From positions 6,200,001 to 6,264,000 of the forward strand of contig NZ_CP065053.1 in assembly GCF_015689335.1 (NCBI RefSeq): a DNA stretch of 64,000 nt. The letters run 5' to 3'. Positions within the stretch are counted from its first letter, which is position 1; each line of letters starts with the position of its first letter. This stretch comes from Massilia antarctica (GTDB lineage: Bacteria; Pseudomonadota; Gammaproteobacteria; Burkholderiales; Burkholderiaceae_D). The translations under genes and the position numbers were made by a program. The notes below the pieces were generated by a model that saw only the letters and a program-made list of their open reading frames with translations, made no database searches and was not told the DNA's origin. This document shows positions 1 through 64,000 of the stretch, in pieces.

Positions 1-1
1 A

Positions 2-403
2 GGCCAGCTGGTCGTAATCGGCAATGTGGGCGCACGCGCCGCGCGCGAAAAGCGCAAGGCCATCGCCAACCTGCCCGAGGACTTCGACTGGCCGACCAGT
101 CCCGAAATGGAAATCTCCACCAAGTTCGGCGCCGGCGTGTCCTACCGTTTCGCGCCGGGCTGGTATGCCGGCGCCGAAACGGTGCGCGAATCGGAGTACG
201 AGACCGAAGTCGGCCTGGAGCGCTGGAGCCTGTTCGCCGGCCCGAGCATCCATTACGCCGGCCAGAAATGGTGGGCCACCCTGACCGCCTTCAAGCAGGT
301 GCGCGGCGGCGGCGAAAAATATGCCGGCCAGACCGACACCAATCTGCACCTGATCGAAAAAACCAAGAATGAAATCCGCGTCAAGGTAGGCTACAACTTT
401 TAA
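2..403 (+). CDS. C-terminal part of an outer-membrane beta-barrel-like protein (DUF6662-like), truncated by window start
   Basis: The reading frame is open from the first complete codon of the window to a TAA at 401-403, so the gene begins upstream. The visible 133 residues alternate polar and aromatic residues as in beta-strands (for example AGVSYRFAPGWYAGAE and RWSLFAGPSIHYAG). They end in VGYNF, a C-terminal phenylalanine of the kind recognised by the BAM machinery. An FMN-binding protein gene follows after 10 bp, so they are probably one operon. Assignment to the DUF6662 group rests on my recollection of that neighbourhood and is tentative. The outer-membrane barrel character is an inference from strand pattern and the terminal Phe. 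Confidence 0.6.
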   Translation, partial: GQLVVIGNVGARAAREKRKAIANLPEDFDWPTSPEMEISTKFGAGVSYRFAPGWYAGAETVRESEYETEVGLERWSLFAGPSIHYAGQKWWATLTAFKQVRGGGEKYAGQTDTNLHLIEKTKNEIRVKVGYNF

Positions 404-413
404 AGAGAGTCCC

Positions 414-959
414 ATGCGACCTTATTTCGACTCCGCCGCGCTGCTGCTGCCGATGGCAGCGCTGGTGTCGCCCGCCCATGCCACCGACTACCTGACGGTG
501 GCGGCGGCGCAATCGCTGCTGTTCCCGACGGCGAAAACCTTCGCCGAACGGCCCCTCAAGCTCAGTAGCGAGCAGCGCGACCGCATCAAGGAAGTCGCTG
601 GCGTGCGCCAGCGGACCGACGAACAAAAGATGTGGCGCGCCGAACGCGAGGGCGCCTTCCTCGGCTGGTTCATCGTCGACGAGGTGGTGGGCAAGCACGA
701 GTTCATCACCTACGCCACGGCGCTCTCGCCCGATGGCCGGGTGATCGGCATCGAGGTGCTCAGCTACCGCGAAACGCACGGCGGCCAGATTCGCGACATG
801 GGCTGGCGCAAGCACTTCGTCGGCAAGACCCTGGCCGATCCGTTCAAGCTCGATGAGGACGTGCCCAATATCAGTGGCGCCACCCTGTCGAGCCGCAATG
901 TGCTCGACGGCGTCAAGCGCCTGCTGATCATGCAGAAGCTGTACCTGGGCCATGGCTGA
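414..959 (+). CDS. Exported FMN-binding (FMN_bind) domain protein, substrate of ApbE
   Basis: This 181-residue protein has an N-terminal signal peptide (about residues 1-23, ending near SPAHA) and a C-terminal FMN_bind domain. The flavinylation motif SGAT is at residues 154-157, and Thr157 would be the attachment point for FMN through a phosphoester bond. The family carries electrons across or outside the inner membrane, as in NqrC and RnfG. The next gene, apbE, overlaps its last 8 bp and encodes the enzyme that attaches FMN, so the pair is functionally coherent. The position after SGATL is Ser rather than the commoner Thr, which is tolerated in the family. Confidence 0.88.
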   Translation: MRPYFDSAALLLPMAALVSPAHATDYLTVAAAQSLLFPTAKTFAERPLKLSSEQRDRIKEVAGVRQRTDEQKMWRAEREGAFLGWFIVDEVVGKHEFITYATALSPDGRVIGIEVLSYRETHGGQIRDMGWRKHFVGKTLADPFKLDEDVPNISGATLSSRNVLDGVKRLLIMQKLYLGHG

Positions 960-1779
960 CATCAAGCGCATGCGCCCGCTGCTGGGCACTTACGTCGAAG
1001 TCGGCACGCGCGGCGATTCGGCGCCGGCCGCGACGCAGGCCGCTTTTGCCAGCATCGAAACGGCGCAGGCGCTGTGGAGTTTCCATGACCGCGCCAGCGA
1101 ATTATCGCGCCTGAACCTGGCGCCCGGGCAGGCCATGCCCTTGTCCGCCTCCACCTTGCGCCTGCTGCGCGGCGCGCGCGCGATGATGCGTGCCAGCGGC
1201 GGCCTGTTCGACTGCACCGTGGGCGGCGCCCTGGTGCGCAGCGGCGCCCTGCCCGACCATGGCGGCACACCCGCGCTGGAGCGCGGCAGCGCCGCCGATA
1301 TCGAGATCGGCGCCGACTGGGCCAGGCTGCGGCGGCCCGTGCGCCTCACCCTGGACGGCATCGCCAAAGGCTACGCGGTCGACCTGGCCGTGCGCGCACT
1401 GCGCCGCGCGGGGGCCGAAGCCGGCTGGGTCAACGCGGGCGGCGACGTGCGCGTGTTCGGCGCGCTGGTGCTGCCGATGCACCGGCGCGAATTCGACGGC
1501 CGCCTGGTGCCGCTGGGCGGGCTGCGCGACGCGGCCATGGCCAGCTCGCGCGCCGGCCACCACGACGATATGCAAGAAGCCCCGGCCTTCCCCGCCCACA
1601 TCGTGGCACCGGCCCACGGCCAACCCGCCACCGGCATCTGGACCGTCCTCGCGCGCAGCGCCTGGCGCGCCGATGCCCTGACCAAGGTGGCCGCCAACGC
1701 GGCGCCGGCCGCGCGCGCGGACCTGATCCGCGCACTCGGCGGCGCCTTGATCGATCCATCCGGAGAATCAATCCAATGA
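952..1779 (+). CDS. apbE: FAD:protein FMN transferase
   Basis: This 275-residue ApbE-family enzyme transfers FMN from FAD to a Thr of the partner FMN_bind protein. The start MRPLLGTYVEV, the DGIAKGYAVD motif (residues 135-144) and NAGGDVRVFG (161-170) are family hallmarks for FAD and metal binding. It overlaps the preceding FMN_bind gene by 8 bp, and its TGA overlaps the next start (ATGA), so translation is probably coupled. It is shorter than typical ApbE proteins (about 330 residues). It shows no signal peptide, unlike its exported substrate, so the site of flavinylation is unclear from sequence. Confidence 0.92.
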   Translation: MADIKRMRPLLGTYVEVGTRGDSAPAATQAAFASIETAQALWSFHDRASELSRLNLAPGQAMPLSASTLRLLRGARAMMRASGGLFDCTVGGALVRSGALPDHGGTPALERGSAADIEIGADWARLRRPVRLTLDGIAKGYAVDLAVRALRRAGAEAGWVNAGGDVRVFGALVLPMHRREFDGRLVPLGGLRDAAMASSRAGHHDDMQEAPAFPAHIVAPAHGQPATGIWTVLARSAWRADALTKVAANAAPAARADLIRALGGALIDPSGESIQ

Positions 1780-2273
1780 AAGGCTATCCCGCCTGGTTTG
1801 TTCGGGCCCTGCTCGGCGCGCTGCTGCTGGTGTTCGTCAGCGGCAGCCTGCTGGCGCCCACCACCCTCGTCATGCGCTTCGAGATGGCGCTGGCCTGGCG
1901 CCTGCCCGGCGCCGGCCGCGTGGTCACCGCGGCGATGCACGCGGCGACCGGCTTCGTTTTGCTGATGATGCTGGGCGCCCTGTGGAGCGTGCATATGCGC
2001 GCCGGCTGGCGCAAGCGGCGCCAGCGCGGCAGCGGCGCCACGCTCGGCATCATGCTGGTGCTGCTGGCCGCCAGCGCGGTGGCGATCTACTACGCCGGCG
2101 AAGACGCGCTCGGAAGCGGCGCGGCGTTGGTCCACCTGGTCGTGGGCGTGAGCTTGCTGCTGCCGTTCGGCTGGCACTGGGTGCACGCGCGCCGCGCCTC
2201 GCGCAAGGCAGTGGTGCGCGAAGCGGCGTTCGTACCGGTGAACACGGTGTCCGCCCGCGCCAAAGCGAACTGA
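1776..2273 (+). CDS. Small four-helix membrane protein of the flavin electron-transfer operon
   Basis: This 165-residue protein has four hydrophobic segments at about residues 8-28, 48-70, 85-107 and 117-135. It also has histidines at helix ends ([19 protein letters not shown]). That pattern recalls small DUF4405 or cytochrome b561-type heme membrane proteins. Translation is coupled to apbE by an ATGA overlap. With the FMN_bind protein it could link the quinone pool to the extracytoplasmic flavoprotein; that role is inferred from context only. I do not recognise the family with certainty. Confidence 0.7.
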
Positions 2274-2337
2274 CGCAGGGGCTGACGGCGCGCCGCGTGC
2301 GCGCTACTATGGCGCTCTCCCCTGTCAGGACGACGCC

Positions 2338-3618
2338 ATGCGAACTTTCGTACACCTTGCGCTTTCCACCCTCCTCTTGACCCTGGCGGCGGCCCACGCC
2401 GCCGGGCCGCGTCCCGTGCTGCTGACCGCCGAGCGAATCTGGACCGGGGACGGCCCCGCCCACACCGGCTGGGGCGTGCTGGTGGTCGACGGCCGCATCC
2501 AGGACGCCGGTCCGGCCGGCGGGCTCGCCGCGCCGGCGGACGCCGAACGCATCGACCTGCCGGGCGCCACCCTGATCCCCGGCCTGATCGACCTGCATTC
2601 GCACCTGCTGCTGCACCCGTACAACGAAACCAGCTGGGACGACCAGGTGATGAAGGAAGCGCCCGAGTACCGCACCCTGCTCGCCGGCAAGCACGCCAGC
2701 GCGACCCTGCAAGCCGGTTTCACCACCCTGCGCGACCTCGGCAGCGAAGGCGCCGGTTACGCCGACGTCGCCGTCAAGCGGGCGATTGCCGAGGGCGTGA
2801 TCGACGGCCCGCGCCTGTTCATCGCCACCCTGGCCATCGTGGCCTCGCACAGCTACGGCCCCGCCGCCCGCCAGTTCCGCCCGGACATGACCTTGCCGCA
2901 GGGCGCGCAGGAAGCGACCGGCGTGGCCGACGTCACCAAAGCGGTGCGCGAACAAGCGGCGCGCGGCGCCGACTGGATCAAGATTTACGCCGACTACCGC
3001 ACCGGCATCGACGGCAGCGCCCGCCCCACCTTCACCATGGAGGAATTGACGGCCATGGTCCAGGCCGCCCATGTGACAGGCCGCAAGGTGGCCGTGCACG
3101 CCAGCAGCGACGACGCCATCCGCATGGCGGTGCTGGCCGGTGCCGATACCATCGAGCACGGCTACGGTGCCAGCGAAGCGACCTTCCGCCTGATGGTCGA
3201 GCGCAAGGTTGCCTACGTGCCGACCCTGGCCGCATCCGAAGCGACTGGCGAATACTTCCGGAAGCATGTGCGCGGCGGCCCGCCCACCCCGGCCATGCAG
3301 CAGGCCGCGCGTGCCTTCCAGCTGGCGCGCAAGCTGGGCGTGACCATCGCCAACGGCAGCGATGTCGGCGTGTTCGCCCACGGCAGCAACGCGCGCGAAC
3401 CGGCGTGGATGGTGAAGCTCGGCATGACGCCGGTAGAAGCACTGCGCGCGGCGACCGTGACCGGGGCCGCCGTGCTGGGCAAATCGGGCGAACTGGGCCA
3501 GCTCAAGGCCGGCATGCTGGCCGACATCGTGGCGGTCGGGGGCGACCCGACGGCCGATATTTCCGATCTTCAAAAAGTGCGCTTCGTGATGAAGGACGGC
3601 AAAATTTACCGCAGATAA
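2338..3618 (+). CDS. Exported amidohydrolase (imidazolonepropionase / Xaa-Pro dipeptidase-like)
   Basis: This 426-residue metal-dependent hydrolase has a signal peptide (about residues 1-21). Its TIM-barrel metal ligands sit in the expected order: HSH at 87-89, Lys214 in WIKIYADY (probably carbamylated), His253 in VAVHASS, His273 in IEHGYG and Asp341 in NGSDVG. This arrangement matches the imidazolonepropionase-like amidohydrolase family, which includes exported dipeptidases that release C-terminal Pro or other residues. The substrate cannot be read from sequence. It stands alone after a 64-bp gap and converges on the next gene. Confidence 0.9.
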
Positions 3619-3726
3619 GCGCTCATGACCTTGCCTGCGGGCGCTTGCCGCCGCCTGGCCTGGCCGGCATCGCATACTTGCCGTTCTTGTAGCGCAAGGT
3701 CATTCTGCTCACGACAGCGGCTTGGA

Positions 3727-4128
3727 TCACGCCAATGCGCGCACGCCTGGCGCCAGCCGATAGTTCGCGGTATCGATTCTAAAGCTGTCAAAGCGGAAAA
3801 TATCGTCCGCGATCGCCCGGTCCTGATGCAAACGGCTGAGTACCCTGCCATCGGCGGAATCGACAATCAACACATCGAGATCGACAACACCCTCCCCCTC
3901 CGGGCCCGGCTCGGTCGGGCGCGGGCCAGCCATGTAGGCAAGCGCGACAATGCTTTTGCCTGGCGCCGACGGCATCGGTTTGCAGTCGACGCGCAGCGCG
4001 GTCGCCTCTTCGCGTCCGATCGCGGCGGCGGCTCGCGTGTCGATGGCGCTGGTGCAGGAAGCCTTCTCGGCTGCACACCACGAGGAAACGAGGCAGGCGC
4101 CGATCAGCGCGATTTGCAATATTTTCAT
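3727..4128 (-). CDS. Small exported protein of unknown function
   Basis: This is a 133-residue protein with an N-terminal signal sequence ([20 protein letters not shown]). The start at 4128 is chosen because AGGAGT lies at 4135-4140, at proper spacing; a longer open frame to 4182 lacks such a site. The mature part has two Cys (CTS, DCKP) that could form a disulfide and a beta-rich stretch with acidic patches ([19 protein letters not shown]). SSWC is not a good lipobox. I do not recognise the family. It is convergent with the amidohydrolase gene and divergent from dctA. Confidence 0.65.
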
Positions 4129-4281
4129 TTCGATACTCCTGTCCGTGGAAATATTAACAGTAAGGTAAGGCAATCGAAACACGCATGCGCAAAGTCGGCC
4201 GCACTGCGGATATCCACAATAGATGATGTGTCCGTTTTGGATAAAGATAGATTTATTCCAATACCGAACGGAGACACCGTC

Positions 4282-5583
4282 ATGAAAAAACCCTTCTACA
4301 AGATCCTGTATGTGCAGGTTCTATTCGCCATCGTGTGCGGCGTCCTGCTCGGCGTGTTCTACCCGAAACTCGGGGTCGACATGAAACCGCTGGGCGACGG
4401 CTTCATCAAGCTGATCAAGATGATCATCGCCCCCGTGATTTTCTGTACCGTGGTCGCCGGCATCGCCGGCATGCAGGACATGAAAAAGATTGGCCGCGTC
4501 GGCGGCAAGGCGCTGCTGTACTTTGAAGTGGTGTCGACCTTCGCCCTGGCCATCGGCCTGGTGGTGGCCAACGTGGTACGCCCTGGCGACGGCTTCAACG
4601 CCAACCCGGCCACCCTCGACACCAAGGCCATCGCCGAATTCACGGCCAAGGCCAAAACCCAGAGCACCCTCGACTTCGTGATGAATATCATCCCGAACAC
4701 CGTGGTCGATGCCTTCGCCAAGGGCGACATCCTGCAGGTGCTGCTGTTTGCGATCCTGTTCGGCTTCGCGCTGTCGATGCTGGGCGAGCGTGGCCGTCCG
4801 ATCGCCAAGCTGGTCGACGACATGTCGCACGTGATCTTCGGCGTGGTCGGCATCGTGATGAAAGTGGCCCCGATCGGCGCCTTCGGCGCGATGGCCTTCA
4901 CCATCGGTAAATTCGGCCTGGCCTCGCTGCTACCGCTTGCCAAGCTGATGGGCTCCTTCTACCTGACCTGCGGCCTGTTCGTGTTCATCGTGCTCGGCAC
5001 CATCGCCCGCATGACCGGTTTTTCGATCCTGCGCTTCATCGCCTACATCAAGGAAGAACTGCTGATCGTGCTCGGTACCAGCTCCTCGGAAAGCGCCCTG
5101 CCCGCCCTGATGCGCAAGCTCGAAAAACTCGGCTGCTCGAAATCGGTGGTGGGCCTGGTGGTGCCGACCGGTTACTCGTTCAACCTCGATGGCACCAACA
5201 TCTACATGACGATGGCGGCCCTGTTCGTGGCGCAGGCCACCAATACCGACCTGTCGCTCAGCCAGCAGCTGACAATCCTGGGCGTGGCGATGCTGACCTC
5301 CAAGGGCGCGTCGGGCATCACCGGCGCCGGCTTCATTACCCTGGCCGCCACCCTGGCCGTGGTGCCGACGGTGCCGGTGGCCGGCATGGCCCTGATCCTG
5401 GGCATCGACCGCTTCATGAGCGAGTGCCGCGCGCTGACCAACTTCATCGGCAACGGCGTGGCCACGGTGGTGGTCTCGCATTGGGAAAAAGAACTCGATC
5501 ACGACCGTCTCAAGAGCGAACTGGCGCATCCAACCCATATCGACGACGACCGCGAAATGTACCCGGTCCGCCAGGCCGCCTGA
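4282..5583 (+). CDS. dctA: C4-dicarboxylate:cation symporter DctA
   Basis: This 433-residue inner-membrane transporter of the DAACS family takes up succinate, fumarate and malate. The reentrant-loop signature [18 protein letters not shown], the [14 protein letters not shown] motif and the late [12 protein letters not shown] segment are diagnostic. The start at 4282 ([12 protein letters not shown]) follows GGAG at 4270-4273 and matches the N-terminus of the family. The frame is open far upstream but that extension has no conserved sequence. A hairpin and T run follow the stop. It is monocistronic. Confidence 0.95.
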
Positions 5584-5604
5584 CCGTCACCAGCTTCACC
5601 CCCC

Positions 5605-5639
5605 TTCCCGCGGCGGCTCGCAGCCCCTGCGGGAATTTT
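5605..5639 (+). terminator. Rho-independent terminator of dctA
   Basis: The arms TTCCCGC (5605-5611) and GCGGGAA (5629-5635) enclose a GC-rich loop and are followed by TTTT. It lies between the convergent dctA and SIMPL-domain genes. Confidence 0.6.
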
Positions 5640-5640
5640 G

Positions 5641-6357
5641 CTATTTCAAGCGATAGATCACGTCGACCGGCTGCGCGAACCTGAGCGCCATCACGGTCAG
5701 CACATCCGCCTTGTCCATGCCGGTCTGCGGCGACGAGCGATCATTCGCCTCGTTCGGCGCCAGCCCCATGGCCCGCGTCAGGTTCTTCAAGTCGCCCGTA
5801 CTGACCGCATTCGCAGGCCCCAGCTTGCGTCCCAATCCCAGCGCAATCGCCTCCGCCTTGCGGCGCGCGATCCTGATCGCATCGGCGGCCAGTTCCATCT
5901 CGATTTTGTCGCGCCGGGTCGTATCGAACACCGTCATGAAGCCGTCCAGGTTCGGCATGTCCAGCAGCGGTGCGGCGACGGCGCGCCATTTGCTCAGGTC
6001 GCGCACATTGATGCGCACCCCGGCGCGGATATCGTACTGCACCGGCGCCGGCGCCGCGTTCGCATCCGGCTTGCGGAAGTCCTTGCGCACATCGCGCACC
6101 TCCACATCGTCCAGCGGCACGCCGGCCTGCGTCATTGCCGCGCGGATGTCGTTGGCGCGCGCCTGGACCACACGTACCGCCACCGCCGGATCGGCGTCGG
6201 AGGCACTGATCTCGACATCGATCTGCCCCAGGTCGGGCATCGCGCTTGTCGTACCCGTGGCGCTGACATGGATGAACGGATAGTCGGGCAAGCCGCCAGC
6301 CTGCGCGGCCACGGGCAGCAAGGTCAGGGCGCCGATGGCGGCGATCGTTTTGAGCAT
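5641..6357 (-). CDS. Periplasmic SIMPL-domain (DUF541) protein
   Basis: This 238-residue protein has a signal peptide (MLKTIAAIGALTLLPVAAQAG). It then has the SIMPL/DUF541 fold: an IHVSATGTTSAMPDLGQIDVEIS start, a VQARANDIRAAM helix, and the later ADAIRIARRKAEAIALGLGRKLG helix that is typical of the family. SIMPL proteins are beta-rich periplasmic or outer-membrane-associated proteins often induced by envelope or oxidative stress; their biochemical role is not settled. It is transcribed away from the TonB-like gene at 6542. The shared intergenic region holds three BlaI-type inverted repeats, so it is probably part of the BlaI-controlled set. Confidence 0.88.
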   Translation of the reverse strand: MLKTIAAIGALTLLPVAAQAGGLPDYPFIHVSATGTTSAMPDLGQIDVEISASDADPAVAVRVVQARANDIRAAMTQAGVPLDDVEVRDVRKDFRKPDANAAPAPVQYDIRAGVRINVRDLSKWRAVAAPLLDMPNLDGFMTVFDTTRRDKIEMELAADAIRIARRKAEAIALGLGRKLGPANAVSTGDLKNLTRAMGLAPNEANDRSSPQTGMDKADVLTVMALRFAQPVDVIYRLK

Positions 6358-6405
6358 GGTTTCTCCGGACGTTTATCTGATGTTGAAAACGCCAGCATAG
6401 ATATC

Positions 6406-6423
6406 ATAGACATTATTGTCTAT
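6406..6423. promoter_or_regulatory. Operator 1: BlaI-type inverted repeat
   Basis: ATAGACATTATTGTCTAT is a perfect 7-bp inverted repeat with a 4-bp spacer. It sits 49 bp upstream of the SIMPL-domain gene start. The identical 18-mer recurs at 6983-7000 before the blaI-like gene. Proposed as a binding site for the BlaI-family repressor at 7118; this is inferred from the repetition and location. Confidence 0.72.
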
Positions 6424-6459
6424 TAAAATATGACCATTTTCAACGGGCGAAGAAAATCA

Positions 6460-6489
6460 TAGACAACCTTGTCTAGACAGTTTAGTCTA
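6460..6489. promoter_or_regulatory. Operators 2 and 3: two overlapping BlaI-type inverted repeats
   Basis: TAGACAACCTTGTCTA (6460-6475, perfect arms) shares its last two bases with TAGACAGTTTAGTCTA (6474-6489, one arm mismatch). The second runs into TATAAAT (6488-6494), which could be the -10 region of the TonB-like gene at 6542. A repressor on both sites would block that promoter. Confidence 0.72.
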
Positions 6490-6541
6490 TAAATAGGCAC
6501 CCGCCCGAACCACGGCGCACGACGCCGATCAAGGAGACTGC

Positions 6542-6937
6542 ATGACCCCGTCCACAAGCTCGACTTCACTTATTCCGACCCGCCTGACACGCAGTGTGGC
6601 GCTGTTGGCCCTCGCAGCCGGCTGCATGGCCGCCAGTGCGCACGCCGCGCCAGCCAGGGCCGCGAACACCCACGCCATCGTCAACCTGACATCCTGCGCC
6701 AAGCCGGCTTACCCGGCCGAAGCGCGCGCCGCCCATCAAGCCGGCACGGTGAAACTGGCGTTCCTGGTCGACGCCAGCGGCGATGTCGTCGACACCAAGG
6801 TAAAAAAATCGAGCGGCCACGTTGCGCTCGACGACGCCGCCCGCAATGCCATCAAACTGTGCAAGTTCAGCGCCGCCACCGCCAAGGGCAAGCCGGTTGA
6901 AAGCTGGGTCGACATCGCCTACGTGTGGAAGCTGTAA
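6542..6937 (+). CDS. Exported TonB C-terminal-domain protein, paralogue of the M56 protease tail
   Basis: This 131-residue protein has a signal peptide (about residues 14-36, ending SAHAAPA) and then a single TonB-C-like domain. The domain runs CAKPAYPAEARAAHQAG, VKLAFLVDASGDV, SGHVALDDAARNAI and WVDIAYVWKL. There is no transmembrane anchor or Pro-rich spacer as in a real TonB, so it is a free periplasmic domain. Its sequence is closely similar to the last 90 residues of the M56 protease at 7498 (CAKPVWPA, SGHVLLDDAART, MEYVWML), including both Cys positions. AAGGAGA precedes the start. Operators 2 and 3 lie in its promoter. Confidence 0.85.
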   Translation: MTPSTSSTSLIPTRLTRSVALLALAAGCMAASAHAAPARAANTHAIVNLTSCAKPAYPAEARAAHQAGTVKLAFLVDASGDVVDTKVKKSSGHVALDDAARNAIKLCKFSAATAKGKPVESWVDIAYVWKL

Positions 6938-6982
6938 TCACGGCGGCCGGCCGGGCAGCCGCAATGCGTGCGACTGCCCGGA

Positions 6983-7000
6983 ATAGACATTATTGTCTAT
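6983..7000. promoter_or_regulatory. Operator 4: BlaI-type inverted repeat upstream of the blaI-like gene
   Basis: ATAGACATTATTGTCTAT is an exact copy of operator 1, with symmetry extending one more base on each side (A...T). It lies 117 bp before the repressor gene start. Confidence 0.7.
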
Positions 7001-7059
7001 TCCAATGCCACATTCAAGGTGTGGCAACCGCGATTCATTGAAGCTGCACGACTTTTCGT

Positions 7060-7075
7060 TAGACATAAAAGTCTA
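7060..7075. promoter_or_regulatory. Operator 5: BlaI-type inverted repeat in the blaI promoter
   Basis: TAGACATAAAAGTCTA has 6-bp arms with one mismatch and a 4-bp spacer. It lies 42 bp before the BlaI-like start codon, a typical autoregulatory position. Confidence 0.68.
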
Positions 7076-7117
7076 GATGCATTAACCTGACATCCAACTA
7101 CACACGAATAGCGCACC

Positions 7118-7501
7118 ATGCCCAAACTCCCTGCCCCGCCCAAGCCGACAGCGGCCGAACTCGATCTGCTGCAAACCCTGTGGCCGCTCGGCGCAGCGAC
7201 CGCCAAGCAGGTACACCATGCGATCCTCAAGGAACGCCCCGACGTGACCTACGCGACGGTGCTGCGGCTGATGCAGATCATGCACACCAAGGGTTTGCTG
7301 ATCCGCGACGAAAGCGAACGCTCGCACGTCTACGCTCCCGCGCAAGCCCAGGATTGCCTGCAAACGAACCTGCTCAAGGACCTGATCCAGAAAGCCTTTT
7401 CCGGCTCGGCCAAGGCGCTGGTCATGGCCGCACTGCGCAGCGGCATCAGCAAAAAGGAGCGCGAAGAGATCGAAACCATGCTCAAGGAAGACGACCAATG
7501 A
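7118..7501 (+). CDS. BlaI/MecI/CopY-family transcriptional repressor
   Basis: This 127-residue winged-helix repressor has the family N-terminus PTAAELDLLQTLWPLGAATAKQVHHAI, a recognition helix (VTYATVLRLMQIMHTKGLL) and the wing DESERSHVYAPAQ. A C-terminal dimerisation region follows (LLKDLIQKAFSGSAKALVMAAL...ISKKEREEIETML). BlaI-type dimers bind short inverted repeats and are cleaved when a partner M56 protease is activated. The partner overlaps its stop by 4 bp (ATGA). Five matching inverted repeats occur nearby, two of them in its own promoter region. Confidence 0.93.
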   Translation: MPKLPAPPKPTAAELDLLQTLWPLGAATAKQVHHAILKERPDVTYATVLRLMQIMHTKGLLIRDESERSHVYAPAQAQDCLQTNLLKDLIQKAFSGSAKALVMAALRSGISKKEREEIETMLKEDDQ

Positions 7502-8772
7502 CGGATGCCCTCATCGACAGTATCGGCTGGACCCTGCTCCACTTCACCTGGCAAGGCTTGCTGATCGGCTGCGCCTGCGCCACGGCGCTATCCCTGATGC
7601 GCAACGCGCGGCCCGAATACCGCTACAACGTGGCCTGCGCGGCGCTGCTGGCCTGCGTGTTGTGGCCTGCGGCCGACCTGGCGCTGCGCCTTCAGGACGG
7701 CGCCGCCGGCACGGCGCACATCGGCCTTGCCGGCCGCATGGCGACCGCCGCGCGCAGCGGCGACACCAGCCTGGCCGGCTGGCTGCAGGAGCAGTTGCTG
7801 TGGATCGTCGGTTTCTGGTCCGTGTGCGCGGCACTGCTGTCGCTGCGCATGGCGTCCGGACTGGTGTGGGTACGCCATGCCGCCAGGGCGCCGTTGGCCG
7901 GCCCGCAATGGCAGGCGGACGCCGCGCGCATGGCGCTCGCCTTCGGCATCACGCGCACGGTGCGCCTGCGCGTGGCCGAACACCTGGACAGCCCGCTGAC
8001 GGTCGGCTGGCTGCGGCCCGTGGTGCTGGTCCCGGCAGCTCTGATGTCCGGCATGCCGCCCGAGCTGCTCGAAGCGCTGCTGGCGCACGAAATGGGGCAC
8101 GTCAAGCGCTTCGACTACCTGGTCAACCTGGGCCAGAACGTGGCCGAGATCCTGCTGTTCTATCATCCCGTGGTGTGGTGGATTTCCGGCCGCATCCGGG
8201 CCGAACGCGAACTGATCGCCGACGACCTGGCGGCGCGCCATCTGGGCGAACCGCGCCGGCTGGCGCGCGCCTTGTCCGAACTCGAACGCCTCCAGTTTTC
8301 CTCGCACCACCTGGCCATGGCGGCCAACGGCGGCGACCTGGTCGCGCGCGTGCGGCGCCTGGTCAAGCCCGGCCGCCAGGCGCTCGGCTGGAAAGCGTCA
8401 TTGCCCGCGCTGGGACTGGCCGCGGCCTGCCTGAGCCTGTACGCCCACGCCGCCGCCCGCTCAAGCGTCGCGCCGACGGTGGCGCGCGTGGCGCCGGTGG
8501 TCGATTTTTCCAGCTGCGCCAAGCCAGTCTGGCCGGCGGCCTCGCTCAAGGCTCAACATACGGGCACGGTCACCTTGGCCTTCAAGGTCGGTGCGAACGG
8601 CCGGGTCGCGGCCGCGCGCGTCGCATCGTCGAGCGGACATGTGCTGCTCGACGACGCAGCACGCACCGGCATCATGAAGTGCCAATTCAAGCCGGGCAGC
8701 GAGAATGGCAAGCCGGTGCCTGCGTGGATGCACATGGAATATGTGTGGATGCTCACGGACGGCGACGACTGA
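7498..8772 (+). CDS. BlaR1/MecR1-type M56 metalloprotease with a C-terminal TonB-like sensor domain
   Basis: This 424-residue membrane protease starts at the ATG overlapping the repressor stop. Transmembrane segments lie near residues 8-30, 43-62, 98-117 and 297-318. The zinc site is HEMGH at 197-201, with the distal Glu in RAERELIADDLA. Classical BlaR1 carries a penicillin-binding sensor after its last helix. Here residues about 335-424 instead form a periplasmic TonB-C-like domain (CAKPVWPA...SGHVLLDDAART...MEYVWML), closely related to the exported protein at 6542. Presumed role: sense an envelope signal and cleave the BlaI-like repressor. The signal is unknown; beta-lactam sensing is not supported because no penicillin-binding domain is present. 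Confidence 0.9.
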   Translation: MTDALIDSIGWTLLHFTWQGLLIGCACATALSLMRNARPEYRYNVACAALLACVLWPAADLALRLQDGAAGTAHIGLAGRMATAARSGDTSLAGWLQEQLLWIVGFWSVCAALLSLRMASGLVWVRHAARAPLAGPQWQADAARMALAFGITRTVRLRVAEHLDSPLTVGWLRPVVLVPAALMSGMPPELLEALLAHEMGHVKRFDYLVNLGQNVAEILLFYHPVVWWISGRIRAERELIADDLAARHLGEPRRLARALSELERLQFSSHHLAMAANGGDLVARVRRLVKPGRQALGWKASLPALGLAAACLSLYAHAAARSSVAPTVARVAPVVDFSSCAKPVWPAASLKAQHTGTVTLAFKVGANGRVAAARVASSSGHVLLDDAARTGIMKCQFKPGSENGKPVPAWMHMEYVWMLTDGDD

Positions 8773-8778
8773 TCGAAA

Positions 8779-8808
8779 AAAAGCACCGGGAGCGATTCCG
8801 GTGCTTTT
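8779..8808. terminator. Bidirectional terminator between the M56 gene and scoB
   Basis: A perfect 11-bp stem AAAAGCACCGG (8779-8789) / CCGGTGCTTTT (8798-8808) has an 8-nt loop, an A run on one side and a T run on the other. It serves both convergent genes. Confidence 0.8.
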
Positions 8809-8838
8809 CGTCGCCGAGCGCCGCGCGGGCGCGACAGG

Positions 8839-9489
<651 letters not shown>

Positions 9490-9506
9490 CTTCTTCTCCT
9501 GTGGTC

Positions 9507-10205
9507 TTATTTGGTGCGCACGGTGCGCTGTTCGATGCGCTTTTCCGGCGTTGCGTTGACGACGATACGGTGCACGAAAATGCTCGGCGTATGCACCTGG
9601 TCGGGATCGATCTCGCCCACTTCCACCAGTTTCTCGACTTCGACGACGGTGATCTTGCCGGCCATCGCCACGTTCGGGTTGAAGTTGCGCGCGGTCTTGC
9701 GGTACACCAGGTTGCCGGCGCGGTCGGCCATGTAGGCTTTGACCAGCGACACGTCCGCTACCAGACTGCGCTCCATCACGTATTGTTCTCCGTCAAACTC
9801 GCGCACTTCCTTGCCCTCGGCCACGATGGTGCCGACCCCGGTTTTGGTATAGAAAGCGGGGATACCGGAGCCGCCGGCGCGCAGCTTCTCGGCCAGGGTG
9901 CCCTGCGGGGTGAATTCGAGTTCGAGTTCGCCGGCCAGGTACTGGCGCGCGAATTCCTTGTTTTCACCCACGTAAGATGAAATCATCTTCTTGATCTGGC
10001 GCGTCGTGAGCAGCTGGCCGAGGCCGAAGTCGTCCACGCCGGCATTGTTGGAGATCACCGTCAGCTGCTTGACGGCCGCGTTGCGCAAGGCCAGGATCAG
10101 CGCTTCCGGTATGCCGCACAGGCCGAAACCGCCGACTGCGATGGTCTGGCCATCGCTCACGATGCCGGCCAGCGCCGATGCCGCGTCAGGATAAACTTTG
10201 TTCAT
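9507..10205 (-). CDS. scoA: 3-oxoacid CoA-transferase subunit A
   Basis: This 232-residue alpha subunit pairs with ScoB. Diagnostic stretches are [14 protein letters not shown] near residues 24-37 (the CoA-binding glycine-rich loop), [15 protein letters not shown], and the [27 protein letters not shown] block. The start is at 10205 after an AGGGACAGGG-like ribosome site. The promoter must lie in the 10206-10476 interval, which also holds a long imperfect palindrome and the start region of the divergent PAS-LuxR regulator. Confidence 0.95.
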
Positions 10206-10250
10206 TCCCTGTCCCTTTTTATAGTTGAGCTAAATTCGTTCATACTGCAC

Positions 10251-10371
10251 GGGGACCTCGACAAACCTGCTGCGCGGCGCCAGTTTCGCCCGGCGATGCT
10301 CACCGTACCTGCGTACGGCTGCGCTTCTCGGACGAAACCGACGCGGCTCGCTACGGTTTTTCGGGGTCCCC
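10251..10371. repeat. 121-bp imperfect palindrome (MITE- or BIME-like intergenic element)
   Basis: The element begins GGGGACCTCGACAAACC and ends GGTTTTTCGGGGTCCCC. The two ends match as an inverted repeat at 14 of 17 positions, and similarity continues inward to a perfect centre CCGTACCTGCGTACGG-type symmetry at 10303-10318. A transcript would fold into one long hairpin. An open minus-strand frame through it is a by-product of composition. It separates scoA from the divergent regulator. Confidence 0.65.
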
Positions 10372-10476
10372 AACACCGCGTGGTGGATTCTCAGCATAAA
10401 ATACGCGGGCCAAAAGCACAATACCGTAGAACTACCGCTTATTTCCCACCGTTTCCGAATCACTGCACACCATTCA

Positions 10477-11037
10477 ATGACCGCATCATACGCCATCGAT
10501 TACGAAACCATTTTCCGTCACGCGCCGGTGGGCATGTGCATCTCGGTCGACCGCGTGATCCAGTCCTGCAACGATGCGCTCAGCTCGATGTTCGGCTACG
10601 GCCACGGCGACCTCGATGGCAAGTCGTTCCAGGTACTCTACCCGACCATGGATGAATTCCTGCGCACGGGCGACCGCATCATTCCGGTGATGAACGCGCG
10701 CGGCGTGTATTCCGACGAGCGCATCATGCGCCGCGCCGGCGGCGAATTGTTCTGGTGCCACGTGAGCGGGCGCGCGCTCGATCCGCGCGAGCCACTCGGC
10801 GCTGGCGTGTGGACGTTCGAGGATGTCAGCGAAAAGCGCCCCGTCACGGCCGAACTGACGCCGCGCGAGCGCGAAATCGCCGCCCTGCTGGTCGAAGGCA
10901 AGACCAGCAAGGTGATCGCGCGCGAAACCGACCTCAGTCCGCGCACGGTGGAAATGCACAGGGCTAAGCTGATGCGCAAGTTCTCGGCGTCCACCTCGTC
11001 CGAGCTGGTGCACAAGCTGGTCGGGGTCAGCCGCTGA
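10477..11037 (+). CDS. PAS-domain LuxR-type (GerE HTH) transcriptional regulator
   Basis: This is a 186-residue one-component regulator. Residues about 1-115 form a PAS domain (IFRHAPVGMCISVDRVIQSCNDALSSMFGY ... ERIMRRAGGELFWCHVSGRAL). Residues about 125-183 form a GerE-type helix-turn-helix (LTPREREIAALLVEGKTSKVIARETDLSPRTVEMHRAKLMRKF). There is no receiver domain. It is transcribed away from scoAB, and regulators of this layout are often beside the operon they control, so regulation of scoAB is a reasonable inference. The ligand of the PAS domain is unknown. Confidence 0.9.
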   Translation: MTASYAIDYETIFRHAPVGMCISVDRVIQSCNDALSSMFGYGHGDLDGKSFQVLYPTMDEFLRTGDRIIPVMNARGVYSDERIMRRAGGELFWCHVSGRALDPREPLGAGVWTFEDVSEKRPVTAELTPREREIAALLVEGKTSKVIARETDLSPRTVEMHRAKLMRKFSASTSSELVHKLVGVSR

Positions 11038-11181
11038 TCCTTTTTAGCCTGCGGCGCCACCGTCGCGGCTCAGGCCGGCCGTAAAAGCGTTGCCAATGCA
11101 TCGCGCAACGGCAACTGATGTGTTTACGTGGCAAGGCGATGGTATAGTTCAGACCCACTTAAATTTCCACAAGGAAATCAC

Positions 11182-11616
11182 ATGATCTCCAGACTGAGCT
11201 GTATTTCCGTCGCCCTGCTCGCCCTGTCCGGCTGCGCGATTCATCAAAACATCAAGCCGGTCGAGCATGTCGACAGCAAAGTGGTCTGCATCATCGACAA
11301 CCCCGCCGTCAGGGCGACCTTCATCGACGCCTACCAGCACGCGTTGAGCAACAAGGGATATGAAGTGAAGAAGCTGGCCGCGGGCGCCTCGCTGGTGGAG
11401 TGCCCGGTCACCTCGACCTACACCGCGACCTGGCGCTGGGACCTGGCCATGTACATGGCGTACGCCGACATCGTCGTCTACAAGAACGCCAAGCCGGCCG
11501 GCAAGGCTACCTACGACGCCACCCGGGGCGGCGGCAACATGGGCAAATTCATCGCCGCGGAAAAGAAGATCACGGAACTTGTCGACCAGCTGTTCCCGAA
11601 CTTGGCCGGGTCGTAA
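11182..11616 (+). CDS. Sbal_3080-type outer-membrane lipoprotein
   Basis: This is a 144-residue protein. The start ATG at 11182 follows AAGGAAA and begins a lipoprotein signal MISRLSCISVALLALSGC with lipobox LSGC, so Cys18 would be lipidated. The mature part resembles the Sbal_3080 lipoprotein family (VCIIDNPAVRATFIDAYQHAL...GYEVKKL, TATWRWDLAMYMAYADIVVY). The function of the family is not known. A strong terminator hairpin follows immediately. Confidence 0.8.
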   Translation: MISRLSCISVALLALSGCAIHQNIKPVEHVDSKVVCIIDNPAVRATFIDAYQHALSNKGYEVKKLAAGASLVECPVTSTYTATWRWDLAMYMAYADIVVYKNAKPAGKATYDATRGGGNMGKFIAAEKKITELVDQLFPNLAGS

Positions 11617-11622
11617 AAGATA

Positions 11623-11647
11623 GCGCGGCCCGCTCTCCGGGCCGCGC
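11623..11647. terminator. GC-rich hairpin terminator between convergent genes
   Basis: A perfect 10-bp stem GCGCGGCCCG (11623-11632) / CGGGCCGCGC (11638-11647) has a CTCTC loop. It lies between the lipoprotein gene and the minus-strand gene ending at 11663. There is no clear T run. Confidence 0.6.
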
Positions 11648-11662
11648 TCGGGACCTGCGTTA

Positions 11663-12115
11663 TTACTTCTTGCCGTTTGCCAGGCGCACGAAGTCGCCTT
11701 TCAGGGCAACGCCGCCGACGATGTTACCGACGTGGCACTCAAAGTCGGTTTCGCTCGAATACGTGGCGTTCTTGTAGTTGCTGGTGATATTGATCACCGC
11801 GTTCGCGCCGACTTCCTGGGCGCGCTTCTGCAAGGCCAGCATGGCCGACAGGAAGGCCCAGTGGCACACTGCCTGGTCGGTCTTGCCGAAGGCATTGGTC
11901 TTCTGGCTGGTCTGGTCCGAGCCGCGCTTTTCCAGCACCTTCGGCGTTTTCTGCGGGCCGAAATAGTAAGCGATGGAGTCGCCCAGGCGTTCCTTGGCGT
12001 TGTTATCCTGCAGGGCGCCGTCGAACGGCAATACGACTTTCTTGTCGGACGCGTGGGCCGGCAGCGCGCCACCGATTACTGCCAGGACTGCCATCGTCGA
12101 GAGGATTTTTTTCAT
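11663..12115 (-). CDS. Exported YbjQ-like small protein
   Basis: This is a 150-residue protein with a signal peptide (MKKILSTMAVLAVIGGALPAHA). Its C-terminal half, KRAQEVGANAVINITSNYKNATYSSETDFECHVGNIVGGVALKGDFVRL, resembles the YbjQ/UPF0145 fold (a conserved GANAVI helix followed by strands), with two Cys (VCHW, FECH) that could pair. Homologues are often mislabelled excinuclease ATPase subunit, but no ATPase motif is present. It has its own TGGAGAA ribosome site and starts 17 bp after the apeR stop, so read-through from the aryl-polyene operon is possible. Confidence 0.7.
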   Translation of the reverse strand: MKKILSTMAVLAVIGGALPAHASDKKVVLPFDGALQDNNAKERLGDSIAYYFGPQKTPKVLEKRGSDQTSQKTNAFGKTDQAVCHWAFLSAMLALQKRAQEVGANAVINITSNYKNATYSSETDFECHVGNIVGGVALKGDFVRLANGKK

Positions 12116-12132
12116 TCGTGTAGTTCTCCAGG

Positions 12133-13362
12133 TTAGCCATACTTCTTAAAAATCAGCGACGTGTTAATGCCGCCGAACGCAAAATTATTGGACATGATGT
12201 AGTCGGTGTCGATACGCCGGCCCTCGGTGTGGATGTAGTCGAGCGGGGCGCAGCGCGGATCGACCTGTTCCAGGTTGATGGTGGGCGCGAACCAGCCCTC
12301 GCGCATCATCTCGATGCTGATCCACGCCTCCAGCGCGCCGCAGGCGCCCAGGGTGTGGCCCATATAGCTTTTCAATGAGCTGATCGGCACGCGCGCGCCG
12401 AACATGGCGTTGGTGGCCTGCGTTTCAGCGATGTCGCCCTGGTCGGTGGCGGTGCCGTGCGCATTCACGTAGCCGATGTCGTCCGGTGCCAGGCCGGCGT
12501 CGGCCAGGGACAGTTCCATCGCGATCTTCATCGTCGCCGCATTCGGCTGCGTCACGTGGCAACCGTCGCTGTTGGTGCCGAAACCCACCAGTTCCGCGTG
12601 AATGGTGGCGCCGCGCGCGAGCGCATGCTCCATCTCTTCCAGGATCAGGCAACCGGCGCCCTCCCCGATCACCAGGCCGTCGCGCGCGCTGTCGAAGGGA
12701 CGCGGCGTGATGCCCGGGGTGTCGTTGCGCGTGCTGGTGGCGAACAGGGTGTCGAACACCGCCGCCTCGGTCGCGCACAGTTCCTCGGCGCCGCCGGCCA
12801 CCATGGCGGTCTGCTGGCCGTTGCGGATCGCTTCGTACGCGTAGCCGATGCCCTGGCTGCCCGAGGTGCAGGCCGACGAGGTGGTGATCACCCTTCCGGT
12901 CAGGCCGAAGAACACGCCGATGTTCACCGGCGCCGTGTGCGACATCATCTTGATGTAGGTGGTGGCATTGATGCCGCGCGTGCTGCGCTCTTCCATCATG
13001 CGGCCGAAGTCGCCGATGGCGCTCGGCGTGCCGGCAGAGGAACCGAAGGACACGCCCATGCGCCCGCTCTTGAGCAGCGGATGCTCCAGCAGGCCGGCAT
13101 GCGCGAGCGCCATTTCGCTGGCGCGCGTGGCCATCAGCGCCACCCGTCCCATGCTGCGCATGGCCTTGCGGTGAAAGCGTTCGCCCAGCTCGAACGGCGC
13201 GGCCGGCGCGCCCAATTTGGTGTTCAAGCCTTCGTAGTCGGCCCATTCAAGCATCGGCGCGATGGCGTTGCGGTATTCGCCCAGGCGCGTGCGGATCGCG
13301 GCCCAGTCGTTGCCCAGGGGGCTGATGCCGGCCATGCCGGTGACGACGACGCGGCGCTTCAT
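12133..13362 (-). CDS. apeR: Aryl-polyene beta-ketoacyl-ACP synthase (ApeR-type)
   Basis: This is a 409-residue FabF-like condensing enzyme with an intact triad: Cys165 in TTSSACTSG, His302 in VNAHGTATD and His336 in KSYMGHTLGA. It is the last gene of the aryl-polyene run. Order KS-DH-KR-KS (O-P-Q-R) matches the Xenorhabdus and E. coli clusters, which places this one as ApeR. Its start overlaps the apeQ stop by 4 bp. It probably catalyses an accessory or initiating condensation with malonyl-ACP, while ApeO works with the chain-length factor ApeC. Confidence 0.9.
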   Translation of the reverse strand: MKRRVVVTGMAGISPLGNDWAAIRTRLGEYRNAIAPMLEWADYEGLNTKLGAPAAPFELGERFHRKAMRSMGRVALMATRASEMALAHAGLLEHPLLKSGRMGVSFGSSAGTPSAIGDFGRMMEERSTRGINATTYIKMMSHTAPVNIGVFFGLTGRVITTSSACTSGSQGIGYAYEAIRNGQQTAMVAGGAEELCATEAAVFDTLFATSTRNDTPGITPRPFDSARDGLVIGEGAGCLILEEMEHALARGATIHAELVGFGTNSDGCHVTQPNAATMKIAMELSLADAGLAPDDIGYVNAHGTATDQGDIAETQATNAMFGARVPISSLKSYMGHTLGACGALEAWISIEMMREGWFAPTINLEQVDPRCAPLDYIHTEGRRIDTDYIMSNNFAFGGINTSLIFKKYG

Positions 13363-14102
13363 ACCATGCCTCCATTGACGGAAATAACCTGGCGCGTGAT
13401 GTACGAGGCATCGGCGCCGATCAGGAAGCTGACCGCGGCGGCCACCTCCTCCGGTTTGCCGACCCGCTTGGCCGGAATCATCTTGAGCGCTTCTTCCATC
13501 GGCACGTCGCTGATCATGTCGGTTTCGATCAGGCCCGGCGCAACGCAGTTGACAGTGATGGCGCGCTTGGCCAGCTCGATCGCCAGCGCCTTGGTGGCGC
13601 CGATGATGCCGGCCTTGGCGGCGCTGTAATTGACCTGCCCGCGGTTGCCGGCCAGGCCGGAAACGGAGGCCATGGTGACGATGCGTCCGGCCTTGCGGCG
13701 CTGGACCAGCGGCATCACGAGGGGATTGAGCACGTTATAAAAGCCATCGAGGTTGGTCTTGAGGACGATGTCCCAATCCTCGCCGCTCATGGCCGGAAAT
13801 GCATTGTCGCGCGCCACGCCGGCGTTGCACACCACGCCGTAGTAACAGCCGTGCTCGCCGATATCGGCCAGCAGGGCCGCCGCCGCGACATCGCGCTCGC
13901 CGATGTCGAACTGCAGCACGCGCGCGCGCCGTCCCATCGCCTCGATCTCGCGCGCGACCGCATCGGCCTCGGCGCGCTGGCTGCGGCAATGGACGACGAT
14001 ATCGTAACCGTCGCGCGCCAGGCGCAGCGCGATCGCCTTGCCGATGCCGCGCGACGAACCTGTCACCAATACTGTCTCGTTGATACTGCTCTGGCTACTC
14101 AT
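13359..14102 (-). CDS. apeQ: Aryl-polyene 3-ketoacyl-ACP reductase (FabG-like, ApeQ)
   Basis: This is a 247-residue short-chain dehydrogenase. The NADPH-binding TGSSRGIGKAIAL motif is near residues 15-27, NAG is in VVCNAGVARD, and the catalytic Ser...YxxxK is in SVSGLAGNRGQVNYSAAKAG. The C-terminus ITRQVISVNGGMV is FabG-like. It reduces the beta-keto group after each extension of the polyene. It abuts apeP with no gap (its start codon directly follows the apeP stop) and overlaps apeR by 4 bp. Confidence 0.93.
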   Translation of the reverse strand: MSSQSSINETVLVTGSSRGIGKAIALRLARDGYDIVVHCRSQRAEADAVAREIEAMGRRARVLQFDIGERDVAAAALLADIGEHGCYYGVVCNAGVARDNAFPAMSGEDWDIVLKTNLDGFYNVLNPLVMPLVQRRKAGRIVTMASVSGLAGNRGQVNYSAAKAGIIGATKALAIELAKRAITVNCVAPGLIETDMISDVPMEEALKMIPAKRVGKPEEVAAAVSFLIGADASYITRQVISVNGGMV

Positions 14103-14579
14103 TTAAAAACTCCGCTGCAAAAATTCGTTAACATTATCGGGCTGGAAGACCGTGATGGTGGCATTGGCCAGATTCGCCCCGCTGGCGCCATCGTCGATGC
14201 GGCAGTCGAATGCGCCCAGGCCGTTCTCGCCCTGCAGCACGTGCTGCACATGCACATGCAGCACACTGCCCAGCGCGAACAGCGGCACGGTGGTCTGGTA
14301 GCGCCGCGCGCCCAGCAGGAAGCCCACGCGCACCGCGTCGCCGCGCAAACGCGCCAGAAATCCGGCCTGGGCGGCAATCGCCTGCGCCATGTACTCGATG
14401 CCGACCCAGGAACCGACGCCCGCCTCTGCTCCTGTTGCGTCGAAAAACACACTGTGCTGGCTAATCGTCACTTCCGCGCACAGGGTGCTGGTGCCGGCCG
14501 TGAGCACGCGGTCGAGAAACACCATCTCGCCTTCATGCGGGACCAGCGCGCGGATGTCGGGGTAGCTGTCGCTGTTCAT
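14103..14579 (-). CDS. apeP: Aryl-polyene hotdog 3-hydroxyacyl-ACP dehydratase (ApeP)
   Basis: This is a 158-residue hotdog-fold protein of the FabZ-like or ApeP type (LVPHEGEMVFLDRVL near the N-terminus, GVGSWVGIEYMAQAIAAQAGFLAR as the central helix). In characterised clusters ApeP works as a complex with a second hotdog subunit, ApeI. Here the ApeI-like domain is fused to the ligase encoded at 24013. It overlaps the apeO stop by 4 bp. Confidence 0.88.
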   Translation of the reverse strand: MNSDSYPDIRALVPHEGEMVFLDRVLTAGTSTLCAEVTISQHSVFFDATGAEAGVGSWVGIEYMAQAIAAQAGFLARLRGDAVRVGFLLGARRYQTTVPLFALGSVLHVHVQHVLQGENGLGAFDCRIDDGASGANLANATITVFQPDNVNEFLQRSF

Positions 14580-15757
14580 CGGGTCCGTCCCAGGATCAGG
14601 GTGGCGTTCGAGCCGCCGAACGCGAACGAGTTACTCAAAGCCCAGTCGAGCGGACGCCCGAGGCGCGCACCCGGCGCGGCCACGTTCAGCGCCGGCAGCG
14701 CCGGATCGGGCACGCCGTCCCACAGGTGCGGCGGCAGCAGCCCCTCGGGATTATCGTCCTGCATGGCCAGCCAGATCAAGGCCGCTTCCAGCGCGGCCGC
14801 CGCGCCCAGCGCGTGGCCGGTAAAACCCTTGGTCGAACTGACCGGCACGGCCGCGCCGAACAGGTCGTGCACCACGCGCGACTCCATCGCATCGTTCTGG
14901 ATGGTCGCGGTGCCGTGCAGGTTGATGTAGTCTATCTGCCCCGCGTCAATACCGGCGCGCGTCAGCGCTTCGGTGATCGCCAGGCGCGCCCCGCTGCCGG
15001 CCGGATCGGGCGCCGACATGTGGTGCCCGTCGGACGCCTCGCCCCAGCCGCACAGGGCGACCGCCGCCGGCTCGCGTGTCATCAGGAACAGCGCGGCGCC
15101 TTCGCCGATGTTGATGCCCTCGCGGTTGGCGCTCAAGGGGTTGCAGCGCGCCGCGCTGACCGATTCGAGCGCCGAAAACCCCGCGACGGTGAAGCCGCAC
15201 AGGGTATCGACGCCGCCGGTGACGACGGCATCGCACAGGCCCATGCGGATCAGGCGCGCGGCACTGGCCAGGGCCTTGGCGCCGGACGCGCAAGCGCTCG
15301 AATGGGCGTAAGCCGGACCGCTGACGTTCAATTCGCGCGCCAGCATGGCCGCAGGCGAACCCATTTCCTGCTGCGCGTAATGAAACTCGGCCGGCAGCGG
15401 TGCGCCCGTGGAGTGGGCGTGCAGGGCCGCTTCGGTTTCGGCGATGCCGGACGTGCTGGTGCCGATCACGATGCCGATGCGGTTGGCGCCGTAGCGCAGC
15501 ACAGCCGCATCGACCGCGGCGCGGATCTGCGCCAGCGCGGCCAGGGCCATGCGATTGTTGCGGCTGCGCTGGCCGAGCGGGAGCGCGGCGTCGTCGGGCA
15601 GCGCGCTCAGTACGCGCCCGAGCGGCAGCACGCGGCCGGGCGACCAGGCGTCGGTCGGGGCGATGCCGCTCGCGCCGGCGAACATGGCGCGTTTGACCTG
15701 CTCATGCGAGTCGCCCAGCGCGCACACGATCCCGCATTCGTTTAAGTACAGCTTCAT
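14576..15757 (-). CDS. apeO: Aryl-polyene ketosynthase (ApeO-type)
   Basis: This is a 393-residue condensing enzyme with triad residues Cys156 (HSSACASG), His281 (INLHGTAT) and His315 (KGFTGHALGAA). It is slightly shorter than typical FabF (about 410). It follows the DUF3261 lipoprotein gene and precedes apeP with a 4-bp overlap. In the described systems ApeO pairs with the short chain-length factor ApeC to elongate the aryl starter. Assignment as ApeO rather than ApeR rests on gene order. Confidence 0.9.
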   Translation of the reverse strand: MKLYLNECGIVCALGDSHEQVKRAMFAGASGIAPTDAWSPGRVLPLGRVLSALPDDAALPLGQRSRNNRMALAALAQIRAAVDAAVLRYGANRIGIVIGTSTSGIAETEAALHAHSTGAPLPAEFHYAQQEMGSPAAMLARELNVSGPAYAHSSACASGAKALASAARLIRMGLCDAVVTGGVDTLCGFTVAGFSALESVSAARCNPLSANREGINIGEGAALFLMTREPAAVALCGWGEASDGHHMSAPDPAGSGARLAITEALTRAGIDAGQIDYINLHGTATIQNDAMESRVVHDLFGAAVPVSSTKGFTGHALGAAAALEAALIWLAMQDDNPEGLLPPHLWDGVPDPALPALNVAAPGARLGRPLDWALSNSFAFGGSNATLILGRTR

Positions 15758-15761
15758 ATTC

Positions 15762-16310
15762 TCAAGGGGCCGACTCGATGGTCAGGCGGTAATCGTAACG
15801 CAGGTTGTCGAGGGTTACAGTGCCGCTCCAGCGCGGCATCTGCGTGTAGGTAATCGTGGCCACCACCGCGCCATCGAGGGTCAGGGTGCGGCGCAGGCCG
15901 GCGTCTTCGATGCGCCAGCCCTGCGGCAGGCTGGCCGCGATGGCGTCGGCCGGCCACAGGGTCAGCTGCAGGTCTTCGAGCACGTCTTCGGCGCGCACCT
16001 GCTTGGGCAGCATCAGGTGGCGCCACGAGGTCAGCTCCTTGCCATCGTAGCTCAGGCTCAGGACGCGCTGGCCGAACGCCAGGCCGACCATCTGCACCTG
16101 CTTCGGGTCGACTTCGACGGCGGCATCGAGTTCGTCGATGCGGCCCTTGCGCTCGACTTTCAAGTGCTGCTGCACGCTGATAGTGGACTGCAGCGCATCC
16201 GGGGCCAGCTTGATGCCGAGCCGCGCGAGGGGCGCGGGCGGCGTGGCGCAGGCGGCCAGCAGCACGGCGGCCAGCAGCGGCGCAGCCAGGTGGAGGCGGT
16301 GTTCAAGCAT
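15762..16310 (-). CDS. DUF3261 lipoprotein of the aryl-polyene export set (ApeN-type)
   Basis: This is a 182-residue lipoprotein. The signal MLEHRLHLAAPLLAAVLLAACATPP has lipobox LAAC. The start at 16310 is preferred because AAGGA lies 8 nt upstream; an ATG two codons earlier (16316) and the frame start at 16334 are alternatives. The remainder (LAFGQRVLSLSYDGKELTSWRHLMLP, LRYDYRLTIE) fits DUF3261, a family found in aryl-polyene and xanthomonadin clusters. Its start lies inside the apeM 3' end. Likely role: accept lipid-linked pigment at the outer membrane, together with the LolA-like protein. Confidence 0.82.
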   Translation of the reverse strand: MLEHRLHLAAPLLAAVLLAACATPPAPLARLGIKLAPDALQSTISVQQHLKVERKGRIDELDAAVEVDPKQVQMVGLAFGQRVLSLSYDGKELTSWRHLMLPKQVRAEDVLEDLQLTLWPADAIAASLPQGWRIEDAGLRRTLTLDGAVVATITYTQMPRWSGTVTLDNLRYDYRLTIESAP

Positions 16311-18666
16311 GTTCATTTTCCTTGGTATTCGCAAAACAGGGCACCAGCAGCCACGCGAGCGCGGTCCCGATCAGCATGGTCAGCCCGAATGCCTGCAAGG
16401 CCGGAGTGCGGCTCAGGCCAAGCAGACCGAAAGACAAAATCGTATTCGCCGCCGACAGGCCCACGGCCAGCCATGGCGTGGTATCGCGCCGGCCCGGATG
16501 CTCCTGCATGAAGATGCCGTAATCGACGCCCACGCCAAGCAGCAGCATCAGCGCGAGCACGTGGAACAGTTGCAGCGACTGGCCGGCCAATCCGAGCACG
16601 CCGAGCGTGGCGATGGTCGCCACGGCGGTCGGCGCCAGCACCCTCCATGCGTTGCCGCGATAGCGCGGGTACAGCAGCACGAACACCACCGCGTACGCCG
16701 CCAGCACCACCCAGCCCATGTACTGGCGATAGCGCCCCAGCACCGATGAAATCTCGGCCACCTTGTCGACCCACTGCACGCCTTCCATGCCCTCGCCGGC
16801 GCGGCGCAAGTCCGGCAGCGCGGCCATGTTCATGCCGCGCAGCGCGACGATGCTGGCGTGGACGCCTTCGATGTCGCCCAGCCACAGGTGGCGCCACGGT
16901 TCGCTCGGCGGCGTCTTGAGGAATTCCTCTGGTGTGAGCGGCGCGCGCGGCGCCATCAGGTGGGCGCGCGTGGCGGCGCTCCAGGCGCTGTCTTCGTCGA
17001 TGGCCTTGGCCAGAGAGTCGAGCGGGCCGCCGGGCGCCAGCAGTTTGCTGTCGATCAGGGCGCGCCGTTCGACCTGCGTGCGTATCGACGGCACCCAGTT
17101 CGACATGGCCTGGTAGCCGCCGATGCGTTTGGCGGCGACCAGCGGGTCGAGGCGGCGCTTGAGCGCTTCCTCGCGCTGGAGCACGATTTCGGCGCTGGCG
17201 CCGCGCACCAGGAAGTATTGGACTGGCGTAGGCGCGTCGAGCAGCTTGCCCAGTTTGATCTGGTCATCGATCAGGTGCTTGGGCGGGGTTTGCAAGGAGC
17301 GGATATCGTCGTTGACGCCAAGGCGCGACCAGCCGAAACCGGCCAGCACGGCAAACAAGGCCGCGATGATCAGGGTCGGTAGGTTCAGTTGCACGCGCGG
17401 CCAGCGCGCCAGGGTGGCGCCGTAACGGCGCGCCAGGGCGCCCGTCCTGAGGGTGCCGCCCGAGACCAGCAGCGGGAACCAGCAAGTCACGGTCAGCCAG
17501 GCGAACACCAGGCCCACGGCCGAGAACACGGCCATGTGGCGCAGGCCGGGGAACGGGGTGAAGCCGAGCCCCGTGTAGCCGATCACCGCTGCCAGCAGGG
17601 TCAGGCCCAGTCCCGGCAGCAGGCGTTTGAGCAGGCGCACCGAATTCTCGGCCGGGTCGGCGCTGAGGCGGTTGCACAGGAAGTAGATGCCGTAATCCTG
17701 GGCCACGCCGATCAGGCTTGCCCCGAACACGAGGGTCAGCAGGTGGATGCGGCCGAACAGCAGCCAGCACACCGACAGCGAACCGAGAAAGCCGATCCCG
17801 ATCGACAGCAGTACCAGCGCGATCGGGCGCAGCGAACGGAAGGTGAACCAGGTCAGCAGCACGATGCCGGCCAGGGAACCGACGCCGATGGTCGACATTT
17901 CGCCTTCGGCCTGGCCACTGGCGGCTGACGCATGCAGCACCACGCCGGCGGTAATGACGTTCGCCTTCGGGGCGGCCTTGAGCGCGGCCTGTTTGGCCTG
18001 TTCGAGCAGCGGCACCACGGTTTGCTGGGCCGTCATCGAAAACGCCGGCGCGCGCATGGTCAGCGGCATGAGCACATACTGGCGCTCGGCGTCGGACACG
18101 AACAGCTTGCCGTCGCGCGGACGCACCGGCGTTTCTTGCGCGCGGTCCTGGACCCAGCCGGAAAACAGGCCGAACGGATCGTCGCGGAAGGCGCCCAGTT
18201 TCGGACCGGAGAAAGCGGAATACAGCTTGGCCAGGGCGGCATCGGTCCAGAATTGCGCTCTTTCGCTGCGCAGTTGCGCTTCCTGCCGCGCGGTGAGCAA
18301 GGCGGCGCTGTGCTTCTGGAACGGCGCCAGCCAGTCGCCCTGGGTTTCGTCAGACAGTTTCACCGCTTCGAGTACGCCGGGATGGCCGGCCAGCACAGCG
18401 TTGTAGGCGTCGGCGGCGCGCGTGGCATCAGTCCAATCGGGGGCGCCGACCAGCACGATCACGCGCTGCTGCGCCGCGTCCACCATGTGGGTGAACGACT
18501 GCTGCAGGATCGGGTCGCGCTCCTGCACCGGCAGCAAGGCCAGGATATCGGTGTCGGGCACGATGCGCTGGACCACCCACAGATAGGCGTTATGCCCCAG
18601 CAGGGCGCAGACCACCAGCGCCCAGAGCCAGGCCAGCCACTTGTGCCGCTTTACTTCGGAATTCAC
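16303..18666 (-). CDS. MMPL/RND-type exporter of the aryl-polyene cluster (ApeM-type)
   Basis: This is a 787-residue inner-membrane protein with the RND/MMPL layout: helix 1 near residues 12-30, a large periplasmic loop, a five-helix bundle near 250-410 (VGSLAGIVLLTWFTFRSLRPIALVLL, GVAQDYGIYFLCNRLS), a second loop, and a final bundle (MLLLGVGVDYGIFMQEHPGRRDTTPW). Asp residues in the DYGI motifs are the usual proton-relay positions. It would move the aryl-polyene lipid across the inner membrane. The start overlaps the LolA-like gene stop by 4 bp. Confidence 0.92.
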   Translation of the reverse strand: MNSEVKRHKWLAWLWALVVCALLGHNAYLWVVQRIVPDTDILALLPVQERDPILQQSFTHMVDAAQQRVIVLVGAPDWTDATRAADAYNAVLAGHPGVLEAVKLSDETQGDWLAPFQKHSAALLTARQEAQLRSERAQFWTDAALAKLYSAFSGPKLGAFRDDPFGLFSGWVQDRAQETPVRPRDGKLFVSDAERQYVLMPLTMRAPAFSMTAQQTVVPLLEQAKQAALKAAPKANVITAGVVLHASAASGQAEGEMSTIGVGSLAGIVLLTWFTFRSLRPIALVLLSIGIGFLGSLSVCWLLFGRIHLLTLVFGASLIGVAQDYGIYFLCNRLSADPAENSVRLLKRLLPGLGLTLLAAVIGYTGLGFTPFPGLRHMAVFSAVGLVFAWLTVTCWFPLLVSGGTLRTGALARRYGATLARWPRVQLNLPTLIIAALFAVLAGFGWSRLGVNDDIRSLQTPPKHLIDDQIKLGKLLDAPTPVQYFLVRGASAEIVLQREEALKRRLDPLVAAKRIGGYQAMSNWVPSIRTQVERRALIDSKLLAPGGPLDSLAKAIDEDSAWSAATRAHLMAPRAPLTPEEFLKTPPSEPWRHLWLGDIEGVHASIVALRGMNMAALPDLRRAGEGMEGVQWVDKVAEISSVLGRYRQYMGWVVLAAYAVVFVLLYPRYRGNAWRVLAPTAVATIATLGVLGLAGQSLQLFHVLALMLLLGVGVDYGIFMQEHPGRRDTTPWLAVGLSAANTILSFGLLGLSRTPALQAFGLTMLIGTALAWLLVPCFANTKENEHA

Positions 18667-19265
18667 AGCAGCGCCGCCTCCTCAAGGGTAATCGCGCCCT
18701 CGCCTGTCTTGATCTCGGAGAAGACGATGACGGTTTTGTCACCGCTCGCTTCAGCGATCTGGATATTCTTCACGTAGGCGCCGCCATCGAGCGAAATGGC
18801 GCCGATCGCCTTGGCCAGCGCCGGCTGGCGCGCCTTGAGCGCGACGTTCCAGCTGCCGCCATCGACATTGCCATCGACCTCGAACAGGGTTTCGAGCTGG
18901 CCCAGGTCGCCCGACAGCAGCGAGAACAGCACGCTGTTAATCATGCGCACGGTCGGTTCCTGCTTCGCTTCGAGGCGCATCGCCACCCGCTCGCCCTGGA
19001 AGCTGACGATTTCGTCGCGCGTCAGGCGCAGGGTGTTCGGGAACGGCTTCAGGGTGCGCCACAACACGCCCTTGCCCGCGACGACGCAAAAGCGCCCGTT
19101 CGAGGCGAGCGGCTTTTTCATGCCGGCCAGTTGCTTGGTCTGGTCGAAGCGGCCGCACAGGACGGCCGGCTTGGCCAGCAATGCCTGGATCTTGGCGATC
19201 GGCGCGGTGGCGCTGGCGACGGCGCAGGTGGCGCTGACGGCGAGGGCGAAGATCAAACGTTTCAT
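18663..19265 (-). CDS. LolA-like periplasmic carrier protein of the aryl-polyene cluster (ApeL-type)
   Basis: This is a 200-residue exported protein (signal MKRLIFALAVSATCAVASA). It has LolA-fold features: CGRFDQTKQLAGMKKPLASNGRFCVVAGKGVLWRT, ETLFEVDGNVDGGSWNVALKARQPALAKAIGAI and VIVFSEIKTGEGAITLEE. Two Cys flank the first strands. In aryl-polyene clusters this protein is thought to ferry the lipid-linked pigment through the periplasm. It overlaps its neighbours by 4 bp on both sides. Confidence 0.88.
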   Translation of the reverse strand: MKRLIFALAVSATCAVASATAPIAKIQALLAKPAVLCGRFDQTKQLAGMKKPLASNGRFCVVAGKGVLWRTLKPFPNTLRLTRDEIVSFQGERVAMRLEAKQEPTVRMINSVLFSLLSGDLGQLETLFEVDGNVDGGSWNVALKARQPALAKAIGAISLDGGAYVKNIQIAEASGDKTVIVFSEIKTGEGAITLEEAALL

Positions 19266-19696
19266 GCGTGGGTTACTCCTAATTTTTCAAACAGCACGGG
19301 CGGCGACATGAAGCACATCTCGCCGCTGGCGATATCGACCGCCACTTGCGTGGTGCTGGCGCGGTTGAGGCGCTTGCCGCTGGCAAGGTCGCTGATCAGG
19401 TAATCGATCTTCAGGCGGTTTTCGTATTCGACGATTTCGGCGCGCAGGAGCAGGCGCTGGCCGAAGACGGCCGGCCCGATATAGCGCAGGTTCATGTCGA
19501 TCACCGGCCAGGCGAAGCCGGACGCCTTCATCTGCACGTAGTTGTAGTCGATCTTGTCGAGCAGCGCGCAGCGCGCAACTTCGAGGTATTTGACGTAGTT
19601 ACCGTGCCAGACGATTTCCATCGGGTCCAGGTCGAAGAACTGGACCTGCATCTCGGTCTCGGAAAACCAGCGGCTTGGCGGCGCGCCCCTACGCAT
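19262..19696 (-). CDS. apeK: 4HBT-fold acyl-CoA/ACP thioesterase (ApeK-type)
   Basis: This is a 144-residue hotdog thioesterase of the 4-hydroxybenzoyl-CoA type. The catalytic segment is QFFDLDPMEIVWHGNYVKYLE, with the Asp of the DxxxVHxxxY-like motif. It would release or transfer acyl chains in aryl-polyene synthesis, or edit misprimed ACPs. It overlaps the ammonia-lyase stop by 8 bp and the LolA-like start by 4 bp. Confidence 0.9.
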   Translation of the reverse strand: MRRGAPPSRWFSETEMQVQFFDLDPMEIVWHGNYVKYLEVARCALLDKIDYNYVQMKASGFAWPVIDMNLRYIGPAVFGQRLLLRAEIVEYENRLKIDYLISDLASGKRLNRASTTQVAVDIASGEMCFMSPPVLFEKLGVTHA

Positions 19697-21242
19697 ACAG
19701 GGTCCAGGCCTGTTCGCGCAGGCGCGTGATCAGCACGCGCAGCTCGGGCTCCAGGCGGCGGTCTTCGGCCACCGGCGCCACGTCTTCGCCCAATTTTTCC
19801 ATCATGTCGGCCAGCGCTTGCGGCGCCGGGTTTTCCGGATTGACGCGCAAGCGCAGCCACACGCCCTGGCGCACCGTGATCAGGAGCGCGGCGACAACCT
19901 GCTCGGTCAGTTCCAGCACGCGCAGGCAGTCGCGCGCGGCGATGGTGCCCATGCTGACCTTGTCCTGGTTGTGGCATTCGGTCGAACGCGAGAACACCGA
20001 GGCCGGCATGGTCAGTTTCAGCGCTTCGGCGGTCCACGCCGAGGAACTGATCTGCAAGGCTTTCAGGCCATGGTTGATGGCCGCGCGCGGCCCTTCGGCA
20101 CCCGACAGATTCGCAGGCAGGCCGTGGTTGTAGCGGCTGTCGACCAGCAGCGCCATCTGGCGGTCCAGCAGGTCGGCCAGGTTGGCCACGGCGTTCTTCA
20201 TGCCGTCCATGGCAAAGGCGATGTGGCCGCCGTAGAAGTGCCCGCCGTGCAGCACGCGCTCGCCTTCGGCGTCGATGATCGGATTGTCGTTGGCGCTATT
20301 AAGTTCATTTTCGATCGACTGGCGGAAGAACGGCAGCGCGTCGGCCAGCACGCCGATGACGTGCGGCGCGCAGCGGATCGAGTAGCGGTCCTGCAGGCGC
20401 TTGCCGTTGCGTTCGGCCTGGCCCACATGCAGGTCGTCGCGCAGCCATGCGGCCACGCCCTGCATGCCGGCGTGCGGCTTGACCGAGAACAGGGTCTCGT
20501 CGAAGTGATGGGCATTGCCGTCCAGCGCGAACGAGGCCATGGCGGTGATGCGGGTGCACACGCGCGTGAGATACTCGGCGCGGTCATAGGCCAGGCAGGC
20601 CAGCGCGGTCATGACGGCGGTGCCGTTCATGATCGCCAGTCCTTCTTTCGGGCGCAGCCGCAGCGGCGTGATGCCGGCTTCCTTGAGTGCTTGCGCGGCC
20701 GGCATCTGCACGCCGTCGCGCCACACTTCGCGCTCGCCGCACAGCACCGCCGCCAGGTAGGACAGCGGGGTCAGGTCGCCGCTGGCGCCGACCGAGCCTT
20801 CGCTCGGGATCAGCGGCAACAGGCCGGCGTCGAGCAGGCGCGCGATCTGTTCCAGCAGTTCGACGCTCACGCCGGAAAAGCCCTTGGACAGCGAGGCCAG
20901 GCGCGTGGCCATCACCGCGCGCGTTTGCGCCGGCGTGAGGTACTCGCCCAGGCCGCAGCCGTGATAGGTGTACAGGTGGTGCGGCAGTTCGGCCACCAGG
21001 TCGGGCGGAATCGATACCGTGCACGAGTCGCCGTAACCGGTGGTGACGCCGTAAATGGTGCCGTCCTCGCGCAGCAGGCGGTCTAGGAAGTCGGCGCCGC
21101 GCGCGATCGCCGCGCGGAACACCGGGTCGGGCGAGAGCACGGCGCTGGCAGTGCCGCGCGCGATATCGACGATATCTTCGATCGTCAGACGTTCGCGGTC
21201 GAATTGGACGGCGCGGCGGGTAGTGGAGAGGTCAGGGTGCAT
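19689..21242 (-). CDS. HAL/PAL/TAL-family aromatic amino-acid ammonia-lyase
   Basis: This 517-residue lyase forms its MIO electrophile from Ala153-Ser154-Gly155 (GSVGASGDLTPLSYLAA). The essential Tyr lies in YGVTTGYGD (Tyr64). Other conserved segments are KEGLAIMNGTAVMTA, NSANDNPIID and FYGGHIAFAMD. Inside a polyene cluster it most likely deaminates Tyr or Phe to an aryl acid that primes the polyene, as proposed for flexirubin- and APE-type pathways. I cannot fix the substrate; a Tyr-His pair in the selectivity loop (LYTYHGCGLG) hints at tyrosine but is weak evidence. The start at 21242 overlaps the acyltransferase gene end by 11 bp. Confidence 0.92.
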   Translation of the reverse strand: MHPDLSTTRRAVQFDRERLTIEDIVDIARGTASAVLSPDPVFRAAIARGADFLDRLLREDGTIYGVTTGYGDSCTVSIPPDLVAELPHHLYTYHGCGLGEYLTPAQTRAVMATRLASLSKGFSGVSVELLEQIARLLDAGLLPLIPSEGSVGASGDLTPLSYLAAVLCGEREVWRDGVQMPAAQALKEAGITPLRLRPKEGLAIMNGTAVMTALACLAYDRAEYLTRVCTRITAMASFALDGNAHHFDETLFSVKPHAGMQGVAAWLRDDLHVGQAERNGKRLQDRYSIRCAPHVIGVLADALPFFRQSIENELNSANDNPIIDAEGERVLHGGHFYGGHIAFAMDGMKNAVANLADLLDRQMALLVDSRYNHGLPANLSGAEGPRAAINHGLKALQISSSAWTAEALKLTMPASVFSRSTECHNQDKVSMGTIAARDCLRVLELTEQVVAALLITVRQGVWLRLRVNPENPAPQALADMMEKLGEDVAPVAEDRRLEPELRVLITRLREQAWTLYA

Positions 21243-22179
21243 CGTTCTTGTCCAAATGGGGTAAGTGCCAGAAATCGTAAAAGTTGAACCACTCGAGCGG
21301 CGAGCGGACGCAGTGGTGCTGCAGGCGTGCCGCGAAGTCGCCGGCCACCTGGGCCAGTACCTCGTCGCGGCCCTTGCGCGGCAGGCGCACCGATTCGCGC
21401 AGCAGTTCGAAGTTCACTTCGTAGCCGCGTCCGACGCGGGTCGAGAACATCATGTAGAGCGGGCATTGCAGGATCGAGGCCAGCACGTAAGGCCCGACCG
21501 GAAAGGGGGCTTCGCTGCCCAGGAACGGCGCCAGCGCCACCCTCGGATCGGGCGACACCGGCACGCGGTCGCCGGCGATGACGACGAATTCGCCCCGCCC
21601 TACCCGCTCCGACAGCATCATCGCGGTGGCCGGGTTCATCTCGGTCACCTGCAGCAGATTGGTCTGGCTGCGCGGGTCGAGCGAAGCAAGCATGTTGTTG
21701 AAGGCCTGCGCGTGGCGCGTGTGCACCAGCACCGTCAGGGTCAGGCCCGGCACGTCGTTCGACAGCACGCGGCACAAGTCGGCGTTGCCCAGGTGCGTGC
21801 AGACCAGCACCGCGCCGCGCTTTTCGTCCAGCATGCGCCGCAAAGGTTCCATGCCGTGGTGGCTGACCAGGTTCTTGTCGAACAGGCCGCCCCACAGCAG
21901 CATCTTGTCGAGAATGGCTTCGGCAAAGCTGCCGAAGTGGCGCAGCACGCCGTACCAGCCGCCCGGCACCGGCGCAAAGGCACGCATCCGGTCCAGATAA
22001 TTGGTGGAGGCGCGGCGCGCGGCCGGCTTGGTAAGCACGTACCACGCCAGCACGGGATACAGCACCACCCGGAACGGCCAGCGGCCGAACACGCGGCACA
22101 CCCAGAACAGCAGGCGCATGCCGCCCACGAAGCTCGATTCCGAGATCGCGGCCCAGTGGCTGGCGTGCAGCTTTGTCAT
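21232..22179 (-). CDS. LpxL/HtrB-like lipid acyltransferase of the aryl-polyene cluster
   Basis: This 315-residue membrane-associated acyltransferase starts at the ATG that overlaps the glycosyltransferase stop (ATGA, 22179); a longer open frame to 22458 lies over the glycosyltransferase and is not used. Motifs are CTHLGNADLCRVL (catalytic His plus acidic residue, about residues 145-153), FVVIAGDRVPVS and FARL-type C-terminal helices. It resembles the acyltransferase half of the ApeJ protein, which in other clusters is fused to a glycosyltransferase. Here the two are separate but translationally coupled. It would attach a lipid or the polyene acyl chain to the glycosylated carrier. Confidence 0.85.
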   Translation of the reverse strand: MTKLHASHWAAISESSFVGGMRLLFWVCRVFGRWPFRVVLYPVLAWYVLTKPAARRASTNYLDRMRAFAPVPGGWYGVLRHFGSFAEAILDKMLLWGGLFDKNLVSHHGMEPLRRMLDEKRGAVLVCTHLGNADLCRVLSNDVPGLTLTVLVHTRHAQAFNNMLASLDPRSQTNLLQVTEMNPATAMMLSERVGRGEFVVIAGDRVPVSPDPRVALAPFLGSEAPFPVGPYVLASILQCPLYMMFSTRVGRGYEVNFELLRESVRLPRKGRDEVLAQVAGDFAARLQHHCVRSPLEWFNFYDFWHLPHLDKNDAP

Positions 22180-22919
22180 GCGCTCCGCCATTTGCGCGCC
22201 AGCAGCTTGGGCAGACGGATCAGCATGCCGAAAAACAGCACCGTATGCATGCGCGAAATGAGCACGTTGTCGCGAAAGGCCATGAAGTGCGATACGCCGT
22301 CGCTCGGGTAGGTCACGCGGGTCGGCAGGTTCACCACCTGCACTTCGTCCCAGAACAGGCGCACCAGGATTTCGGAGTCGAAATTCATGCGCTTGCCCAG
22401 CGCGCAGCGCGCATCGAGCGAGAGCACGGGCGCCACCGGATAGATGCGAAAGCCGCACATCGAATCGCGGATCGCGAACGACAAGGTGTTAATCCAGATC
22501 CAGACATGGGTCAGGTAGCGCGCGTACAGGCGCAGCTTCGGCACCGACTGGTCGTACACCGGGCAGCCGGCGATGACCGCGTGCGGATGCAGGCGCGCGA
22601 GCGCCACGAAGCGCGGAATATCGTCGGTATTGTGCTGGCCGTCGGCGTCGACCTGCAGCAGGTGCGTGTAGCCGGCTTGCGCAGCGCTGCGAAAGCCGGT
22701 CAGCACGGCCGCGCCCTTGCCCTGGTTGACGGCGTGGCGCACCAGCACGACCGTGCCGGGATGCGCCGCCGCCAGCTGGTCGAGCACGCGCGCGCACGAC
22801 GGCTTGCTGCCGTCATCGACCAGCATGCACGGCAAGCCGTGAGCGAGCACCGCCTCGACCACGGCGCCGATGGCGTGTTCGTGGTCGTACACGGGGATCA
22901 TCACGCAGGGCTTGAACAT
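22176..22919 (-). CDS. Family 2 glycosyltransferase of the aryl-polyene cluster
   Basis: This 247-residue GT-A fold enzyme has MIPVYDHEHAIGAVVEAVLAHGLPCMLVDDGS at the N-terminus, NQGKGAAVLTGFRSA and the metal-binding DADGQH motif. The C-terminal part is hydrophobic and basic, consistent with membrane association. It resembles dolichol-phosphate-sugar-synthase-like glycosyltransferases and the glycosyltransferase half of ApeJ. It likely builds the sugar or polar head group to which the aryl-polyene is attached. It starts 3 bp after the methyltransferase stop and overlaps the acyltransferase by 4 bp. Confidence 0.9.
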   Translation of the reverse strand: MFKPCVMIPVYDHEHAIGAVVEAVLAHGLPCMLVDDGSKPSCARVLDQLAAAHPGTVVLVRHAVNQGKGAAVLTGFRSAAQAGYTHLLQVDADGQHNTDDIPRFVALARLHPHAVIAGCPVYDQSVPKLRLYARYLTHVWIWINTLSFAIRDSMCGFRIYPVAPVLSLDARCALGKRMNFDSEILVRLFWDEVQVVNLPTRVTYPSDGVSHFMAFRDNVLISRMHTVLFFGMLIRLPKLLARKWRSA

Positions 22920-22922
22920 GGC

Positions 22923-23999
22923 TTACTCCACCCGGCCGAAGCGCAGCAGCGAATGGCAGTAGCCGATGCCGTCGCGCGCGGTGAGCAGTTTGAGTCCGGC
23001 CGCTTCGGCCAGGCGCACGTAGTCGCCGCTCTCGTAGATCTTGCTGTTCCCGCTGGCCATGGCCGTGAAGTACGGCGAGGTGTTGATCAGGCAGTAGGAA
23101 GCGATGTCGTAGCGCTGGCGGTCCCAGAAGGTGTCCATGACCAGCAGCTGGCCCTGCGGCGCCAGTGCGGCAGCGGCGCGTTGCAGGATGGTGGCAATGG
23201 CCGGCTCCGAGAAGCAGCTCAAAAATTGGCTCATCCAGATCACGTCCATCCCCGACGGCAGCGCCACGGCCGGGTCGAGCAGGTCGGTCGGGTGCAGGTG
23301 CGCGCGTTCGCGCACGCCGGCCGTCTCCAGCGAGGTCGCGGCGACCGACAACTGGCGCGGCAGGTCGACCAGGTGCAGCTCGACGTCGGCGTTGTAGTCC
23401 AGCGCGACGCAGCTGAATTTGCCGGTGTTGGCGCCCACGTCCATCACCTTGCGCGGCGCGGTCGCGAACACGTCCGGCATGATCGACGGGAAAGAGGTGT
23501 CCGAATAATAGTGGTCGAAGGCGAACCAGCTGGTCTTGGCCGGCTCCGACAGTTCCGACAGGCCCTGGTACAGGGTGGGCCACTCGCCCAGGGCTTTCAG
23601 GCCGATCGGCTTTTCGGCGTCGAGCGACTCGTCCAGCTTGAACAAGCCCTGGTAGCAGACGTCGTGGTTGAAATCGATGTTGATCTGGGTGATGCTGTCG
23701 GTGAGGACGCAAAAACCAGCCTTGTCGAGCGCATAGCGGCCATCGTGCACGAACACCACGCCGGCCGACAGGCAAGTCTCCAGCACGACTTTGAGGGCGT
23801 ATTCGGTCCAGCGGCCGGTGCCCGCCAGGTCGGCGATGGACAGTCCCGTTTCGCCGGCGTCGGCCAGGGTTTGCAGCATGCCGCGCTTCCACGCGTAGCG
23901 CACGCACTGGAATACGACCGGGCCGAAGGCGATTTTCTGGGCTTCAAAACGGGCTTCGAAGGCAGTCTGGCGATCAGGGGAGAATTTTTTATCTAACAT
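22923..23999 (-). CDS. SAM-dependent methyltransferase of the aryl-polyene cluster (ApeB-type)
   Basis: This 358-residue protein has a helical N-terminal part and a class I SAM-binding motif MDVGANTGKF (about residues 186-195), followed by the acidic strand end LHLVDLP. This is the O-methyltransferase layout with an N-terminal dimerisation domain. In aryl-polyene pathways the aryl head is C-methylated or O-methylated, and this is the only methyltransferase in the cluster. The start at 23999 (MLDKKFSPDRQ) lies 13 bp after the ligase stop; a longer frame to 24278 overlaps the ligase and looks like a shadow. Confidence 0.87.
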   Translation of the reverse strand: MLDKKFSPDRQTAFEARFEAQKIAFGPVVFQCVRYAWKRGMLQTLADAGETGLSIADLAGTGRWTEYALKVVLETCLSAGVVFVHDGRYALDKAGFCVLTDSITQINIDFNHDVCYQGLFKLDESLDAEKPIGLKALGEWPTLYQGLSELSEPAKTSWFAFDHYYSDTSFPSIMPDVFATAPRKVMDVGANTGKFSCVALDYNADVELHLVDLPRQLSVAATSLETAGVRERAHLHPTDLLDPAVALPSGMDVIWMSQFLSCFSEPAIATILQRAAAALAPQGQLLVMDTFWDRQRYDIASYCLINTSPYFTAMASGNSKIYESGDYVRLAEAAGLKLLTARDGIGYCHSLLRFGRVE

Positions 24000-24012
24000 G
24001 CGAGGCTTCAGG

Positions 24013-25746
24013 TTAAGGACCAAACAGGATGCGGCCGCCGGCGTGCTGCCCGGCGTCGGAGAAATAACGGAAATGCAGGGTGCCGCTGGCGCCGTCGTCG
24101 GCGTTGTCGTACTTGAGCTCCAGCTGGAACGGGATGTCGGGCCTGACCACCTGCTGGAACTTGAGCGCATGGATGGCGCGAAACGTCGGTGCCATCGCAA
24201 AGTGCAGGCGCGCGTAGCGAATGGCCCAGTCGACTTGCACCACACCAGGCAGCACCGCCGCTTGCGTGAAGTGGCCATCGAAGTAGAACAAGGTCGATGG
24301 CACCACCATTTCGAGCAGGGTGCGCTGCGCGTCCTGCTCCAGCAGGCGCACCTGCGGCACGCGCGGACGGGCGTCGCCCACGCCGAGCAGGGCTAGCAGC
24401 TGCGCGTGGGTGGTCTTGCCCTGGGCGTTGAGCGGGAATTGATCGAGATAGCGCCAGCGGCGCGGCAGCGCGACCGCTTCCACCACCCGTCCCAGATGGG
24501 CGCGCAGCAGCGCATTGAGCGCCTGCTTGCCCTCGGCATCGAGCAGCGCGCGCCCGCTGGCGGACGGAATCACGAACCCGGCCAGCACCTGGCGTTCGCC
24601 GGCCCGCTCGGGGCAGACGATCACGCGCGCTTCGCTGGCCAGGCCGGACGCCACCAGGGCCGCTTCAATGGCGTCGAGCGAGATGCGCTTTTCCTCGATC
24701 TTGACCAGGCGGTCGCCGCGGCCGAGCAGCAGGAAGCGCCCGTCCGGGGCCGGATTGACCCGGTCTTCGAGGGCCAGCCAGCCGTCGTCGCCCAGGTGGC
24801 TCGAGCGCACTTCGAGGCGGCCGCTGTCGGGCGCGATGCGCCAGGCGACGCCGGGCAGTGCTTCCCATGCGCCGGGCAGGCCGGGATGGTGGCGGCGCCA
24901 TGCGACGCCGCCGGTTTCCGAGCTGCCGTAGATTTCGATCGCCACCTGGCCGAGCAACTGGGCCGCCGCCACCGAGGCGTCGGGAGCGAGCGGGCCGCCG
25001 GACGAAAACACGGCGCGCAGGCAGGACGCGGCCGCGCTCCAGTCCAGGTGGGCGGGCAAGCGTTTCAGGTGGGCCGGGCTGGCGACCAGCACGCAGGCGC
25101 GCTGTCCGAGGACCTGCGCGAGCTGCTCGGGATAGGCCAGGCTGGCCGCGTGGATCGCGCGGCCGGCGGCCAGCGGCCACAGGACCTTGAACAGCAGGCC
25201 ATAGATATGCTGGTGCGAGACGGTCGAATAGACGTCGGCGTCGCCGATGGCGGGGCCGAACAGGGCGTCCAGGGTGGCCACTTCGCTGGTCAGTTGCGAG
25301 AGTTGTTTCGGGATCGCCTGCGGCGCGCCGGTGCTGCCGGAGGTGTGCACCACCAGCGCCGCGAAGTCGCCGTCAGGCCCGCTCCATGGCAGCGCGCAGG
25401 CGTCATCGTGTGCCGGCTGCAGCGGCGTCCAGCGCGCCGGGAACTCGCCCAGGAAACAGTCGACCGAGCGCGCCAGCGCGATGCAGCTGGCGTCGAGCGT
25501 GTCGGCGCTGAGCCACACGGTTTTGCCGGCCTGCCAGGCGCCCAGCAGCGCGGCGGCGAATTCGAGGCTGTCCTCGATGTACAGGGCCGCGTTGGTGCCG
25601 GGCGTGCGCAGGGCCAGCGCGCGCCATGCGCCCGCGCGCGCGCGCAGCGCGGCGACGGTAACGGGCGTGCGGACGGAAGCGGCCTCGCGCCAGCCGGCGA
25701 TGGCGGCGCCAACGCGCGTGCCCAGAATGGAAAACAGATCAGCCAT
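24013..25746 (-). CDS. apeH: Aryl-acid AMP ligase fused to a hotdog dehydratase (ApeH-ApeI fusion)
   Basis: This is a 577-residue two-domain protein. Residues about 1-460 are an adenylating enzyme with the phosphate loop HTSGSTGAPQAIPK (134-147), IYGSSETGG and the C-terminal hinge LLLGRGDRLVKIEEKRISL. Residues about 468-577 are a hotdog dehydratase of the FabA/FabZ/ApeI type (LFYFDGHFTQAAVLPGVVQVDW, catalytic His near 492). The ligase would load the aryl starter onto an ACP and the hotdog would dehydrate the growing chain, probably as a partner of ApeP. Described clusters usually have these as separate ApeH and ApeI. The start overlaps the membrane-protein stop by 8 bp. Confidence 0.9.
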   Translation of the reverse strand: MADLFSILGTRVGAAIAGWREAASVRTPVTVAALRARAGAWRALALRTPGTNAALYIEDSLEFAAALLGAWQAGKTVWLSADTLDASCIALARSVDCFLGEFPARWTPLQPAHDDACALPWSGPDGDFAALVVHTSGSTGAPQAIPKQLSQLTSEVATLDALFGPAIGDADVYSTVSHQHIYGLLFKVLWPLAAGRAIHAASLAYPEQLAQVLGQRACVLVASPAHLKRLPAHLDWSAAASCLRAVFSSGGPLAPDASVAAAQLLGQVAIEIYGSSETGGVAWRRHHPGLPGAWEALPGVAWRIAPDSGRLEVRSSHLGDDGWLALEDRVNPAPDGRFLLLGRGDRLVKIEEKRISLDAIEAALVASGLASEARVIVCPERAGERQVLAGFVIPSASGRALLDAEGKQALNALLRAHLGRVVEAVALPRRWRYLDQFPLNAQGKTTHAQLLALLGVGDARPRVPQVRLLEQDAQRTLLEMVVPSTLFYFDGHFTQAAVLPGVVQVDWAIRYARLHFAMAPTFRAIHALKFQQVVRPDIPFQLELKYDNADDGASGTLHFRYFSDAGQHAGGRILFGP

Positions 25747-26299
25747 GATGCAATCGCTTAAAGCGCAGACGTACCAAAAATTCAGCGGCGAACAGTACCC
25801 CCATCAGGCAGTACGAGATCACGCCGTTGTACAGCGACCAGACCTCTTGCGAGGCCCACAGCGCGGTGCCCAGCGCAATGGCGCCGTTCACCACGAAAAA
25901 ACCGCACCACACCTTGGTCACCGTGCGCGTGTAGGCCACCGCCGCGGGCGGCAGGTCCGGCTCGCGCATGCGGGCGAAGCGTTCGACCATCGACACCGGG
26001 GTGGTGAGCGTGTACCCAAAGGCCGCCAGCAGGCCGGCACTGACCAGCACCGGGTACAGCTTCAAGGGCAGCATGGCGTTCCCCATCACCGCCACGGCGG
26101 CCAGCACCAGGGCGCCTGCAGCCGACCAGCGCGCGCCCACGCTGGCCTTCAAGGCCGGCAGGCGCGCCAGGGCGGCGAGCAGCAGCAGCACAGCCAGCGA
26201 GCGCGGCTCCACCCTGCCCTGTCCGTACCAGACGGCCAACGGATAACACAGCGTGAGAACGACCGAGATCGCGGCCAACGGCGCGGCCAAGCGGCGCAT
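25739..26299 (-). CDS. COG4648-type membrane protein of the aryl-polyene cluster (ApeG-type)
   Basis: This is a 186-residue polytopic membrane protein with about five to six hydrophobic helices (for example LAAISVVLTLCYPLAVWYG, LAVLLLLAALARLPAL, AAGALVLAAVAVMGNAMLP). It contains the segment TTPVSMVERFARMREPDLPPAAVAYTRTVTKVWCGFFVVNG, which I associate with COG4648 proteins in APE clusters. The start at 26299 follows 2 bp after the ACP stop; a longer open frame to 26578 overlaps the ACP. The function is unknown; a role in membrane anchoring or export of the pigment is inferred from context. Confidence 0.8.
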   Translation of the reverse strand: MRRLAAPLAAISVVLTLCYPLAVWYGQGRVEPRSLAVLLLLAALARLPALKASVGARWSAAGALVLAAVAVMGNAMLPLKLYPVLVSAGLLAAFGYTLTTPVSMVERFARMREPDLPPAAVAYTRTVTKVWCGFFVVNGAIALGTALWASQEVWSLYNGVISYCLMGVLFAAEFLVRLRFKRLHHG

Positions 26300-26301
26300 G
26301 C

Positions 26302-26574
26302 TTATAACGCCTGCTCCTCGACCAGATCGTCGAGCGCATTGACCACGTCGCCGATAGTGCGAATCGTCTTGAATACTTCCGGCTGCAGGCGCTTGCCGGT
26401 CAGCTGCTTGAGCTTGACCGCCAGGTCGACCGCGTCGATGCTGTCGATATCGAGATCGGCGTACAGGTTCGAGTCCGCCGTCAGCGCGGACTTGTCGAGC
26501 TCGAACATGTCGGCCAGCAGATCGACGACCCACGCCTGCAGCTCGTCCCGGCTCATATTGTTTACGTCTACCAT
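26302..26574 (-). CDS. apeF: Acyl carrier protein (ApeF-type)
   Basis: This is a 90-residue acidic four-helix carrier protein. The phosphopantetheine Ser is Ser45 in LDIDSIDAVDL. It follows the other ACP after 9 bp. In described clusters one ACP (ApeE) carries the elongating chain, while the role of the second is less certain. Confidence 0.93.
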   Translation of the reverse strand: MVDVNNMSRDELQAWVVDLLADMFELDKSALTADSNLYADLDIDSIDAVDLAVKLKQLTGKRLQPEVFKTIRTIGDVVNALDDLVEEQAL

Positions 26575-26583
26575 ACAAACTCC

Positions 26584-26838
26584 TTACTTTTTGCGGTGGG
26601 TTTCAATCAAGGCCGCCAGCGCGCGCACCGACGCGAAATGGCTGCGGGTGTCTTCCGAATCGGCAGACAGCGAGATGCCGTAACGCTTTTGCAGCGCCAC
26701 GCCCAGTTCGAGCGCATCGATCGAGTCCAGGCCAAGGCCTTCGACGAACAGCGGCGCGGCGCTATCGATATCGTCCACCTTAATATCTTCCAGTTGCAGG
26801 ACGTCGATGATCAGTTGTTTCACTTCTGTTTCAAGCAT
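26584..26838 (-). CDS. apeE: Acyl carrier protein (ApeE-type)
   Basis: This is an 84-residue carrier protein with phosphopantetheine Ser39 in GLGLDSIDALELGVAL. By order (C-D-E-F) it corresponds to ApeE, the main carrier for polyene elongation. The start overlaps the acyltransferase gene stop by 8 bp. Confidence 0.93.
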   Translation of the reverse strand: MLETEVKQLIIDVLQLEDIKVDDIDSAAPLFVEGLGLDSIDALELGVALQKRYGISLSADSEDTRSHFASVRALAALIETHRKK

Positions 26839-27604
26839 GGCCTTGGTACTCTCCAGTAAAAAATTGTTGCAGGTAGTCCGTCAGATGACGCACCGCCATT
26901 ACTTCGCTCATGTCGGCGCCCAGGAAGGCGTCGACCTCGATGTCGTCTTTCACTTCAAGCCGGAACTGCACGAAGCGCTCCGGCACGCGCCACCACTTGT
27001 CGCCCTTGCCCAGGGTGGGCGGCTGGCAGTCGATCAGCACCGGAGTCACGGCGCGCGCGCCGCGCACGGCGATGTTGGCGGCGCCGCGTTTCAGGCTGAT
27101 CGCACCGCCTGCCGGGGTGCGCGTCCCTTCCGGGAAGATAATCAGGTTGTTCCCGGCGCGCAGGGAGGCGATGCACGCCTCGACCAGCTGCTCGCCGCTG
27201 TCGTTGCTGATGTAGCCGGCAGCCCGCACCGGGCCCCGGGTGAACGGGTTATTCCACAGGTGGCTCTTGACGATGCAGTCGGCGCGTTTCACGAACGCCA
27301 TCAGGAACACGGTATCGATCAGCGACGGGTGGTTCGCGAGAATCAGCAGGCCACCCCGTTCGAGCTTTTCGAGCCCGATGAATTCATAGCGCAGCACACC
27401 GAGGCCGCGCATCAGGCCCACAAAGCCGCGGAACGTCAGGCGCAGGATGGCGCGCGCCACCGTGACGCGCGCGGCGCACTCCCACACCACCAGCTGCAGC
27501 AGCGGGAACACCGCAATACGCAGCAACAGGCCGCCGATACCGAAGGCGAGAAAACTGATGCCGGTGGCGAGCACGCGCCAGTAGCGGCCGATCCGGTCAA
27601 ACAT
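26831..27604 (-). CDS. apeD: PlsC-like lysophospholipid acyltransferase (ApeD-type)
   Basis: This is a 257-residue membrane acyltransferase with an N-terminal hydrophobic helix, the HX4D motif ANHPSLIDTV (about residues 91-96) and the FPEGTRTP motif. It belongs to the glycerolipid acyltransferase family. In the aryl-polyene pathway it probably helps build the lipid carrier or attaches the polyene. It overlaps both apeC and apeE by 8 bp. Confidence 0.9.
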   Translation of the reverse strand: MFDRIGRYWRVLATGISFLAFGIGGLLLRIAVFPLLQLVVWECAARVTVARAILRLTFRGFVGLMRGLGVLRYEFIGLEKLERGGLLILANHPSLIDTVFLMAFVKRADCIVKSHLWNNPFTRGPVRAAGYISNDSGEQLVEACIASLRAGNNLIIFPEGTRTPAGGAISLKRGAANIAVRGARAVTPVLIDCQPPTLGKGDKWWRVPERFVQFRLEVKDDIEVDAFLGADMSEVMAVRHLTDYLQQFFTGEYQGHA

Positions 27605-28352
27605 CGCGCGTCCAGGTCCAGCGCTGCATGCCCGCCTGGCGCACCAGGCTCGCGGCGCCGCTCAACTGGAACTGCAGCACATCCAGGCCACCCGGCTGGG
27701 TCGACGCCGGCGCCGCGGTATCGGCATCGGCGTCGGCGGCGGCGCAGGCCAGGCTGATTGTGTCCGCGCCGGGCGCGGTCATCAGCCACGCCCAGGCGTG
27801 CGGCTGTTCGTCGCAATCCTCGAAATGCGCGAGGACGGCCGGCAGCGCGCAGTCGTACACCACCAGCAGAACCATGGGCGCGCCGTCGGCCAGCAGGCCG
27901 CAGGCTTCGACCACGCCGTGTTCGACGGTCGCCGCGCCGGCCGACAGGGCCATGTGATTGGCGCGGTCGGTGCGGGCGATCGAGAACAGACCGGCGCTGG
28001 CGTTGTGCACGGCCAGGCCGAAGCCGGTAGGCGACATCGGTTCACCCTGGGACAACTCGCCTAGCAGGTCGACCGCGCGCGACACTTCACCATGGCGCGA
28101 ACAGAACACCGCCGCAACATCGGTGCGGCCGTCGAGGCAGCGGTAAGCCACTTCAAGCGCCATCTTGCCGAGGAAGCCTGCGCGGCGGCGCAACATGGCC
28201 GGCATCGATGCCACGGCCGGGTCGGGGCCTGCGCCGGCCGCAGCGATCCTGACCGGCACCTGCGCCCATCCAGCCCAGGCCTCGGCCGTTGCCAGTCCGG
28301 GCGCCCACGCCGAATGCGCAGCAATAGAAAACTTCAGGCCATCTACTTGCAT
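27597..28352 (-). CDS. apeC: Short beta-ketoacyl synthase-like chain-length factor (ApeC-type)
   Basis: This is a 251-residue protein equivalent to the N-terminal half of a ketosynthase (ketoacyl-synt_2 type). It lacks an active-site Cys (VHNASAGLFSI at the equivalent turn) and has no HGT or KxxxGH motifs. This matches the described ApeC chain-length factor that pairs with ApeO, so shortness is normal rather than a truncation. It is the first gene of the minus-strand operon, and the promoter must lie in 28353-28766. Confidence 0.85.
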   Translation of the reverse strand: MQVDGLKFSIAAHSAWAPGLATAEAWAGWAQVPVRIAAAGAGPDPAVASMPAMLRRRAGFLGKMALEVAYRCLDGRTDVAAVFCSRHGEVSRAVDLLGELSQGEPMSPTGFGLAVHNASAGLFSIARTDRANHMALSAGAATVEHGVVEACGLLADGAPMVLLVVYDCALPAVLAHFEDCDEQPHAWAWLMTAPGADTISLACAAADADADTAAPASTQPGGLDVLQFQLSGAASLVRQAGMQRWTWTRDV

Positions 28353-28766
28353 TTGGTGCTAATTTCTCTAAGGTACATACAGCCTAAATTATAAACTGCC
28401 GGTAATGCTGGCTCCTAGAGGAATACTTCCATTCGAGAAACTATAGTAGCGGCAAGCAACAGAACTGCGAATTGTCCCACTGTTACGGGATTTTATGCAA
28501 ATAAATATCTGATAAACAACAGGATGAGACTATTCAAGGGAAGCGGGGAGCAATAAATATGATGGCGAGGGGTGCGCCGATAGCGGGAGACTGCAAAACC
28601 GTGGATTGGCGGACACAGCGGAAGGCGGGAATGTTACCGGGATGTTGGCTTGACATGTAACACCGGGGGCGGTCCCCGGTTTTACATTGACTTGTATTGC
28701 CGCAGGCGCGACACAGGCCGGCAAGCCATCGCCGGATGCGGCGCGCGGCAGCGCGGAACTTTTAGA
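28353..28766. other. Intergenic region upstream of the aryl-polyene operon
   Basis: This 414-bp AT-richer stretch separates the first ape gene from the SDR gene, both on the minus strand. It should hold the aryl-polyene promoter. It includes the palindrome at 28656-28686. I find no convincing gene; a 64-codon minus frame at 28530-28724 runs through the palindrome and has no conserved features or ribosome site. No lux box-like or BlaI-type site was seen. Confidence 0.6.
28656..28686. repeat. Palindromic hairpin element (TGTAAcACCGGGG / CCCCGGTttTTACA)
   Basis: The arms ACCGGGG (28662-28668) and CCCCGGT (28674-28680) are flanked by a second matching pair, TGTAA and TTACA. The pattern looks like a dispersed intergenic palindrome or a terminator for the SDR gene. 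It has no T run in the minus direction. Only one copy is visible here. Confidence 0.5.
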
Positions 28767-29543
28767 TTACTGCGCTGTCATACCATCATCGGCGGTGATG
28801 ATGGCGCCGTTGATGAAGTGGCTTTCTTCGGCCGCCAGCAAGAGCAGCAAGCCGTCCAGGTCTTCCGGCTTGCCCGGACGCTTGCGCGGCAGCATGTCGA
28901 TCAGTTTCTGGCCTTGTTCGGTGGCGAAGTATTCTTCATTGATTTCAGTGGATATATAACCAGGACAAATCGCGTTGACATTGATGCCATACTTGCCCCA
29001 CTCCACCGCCATCGCCTTGGTCATTTGCACCACACCGGCCTTGCTCATGCAATACACCCCGATTTGCGGCAGCACGCGCAGGCCGGCGACGGAGGCAATG
29101 TTGATAATACGATGCTGTTTTTTCGGATCGCCCTTGGCGCGCTGGATCATGCGCTTGGCCGCTTGCTGGGCCACGAAAAAGGCGCCGCGCAAATTGGTAT
29201 CCATAACGTAGGAGTAATCTTCCGGGGTTACGTCGATCAGGCGCTGGGTCGTCGAAACACCCGAGTTGTTCACCAAAATATCGATCGGGCCGGCTTCGGT
29301 TTCGGCGTGCGCGATGGCTGACTTGATGCTGGCCAGATCGGTCACGTCGAGCGAGACCACGTGCGCGGCGCCGCCGTCGGCTTCGATTTCGGCGCGCAAC
29401 TCCTTAAGGCGGTCGGTACGGCGCGAAGCGAGCACGACCTGGGCGCCGGCGCCGGCCAGTGCCTTGGCGAAGCGCGCGCCCAGGCCGCTCGATGCGCCGG
29501 TGATCAGTGCGATTTTTCCTTCGAAATTTACTTCAATACCCAC
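28767..29543 (-). CDS. SDR-family oxidoreductase (fabG-like, probable hydroxyacyl-CoA or acetoacetyl-CoA type)
   Basis: This 258-residue Rossmann-fold enzyme has TGASSGLGARFAKAL (residues 15-29), NNSG in DILVNNSGVST, and the catalytic Ser/Tyr/Lys set in IASVAGLRVLPQIGVYCMSKAG. The start is taken as GTG at 29543 because AGGAGC lies at proper spacing; the open frame extends to an ATG at 29588 without a good site. It faces the ETF-QO gene across a 160-bp divergent region, and that neighbour suggests a role in fatty-acid or acyl-CoA oxidation. Confidence 0.85.
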   Translation of the reverse strand: MGIEVNFEGKIALITGASSGLGARFAKALAGAGAQVVLASRRTDRLKELRAEIEADGGAAHVVSLDVTDLASIKSAIAHAETEAGPIDILVNNSGVSTTQRLIDVTPEDYSYVMDTNLRGAFFVAQQAAKRMIQRAKGDPKKQHRIINIASVAGLRVLPQIGVYCMSKAGVVQMTKAMAVEWGKYGINVNAICPGYISTEINEEYFATEQGQKLIDMLPRKRPGKPEDLDGLLLLLAAEESHFINGAIITADDGMTAQ

Positions 29544-29705
29544 GATCGGCTCCTGTGCGGTGGTCTTGCGAAAGCATAATGATGTCACAAATTGCCAGTA
29601 TTAGATGGCAAGGTCTAATATTGTCCGTAAAATGGCGCCAAAGTTGCAATCCTCGACAAAAAGCCGCACACTCGTGCTTAAATTTTCCTATCCCATGAAG
29701 AGACC

Positions 29706-31382
29706 ATGACAGAGCCTATCAATATCCTCGAACAATACGGTCCGCGCGAAGCGATGGAGTACGACGTTGTCGTCGTCGGCGGGGGCCCTGCCGGCTTGTC
29801 CGCCGCCATCCGCCTGAAACAGATGGCGGCCGAAAAAGGCCAGGAAGTGTCCGTGTGCGTACTGGAAAAAGGCAGCGAAATTGGCGCGCATATCCTGTCC
29901 GGCGCCGTGATGGACCCGCGTGCCCTGACTGAACTGATTCCGAACTGGAAGGAACTCGGCGCGCCGCTCAATACGGCCGTGACCGAAGACCGCATCCTGT
30001 TCCTGACCGAACACAAGGCTTACCAGGCACCCGGCTTCGTGACGCCGGCCTGCTTTGAAAACCACGGCAATTACGTGATTTCGCTGGGCAATGTGGTGCG
30101 CTGGATGGGCGAGCAGGCCGAAGCGCTCGGCGTGGAAATCTTCCCGGGCTTCCCTGCCGCGGAAATCCTGTACAACGAGAACGGTTCGGTCAAGGGCGTG
30201 GCGACCGGCAATATGGGCGTGGACCGCCACGGCAAGCCGACCGCGGCCTTTCAGCTCGGCATGGAACTCCATGCCAAATACACCTTGTTCGCCGAAGGCT
30301 CGCGCGGCCACCTCGGCAAGCAGCTGATGGTCAAATACGACCTGAACAAGGGCAAGGATCCGCAGTCGTACAGCATCGGCATCAAGGAATTGTGGGAAAT
30401 CGATCCGGCCAAGCACAAGCCGGGCCTGGTCATCCACACCACCGGCTGGCCGCTCACCTCGGATACCTACGGCGGTTCCTTCCTGTACCACATGGAAAAC
30501 AACCAAGTGATGGTCGGCTATGTGATCGGCCTGTCGTACGAGAACCCGTATCTGTCGCCGTACGAAGAATTCCAGCGCTACAAGACGCACCCGGCCATCC
30601 GCACCTTCTTTGAAGGCGGCAAGCGCATTTCCTACGGCGCCCGCGCGATCACGGCCGGCGGCCTGCAAGCCTTGCCGAAGCTGGTGTTTCCGGGCGGCGC
30701 GCTGATCGGCTGCGAAGCGGGCTTTTTGAACATGAGCCGCATCAAGGGCAGCCATGCGGCGATCAAGACCGGCATGCTGGCGGCCGAATCGGCCTTCGCG
30801 GCGCTGGGCGAGCAGCGCCAGCACGACGAGCTGGCCAGCTTCCCGGCCGCGTTCGAGCAATCCTGGCTGCACGAGGAATTGCACGTGGCGCGCAACGTCA
30901 AGCCGTGGCTGTCGAAAGGCCTGTACCTGGGCTCGATCATGACCGGCATCGACCAGCTGATTCTGCGCGGCAAGGCGCCGTGGACCCTGCACCGCGATTA
31001 CGGCGACCACGAGTGCCTGAAACCGGCGGCCAACTATGCGCCGATCGCCTATCCCAAGCCGGATGGCAAGCTGACCTTCGACCGGCTATCGTCGGTGTTC
31101 ATTTCGAACACCAACCATGCCGAAGACCAGCCGATTCACCTGACCCTCAAGAACGACAGCATTCCGGTGTCGGTCAACCTGGCGCAGTATGCCGGGCCGG
31201 AGTCGCGCTACTGCCCGGCTGGCGTGTATGAGTTCGTCAAGACCGACGAGGGCAAGGACCGCCTGCAGATCAATGCGCAGAACTGCGTGCATTGCAAGAC
31301 CTGCGATATCAAGGACCCAACCCAGAATATCGTGTGGGTGACGCCGGAAGGCGGCGGCGGGCCGAATTACCCGGGGATGTAA
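29706..31382 (+). CDS. Electron transfer flavoprotein-ubiquinone oxidoreductase
   Basis: This 558-residue enzyme passes electrons from reduced ETF to ubiquinone at the inner membrane. It has an FAD-binding VVVVGGGPAGLSAAIRL (residues 21-37), the ETF-QO-specific GSEIGAHILSGAVMDPRAL, and a C-terminal 4Fe-4S ferredoxin-like domain with Cys in RYCPAGVYEF, NCVHCKTCDIKDP. Length is normal. It terminates at a GC-rich hairpin and converges with the GGDEF-EAL gene. Confidence 0.96.
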   Translation: MTEPINILEQYGPREAMEYDVVVVGGGPAGLSAAIRLKQMAAEKGQEVSVCVLEKGSEIGAHILSGAVMDPRALTELIPNWKELGAPLNTAVTEDRILFLTEHKAYQAPGFVTPACFENHGNYVISLGNVVRWMGEQAEALGVEIFPGFPAAEILYNENGSVKGVATGNMGVDRHGKPTAAFQLGMELHAKYTLFAEGSRGHLGKQLMVKYDLNKGKDPQSYSIGIKELWEIDPAKHKPGLVIHTTGWPLTSDTYGGSFLYHMENNQVMVGYVIGLSYENPYLSPYEEFQRYKTHPAIRTFFEGGKRISYGARAITAGGLQALPKLVFPGGALIGCEAGFLNMSRIKGSHAAIKTGMLAAESAFAALGEQRQHDELASFPAAFEQSWLHEELHVARNVKPWLSKGLYLGSIMTGIDQLILRGKAPWTLHRDYGDHECLKPAANYAPIAYPKPDGKLTFDRLSSVFISNTNHAEDQPIHLTLKNDSIPVSVNLAQYAGPESRYCPAGVYEFVKTDEGKDRLQINAQNCVHCKTCDIKDPTQNIVWVTPEGGGGPNYPGM

Positions 31383-31389
31383 GCCCCAC

Positions 31390-31422
31390 CGCCGGTTCCG
31401 CCCCTGTGGCGGGACCGGCGGC
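31390..31422. terminator. Hairpin between convergent ETF-QO and GGDEF-EAL genes
   Basis: The 14-bp arms CCGCCGGTTCCGCC (31390-31403) and GGCGGGACCGGCGG (31409-31422) pair with one wobble and a 5-nt loop. There is no T run, so it may act with Rho or simply separate the genes. Confidence 0.5.
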
Positions 31423-31427
31423 GATGT

Positions 31428-33665
31428 TCAGTGCGGCAGACGCGGCATGCCCGCAGCGGCCATCGCTTCGAATTCCTGCGCCGGCATCGGCCTGGCAAAT
31501 ACATAGCCCTGCGCGAAGTCGCAGCCGGCATCGACCAGCAGCGCGCGCTGCACCTTGGTCTCCACCCCTTCCGCCACCACTTTCAGTCCCAGCTTGTGCG
31601 CCATGACGATAATGGCTTCGCACAGCGCCAGGTCGCCCACATCGTTTTCCAGGGTGGCCACGAAGGATTGGTCGATCTTGACGTAGTCGATATCGAAGCG
31701 CTTGAGGTGCGAGAGCGAGGAATAACCCGTGCCGAAGTCGTCCAGCGCCACCTGCAGCCCCATTGCGCGGAACTGGCGCAGGCGCTCGATGACCTGGGCC
31801 GCCCCTTCGAACAGCACGCCCTCGGTGATTTCGATGACGATGCTGTGCGCCGGCAAGCCCAGCTCGGTCAGGTAGTCGAGCCAGCTCAGGTACAGGTCGG
31901 CGTCGTGCCGGAACTGCACCGGCGACTTGTTGACGCTGACCTGGAATAAGGGGTCGATACTGCGCTGCCAGCGCTGGACCTGCTGCGCCACCTCGCGAAA
32001 TACCCAGTCACCGATCTCGACGATGAGCCCGTTCGATTCGGCGAACGGGATGAATTCGGCCGGCCCCAGCAAGCCGCGCACCGGGTGGCGCCAGCGCAAC
32101 AGTGCTTCGGCCTTGTGCACGGCGCCCGTTTGCAAGGACACGATGGGCTGGTAGACGATCTCGAACTGGCCCAGCGCAATGGCCGTGCTCAGGTCGGCGG
32201 CAATGCCCTGGCGCGCCTGGGCTGCCTGTTGCAGGTCGGGTGTGACATAGCTGAACTGGTGGCCGCCCGCGTTCTTGGCGACGTACATGGCGCGGTCGGC
32301 GCGCTCGACCAGCTGGTCGATGTCGCGCGCGTCCGGCGGGTACAGGGCAATGCCGACGCTGGCCGACACAAACGCCATCTCGCCGGCGAGGTCGAACGGC
32401 AGGGCCAGCGCCGCGACGATGGCGTGGGCGATGCGCTCGACACTGCCGATATGGTCGAGCCCCGACAGGATCACCGTGAATTCGTCGCCGCCCAGCCGCG
32501 CCAGGGTATCGCTGGAGCGCACGCAACTGGCGAGGCGCCGGCTCGCTTCCATCAGCACCAGGTCGCCGCGCGCATGGCCGAGGCGGTCGTTGATTGCCTT
32601 GAAGTGGTCGAGGTCGATGAACAGCAGCGCCAGGAAGGCGGCGCCGCGGTCAGCCTTGCGCGTTTCATGGCGTAAGCGGTCCATGAACATGTGGCGGTTG
32701 GGCAAGCCGGTGAGCGCGTCGTAGTTGGCCTGGTGCCAGATCAGCTCGGTTGACTGCTTGTGCTCGGTGATGTCGGTGACCAGCGCCAGCGCGCCGAGGC
32801 AGACGCCGTCGGCGTCGAGGATAGCGCTGGTCGACATGCAAGTCCAGACCACCCTGCCATCCTTGCCGATGAAACGGTATTCGCGGGCGATGGGCGCACC
32901 CTGGGCGTGACCGGCGAGGCATTGTTCGAGCATGGCGATGCCGTCGTCGTCCATGAACGAGAGCAGCGGACGCGCCAGCATCTCTTCGATGCTGTAGCCG
33001 AGCATCCGGGCCATGCGCGGGTTGACGAAGGTGGTGTTGGCGGCGCGGTCGATCTCCCAGATACCCTCGCCGGCGCTGTGGACGATGCGGCGCAGGCGCT
33101 CTTCGCTGCGTTCGAGCGCGGCCAGCTTGCCTTCGGCGCGCTCGACAATGAGGCGGCAGGCCTGGCCGCTGCCGTCGGCGCTGCCGTGCAGGGTGACGTC
33201 AACGCCGCCCGCGTCCGGGGTGCGCAAGCGCATGCGGCAGGTTTCGCCAGTGCTGCTGTTGAGAGCGCGGGCGAAAAAGCCGTCGAAGTCGGGCAGGAAG
33301 GCCGGTACCACGAAGGTGCGGAAATGGTGCAGGCCGGGATTGGCGCGCGCTACGCCCAGCATGGTGGCGCCGACCAGATTGACTTGCAAAACGGCGCTGT
33401 CGAAGGCCAGCAGGAAGTAAGCGACGGGAGCGAGCAGATACAGGTCGCCGGAACGCGCCAGGTCTTGCTCGTGGCGCAGGCGGTCGATGGTGACGCCGCT
33501 GTTGTCGGTGACGGGCAGCGGCGAGGCGTTGCGGGCCAGCGCGGGCAAGGCGGCCGGCTCGCCGGGGTCGTAGGCAAAGGCGCCGCCAGGCAAGGCGTGA
33601 TCGGCGCGGCGGGCATGTGCGTGCGCGGAGCCTGTCTGCGCTGCCGGATCGTGATCGTTGTCCAT
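31428..33665 (-). CDS. PAS-GGDEF-EAL cyclic-di-GMP signalling protein
   Basis: This is a 745-residue cytoplasmic sensor. Residues about 60-180 are a PAS-like region. Residues about 190-310 are a PAS/PAC pair (RIVHSAGEGIWEIDRAANTTFVNPRMARMLGY...REYRFIGKDGRVVWTCMSTSAI). A GGDEF domain follows with an intact LGGDEF motif, then an EAL domain with intact AEALLRWRHP, DDFGTGYSSL and VVAEGVET motifs. Both synthase and phosphodiesterase sites therefore look competent. The start at 33665 (MDNDHDPAA) follows GAGGTGAG; a 14-codon longer version is less likely. No transmembrane segment is seen. Confidence 0.92.
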   Translation of the reverse strand: MDNDHDPAAQTGSAHAHARRADHALPGGAFAYDPGEPAALPALARNASPLPVTDNSGVTIDRLRHEQDLARSGDLYLLAPVAYFLLAFDSAVLQVNLVGATMLGVARANPGLHHFRTFVVPAFLPDFDGFFARALNSSTGETCRMRLRTPDAGGVDVTLHGSADGSGQACRLIVERAEGKLAALERSEERLRRIVHSAGEGIWEIDRAANTTFVNPRMARMLGYSIEEMLARPLLSFMDDDGIAMLEQCLAGHAQGAPIAREYRFIGKDGRVVWTCMSTSAILDADGVCLGALALVTDITEHKQSTELIWHQANYDALTGLPNRHMFMDRLRHETRKADRGAAFLALLFIDLDHFKAINDRLGHARGDLVLMEASRRLASCVRSSDTLARLGGDEFTVILSGLDHIGSVERIAHAIVAALALPFDLAGEMAFVSASVGIALYPPDARDIDQLVERADRAMYVAKNAGGHQFSYVTPDLQQAAQARQGIAADLSTAIALGQFEIVYQPIVSLQTGAVHKAEALLRWRHPVRGLLGPAEFIPFAESNGLIVEIGDWVFREVAQQVQRWQRSIDPLFQVSVNKSPVQFRHDADLYLSWLDYLTELGLPAHSIVIEITEGVLFEGAAQVIERLRQFRAMGLQVALDDFGTGYSSLSHLKRFDIDYVKIDQSFVATLENDVGDLALCEAIIVMAHKLGLKVVAEGVETKVQRALLVDAGCDFAQGYVFARPMPAQEFEAMAAAGMPRLPH

Positions 33666-33832
33666 CTCACCTCGCACACATTGCACACGCCAGCGGACAC
33701 CTGCCACACCGGCACGCGGCGGCGCACAACGGCGAGGGAAGCACTGTGCACAAGACTAGCATGGGCGCGGGCGCCATGTCGAGCGCCACCACCGATCGCG
33801 CGCGCCGCAGATTCGCGAACGCGGCAATCCGG

Positions 33833-34504
33833 TTAGCGGTGCGCGCGGTTCAGGCGCCGTTCGAGATAGCGCTGCAGCGCCTCGAACAGCAAGCTCAGGC
33901 ACCAGTAAATCAGGGCCGCCGTCATATACAGCGGCAAGGGATTGGCGCTGCCGGCGACCGCTTCCTTGGTCGCAAGCATGAGCTCGCTAATGGTGACGAC
34001 CGAGACCAGCGAGGTATCCTTGATCAGGCTGATCAAGGTGTTGCTCATCGACGGCACGGCCACGCGCAGCGCTTGCGGCAGCACCACGTGGTACAGGGTG
34101 GACCAGTAACCGAGCCCCAGGCTGAAGCTGGCGCGCCACTGGCCCTGGCTGACGCCCAGCACGGCGCCGCGCAGGCTCTCCGACAGGAAAGCGCCGGCAT
34201 TGAGCGACAGCGCCAGCACCCCGGCCACCACCGGCGGGAAGTCGATGCCGATGCTGGGCAACCAGTAATAGATGACGTACAGCTGCACCAGCAGAGGCGT
34301 GCCGCGCATCGCGCTCACATACAGTTGGGCCGGCGCGCGCACCAGCTTCCAGCGCGACAGGCGCATCAGGGCCGTGGGAAAGCCCAGGGCCAGCCCGCCG
34401 ACCATCGAGGCCAGCGCAAAGATCACCGTGTAGCCGGTGCCCTTGAGCATCGAGGGCGCGGCATCGCGCAAGAGTTCGGCCAGCGCGCTCCAATCCATCG
34501 GCAT
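33833..34504 (-). CDS. Polar amino-acid ABC permease (cystine TcyB/YecS-like)
   Basis: This 223-residue inner-membrane permease has about five helices. The EAA-type cytoplasmic loop is at ESLRGAVLGVSQGQWRASFSLG, and the SLIKDTSLVSVVTISELMLATKEAV segment is characteristic of cystine and polar amino-acid permeases. The upstream binding-protein gene ends 9 bp before the start, so they form one operon. No ATP-binding subunit gene is adjacent. Confidence 0.9.
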   Translation of the reverse strand: MPMDWSALAELLRDAAPSMLKGTGYTVIFALASMVGGLALGFPTALMRLSRWKLVRAPAQLYVSAMRGTPLLVQLYVIYYWLPSIGIDFPPVVAGVLALSLNAGAFLSESLRGAVLGVSQGQWRASFSLGLGYWSTLYHVVLPQALRVAVPSMSNTLISLIKDTSLVSVVTISELMLATKEAVAGSANPLPLYMTAALIYWCLSLLFEALQRYLERRLNRAHR

Positions 34505-34513
34505 CGGCCCGAA

Positions 34514-35323
34514 TCAGGGCTGCGCGGCCGGGCGGCTGACGTCGCTGCCGAACCATTTGAGCGAGATCGTCTTGAGGCTGCCGTCGGCCTGGGCCGCGGC
34601 CAGCGCCTTGTTCAGGGCGGCCTTGAGCTCTGGATTGCCCTTGCGCACAGGAATGCCCATGCGCTCGACATTGCCGACCCGCGCGCCAGCCTGGATCGGC
34701 AGCCTGGAGTGATTGAGCAGGTAAGCCACCATCAGGCTATCGTTGAGGGCGGCGTCGATGCGGCCGAAAGCGAGGTCCTGCAAGGTTTCCGGCGCGGCCG
34801 GATAGCTGCGCACATCGATGCCGGGCACGGCCTTGGCCTGCTGTTCGTAGACGCTGCCCTGCCCCACGCCCAGTTTTTTGCCCTTGAGGTCGGCCAGGGC
34901 GGCGTACGATGCCTTTTCATTCTTGCGCACGATCAGTTGCGGATTCGAATAGGTATACGGCTCGGAAAAGTCGAAGGTTTGCTCGCGCTTGGGATTGATG
35001 CCCACCTGGCTGACGACCACATCGAACTTGCCGGCCGCAAGCCCGGCCAGGATGGCGCTCCACTCGGTGGTGATGAATTCGGGCTTCAGGCCCATGCGCG
35101 CCGCCAGCAAGGTGGCGACGTCGACGTCGTAGCCAGCCAGCTGGTTGGTCTTCAAGTCCTTGAAGTTAAATGGCGGATACGTGCCTTCCATGGCGATTTT
35201 CAAGGTGCCGCGCGCCTTGGCGCCGGCAAGCAGGTCGGCGCCGGCGGCCGGCATGGCCAGGGCGGCGCCGATCAGAACAAGGCTCAGGGTCAGGGTCAGG
35301 CGGCGACGGGGCTGGATAGGCAT
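34514..35323 (-). CDS. Periplasmic amino-acid-binding protein (cystine FliY/TcyJ-like)
   Basis: This is a 269-residue solute-binding protein with a signal peptide (about residues 1-29, ending PAAGA). The binding-site signature MEGTYPPFNFKD (near residues 45-56), GYDVDVATLLAARMG and SQVGINPKREQTFDFSEPY are typical of cystine-binding family 3 proteins. It is first in the operon with the permease. The ligand is assigned from the FNFKD-type motif by family knowledge and is not certain. Confidence 0.88.
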   Translation of the reverse strand: MPIQPRRRLTLTLSLVLIGAALAMPAAGADLLAGAKARGTLKIAMEGTYPPFNFKDLKTNQLAGYDVDVATLLAARMGLKPEFITTEWSAILAGLAAGKFDVVVSQVGINPKREQTFDFSEPYTYSNPQLIVRKNEKASYAALADLKGKKLGVGQGSVYEQQAKAVPGIDVRSYPAAPETLQDLAFGRIDAALNDSLMVAYLLNHSRLPIQAGARVGNVERMGIPVRKGNPELKAALNKALAAAQADGSLKTISLKWFGSDVSRPAAQP

Positions 35324-35356
35324 GTAATCTGGAATGTTATGGAAAAGAAAAACAGT

Positions 35357-35773
35357 TTAGCGCGAATAGCTGGCTTTACGGTGGCGCCCGCCGAAATTGT
35401 GGCCGACCACGAGGGTGGTGCTGGCGACCAGGGTCGACAGTCCGATGATGAGCTGGACCAGTTTATCGTCGGGCAGCACCCACAATTGGCCCTGCGGCGC
35501 CTCGACCCCGGTGGCGGCCATGATCAGGGGCGCGATCCAGGCGGCATCGTCGTCGACGTCGAGAATGACGGCGTCGGCGCTGGTCTGCATATAGATGTTG
35601 CCGCCCTCGGCCAGGGTGAAGCAGACGCCATAGCCGGTTTCGTGCGGGGCGATGTGTTCGGTCAGGCTTTGATTGTGCTCGTCGATCCACAGTTCGACGT
35701 CTTGCGGGGTCTCGAGTACGGTCCAGGGGCGCGGGCGAAAGCGCGGCGCCGGCGCGGGTGTTTCTGAGTTCAT
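35357..35773 (-). CDS. Small protein with one C-terminal membrane helix, unknown function
   Basis: This is a 138-residue protein. Residues 1-85 are soluble and acidic (ETPQDVELWIDEHNQSLTEHIAPHETGYGVCFTLAEGGNIYMQTSADAVILDVDDD). A hydrophobic segment follows near 107-124 (LVQLIIGLSTLVASTTLVVG), and then a basic tail (HRKASYSR). AGGATG precedes the start. It lies 33 bp upstream of the binding-protein gene on the same strand, so it may share the operon. I do not recognise the family. Confidence 0.65.
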   Translation of the reverse strand: MNSETPAPAPRFRPRPWTVLETPQDVELWIDEHNQSLTEHIAPHETGYGVCFTLAEGGNIYMQTSADAVILDVDDDAAWIAPLIMAATGVEAPQGQLWVLPDDKLVQLIIGLSTLVASTTLVVGHNFGGRHRKASYSR

Positions 35774-35884
35774 TGCATCCTGAGAGTAAGCGTTTAACGG
35801 CGCGTATCGTACGGCATTTTCCAGCGCGCGTACATGGAACCAGTGTGCGCGCGCGAGGTCATAGTAGCGTTAACGGGAGGGTGG

Positions 35885-36097
35885 ATGACGAAGCACACCG
35901 AGAAAGTTCACCGGCCGGGCGATGGCTATCTGTCCGAATTCGAACAATTCATGCAAGGTTTCCTGGCGCAGCATCCGGAGGTGGAGGTGGACCGCCAGCG
36001 CGGCTGGGATATCTGGTGGGACCACCGGATCGATCTGGATGAGCTCGACAAGCAGCGTGAGAACGAGCTGCCGGTCAAGCCCTACGTGTACGATTAG
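35885..36097 (+). CDS. DUF3460 family protein
   Basis: This is a 70-residue acidic protein that matches DUF3460, a family I know mainly from Burkholderiales: YLSEFEQFMQGFLAQHPEVEVDRQRGWDIWWD. The start at 35885 (MTKHTEKVH) follows the strong site GGGAGGGTGG; the open frame extends 17 codons further upstream without one. The function is unknown. Confidence 0.85.
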   Translation: MTKHTEKVHRPGDGYLSEFEQFMQGFLAQHPEVEVDRQRGWDIWWDHRIDLDELDKQRENELPVKPYVYD

Positions 36098-36126
36098 CCT
36101 CGTTCATTGGTCACAGTGAATTTTTA

Positions 36127-36154
36127 TTGCAATTTAGAATTTTCACGGTAAGAT
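36127..36154 (+). promoter_or_regulatory. Sigma70-like promoter for the tRNA-like RNA
   Basis: TTGCAA (36127-36132), a 16-bp spacer and TAAGAT (36149-36154) form a good sigma70 consensus. The predicted start is about 7 nt on, at 36161, which is the first base of the acceptor stem of the tRNA-like sequence. Confidence 0.6.
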
Positions 36155-36160
36155 GAAGGT

Positions 36161-36245
36161 GCGCGGTTCGCTTATTTGGTAAAGCCCAGTCAGGAGTGTC
36201 TCAGACCGAATGACTGATAACCAGGTTCGATTCCTGGACCACGCA
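36161..36245 (+). ncRNA. tRNA-like RNA with aberrant anticodon region (possible tRNA pseudogene or novel stable RNA)
   Basis: This is an 85-nt sequence with acceptor arms GCGCGGT / ACCACGC (one mismatch), two linker bases, a D-arm GCTT-ATTTGGTA-AAGC with the conserved GG, and a perfect T-arm CCAGG-TTCGATT-CCTGG, then discriminator A. Between D- and T-arms are 35 nt that cannot form a normal 5+7+5 anticodon arm. Instead CAGTC (pos. 27-31) and GACTG (pos. 52-56) pair perfectly around a 20-nt loop. No CCA is encoded (ACTTC follows). The sigma70-like promoter starts exactly at its 5' end. It could be a decayed tRNA, or a tRNA mimic that is still transcribed. Confidence 0.5.
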
Positions 36246-36255
36246 CTTCATACGA

Positions 36256-36306
36256 GCCCGCCTGATTCCCGCCCGGTCACATCGACGAGCGGGACATCAG
36301 GGCGGC
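36256..36306 (+). other. Hairpin downstream of the tRNA-like RNA
   Basis: The arms CCTGATTCCCGC (36261-36272) and GCGGGACATCAGG (36289-36301) pair with one bulged base, with a 16-nt loop and further partial pairing outside. It could end or stabilise the upstream transcript. No T run follows. Confidence 0.4.
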
Positions 36307-36396
36307 GCCGCCAGCAACACACACCCCTCGAAACGCTTGCCGTCCCCTGGAGCGGCCCTTCATTCATCCAGCGCCTCCGAATTTCGATCGTCCCAC

Positions 36397-36418
36397 ATAT
36401 CAGGCGCCGCCCTGATAT
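36397..36418. other. Perfect 8-bp inverted repeat ATATCAGG-N6-CCTGATAT
   Basis: The arms are at 36397-36404 and 36411-36418 with loop CGCCGC. It repeats the ATCAGG and CGCCGCC words of the hairpin at 36256-36306. It is intergenic, about 120 bp before the small exported protein gene. It could be a regulator site or an RNA hairpin. Confidence 0.4.
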
Positions 36419-36540
36419 CGAACGGCCATGAAAGTTCGCCCGATTCTTTTGATCGGGAACAGGCCTCGCTTTGCACGTTTTACATAGGCTGAAATGCGCA
36501 CTCGTCGTGGTGAAAATAGCGATCCGAATGAGAGGTTGAT

Positions 36541-36798
36541 ATGAACAGCAGATTGACACTACTACTAGCATCCGGTTTATTCGTATGTGGACTGGCAAGC
36601 GCCGGGGCCGGCCCGGCAGCCCCTGTCGACAAGGACACGGTGAACTCAACAGCCAAAGAAAATCGTTCACCTGAACGCGATGCAATCAATGCTACGGTAT
36701 TCAAGCTTGCCATGCAGCTAGCCGCATTAACAAAGCGCACTGTTGTTAACGGAAGAATTCAGTCGGAGACAAGGGCGGACGACTTGGTTGGAACCTAG
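36541..36798 (+). CDS. Small exported protein of unknown function
   Basis: This is an 85-residue protein. Residues 1-22 are a signal peptide (MNSRLTLLLASGLFVCGLASA). The remaining 60 residues are hydrophilic (DKDTVNSTAKENRSPERDAINATVFKLAMQLAALTKRT). GAGAGG lies 5 nt before the ATG. No family is recognised. Composition is less GC-rich than its neighbours, which could indicate a lineage-specific gene. Confidence 0.55.
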   Translation: MNSRLTLLLASGLFVCGLASAGAGPAAPVDKDTVNSTAKENRSPERDAINATVFKLAMQLAALTKRTVVNGRIQSETRADDLVGT

Positions 36799-36921
36799 GA
36801 ACCAAGGGCAATGCGCGCGGTCTACTCGACCAAGCAAGATTTGCAAATGGAAAACTAAGAGCGTCCACCTTCACGCCATTGCACACGGCAATCAGCCGGC
36901 CCACATCCCTCGTCGCCAGAC

Positions 36922-37650
36922 TTAACCTTTCCAGGTACGCTTAAGTCCGGTATCGGCATGAATCCAGCCGCCGCGCGGCCCGGACCGATAATAGTACCCT
37001 ACCCCGCCCTGGCGGAAACTGCGCACCAGTCCGCCGAGCACCTCGGCATTGAGCCTGGCGATGCGGATATCGGCCGCCTTGCCTTCGATATGCAGGGACT
37101 GGCGCGCCGCCGGCACACCCGCTTCGCGCAGCTTGTCGTTCGATTTGGTCGTGCGAAAGCCCGACAGGATTTCCAGCGGCTCCTCGATGCCGTAGCGCGC
37201 AATGAAGGCCTGGGTGCCCCACAAGGTGTCGAACAGCTTGGGATCGATGGGCGCCGTTTCCTTGCCGTTGACGTCACGCATCAAGTGGCACAGCTCCTGG
37301 TAGGCCGAATCGATGACCTGGCCATCCTTCCAGTACAGCACCTTGGTTTTTTCGCCGCTTTGCGGACGGGTCATCGTCAGCACGCGCGGCTTGAGCCAGA
37401 AATCGAGGTCCAGCGCTTGTGCATCGAAAATATCGGGAGGGGGGGCCAACTCGGTTTCCGGAACTGGCGCGGAGGGCGCCGCCGCCCGCGCTGGCGGCGC
37501 CGGCTTGCCCGCTTTGGTAACCTGGACCGGCCGCCTGGGCTTGTCCGCCGGCGCCGCGCTCGCGCTGCCGCAACCGATCAGCGGAACCGAAATCATGCCC
37601 ATGGTGGACAGGCATAAGCCTTGATGTAAAAAATCTCTGCGCGTGGCCAT
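36922..37650 (-). CDS. DUF882 (YcbK-like) Tat-exported peptidase-fold protein
   Basis: This is a 242-residue protein with a twin-arginine signal (MATRRDFLHQGLCLSTMG...). A Pro/Ala-rich linker runs to about residue 75. A DUF882/M15-like domain follows, with the zinc-ligand motif SLHIEGKAADIR, the final metal-binding WIHADTG and the substrate-wall motif EILSGFRTTKSNDKLRE. The family is related to murein endopeptidases such as MepK (YcbK). It probably cleaves peptidoglycan cross-links; this is inferred from family membership. It stands alone. Confidence 0.88.
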   Translation of the reverse strand: MATRRDFLHQGLCLSTMGMISVPLIGCGSASAAPADKPRRPVQVTKAGKPAPPARAAAPSAPVPETELAPPPDIFDAQALDLDFWLKPRVLTMTRPQSGEKTKVLYWKDGQVIDSAYQELCHLMRDVNGKETAPIDPKLFDTLWGTQAFIARYGIEEPLEILSGFRTTKSNDKLREAGVPAARQSLHIEGKAADIRIARLNAEVLGGLVRSFRQGGVGYYYRSGPRGGWIHADTGLKRTWKG

Positions 37651-37718
37651 GACGAATACTCAGTAAACAAGGCGCACACTATAGCGCAAGCTTGCCGTGC
37701 GCACATGGCGCACGTGCA

Positions 37719-38246
37719 TTATTGCCCGGTACAGTTGCAAAAACGCTTGCGCGGGCTGGGGTCGCTCGTCTCGCAGGTGTTCAATTTCTTCCAGAAGAAG
37801 TCGCACTCCAGTCCGTAACAACTCTTTTCCTTGCCCGCGAGGATGTAGCCGTTGCGTTGGTAAAACTTGCTGGCGGTAATGGTACTGTTCAGGCGCAGCA
37901 CGCTCACGCCCCAGGCCCTCGCCTGGGCTTCCACGCCGCGCAGGAGCGCCTTGCCGACGCCGCTGTACAGCGCTTCAGGCAAGACATAGCACAGGGACAA
38001 TTTGCCGGCCTGGGTCAGCAGCGCCACACCGACGACGGCGCCGTCGCGCTCGGCAACCAGGGCATGGTTGGCCGGCGAGACGAACCAGCTCGCCACATTC
38101 TGCGGCGTCTTGTTGCCCAGCCAAGCCATCAGCGCCTCCGGATTGTGCTGGTGATCGGCCACGCAACACTCCGTAATCGAGCGGCGCAGGACGTCACACG
38201 CGGCAAACGCGTCTTCAGGCATAGCAATGCGAATCTCAATACCCAT
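37719..38246 (-). CDS. GNAT family N-acetyltransferase
   Basis: This is a 175-residue single GNAT domain. It has N-terminal IEIRIAMPEDAFAACDVLRRS, a central DGAVVGVALLT strand, the acetyl-CoA-binding segment LPEALYSGVGKALLRGVEAQAR, and C-terminal LRLNSTITASKFYQRNGY. The last 20 residues contain three Cys (CETSDPSPRKRFCNCTGQ), which is unusual. The substrate is unknown. It is divergent from the sulfate-binding-protein gene. Confidence 0.88.
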   Translation of the reverse strand: MGIEIRIAMPEDAFAACDVLRRSITECCVADHQHNPEALMAWLGNKTPQNVASWFVSPANHALVAERDGAVVGVALLTQAGKLSLCYVLPEALYSGVGKALLRGVEAQARAWGVSVLRLNSTITASKFYQRNGYILAGKEKSCYGLECDFFWKKLNTCETSDPSPRKRFCNCTGQ

Positions 38247-38479
38247 GTGCGATCACGATAGTCAATAACAAAGAGTAAAAGGAGTTGCTGCAGTCCAAGC
38301 GCAACACAACTATACCAAGAACAGGCGCGCACGCCTGTTGCGAATTCACCCTATCCGACCAGCCTACGCCGCCCGGCAGATGCTGCCCACGAAGAAAATC
38401 AAGGAAGCTTATGCGACACTTCCACGCTGGCCCCTTCTAAGCATATGACAAAACAATACTTCCGTTTTGGCTGCGGATT

Positions 38480-38507
38480 TTAGACCATGCGTCTTGGTTC
38501 CTACAAT
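38480..38507 (+). promoter_or_regulatory. Sigma70-like promoter of the sulfate-binding protein gene
   Basis: TTAGAC (38480-38485), a 16-bp spacer and TACAAT (38502-38507) lie 20 bp before the start codon. AT-rich sequence upstream (around 38440-38475) could hold a CysB site, but I see no definite one. Confidence 0.5.
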
Positions 38508-38527
38508 AGAAAGCCCAAGAGAACACC

Positions 38528-39544
38528 ATGAAAACAACATGCAATCGGCTTACCCGCCGGGCGATCCTGGCCCTGGCGGCCGGCATCGCCATCGTGCCGC
38601 TCGGCGCCAGCGCCGCCGATGCCCAGCTGCTCAACGTCTCGTACGACGTGGCGCGCGAGCTGTACAAGGAAATCAATCCGGCATTTATTGCAGAATGGAA
38701 GAAATCCACGGGCGAAACCATCACCATCAACCAGTCGCACGGCGGGTCGAGCAAGCAGGCGCGCTCGGTCGCGGACGGGCTCGAAGCATCGGTGGTGACC
38801 ATGAACCAGGCCAATGACATCGACATGCTGGCCGAGCGCGGCGTGGTGGCGGCCGACTGGGCCCGGAAATTTCCGCACAATGCGGCGCCATTCTATTCGA
38901 CCATGATTTTTTTGGTGCGCAAGGGCAATCCTAAACAGATCAAGACCTGGGACGACCTCGCCAAGCCCGGTATCAAGGTGGTCATTCCCAACCCGAAAAC
39001 GGCCGGCAACGGGCGCTATACCTACCTGGCCGCCTGGGGTTCCGTGATCAAGAAGGGCGGCACCGAAGCCCAGGCGCGCGAGCTGGTCGCCGGCATCTTC
39101 AAGAACGTGCCGGTGCTCGACGGCGGCGGCCGCGCGGCCACCACCACCTTTACCCAGCGCGATATCGGCGACGCCCTGGTGACCTTCGAGAGCGAAGTGC
39201 AGATGGTGCGCACCGAATTCGGCGACAACTTCGAGGTCGTCTATCCGGCCGTATCGATCCTGGCCGAGTCGCCGGTGGCGGTGGTCGACAAGGTGGTCGA
39301 CAAGCGCGGCGTGCGCAAACAGGCCACCGCCTACCTGAACTTCCTGTATTCCGAGGCCGGCCAGACCATCGGCGCCAAGCACTTCCTGCGCCCACGCTCG
39401 GAAGCGGTGGCCAAGAAATTTGCCGCCAATTACAAGCCGATCGCGCTATTCACGGTCGACGAAGTCTTCGGCGGCTGGAAACAGGCGCAGAAAAAACACT
39501 TCGACGATGGTGGCGAATTCGACAAGATCTACCAGGCAAAATAA
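38528..39544 (+). CDS. sbp: Periplasmic sulfate-binding protein
   Basis: This is a 338-residue solute-binding protein with a signal peptide (about residues 1-29). It has the sulfate/thiosulfate-binding signatures LLNVSYDVARELYKEINPAF, NQSHGGSSKQARSV (oxyanion contacts) and NPKTAGNGRYTYLAAWG, and ends KKHFDDGGEFDKIYQAK. No cysT, cysW or cysA gene is adjacent, so it must use a transporter encoded elsewhere. It is monocistronic with a clear promoter and terminator. Confidence 0.95.
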   Translation: MKTTCNRLTRRAILALAAGIAIVPLGASAADAQLLNVSYDVARELYKEINPAFIAEWKKSTGETITINQSHGGSSKQARSVADGLEASVVTMNQANDIDMLAERGVVAADWARKFPHNAAPFYSTMIFLVRKGNPKQIKTWDDLAKPGIKVVIPNPKTAGNGRYTYLAAWGSVIKKGGTEAQARELVAGIFKNVPVLDGGGRAATTTFTQRDIGDALVTFESEVQMVRTEFGDNFEVVYPAVSILAESPVAVVDKVVDKRGVRKQATAYLNFLYSEAGQTIGAKHFLRPRSEAVAKKFAANYKPIALFTVDEVFGGWKQAQKKHFDDGGEFDKIYQAK

Positions 39545-39554
39545 GCTTCCCCGT

Positions 39555-39579
39555 CGCTTGCGCCATCCATGCGCAAGCG
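39555..39579 (+). terminator. Terminator of the sulfate-binding protein gene
   Basis: A perfect 9-bp stem CGCTTGCGC (39555-39563) / GCGCAAGCG (39571-39579) has a CATCCAT loop and a short T-containing tail (GCCTTTCC). Confidence 0.65.
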
Positions 39580-39879
39580 GCCTTTCCTTCAGCCTCCTCC
39601 TCCCGTTCGCGCCCCCCTGCCGGGATCGGCCAGATAGCATTTCCGCCACCCTCATAGCATACGAGAAACTTTACTTTCTTGAAATAATTCAGGGACTTAC
39701 ACCGCTTTATTAAGGTGTTTATTGCGCTTGAGCTTGTTTTGCCGCGCACACGCTAGACATGGCCTCGCCTTTGATGCTATCGTGCCCCTATAGTAGTTGC
39801 CGTATAGAATTAACCCACCCAGCAGCTGCCGCGCTCCCCGCGCCGCCATCGACCCAGCCCTACTGCAAAGACCAAGCAC
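39580..39879. other. Intergenic region upstream of the PBP7-like gene
   Basis: About 300 bp, AT-richer in the middle. It contains a small hairpin, ACACC (39699-39703) / GGTGT (39714-39718), followed by TTTATT. Near the gene is a TATAGAAT-like -10 without a convincing -35. No open frame with a ribosome site was found. Confidence 0.5.
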
Positions 39880-40890
39880 ATGATCAAGAAATTACTTGTC
39901 ACCCTATTGATATCGATGTCCGCCACGGCCGCCCTTGCCGTGCCGTTCGGATCGCAATCGGTACTGGTGATCGAGGACGACACCGGCAAGATCCTCCTTG
40001 AAAAGAACGCCAACCAGGTCGTTTCCATCGCATCGCTGACCAAGCTGATGACCGCGATGGTCGTGCTCGACGCCAAACAGGACATGAACGAACAGATCGC
40101 CATCGACCAGCGCGACGTCGACATGCTCAAGCACAGCACCTCGCGCGTGCCGGTGGGCGCCGTGATCAGCCGCCACGACGTGCTCGCGCTGGCATTGATG
40201 AGCTCCGACAACCGCGCCGCGGCTTCCCTGGGCCGCACCTATCCGGGCGGCGTGGTGGCGTTCAAGTCGGCCGTGCGCGCCAAGGTGGCGGCGCTCGGCA
40301 TGACGCAGACCGTCATCGAAGAGCCGACCGGCCTGTCGCCGAACAACAAGTCGACGGCGTCGGACCTGATCAAGATGGCCAGGGCGGCATCGGCCTATCC
40401 GGAAATCACACGCATCACGACCGAGTCGAGCGATACGATCAATATCAGCGGCCGCGAGGTCGAGTACCGCAACACCAACCGCCTGGTCGGCGCCAAGGGC
40501 TGGGAAATCGGCCTGTCGAAAACCGGCTACACGGAAGAAGCGGGCCGCTGCCTGATCATGAAGATCAAATCGGCCGGCAAGAACGCGACCCTGGTGCTGC
40601 TCAATGCCAAGGCCAGTTCGGCCCGGATTCTTGATGCGCTCAACATCCGGCGCTTCGTCGCCGGCGACGACGCGCCGGCGCTTGCCCATGCACCGGCACG
40701 CCAGCGCGCGCAGCATGTGATCGTGGCGGCGGCGCGCGCGCCGGTGATCAAGGCCAGCCTGCATGGCCGTGGGCGCAACTATCCAGTGATCGTCGCCGCC
40801 CACCATGGTCCGGCGGCCAAGGCGGGGCTGCACAGCAGGGTCAAGTTAAAGCAGAACAAACCGGTCATCCACCGCCACCGCCACGAGTAA
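39880..40890 (+). CDS. pbpG: D-alanyl-D-alanine endopeptidase (PBP7-like) with a basic, His-rich C-terminal tail
   Basis: This is a 336-residue exported serine peptidase (signal about residues 1-20, ending AALA). The catalytic motifs are SLTK (Ser52, Lys55), SDN (109-111) and KTG (214-216), all intact. Family S11 low-molecular-weight PBPs of the PbpG type cleave peptidoglycan cross-links. After the catalytic domain (to about residue 255) comes an 80-residue tail of Ala, His, Arg and Lys (QRAQHVIVAAARAP..., LKQNKPVIHRHRHE). It lacks the usual amphipathic membrane-anchoring helix and might instead bind the anionic cell wall. Confidence 0.88.
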   Translation: MIKKLLVTLLISMSATAALAVPFGSQSVLVIEDDTGKILLEKNANQVVSIASLTKLMTAMVVLDAKQDMNEQIAIDQRDVDMLKHSTSRVPVGAVISRHDVLALALMSSDNRAAASLGRTYPGGVVAFKSAVRAKVAALGMTQTVIEEPTGLSPNNKSTASDLIKMARAASAYPEITRITTESSDTINISGREVEYRNTNRLVGAKGWEIGLSKTGYTEEAGRCLIMKIKSAGKNATLVLLNAKASSARILDALNIRRFVAGDDAPALAHAPARQRAQHVIVAAARAPVIKASLHGRGRNYPVIVAAHHGPAAKAGLHSRVKLKQNKPVIHRHRHE

Positions 40891-40932
40891 AAGCAGCCGC
40901 CGTTTCCGTCAATGGCGGAAACGGCGCTTGCC

Positions 40933-42861
40933 TCACCCCGCAATCATTTCGCGCAATCCGCTCGCCCTCTGGGTGCGCTGGGCAATCGATTCGCCCAGGA
41001 TCGCCGCCCCCGGCGACACCAGGGTGAACTGCGCACTGGCCCGCGTGATCCCCGTGTAAATCAGCTCGCGCGCGATCATCGCCCCGCGTTCGCGCGGCAG
41101 CACCAGCACCGTGTGCGCGAATTCCGATCCCTGCGATTTGTGCACCGTCATCGCGAACGCCGTCTCCACATGGCGCAAGCGCGTCGCCAGCACGCTGCGC
41201 ACCTTGTCGCCCTCCAGAAAATACACGCGCAGCGACCCCGGACGGGCCGGATCGCCCAGGGTCAAACCGATATCGCCATTGAACACGCCCGTACCATAAT
41301 CGTTCCGGGTGATCATCACCGGCCGCCCCACATACCACTCGCCGCGGCGCCGGATCAGCCCTGCCGCGTCGAGCCGCTGCTCGATGGCGCCGTTCAGGCC
41401 GCCCACGCCCCACTCGCCCTCGCGCACCGCGCACAACACGCGAAACGCCTCGAAGCGATGCAGCACCGCGCGTACCCAGGTCTCGTGCGCCTGCCCGCCA
41501 TCGCCCTCGGCGGTCAGGGACAGATACGGCGCATAGCCGTCAAAAGCCAGTTGCACCACATGCTGCTGGTGCCCCTGCTCGATCCAGCGCACCGTGCCGT
41601 CGCCGGCGCGCAGTACTTCCTCGGCGCGCGCGACATCCCCGGCATTGACCGCCAGCGCCAGTTGCCCGATCGGCCCGCTGAAACGGCGGCTGCTGCGCAG
41701 CATCACGGTCTGCTGCGCCAGCGCCCCGCCAGCGCCGCCATACTCGGCCGGAATGGTTTCGCCGCTGGCCGCCAGCGCATACGCCATGGTGGCCGCCGAA
41801 TACCCGCCGGCCTGCGCATCGCGGCACAGATCACCCAGCACCGCGCCCGCCTCCACCGACGCCAGCTGGTCCTTGTCGCCCAACAGGATCAGGGTCGCGC
41901 CCAGCGGCAGCGCATCGAGCAAGGAGGCCATCATCTCCAGGTGCACCATCGACGCTTCGTCGACAATGAGGACGTCGATATCGAGCGGATTGCCCTTGTT
42001 GTGCGCGAAGGTGCGGGTGTCGGGACGCGCGCCCAGCAGACTATGCAAGGTGCGCGCCGCCCCCATGCGCGCGGTCAGCTCGCGCAGCGGCAAGGTGGTG
42101 CCGACCTTGTCGGCCAGTTCGGTCAGCGCCTTGTCGATCGATTGCTTCAGGCGCGCCGCCGCCTTGCCGGTCGGCGCGGCCAGTGCGATGCGCTGGCGTC
42201 CCGCGTCCGGCGCCACCGCGAACAGCAGTGCCAGCAGGCGCGCCACGGTGTAGGTCTTGCCGGTCCCCGGACCGCCGGTGATGATGGCGATCGCGCCGCG
42301 CAGCGCGATCGCGCAGGCCAGCTTTTGCCAGTCCGGTCCCTTGGTGCGGCGCTCCGACGCGAATAATATGTCGAGCCAGATGCGCACCGCCGGTGCATCG
42401 ACCTCGCGCACCTGTTCGGCGCGCGCGCGGATCGTATGCGCGACCAGGGTTTCGTCGCGCCAGTAGCGGCGCAGGTACAGGCGCTCGCCGTCGAGCACCA
42501 GCGGCTGGTCGAAATCGAGGTCGCCCACATGCCACACCTGGTCGGAAGCGGTCAGCTGGTCGATCCAGCCCTTGCGGTTTTTGGGCAGCGCGCCGGCCGA
42601 ACGGACCAGCGCCTGCCACTGCTCCTTGTCCCAGGCCATCAGGGTGGCCGGGTCGAGCGCCAGCTGGTCGAGCATCAGGCAGCTGTGGCCCCGCCCTTCC
42701 AGTTCGGACAGCAGCACGCAGGCCAGCATCAGGGCCGGCGTGGCGCTGCCGAGCGAGCCGACGAAACGCGCGAACGTGCCGGACAGGCGCCGCAACTGGC
42801 CATCTTCGGTCAGCATGGCGACCTGCACCCACAGGGCGTCGAGCGAGGGGGCGCTCTTCAT
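40933..42861 (-). CDS. recD: Exodeoxyribonuclease V alpha subunit RecD
   Basis: This 642-residue 5'-3' helicase subunit of RecBCD has a Walker A motif GGPGTGKT (residues 196-203) and a DEAS-type Walker B in VLIVDEASMVHLEMM. The SF1 motifs TLILLGDKDQLASVEAG and FAMTVHKSQGSEFAHTVLVLP are also present. It overlaps recB by 4 bp and is last in a recC-recB-recD operon. Length is near the E. coli protein (608). The terminal region carries family motif VI (YTGITRASAQFTLV). Confidence 0.96.
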   Translation of the reverse strand: MKSAPSLDALWVQVAMLTEDGQLRRLSGTFARFVGSLGSATPALMLACVLLSELEGRGHSCLMLDQLALDPATLMAWDKEQWQALVRSAGALPKNRKGWIDQLTASDQVWHVGDLDFDQPLVLDGERLYLRRYWRDETLVAHTIRARAEQVREVDAPAVRIWLDILFASERRTKGPDWQKLACAIALRGAIAIITGGPGTGKTYTVARLLALLFAVAPDAGRQRIALAAPTGKAAARLKQSIDKALTELADKVGTTLPLRELTARMGAARTLHSLLGARPDTRTFAHNKGNPLDIDVLIVDEASMVHLEMMASLLDALPLGATLILLGDKDQLASVEAGAVLGDLCRDAQAGGYSAATMAYALAASGETIPAEYGGAGGALAQQTVMLRSSRRFSGPIGQLALAVNAGDVARAEEVLRAGDGTVRWIEQGHQQHVVQLAFDGYAPYLSLTAEGDGGQAHETWVRAVLHRFEAFRVLCAVREGEWGVGGLNGAIEQRLDAAGLIRRRGEWYVGRPVMITRNDYGTGVFNGDIGLTLGDPARPGSLRVYFLEGDKVRSVLATRLRHVETAFAMTVHKSQGSEFAHTVLVLPRERGAMIARELIYTGITRASAQFTLVSPGAAILGESIAQRTQRASGLREMIAG

Positions 42862-45800
42862 GGCGCCTCCCGCGATGGCGAGACGCCGAGCAGCGCGTCG
42901 AGGCTGTCGAGCAGTTCCAGGTCCGGTTCGAGCAGGTAGCAGCCGCGCGTGGCGCTATTGGCGATCCCGCGCAGGAACAGGAAAATCGCGCCGCCCAGCT
43001 GGCGCGCCGGATCGTAGGCCTCGCCCAGGCGGCTCTTGAGCAAGCGATGCAGGGCCAGCATGTAGATGGCGCCCTGGATATCGTAGCGGTGCGCCGCCAT
43101 CCCGGCCGCCATCGCGGCCTTGCCGTAGGCCGTATCGCCGCTGCCGAGCGCATTCGACTTGTAATCGATCACCCAGTAGCGGCCTTCGTGCTCGAACACC
43201 AGGTCGGCGAAGCCTTTCAGCATGCCGTGCAGGTAGCGCTCCGGCAGCGACGGGCGCGGCGTTTTTCCAAGCAGGTGGGTGCCGCACAGGCGGTCGAGCG
43301 CCGCGCTGTTCAACTGCTCGCTGGGAAACCAGAACTCCATTTCGGGGATGACGTGAGCGATGGCGGCCAGCGGCACGCCCAGCTGCGGCAGCGGCGTGGT
43401 GGCCACCGCGCGCAGCCACGTCACCGCGTCTTCCTGGCGGTGGCCCCAGCCGGCGCGCTCGCAGCGCTGGCCCAGGCGGGCGGCGAACTGCTCGTCGCCG
43501 GCGATGGCAAAGCCTTCCTGCCCCATCCACTCAAGCTGTTCGTGCAAAAAATTCCCCGGCACGGACCCGCGCGGAAAGCGGTGCCAGGGCGCGTCGTCGG
43601 TGCGCGGGTTTTGCTGCATGGGCGGCTGTTGCTGCTCCTCGTCGAACAAGGTCTCTTCCTGCGCGCGCATCGGCGCCGCGTTGGTCTGGCGCGTGAGCGA
43701 GGTAAAGGAACCGACCGCCCAGTTGCGCTCGAAACTGCCGCCGAAAGGCGCGGCGTCGACCAGGGCCGGGCGCTCTTCGTCGCGCGCCAGCATGGTGATG
43801 CCCTGCGGCGTATCGAGCGAGCGCAGGTCGATCGCAGGCGAGCCGCCGCGCAGCTTTTCCCAGTACGGCAAGATATCGGCCGCGCCGATCGGCTGCCCGC
43901 CCGTCAGCAGGTAGCCGAGCGCCGACTCGTGCAGCTTGTTGTCGCCCGCCTTGCGCGCCGTGACCGCGGCCACGCCGAGCCACAAAAAATGGCGCGCGCG
44001 CGTCAGCGCCACGTACAGCAGGCGCAAGTCTTCCTCGATGCGCGCGCGGTCGACGGCATGCAAGGCTTCGTCCGACAGCGCCAGGTCGATGCGGCGCACG
44101 CCGTCGCGCCCGACGAATTCGAAAAAGCTGCGGTTGCGCCGGTCGGTGGTGCGCGCCGTCACGGCGAACGGCAGGTACACCAGCGGATATTCGAGCCCCT
44201 TGGACTTGTGCACGGTGACCACCTTGACCAGCTCCGCGTCGCTCTCGAGGCGCAGCACCCGTTCGTCGCCGCCCTCGCCCACCCCGGCCAACTGTTCGGC
44301 GAACCAGCGGATCAAGGCTTGTTCGCCTTCGAGCTGGCTGCTGGCGCTTTGCAGCAGTTCGGCCAGGTGCAGCAGATTGGTCAGGCGCCGCTCGCCGCCG
44401 GCCTGGCGCAGCAGCGCCGCCGGCAGCCGCATGTCGTGAATGAAGCGGCGCAGCATGGCCAGCACACCCTGGCGCTGCCACACGATGTGCAAGAGCTTCA
44501 ACTGCTCGACCCGCACTTCCCACGCCAGCTCATCCGACGACAGGCGCGCCAGTTCGGCCAGCGACAGGCCGGACGTGCGGGTGGCAAACGCCGCGCGCGC
44601 CAGGGCGCCATCGAGCGGATTGGCCACCGCTTGCAGCCAGCGCAGCACGTCGGCGGCTTCCTCGCTTTCGATCACCGAGTCCTTGTCGGACAGGTACACG
44701 CTGGGCACTTTGCGCTGCGCCAGCGCGCGCCGGATCGCGGTCGCCTCGCGCCGGTCGCGCACCAGGATGGCGATATCGGCCGGCACCAGGCGCGTGAAGA
44801 CGCCGTTTTCGCTGAAACCCGCGTGCGGGTCGTTGAGCAGGCCGACGATATGCTCGGCGCTGTGGTGGGCGAAAAATTCGCGGTAGTCGTCGGCCTTGAG
44901 GTCGTCGCGGTCGGTGCTGCAAATGGCCAGCGCCTGATACGGCCCGTCCACGCCGACCAGTTGCTGCGCGCGTCCTTTGGCGGCAACCGCATCGAACGGC
45001 AGCGGATTGACACGACCCTTGCGGAAGCGGAAAGCCCCGGCCGCGAAGCCGGGATGGCCGTCGCGCCCTTCGGCGTGCAAGAACAGCTGGTTGACCGCTT
45101 CCACCAGCGCCGCCGTCGAGCGATAGTTGGTGCCGAGCTGGTAGTGGCGGCCTTCGGTAGCGCTGCGCGCATCCAGATAGCTGTGAATGTCGGCGCCGCG
45201 AAAGCCGTAGATCGACTGCTTCGGATCGCCGATCAGGAACAGGCCGCGCGAGGGGTCGTTGTCGGCCACCCGGTACAGCAGATTGAAAATCGCATACTGG
45301 TCGGGCGAGGTGTCCTGGAATTCGTCCACCATCGCCACCGGGAACTGGTCGACGATGCGCTGGCGCAGGGCTTCGCCGTTGGCGCCTTCGAGCGCGCTTT
45401 TCAGGCGGTCGAGCATGTCGGCAAAGCCGAACTGGCGCTTGCGCCGTTTCAGTTCCATCATGCGCCGCGCGATGTGACAGGCGGCGTGGCGGTATAGCGC
45501 GTGCGCCAGCGGGTCGATCGCCTTGAGCGCTTCCCACAGCTCGGTGGTCGTGTCGAAGCACGGCGGGATATCGCAACTGAAGCCCTTGCTGAAGGCGTCC
45601 GTGATGCCGTCCGGCGTGAGGCGGTGCCAGGCCGTGTCGGTCAGTGCCGGCATCAGCATGGCGGGCGCGCGCGCCCAGGCGCGCAGAGAGTCGAACCACT
45701 TCACCAGCGAATCGGCGCGCAGCTTGTTCCCGTTGAAGCACTTGGGCGCCATCTCGCGCTGGGCGGCGATCCACTGCTCCATCGCGTCGGCGCGCTCGAC

Positions 45801-46514
45801 CCAACCGGCTTTCAGCTTCGCCAGCGCGGCCGCCTGCGTGCGTTCGACCCGGTCGATGGCTTCTTCCAGCGATTCGTCGGGCGGGTCGCCCAGCACCGCA
45901 ACCCGGCGCACCAGGTCGCGCACGGTGTTCTTGAGCGCGCGCACGTCGGGCCAGCAGGCCAGCAGCGCGCCGAGCGCACCGCTGTCGAGCGGGTAGACGT
46001 TCTGGCGCCAGTAGTCGTGCGCCGCGTCTTCGAACAAGGCGTGTTCGTCGCTGACCAGTTCTTCGTCGAACAGGCTGCCGCTGTCGAACGCGTGCTCGCG
46101 CAGCATGCGTTGGCACCAGGCGTCGATGGTGAAGATCGCCGCCTCGTCCATGGTGTCGGCGGCCAGCATCAGGCGGTGCGCGGCCACCATCCGTTCGCCC
46201 TCGCTGCCGCAGGCGTCGGCCAACTGGTGCAGGTAGGGGTCGTCCAGTTCCAGCTCGCCCCGGAAAAAGCCGGCCGCTTCGACCAGGCGCTCGCGCACCC
46301 GGTTCGACAGTTCGCGCGTGGCGGCGCGGGTAAACGTCATCACCAGGATTTCGGACGGCAGCAGCGCGCGCGCAAAGCCGTTCTCGCCGCCGTGGCCGAG
46401 CACCAGGCGCAGGTACAGGGCGGCGATGGTCCAGGTCTTGCCGGTGCCGGCGCTGGCCTCGATCAGGCGCGTGCCGGACAGCGGAAAATGCAGGGCGTCG
46501 AGCAACTGGCTCAT
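42858..46514 (-). CDS. recB: Exodeoxyribonuclease V beta subunit RecB
   Basis: This is a 1218-residue helicase-nuclease. The start at 46514 (MSQLLDALHFPLSG) overlaps the recC stop (ATGA); the open frame runs to 46916 inside recC and is not used. It has a Walker A ASAGTGKT (residues 20-27), the UvrD-like MVDEFQDTSPDQYAIF motif, and a C-terminal nuclease domain with the catalytic Asp/Lys in YWVIDYKSNALG. The UvrD-type motif VVTVHKSKGLEYPLVYLPFA is also present. It repairs double-strand breaks by resecting ends to Chi with RecC and RecD. Confidence 0.96.
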   Translation of the reverse strand: MSQLLDALHFPLSGTRLIEASAGTGKTWTIAALYLRLVLGHGGENGFARALLPSEILVMTFTRAATRELSNRVRERLVEAAGFFRGELELDDPYLHQLADACGSEGERMVAAHRLMLAADTMDEAAIFTIDAWCQRMLREHAFDSGSLFDEELVSDEHALFEDAAHDYWRQNVYPLDSGALGALLACWPDVRALKNTVRDLVRRVAVLGDPPDESLEEAIDRVERTQAAALAKLKAGWVERADAMEQWIAAQREMAPKCFNGNKLRADSLVKWFDSLRAWARAPAMLMPALTDTAWHRLTPDGITDAFSKGFSCDIPPCFDTTTELWEALKAIDPLAHALYRHAACHIARRMMELKRRKRQFGFADMLDRLKSALEGANGEALRQRIVDQFPVAMVDEFQDTSPDQYAIFNLLYRVADNDPSRGLFLIGDPKQSIYGFRGADIHSYLDARSATEGRHYQLGTNYRSTAALVEAVNQLFLHAEGRDGHPGFAAGAFRFRKGRVNPLPFDAVAAKGRAQQLVGVDGPYQALAICSTDRDDLKADDYREFFAHHSAEHIVGLLNDPHAGFSENGVFTRLVPADIAILVRDRREATAIRRALAQRKVPSVYLSDKDSVIESEEAADVLRWLQAVANPLDGALARAAFATRTSGLSLAELARLSSDELAWEVRVEQLKLLHIVWQRQGVLAMLRRFIHDMRLPAALLRQAGGERRLTNLLHLAELLQSASSQLEGEQALIRWFAEQLAGVGEGGDERVLRLESDAELVKVVTVHKSKGLEYPLVYLPFAVTARTTDRRNRSFFEFVGRDGVRRIDLALSDEALHAVDRARIEEDLRLLYVALTRARHFLWLGVAAVTARKAGDNKLHESALGYLLTGGQPIGAADILPYWEKLRGGSPAIDLRSLDTPQGITMLARDEERPALVDAAPFGGSFERNWAVGSFTSLTRQTNAAPMRAQEETLFDEEQQQPPMQQNPRTDDAPWHRFPRGSVPGNFLHEQLEWMGQEGFAIAGDEQFAARLGQRCERAGWGHRQEDAVTWLRAVATTPLPQLGVPLAAIAHVIPEMEFWFPSEQLNSAALDRLCGTHLLGKTPRPSLPERYLHGMLKGFADLVFEHEGRYWVIDYKSNALGSGDTAYGKAAMAAGMAAHRYDIQGAIYMLALHRLLKSRLGEAYDPARQLGGAIFLFLRGIANSATRGCYLLEPDLELLDSLDALLGVSPSREAP

Positions 46515-49500
46515 GCCAGGTCCCTGTCCATGGGGGCGATTTCGATGTGCTGGTCGAGCCAGCGCACCAACGGGCCGTAGAGCGCCTCGGCGACGGCGGG
46601 GAACTCGCCGCTGGCATTGAGGGCCGAAAAATCGGGCCACAGGCGCGCCAGGCACTGGTCCAGCACTTCGCCCGACAGCTCGAAGCCGCCGTCGTAGATG
46701 CTGCGTGGCTCGCCCTGCTGCAATAAGGCGAGCGCCGTCTTGCAGGCCACCGGCAGCGGTTGATCCATGTTGCGGCGCCACAGCGCCACCAGCGCCGCCA
46801 GCTGCGCGCTCGACTCCTCGCGTTCGAGCGGCGCCAGCATGACGATGGCGTCGCGCGCGACCAGGTAGCCGCTGACCGGCTGGCCGACCGCCGCCGCGGC
46901 CAGCTGGCGCAGCCACGGGGCGATCAGTTTGTCGCCGCGCGGCGCGCCTTTTTTATCGAGCACCTTGGACGAGATTTGCAGCAGCCACGCCGTTTCGCTG
47001 GCGTTGCTGCGCAATTTGTCGACCCAGTCTTCGAGGTGCACGCCATTCAGGTCGAGGCTCACGGCCAGCTTGGGCGCGACGTCATCGAAGCGCGCGCCCA
47101 GGGTCAGCCAGGCGGTGCGCACCGGCACCAGGCCCTCGACCAGCTGTTCCTGCCACTGTTGCCCGACCAGGCCGATCGGCAGCACGCCTTCGCGCTTCAA
47201 GCGTTCGGCGCGGGCACTCAAGCTGTCGCGTACTTCATGCAGTTCCTCTTGTGTGCTGGCGTCGTCGAGCAGGCTGTCCTCTAAAAAATAGCGCTCCAGC
47301 GCGTCGAGCGAGAACGGTTCCTCGTCTTCGCCCACGGCCTGGGCGTCGCCGAACGCCACGCCGAGACGGCGCCGGAAAAAATAGCGCGCCGGCTGGCGCA
47401 AGAAATTCGCCAGCTCGCCCAGTTTCAGGCGGTATTCGGGTTCCAGCTCGAACGGCGGCAGCACGGCGTCATCGAGCGCGTCGCCGGCGCCGTGGGCTGC
47501 GCGCCATTCGGCGGCATAGGTCAGCATACCGCCCTGCTCGAAATAGCGCCGGCTGAATGGCTGCAGCGCGTGTTCGGTCGTCATCGTGCCCAGGTCCAGG
47601 TCCCAGCCTTCGGCCAGGTAGTCGCGCAGTTGCGATACCAGCACCGAAGCCGGCTGCTCGCTGTTGTCGCGCACATTGCGCCCGACCCAGCTCACATACA
47701 GCTTGTCGCGCGCCGCCAGCACCGCTTCGAGCATCAGATAGCGGTCGTCGTCGCGGCGCGAACGGTCGCCCGGACGCGCCATGCCGGGCAGCGCCAGCAG
47801 GTCGAAGTCGGCCTGGCGCGTGCGGCGTGGAAAATCGCCGTCGTTCATGCCGAGCAGGCAGACCACGCGAAACGGCACCGCGCGCATCGGCATCAGGGTG
47901 CAGAAGGTCACGCCGCCGGAGACAAACTGGTGGTTCAGGGTCGGCTCGTCGAGCGCGCCCAGCCATGCTTCGCGCAGCACCGCCAGCGGTACCTCCTCGT
48001 CGAAGCCGGCGCTGTCGCACGTCTCCAGCCAGTTTTGCAGCGCGTCGTACAATTGCGCGAGTGTGAGGCGGTCGCCTTCCTCGGTGGCGGCGAAAAACGC
48101 CGCCAGCAGCGCGCGCGCCTGCTCGCCCCACTGCGCCGGCGTGCGCGCCTCGGCCAGGGTGGCGCGCCAGGCCAGCAGGGTTTCGATCAGTTGCGCCAGC
48201 GAGCCGGCCAGCGCCGCATCGAGCCCGCCCACTTCGGCGTACGGCTCGATCTGGCGGAAGCTGCCGCCGGCGCCGCTGGCGTAACCGAGCAGCATGCGGC
48301 GCACGCCGAAAATCCAGGCATTCTGCTCGCCCGCCGAACCGAGTCCGAGGCCGTCGCGGTGCTGCTGGTCCAGGCCCCAGCGCACGCTGGCGCCTTCGAT
48401 CCAGTTGCCGAGGATGGGCAGTTCGTCTTCGCTCAGGCCGAAGCGCGCGGCCAGCGCGGGCACATCGAGCAGGTCGCGCACTTCACTCTGGCGGCAGCGC
48501 TGCTGCGGCAGCCGCAAAAGCCATTCGAGCGACACCAGCAGCGGATTGACGCTGCGGTCCTTGACGTCGCCGATCTCGAACGGGATGAAGCGCGGGTCGC
48601 TGCGCTTGTGCTGGTCGAAGACGGCGTGGATCGCGGCCGAAAAGGTGTCGATGTCGGGCACCATGACCACCACGTCGCGCGGACGCAAGGTGGCGCCGGG
48701 CGCGCCGAACCACGACAGCAGCTGGTCGTGCAGCACCTCGACTTCGCGCTGCACGCTGTGGGCGACGTGAAATTCGATCGAGCGGTCGCGTGGCGCAGGG
48801 TCGGCGACGGCGTCCGGTTCCGCAAGGCCCCTGGCACAGGGATGCTCGCGCAGCGGCAGCATGTCGCGCACGGCCGCCTGCACTTGCGCCAGCAAGGTAT
48901 CGCCCTCGCCTTCGCTGAACAGGTCGATGCGCAGCTTGTCGGCGCGCTCGCCCGACTCGGTGTCGAATTCGTCGAGCATGCGGATGAAATCGCGCCCCTG
49001 CCTGCCCCAGCTGGCCAGCAGCGGATGGCTGTGCGCGTGCAGTTCTTCGAGCGGCACGCCGGACAGGTCGATGCCGCCGCGCTGGCGCTGGCGTTTGTGG
49101 GCGGCCTTGAGCAGTTCGCGCCCTTCGATGATGTCGCCCCAATAAAACTGGCAGGGGTTCGGCACGGCCAGCAGCACCTGCGTATGGTGCGAGAGCGAAG
49201 CGATGGCCTGCAAGGTCTGGTAAGGCAACGCCGACATCCCGAACAGCACCACCCGGCGCGCCAGGCGCCCGGCCGGGGCCTCGCCGCTCTCGCAGGCGCG
49301 CACGAACTGCTGGTGAATGGTGGCGCGGCCCGAGTCGCGCAGCTGCGGCGGCAGGCTGTCGTTCACGGCGCGCCACAGGCAGGCTTGCCAGCGCTGCTCG
49401 GGCGCGAGCGCGATCACCTCGCCGCGCGCGCTGCGCAGGCGGTCGCGCCCCGCGCTCCAGTCGTCGAGCCAGTCGGCCCGGTACACCTGGTACTGGTCGT

Positions 49501-49924
49501 ACAGGTCGGCCAGGCGTTCGGCCAGTTGCAGGCGCCGTTCGGGGTCGCCATCGCCCAGAAAATGACGCAGCGGGGCGAAGGCATCGTCGGCCAGCAGCTG
49601 CGGCAGCAGGCGCATCAGGCGCCAGGTGAGCGGGCCCTTGTCGTAGGGGGAGCGGGTCGGGACGCGCTCGCGCCCCAGCATGCCGCGATAGGCTTCCCAT
49701 AAAAAGCGCGCTGGCAGCGCCACGCGGGTGGCCGCGCACACCCCCATTTCCTCGGCCAGCGCGATTTTCAGCCACTCGGCCACGCCGTTCGATTGCACCA
49801 GAATGATTTCGGTTTCGAGCGGGCCGAGCGGATGGCTGCGCAGCCAGGCGAAGAGCGCGGCACGCAGTTGCTCCATCTGGTTGCCATGAAGGATAAGGAG
49901 GCCGGGCGTGACGGGAGAAGACAT
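46511..49924 (-). CDS. recC: Exodeoxyribonuclease V gamma subunit RecC
   Basis: This 1137-residue subunit recognises Chi and splits the strands in RecBCD. The N-terminus GLLILHGNQMEQLRAAL and the segments ILVQSNGVAEWLKIALAEEMGV, LLGMNDGDFPRRTRQADFDLLA and KLGELANFLRQPARYFFRRRLG are characteristic. The start at 49924 (MSSPVTPG) gives a normal length; the open frame reaches 50035 and an ATG four codons earlier (49936) is an alternative. It is first in the recC-recB-recD operon. Confidence 0.95.
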   Translation of the reverse strand: MSSPVTPGLLILHGNQMEQLRAALFAWLRSHPLGPLETEIILVQSNGVAEWLKIALAEEMGVCAATRVALPARFLWEAYRGMLGRERVPTRSPYDKGPLTWRLMRLLPQLLADDAFAPLRHFLGDGDPERRLQLAERLADLYDQYQVYRADWLDDWSAGRDRLRSARGEVIALAPEQRWQACLWRAVNDSLPPQLRDSGRATIHQQFVRACESGEAPAGRLARRVVLFGMSALPYQTLQAIASLSHHTQVLLAVPNPCQFYWGDIIEGRELLKAAHKRQRQRGGIDLSGVPLEELHAHSHPLLASWGRQGRDFIRMLDEFDTESGERADKLRIDLFSEGEGDTLLAQVQAAVRDMLPLREHPCARGLAEPDAVADPAPRDRSIEFHVAHSVQREVEVLHDQLLSWFGAPGATLRPRDVVVMVPDIDTFSAAIHAVFDQHKRSDPRFIPFEIGDVKDRSVNPLLVSLEWLLRLPQQRCRQSEVRDLLDVPALAARFGLSEDELPILGNWIEGASVRWGLDQQHRDGLGLGSAGEQNAWIFGVRRMLLGYASGAGGSFRQIEPYAEVGGLDAALAGSLAQLIETLLAWRATLAEARTPAQWGEQARALLAAFFAATEEGDRLTLAQLYDALQNWLETCDSAGFDEEVPLAVLREAWLGALDEPTLNHQFVSGGVTFCTLMPMRAVPFRVVCLLGMNDGDFPRRTRQADFDLLALPGMARPGDRSRRDDDRYLMLEAVLAARDKLYVSWVGRNVRDNSEQPASVLVSQLRDYLAEGWDLDLGTMTTEHALQPFSRRYFEQGGMLTYAAEWRAAHGAGDALDDAVLPPFELEPEYRLKLGELANFLRQPARYFFRRRLGVAFGDAQAVGEDEEPFSLDALERYFLEDSLLDDASTQEELHEVRDSLSARAERLKREGVLPIGLVGQQWQEQLVEGLVPVRTAWLTLGARFDDVAPKLAVSLDLNGVHLEDWVDKLRSNASETAWLLQISSKVLDKKGAPRGDKLIAPWLRQLAAAAVGQPVSGYLVARDAIVMLAPLEREESSAQLAALVALWRRNMDQPLPVACKTALALLQQGEPRSIYDGGFELSGEVLDQCLARLWPDFSALNASGEFPAVAEALYGPLVRWLDQHIEIAPMDRDLA

Positions 49925-49994
49925 GGCGCACAGCATACTAGCTTTGGGCTGGGCGCGGTAGGGTGATGCGTGCCGGTAACTGGACGATGCGCTC

Positions 49995-58815: not shown

Positions 58816-60713
58816 GTGCAGATCATTCCGAAAGTTTTACTTGTCAACGATGATGCAGCCAGCCTGCTGGCGCTCGAAAGCCTGCTGACCGGGGCCGCGC
58901 GCGAGCAGCACTACGAACTGCTCACCGCCAGCTCCGGCCATGACGCGCTGCGCATGGTGCTGACCCACGACTTCGCCGTGATCCTGCTCGACGCCAACAT
59001 GCCCGGCATGGATGGCTTCGAGACGGCCGAGGCCATCCATTCGCACCCGCGTTCGGGCGCGGTGCCGATCATTTTCATCACCGCCCACTACGACGACGAG
59101 CGCCACCGCCTGCAAGCCTACGGCAAGGGCGCGGCCGACTACCTGTTTACGCCGGTGATCCCGCAAGTGCTGCAAACCAAGGTGGCGGTATTCGTCGACC
59201 TGACCCGCAAGAACCTGGAGCTGCAGGCCAAGACGCGCGAACTGTCCTTGCTCAACCAGGACCTGCGGGTACAGCGCGTGCAGGATCTCGAACGCATCAA
59301 CCTCGCCCTGCAACAGGAAGTGGCCGAGCGCAAGCTGGCCGAGGAACGCGCCCAGGCGCTGTCGATCCGCGACCCGCTGACCAACCTGGTGAACCGGCGC
59401 TCCTTGATCGCCCAGCTCGAACACGCGGTGGCCGCGGCCGACCGCCACCACGGCGAATTCGCGCTGCTGTTCCTCGACCTGGACCGCTTCAAGCAGATCA
59501 ACGATTCGCTCGGCCATGAAGTGGGCGACGAATTGCTGCGCCAGGTGGCGGCGCGCCTGCTGGCGGCGGTGCGTGTATCGGACGTGGTGGCGCGCCTGGG
59601 CGGCGACGAATTCGTGGTGCTGCTCGAAGGCCGCGGCGCCGCCGCCAACGCGGCCCGGGTGGCGCGCAAGATCGAGCAGGCGCACACGCGCCCCTTCGAG
59701 ATCAACGGCCAGAGAGTCGCCACCTCGACCAGTATCGGCATCGGCCTGTACCCGCAGGACGGCAACAGCGCCGCGCAACTGATGAAAAACGCCGACACCG
59801 CCATGTATCACGCCAAGCAGCACCGGCGAGGCAGCATCGAATTTTTCCGCGAAGAGCTCAACGCGCGCGAGCGCGAACGCGCCCAATGGGTGGCCGAACT
59901 GCACGCGGCGCTCGAACGCAAGGAATTCGAACTGCTGTTCCAGCCGCGCGCTACCCTGCCCGACGGCCCCGTGTGCGCGGTCGAAGCGTTGCTGTACTGG
60001 CGCCATCCGCGCCACGGCCTGATCGCGGCATCGCGCTTCCTGCCCGACGTGGCCGACCGCCTGCTGCTCGAACAGGTATGCGAATGGATGCTGGGCGCCG
60101 CCTGCGCCGAAGCCGCGCTGTGGCGCGCGCAGCCGCTGCCGATGCCGCGCGTGGTCATGGCGGTCGACCTGGCGCTGCTGCAAATCCGTCCCGAACTGGC
60201 CGCGCGCGTGCTGGCGCATCTGCGCACCTGCAAGCTGGAGGCGGGCTGGCTGGAACTCGAAATCCCCGAGCACCTGCTGCTCGACACGCGCGAGGGCGCC
60301 GGCGTGCTGCGCCAGCTGAAAGCGGCCGGGGTGCGCCTGACGGTCGACGACTTCGGCAGCGCCGGCGCGGCCCTGGCCAGGCTGCGCGAGCTGCCGCTCG
60401 ACGCCATGAAGATCGATGCCGCTTTCGTGCGCGCCATCGGCCTCGAGGGCGGCACCGACATGGCGGCCGCCATCGTCCACCTCGGGCGCGCGCTCGGCCT
60501 GCGCGTGCTGGCCCAGGGCGTGCATACCGAAGAACAGCTGGCCGTGCTGCACTCGCTCGGCTGCGACGAATTCCAGGGCGAGCTGCTCAGCCCTCCCCTG
60601 CGCGCGGCTGCCATGCGGGCGCTGCTGCGCGACCAACGCAAGACCGACCAGGCAACGAGCCCGACTCCGCATCGGGCCGCCCTTTCAACTCCCAAAAAAC
60701 GAGGACAAAGCCG

Positions 60714-60717
<4 letters not shown>
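58816..60717 (+). CDS. REC-GGDEF-EAL protein: diguanylate cyclase with a degenerate EAL domain
   Basis: This is a 633-residue response regulator. The receiver domain (about residues 5-125) has the phosphoacceptor Asp in [13 protein letters not shown] and Lys-equivalent FTPV, in which the usual Lys is Thr. A coiled coil (145-190) follows. The GGDEF domain has intact [13 protein letters not shown] and LGGDEF. The EAL domain keeps [11 protein letters not shown] and DDFGSAG, but VxAEGVET is VLAQGVHT (catalytic Glu to Gln) and the VN motif is VD, so phosphodiesterase activity is probably lost. The start is taken as GTG 58816 ([13 protein letters not shown]); the open frame reaches 58729. The stop overlaps the next gene start by 4 bp. 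Confidence 0.9.

Positions 60718-64000
<3,283 letters not shown>

Follow-up and report, generated by a model that had tools for sequence, protein, structure and literature searches.

An M56 protease with a TonB_C sensor and a neighbouring free TonB_C protein under shared operator-like sites in Massilia antarctica

M56 membrane proteases of the BlaR1 type switch on penicillin resistance in other bacteria and have been studied for the sensing of beta-lactams. What, then, might such a protein respond to when it ends, on the periplasmic side, in a TonB C-terminal domain (TonB_C), and why should a nearby gene encode the same kind of domain as a free exported protein? Both are present in the Massilia antarctica window, the whole 64,000 nucleotide stretch of DNA analysed here, where the following features are of concern.

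5641..6357, minus strand: SIMPL (DUF541) exported protein, predicted regulon member (PF04402, 76.5 bits)
6407..6422, unstranded: operator-like palindrome 1, TAGAC-N6-GTCTA, exact match
6460..6475, unstranded: operator-like palindrome 2, exact match, overlapping palindrome 3
6474..6489, unstranded: operator-like palindrome 3, exact match
6542..6937, plus strand: free exported TonB_C protein, 131 aa (PF03544, 70 bits; model matches TonB domains)
6542..6646, plus strand: signal peptide predicted by eye for the free protein, with AHA just ahead of residue 36
6984..6999, unstranded: operator-like palindrome 4, exact match
7060..7075, unstranded: operator-like palindrome 5, exact match, 5' of the repressor gene
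7118..7501, plus strand: BlaI/MecI-family repressor, 127 aa (PF03965, 77.8 bits)
7498..8772, plus strand: M56 protease with TonB_C sensor, 424 aa (PF05569, 73 bits; PF03544, 52 bits; BlaR1 fold match)
8086..8100, plus strand: HEMGH zinc motif, residues 197-201; H197, E198 and H201 are kept in 87 of 87 loci
8323..8325, plus strand: Ala276, aligned with BlaR1 Phe284, the P1' residue of autocleavage (from alignments; Ala in 87 of 87 loci)
8389..8457, plus strand: fourth transmembrane segment (TM4), residues 298-320, ending in AHA (316-318) like the end of a signal peptide (model helix 298-322; motif statistics)
8521..8745, plus strand: tethered TonB_C domain, residues 342-416 (PF03544; fit to 9ddz)

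A preliminary description had proposed an M56 protease that terminates in TonB_C, a free exported protein carrying the domain, and control of the free gene by the same kind of operator. The Pfam scores bear out both proteins, with the signal peptide of the free one predicted by eye, and the two promoter gaps of the module are indeed filled by five exact palindromes, all of them predicted operators. There are 7 exact sites of this kind in the whole genome, so that 5 of the 7 lie in this module; the sites at 4260464, at the start of a gluconokinase-like frame, and 6639283, at the start of a TetR-like frame, were taken as unrelated to it. The SIMPL and free TonB_C genes point away from each other, and the end of the repressor gene overlaps the start of the M56 gene by 4 bases. 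A promoter scan of the module gave 3 weak sites, all on the minus strand (shuffled mean 0.6), no credible terminator was found between the module genes, and there is no Rfam match between positions 5500 and 9000 of the window. Elsewhere in the window, the protein encoded at 3727-4182 on the minus strand matches NCBIfam PA3715_dom at 71.1 bits against a cut-off of 70.

The repressor scores 77.8 bits against the PF03965 (Penicillinase_R) cut-off of 22.6, and the protease is over the cut-off of the Peptidase_M56 model and has the HExxH motif. The M56 zinc-protease core, the adjacent BlaI-family repressor and the palindromic operators are shared with the BlaR1/BlaI and MecR1/MecI systems of staphylococci and bacilli. 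Because these parts are arranged as in the bla and mec systems, a derepression switch is, by analogy, the safe part of the reading. The sensor is where the systems differ, being a penicillin-binding domain in BlaR1 and MecR1 and TonB_C here; no transpeptidase-type domain is found among the Pfam matches at the C-terminus of the M56 protein, and the NCBIfam BlaR1/MecR1 models match its protease part only, far under their cut-offs. SIMPL and a free TonB_C protein in the module also set it apart from those systems. M56-TonB_C fusions as such are frequent and have been annotated before: all 120 homologues listed among 3,327 scored have both Pfam domains, the same architecture as here, and in public databases such proteins are named M56 family metallopeptidase, TonB family protein or BlaR1.

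According to PMC9834060, Staphylococcus aureus BlaR1 cuts itself between Ser283 and Phe284, and the F284A variant is autocleavage-deficient, yet still gives cleavage of BlaI at a reduced level. Where BlaR1 has this bulky phenylalanine, the aligned residue here is Ala276, so BlaR1-style autocleavage is not expected at that spot, judging from the alignment, while another autocleavage site is possible.

The reading preferred here, with a rough probability of 45%, is that the free gene encodes an already released form of the sensor, under the same repressor, which shares the partner of the sensor and damps or resets the BlaR1/BlaI-type switch. From the repressor family and the operators, the BlaI-like protein would occupy the TAGAC-N6-GTCTA sites and repress SIMPL and the free TonB_C gene as well as the operon that encodes the repressor itself. 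A periplasmic partner of TonB_C, perhaps a TonB-box-like strand or an envelope component exposed by stress, would engage the tethered domain, upon which the cytoplasmic zinc protease would be turned on and the repressor cut. SIMPL and the free domain would then be made, and the free domain would bind the same partner and so damp or reset the switch, possibly with a direct role in the envelope as well. TonB C-terminal domains are described in PMC12204202 as binding their targets by strand addition, which leads to the expectation that the partner is an envelope protein or peptide.

The recurrence of the pairing in related genomes bears on this reading. A family-wide search gave an M56 match at E < 1e-15 in 155 of 294 genomes, and the neighbourhoods of the 86 matches that reach the TonB_C end, together with the window, make up a set of 87 loci, 5 of which end early at contig ends. 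A BlaI gene is directly 5' of M56 in all 87, with an operator at up to 1 mismatch 5' of BlaI in 86 (43 exact), and a SIMPL gene is present in 34. The locus without such a site is probably L178, which has two sites far upstream, at 2176 and 2244. There are 24 free TonB_C genes in 22 of the 87 loci and none in the examined flanks of the other 65. At the TonB_C density of this genome 1.94 such genes would be expected across all the flanks, the related genomes not being independent. The free gene is 5' of BlaI in 5 loci, the clade of the window, and 3' of M56 in 17, often in one operon with SIMPL. In 7 loci there are operator-like sites (up to 1 mismatch) near the start of the free gene itself. 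In L172 and L187 it is downstream and yet has operators of its own.

No free TonB_C gene was seen beside an M56 paralogue without the TonB_C tail in 21 loci (L038:5120-7154, which is G000:C1:2960119-2962153, and L252-L271), nor in 64 tailless M56 loci of more remote kinship, being 67 minus 3 that have a TonB_C tail; the latter control comes from other taxa than the main set and is less sensitive, because the profile was built from the domains of this genome. The preliminary interpretation stands in part. The pairing of a sensor with a free copy is supported, being found in 22 of 87 loci against 0 of 21 for the paralogue without the tail, and the domains group together, as described below. That the free domain competes with, titrates or mimics the tethered one, as had been suggested, may be the case; 65 loci are without a free gene in the examined flanks.

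The paralogue, which occurs in the same genomes, has a long non-TonB tail (G000:2960208), a protease part 53% identical to that in the window, TAGA...TCTA arrays and a similar TM4 end. Three overlapping TAGA-N8-TCTA sites with 14-base phasing are present in 20 of its 21 loci and two in the other, and no relative of the window's BlaI (E < 1e-6) was found in the fetched flanks of any of the 21. About 1.7 kb downstream of the paralogue, this genome has an M56 gene and a BlaI that is unrelated (23% identical). A BlaI gene 63% identical to that of the window (L279, G000:C1:7140315-7140744) has no neighbouring M56 frame in the stretch seen; upstream of it is TAGATAATTTATTCTA, close to TAGATATTTTATTCTA, the third site of the orphan long-tailed M56. 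From these sequences the two are possibly a split BlaI/M56 pair, which could cross-talk with the system in the window.

The TonB_C domain of the free protein spans residues 54-131 (6701-6934), preceded by a signal-peptide-like N-terminus and about 18 residues up to the domain, as read from the sequence. The preliminary description called it nearly the same domain as the tethered one, which is too strong, the two being about 50% identical, and the short motifs that it quoted as shared by them are also present in other TonB_C domains of the genome. That the two domains should superpose was confirmed through a common reference, since the models of both fit the TonB structure 9ddz. In fold and sequence both are like other proteins with the TonB C-terminal domain (PF03544), whereas TonB energy transducers keep an N-terminal anchor joined to a long periplasm-spanning linker, a combination that, as read from sequence, neither protein here has; the public label "energy transducer TonB" for relatives of the free protein is probably misleading. 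Among the species of the window's clade, dN/dS is 0.39-0.70 for the free domain versus 0.10-0.32 for the tethered one (ten pairs each), and in terms of sequence both are under purifying selection, which is weaker on the free domain. Synonymous divergence for the same species pairs (window, L166, L167, L169, L171) is lower in the free domain, at 0.18-0.44, than in the tethered one, at 0.55-1.09.

A domain tree was built from 44 tethered domains, 24 free ones and 6 others of this genome. In it the M56-associated domains, free and tethered, separate from the other TonB_C domains of the genome with support of 90/76, in an alignment of few columns that leaves many forks open. A fold and an ancestry common to the free domain and the sensor are supported by these trees and models. 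In the case of L198, L221 and L203 the free genes share one clade (100/98) with tethered domains, namely those of L210, L222 and L227, and a grouping of the tethered domains of L198, L221, L210, L222 and L227 is disfavoured (p-AU 0.033, for a group picked after earlier trees had been seen). These free lipoproteins are homologous to M56 along the signal peptide, the lipobox and the linker, as far as TM4, the best scores of N-terminus against TM4 being 164, 125 and 117 in this lineage and the shuffled maxima 53, 49 and 53. For the free signal peptide of the window the best score is 63 and the highest of 200 shuffles 61, a likeness to TM4 that is marginal.

The sensor of the same locus is ranked first by 3 of the 24 free domains (median rank 8.5), and free domain and own sensor come together in few loci only, such as L209 (100/86 and 96/77 in two trees). 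The idea that the free domain was copied recently from the sensor of its own locus was rejected in the window, where that sensor ranks 26 of 87. The released-sensor reading is thus opposed by the many loci without a free gene in the examined flanks, by the modest identity of the window's domains and the looser constraint on the free one, by the scarcity of free domains nearest to their own sensor, and by the marginal likeness of the window's signal peptide to TM4.

The main rival, though an unlikely one, is that the free protein is an output of the response like SIMPL, acting at the outer membrane or peptidoglycan, with its likeness to the sensor reflecting domain origin alone. Its predicted co-regulation with SIMPL, the weaker constraint on it and the lipobox seen by eye in several free partners elsewhere would all fit such a role, as would the presence of at least 4 other small exported TonB_C proteins in the genome, remote from M56 genes (3362580, 3629900, 2001655 and 2399140); a general envelope role does not predict that the free partners fall among the M56 sensors rather than among the remaining TonB_C domains of the genome. 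A side observation is that two adjoining genes at L044 (G000:C1:5956467 and 5957699) each encode a TonB_C domain with about 240 more residues after it. It is improbable that local duplication of the 3' end of M56 merely keeps yielding small TonB_C genes with no part in signalling: the patchy presence of the free gene, which switches 13 times on the M56 tree, is what this would give, but the gene is retained in 5 species of the window's clade at dN/dS below 1, and the operators of its own in L172 and L187 also speak against a bystander. Equally hard to credit is a sensor of TonB-dependent transport, in which the M56 TonB_C docks on the TonB boxes of outer-membrane receptors while TonB itself has a competitor in the free domain, since, although the closest relative of the tethered domain in this genome is a TonB-like protein (56%) and strand addition suits such docking, no TonB-dependent receptor is in the module and the linker from TM4 to the domain, about 22 residues as read from the sequence, is a very short tether for a domain that has to touch the outer membrane, except where the domain is set free.

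Release itself has a precedent. PMC9834060 reports that in Staphylococcus aureus the signal peptidase SpsB cuts BlaR1 just past TM4, at Gly331, that the sensor is shed, and that Gly331Lys blocks this. A signal-peptidase site after TM4 may be present here too. Most members have at the TM4 end a small-x-small motif whose spacing from a conserved Trp is constant (A316-H317-A318 in the window); a lipobox is found in 14 of 80 TM4 segments, always at W+17 (shuffled mean 3.6), its state changing 5 times on the M56 tree, and [AG]xA in 60 of the other 66 (shuffled mean 27.0). As proof of cleavage the motifs were rejected, since AxA is also present at M56 residues 258, 275 and 308 and the lipobox also matches at residues 25 (48 of 87) and 47 (31 of 87); because both recur in the same proteins, the motif at the TM4 end is by itself weak evidence. 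The site gains weight from free lipoproteins whose homology takes in both TM4 and the sensor, and from the published shedding of the BlaR1 sensor. Given a TM4 end like that of a signal peptide, the tethered domain may be shed as in BlaR1, in which case the free gene would encode the shed form.

It is a doubtful further step that tethered and free sensors are two states of one cassette, with TM4 a working internal signal peptide, the cassette repeatedly copied out and the pre-shed sensor resetting the switch. Signal peptidase I, or II in some species, yielding a lipoprotein, would then free the TonB_C sensor as SpsB does that of BlaR1, and lineages would have given the TM4-sensor cassette genes of its own, controlled by the same repressor. 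If so, the protease of the lipoprotein variants would in effect read the state of lipoprotein processing.

The claim that no such pair had been described holds in part. No described regulon, regulation or free partner of an M56-TonB_C/BlaI system was found in full-text searches of one open-access library, and PMC12578637 was rejected as an account of such sensors, the match being a coincidence of words; the fusion is common and annotated, and shedding of the BlaR1 sensor was already known.

M56-TonB_C genes are paired with a free TonB_C gene in other, related bacteria too, and many Gram-negative bacteria have M56 genes whose periplasmic ends are of quite another kind. In the present case the sensor has a binding fold that is well understood, its operators can be read from the sequence, the regulon has few members, and several relatives encode the sensor twice. 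Two questions can therefore be put to a direct test: to what a TonB-type domain responds when it is part of an anti-repressor protease, and whether sensor release, a matter of turnover in BlaR1, now serves as a signal or as part of a feedback.
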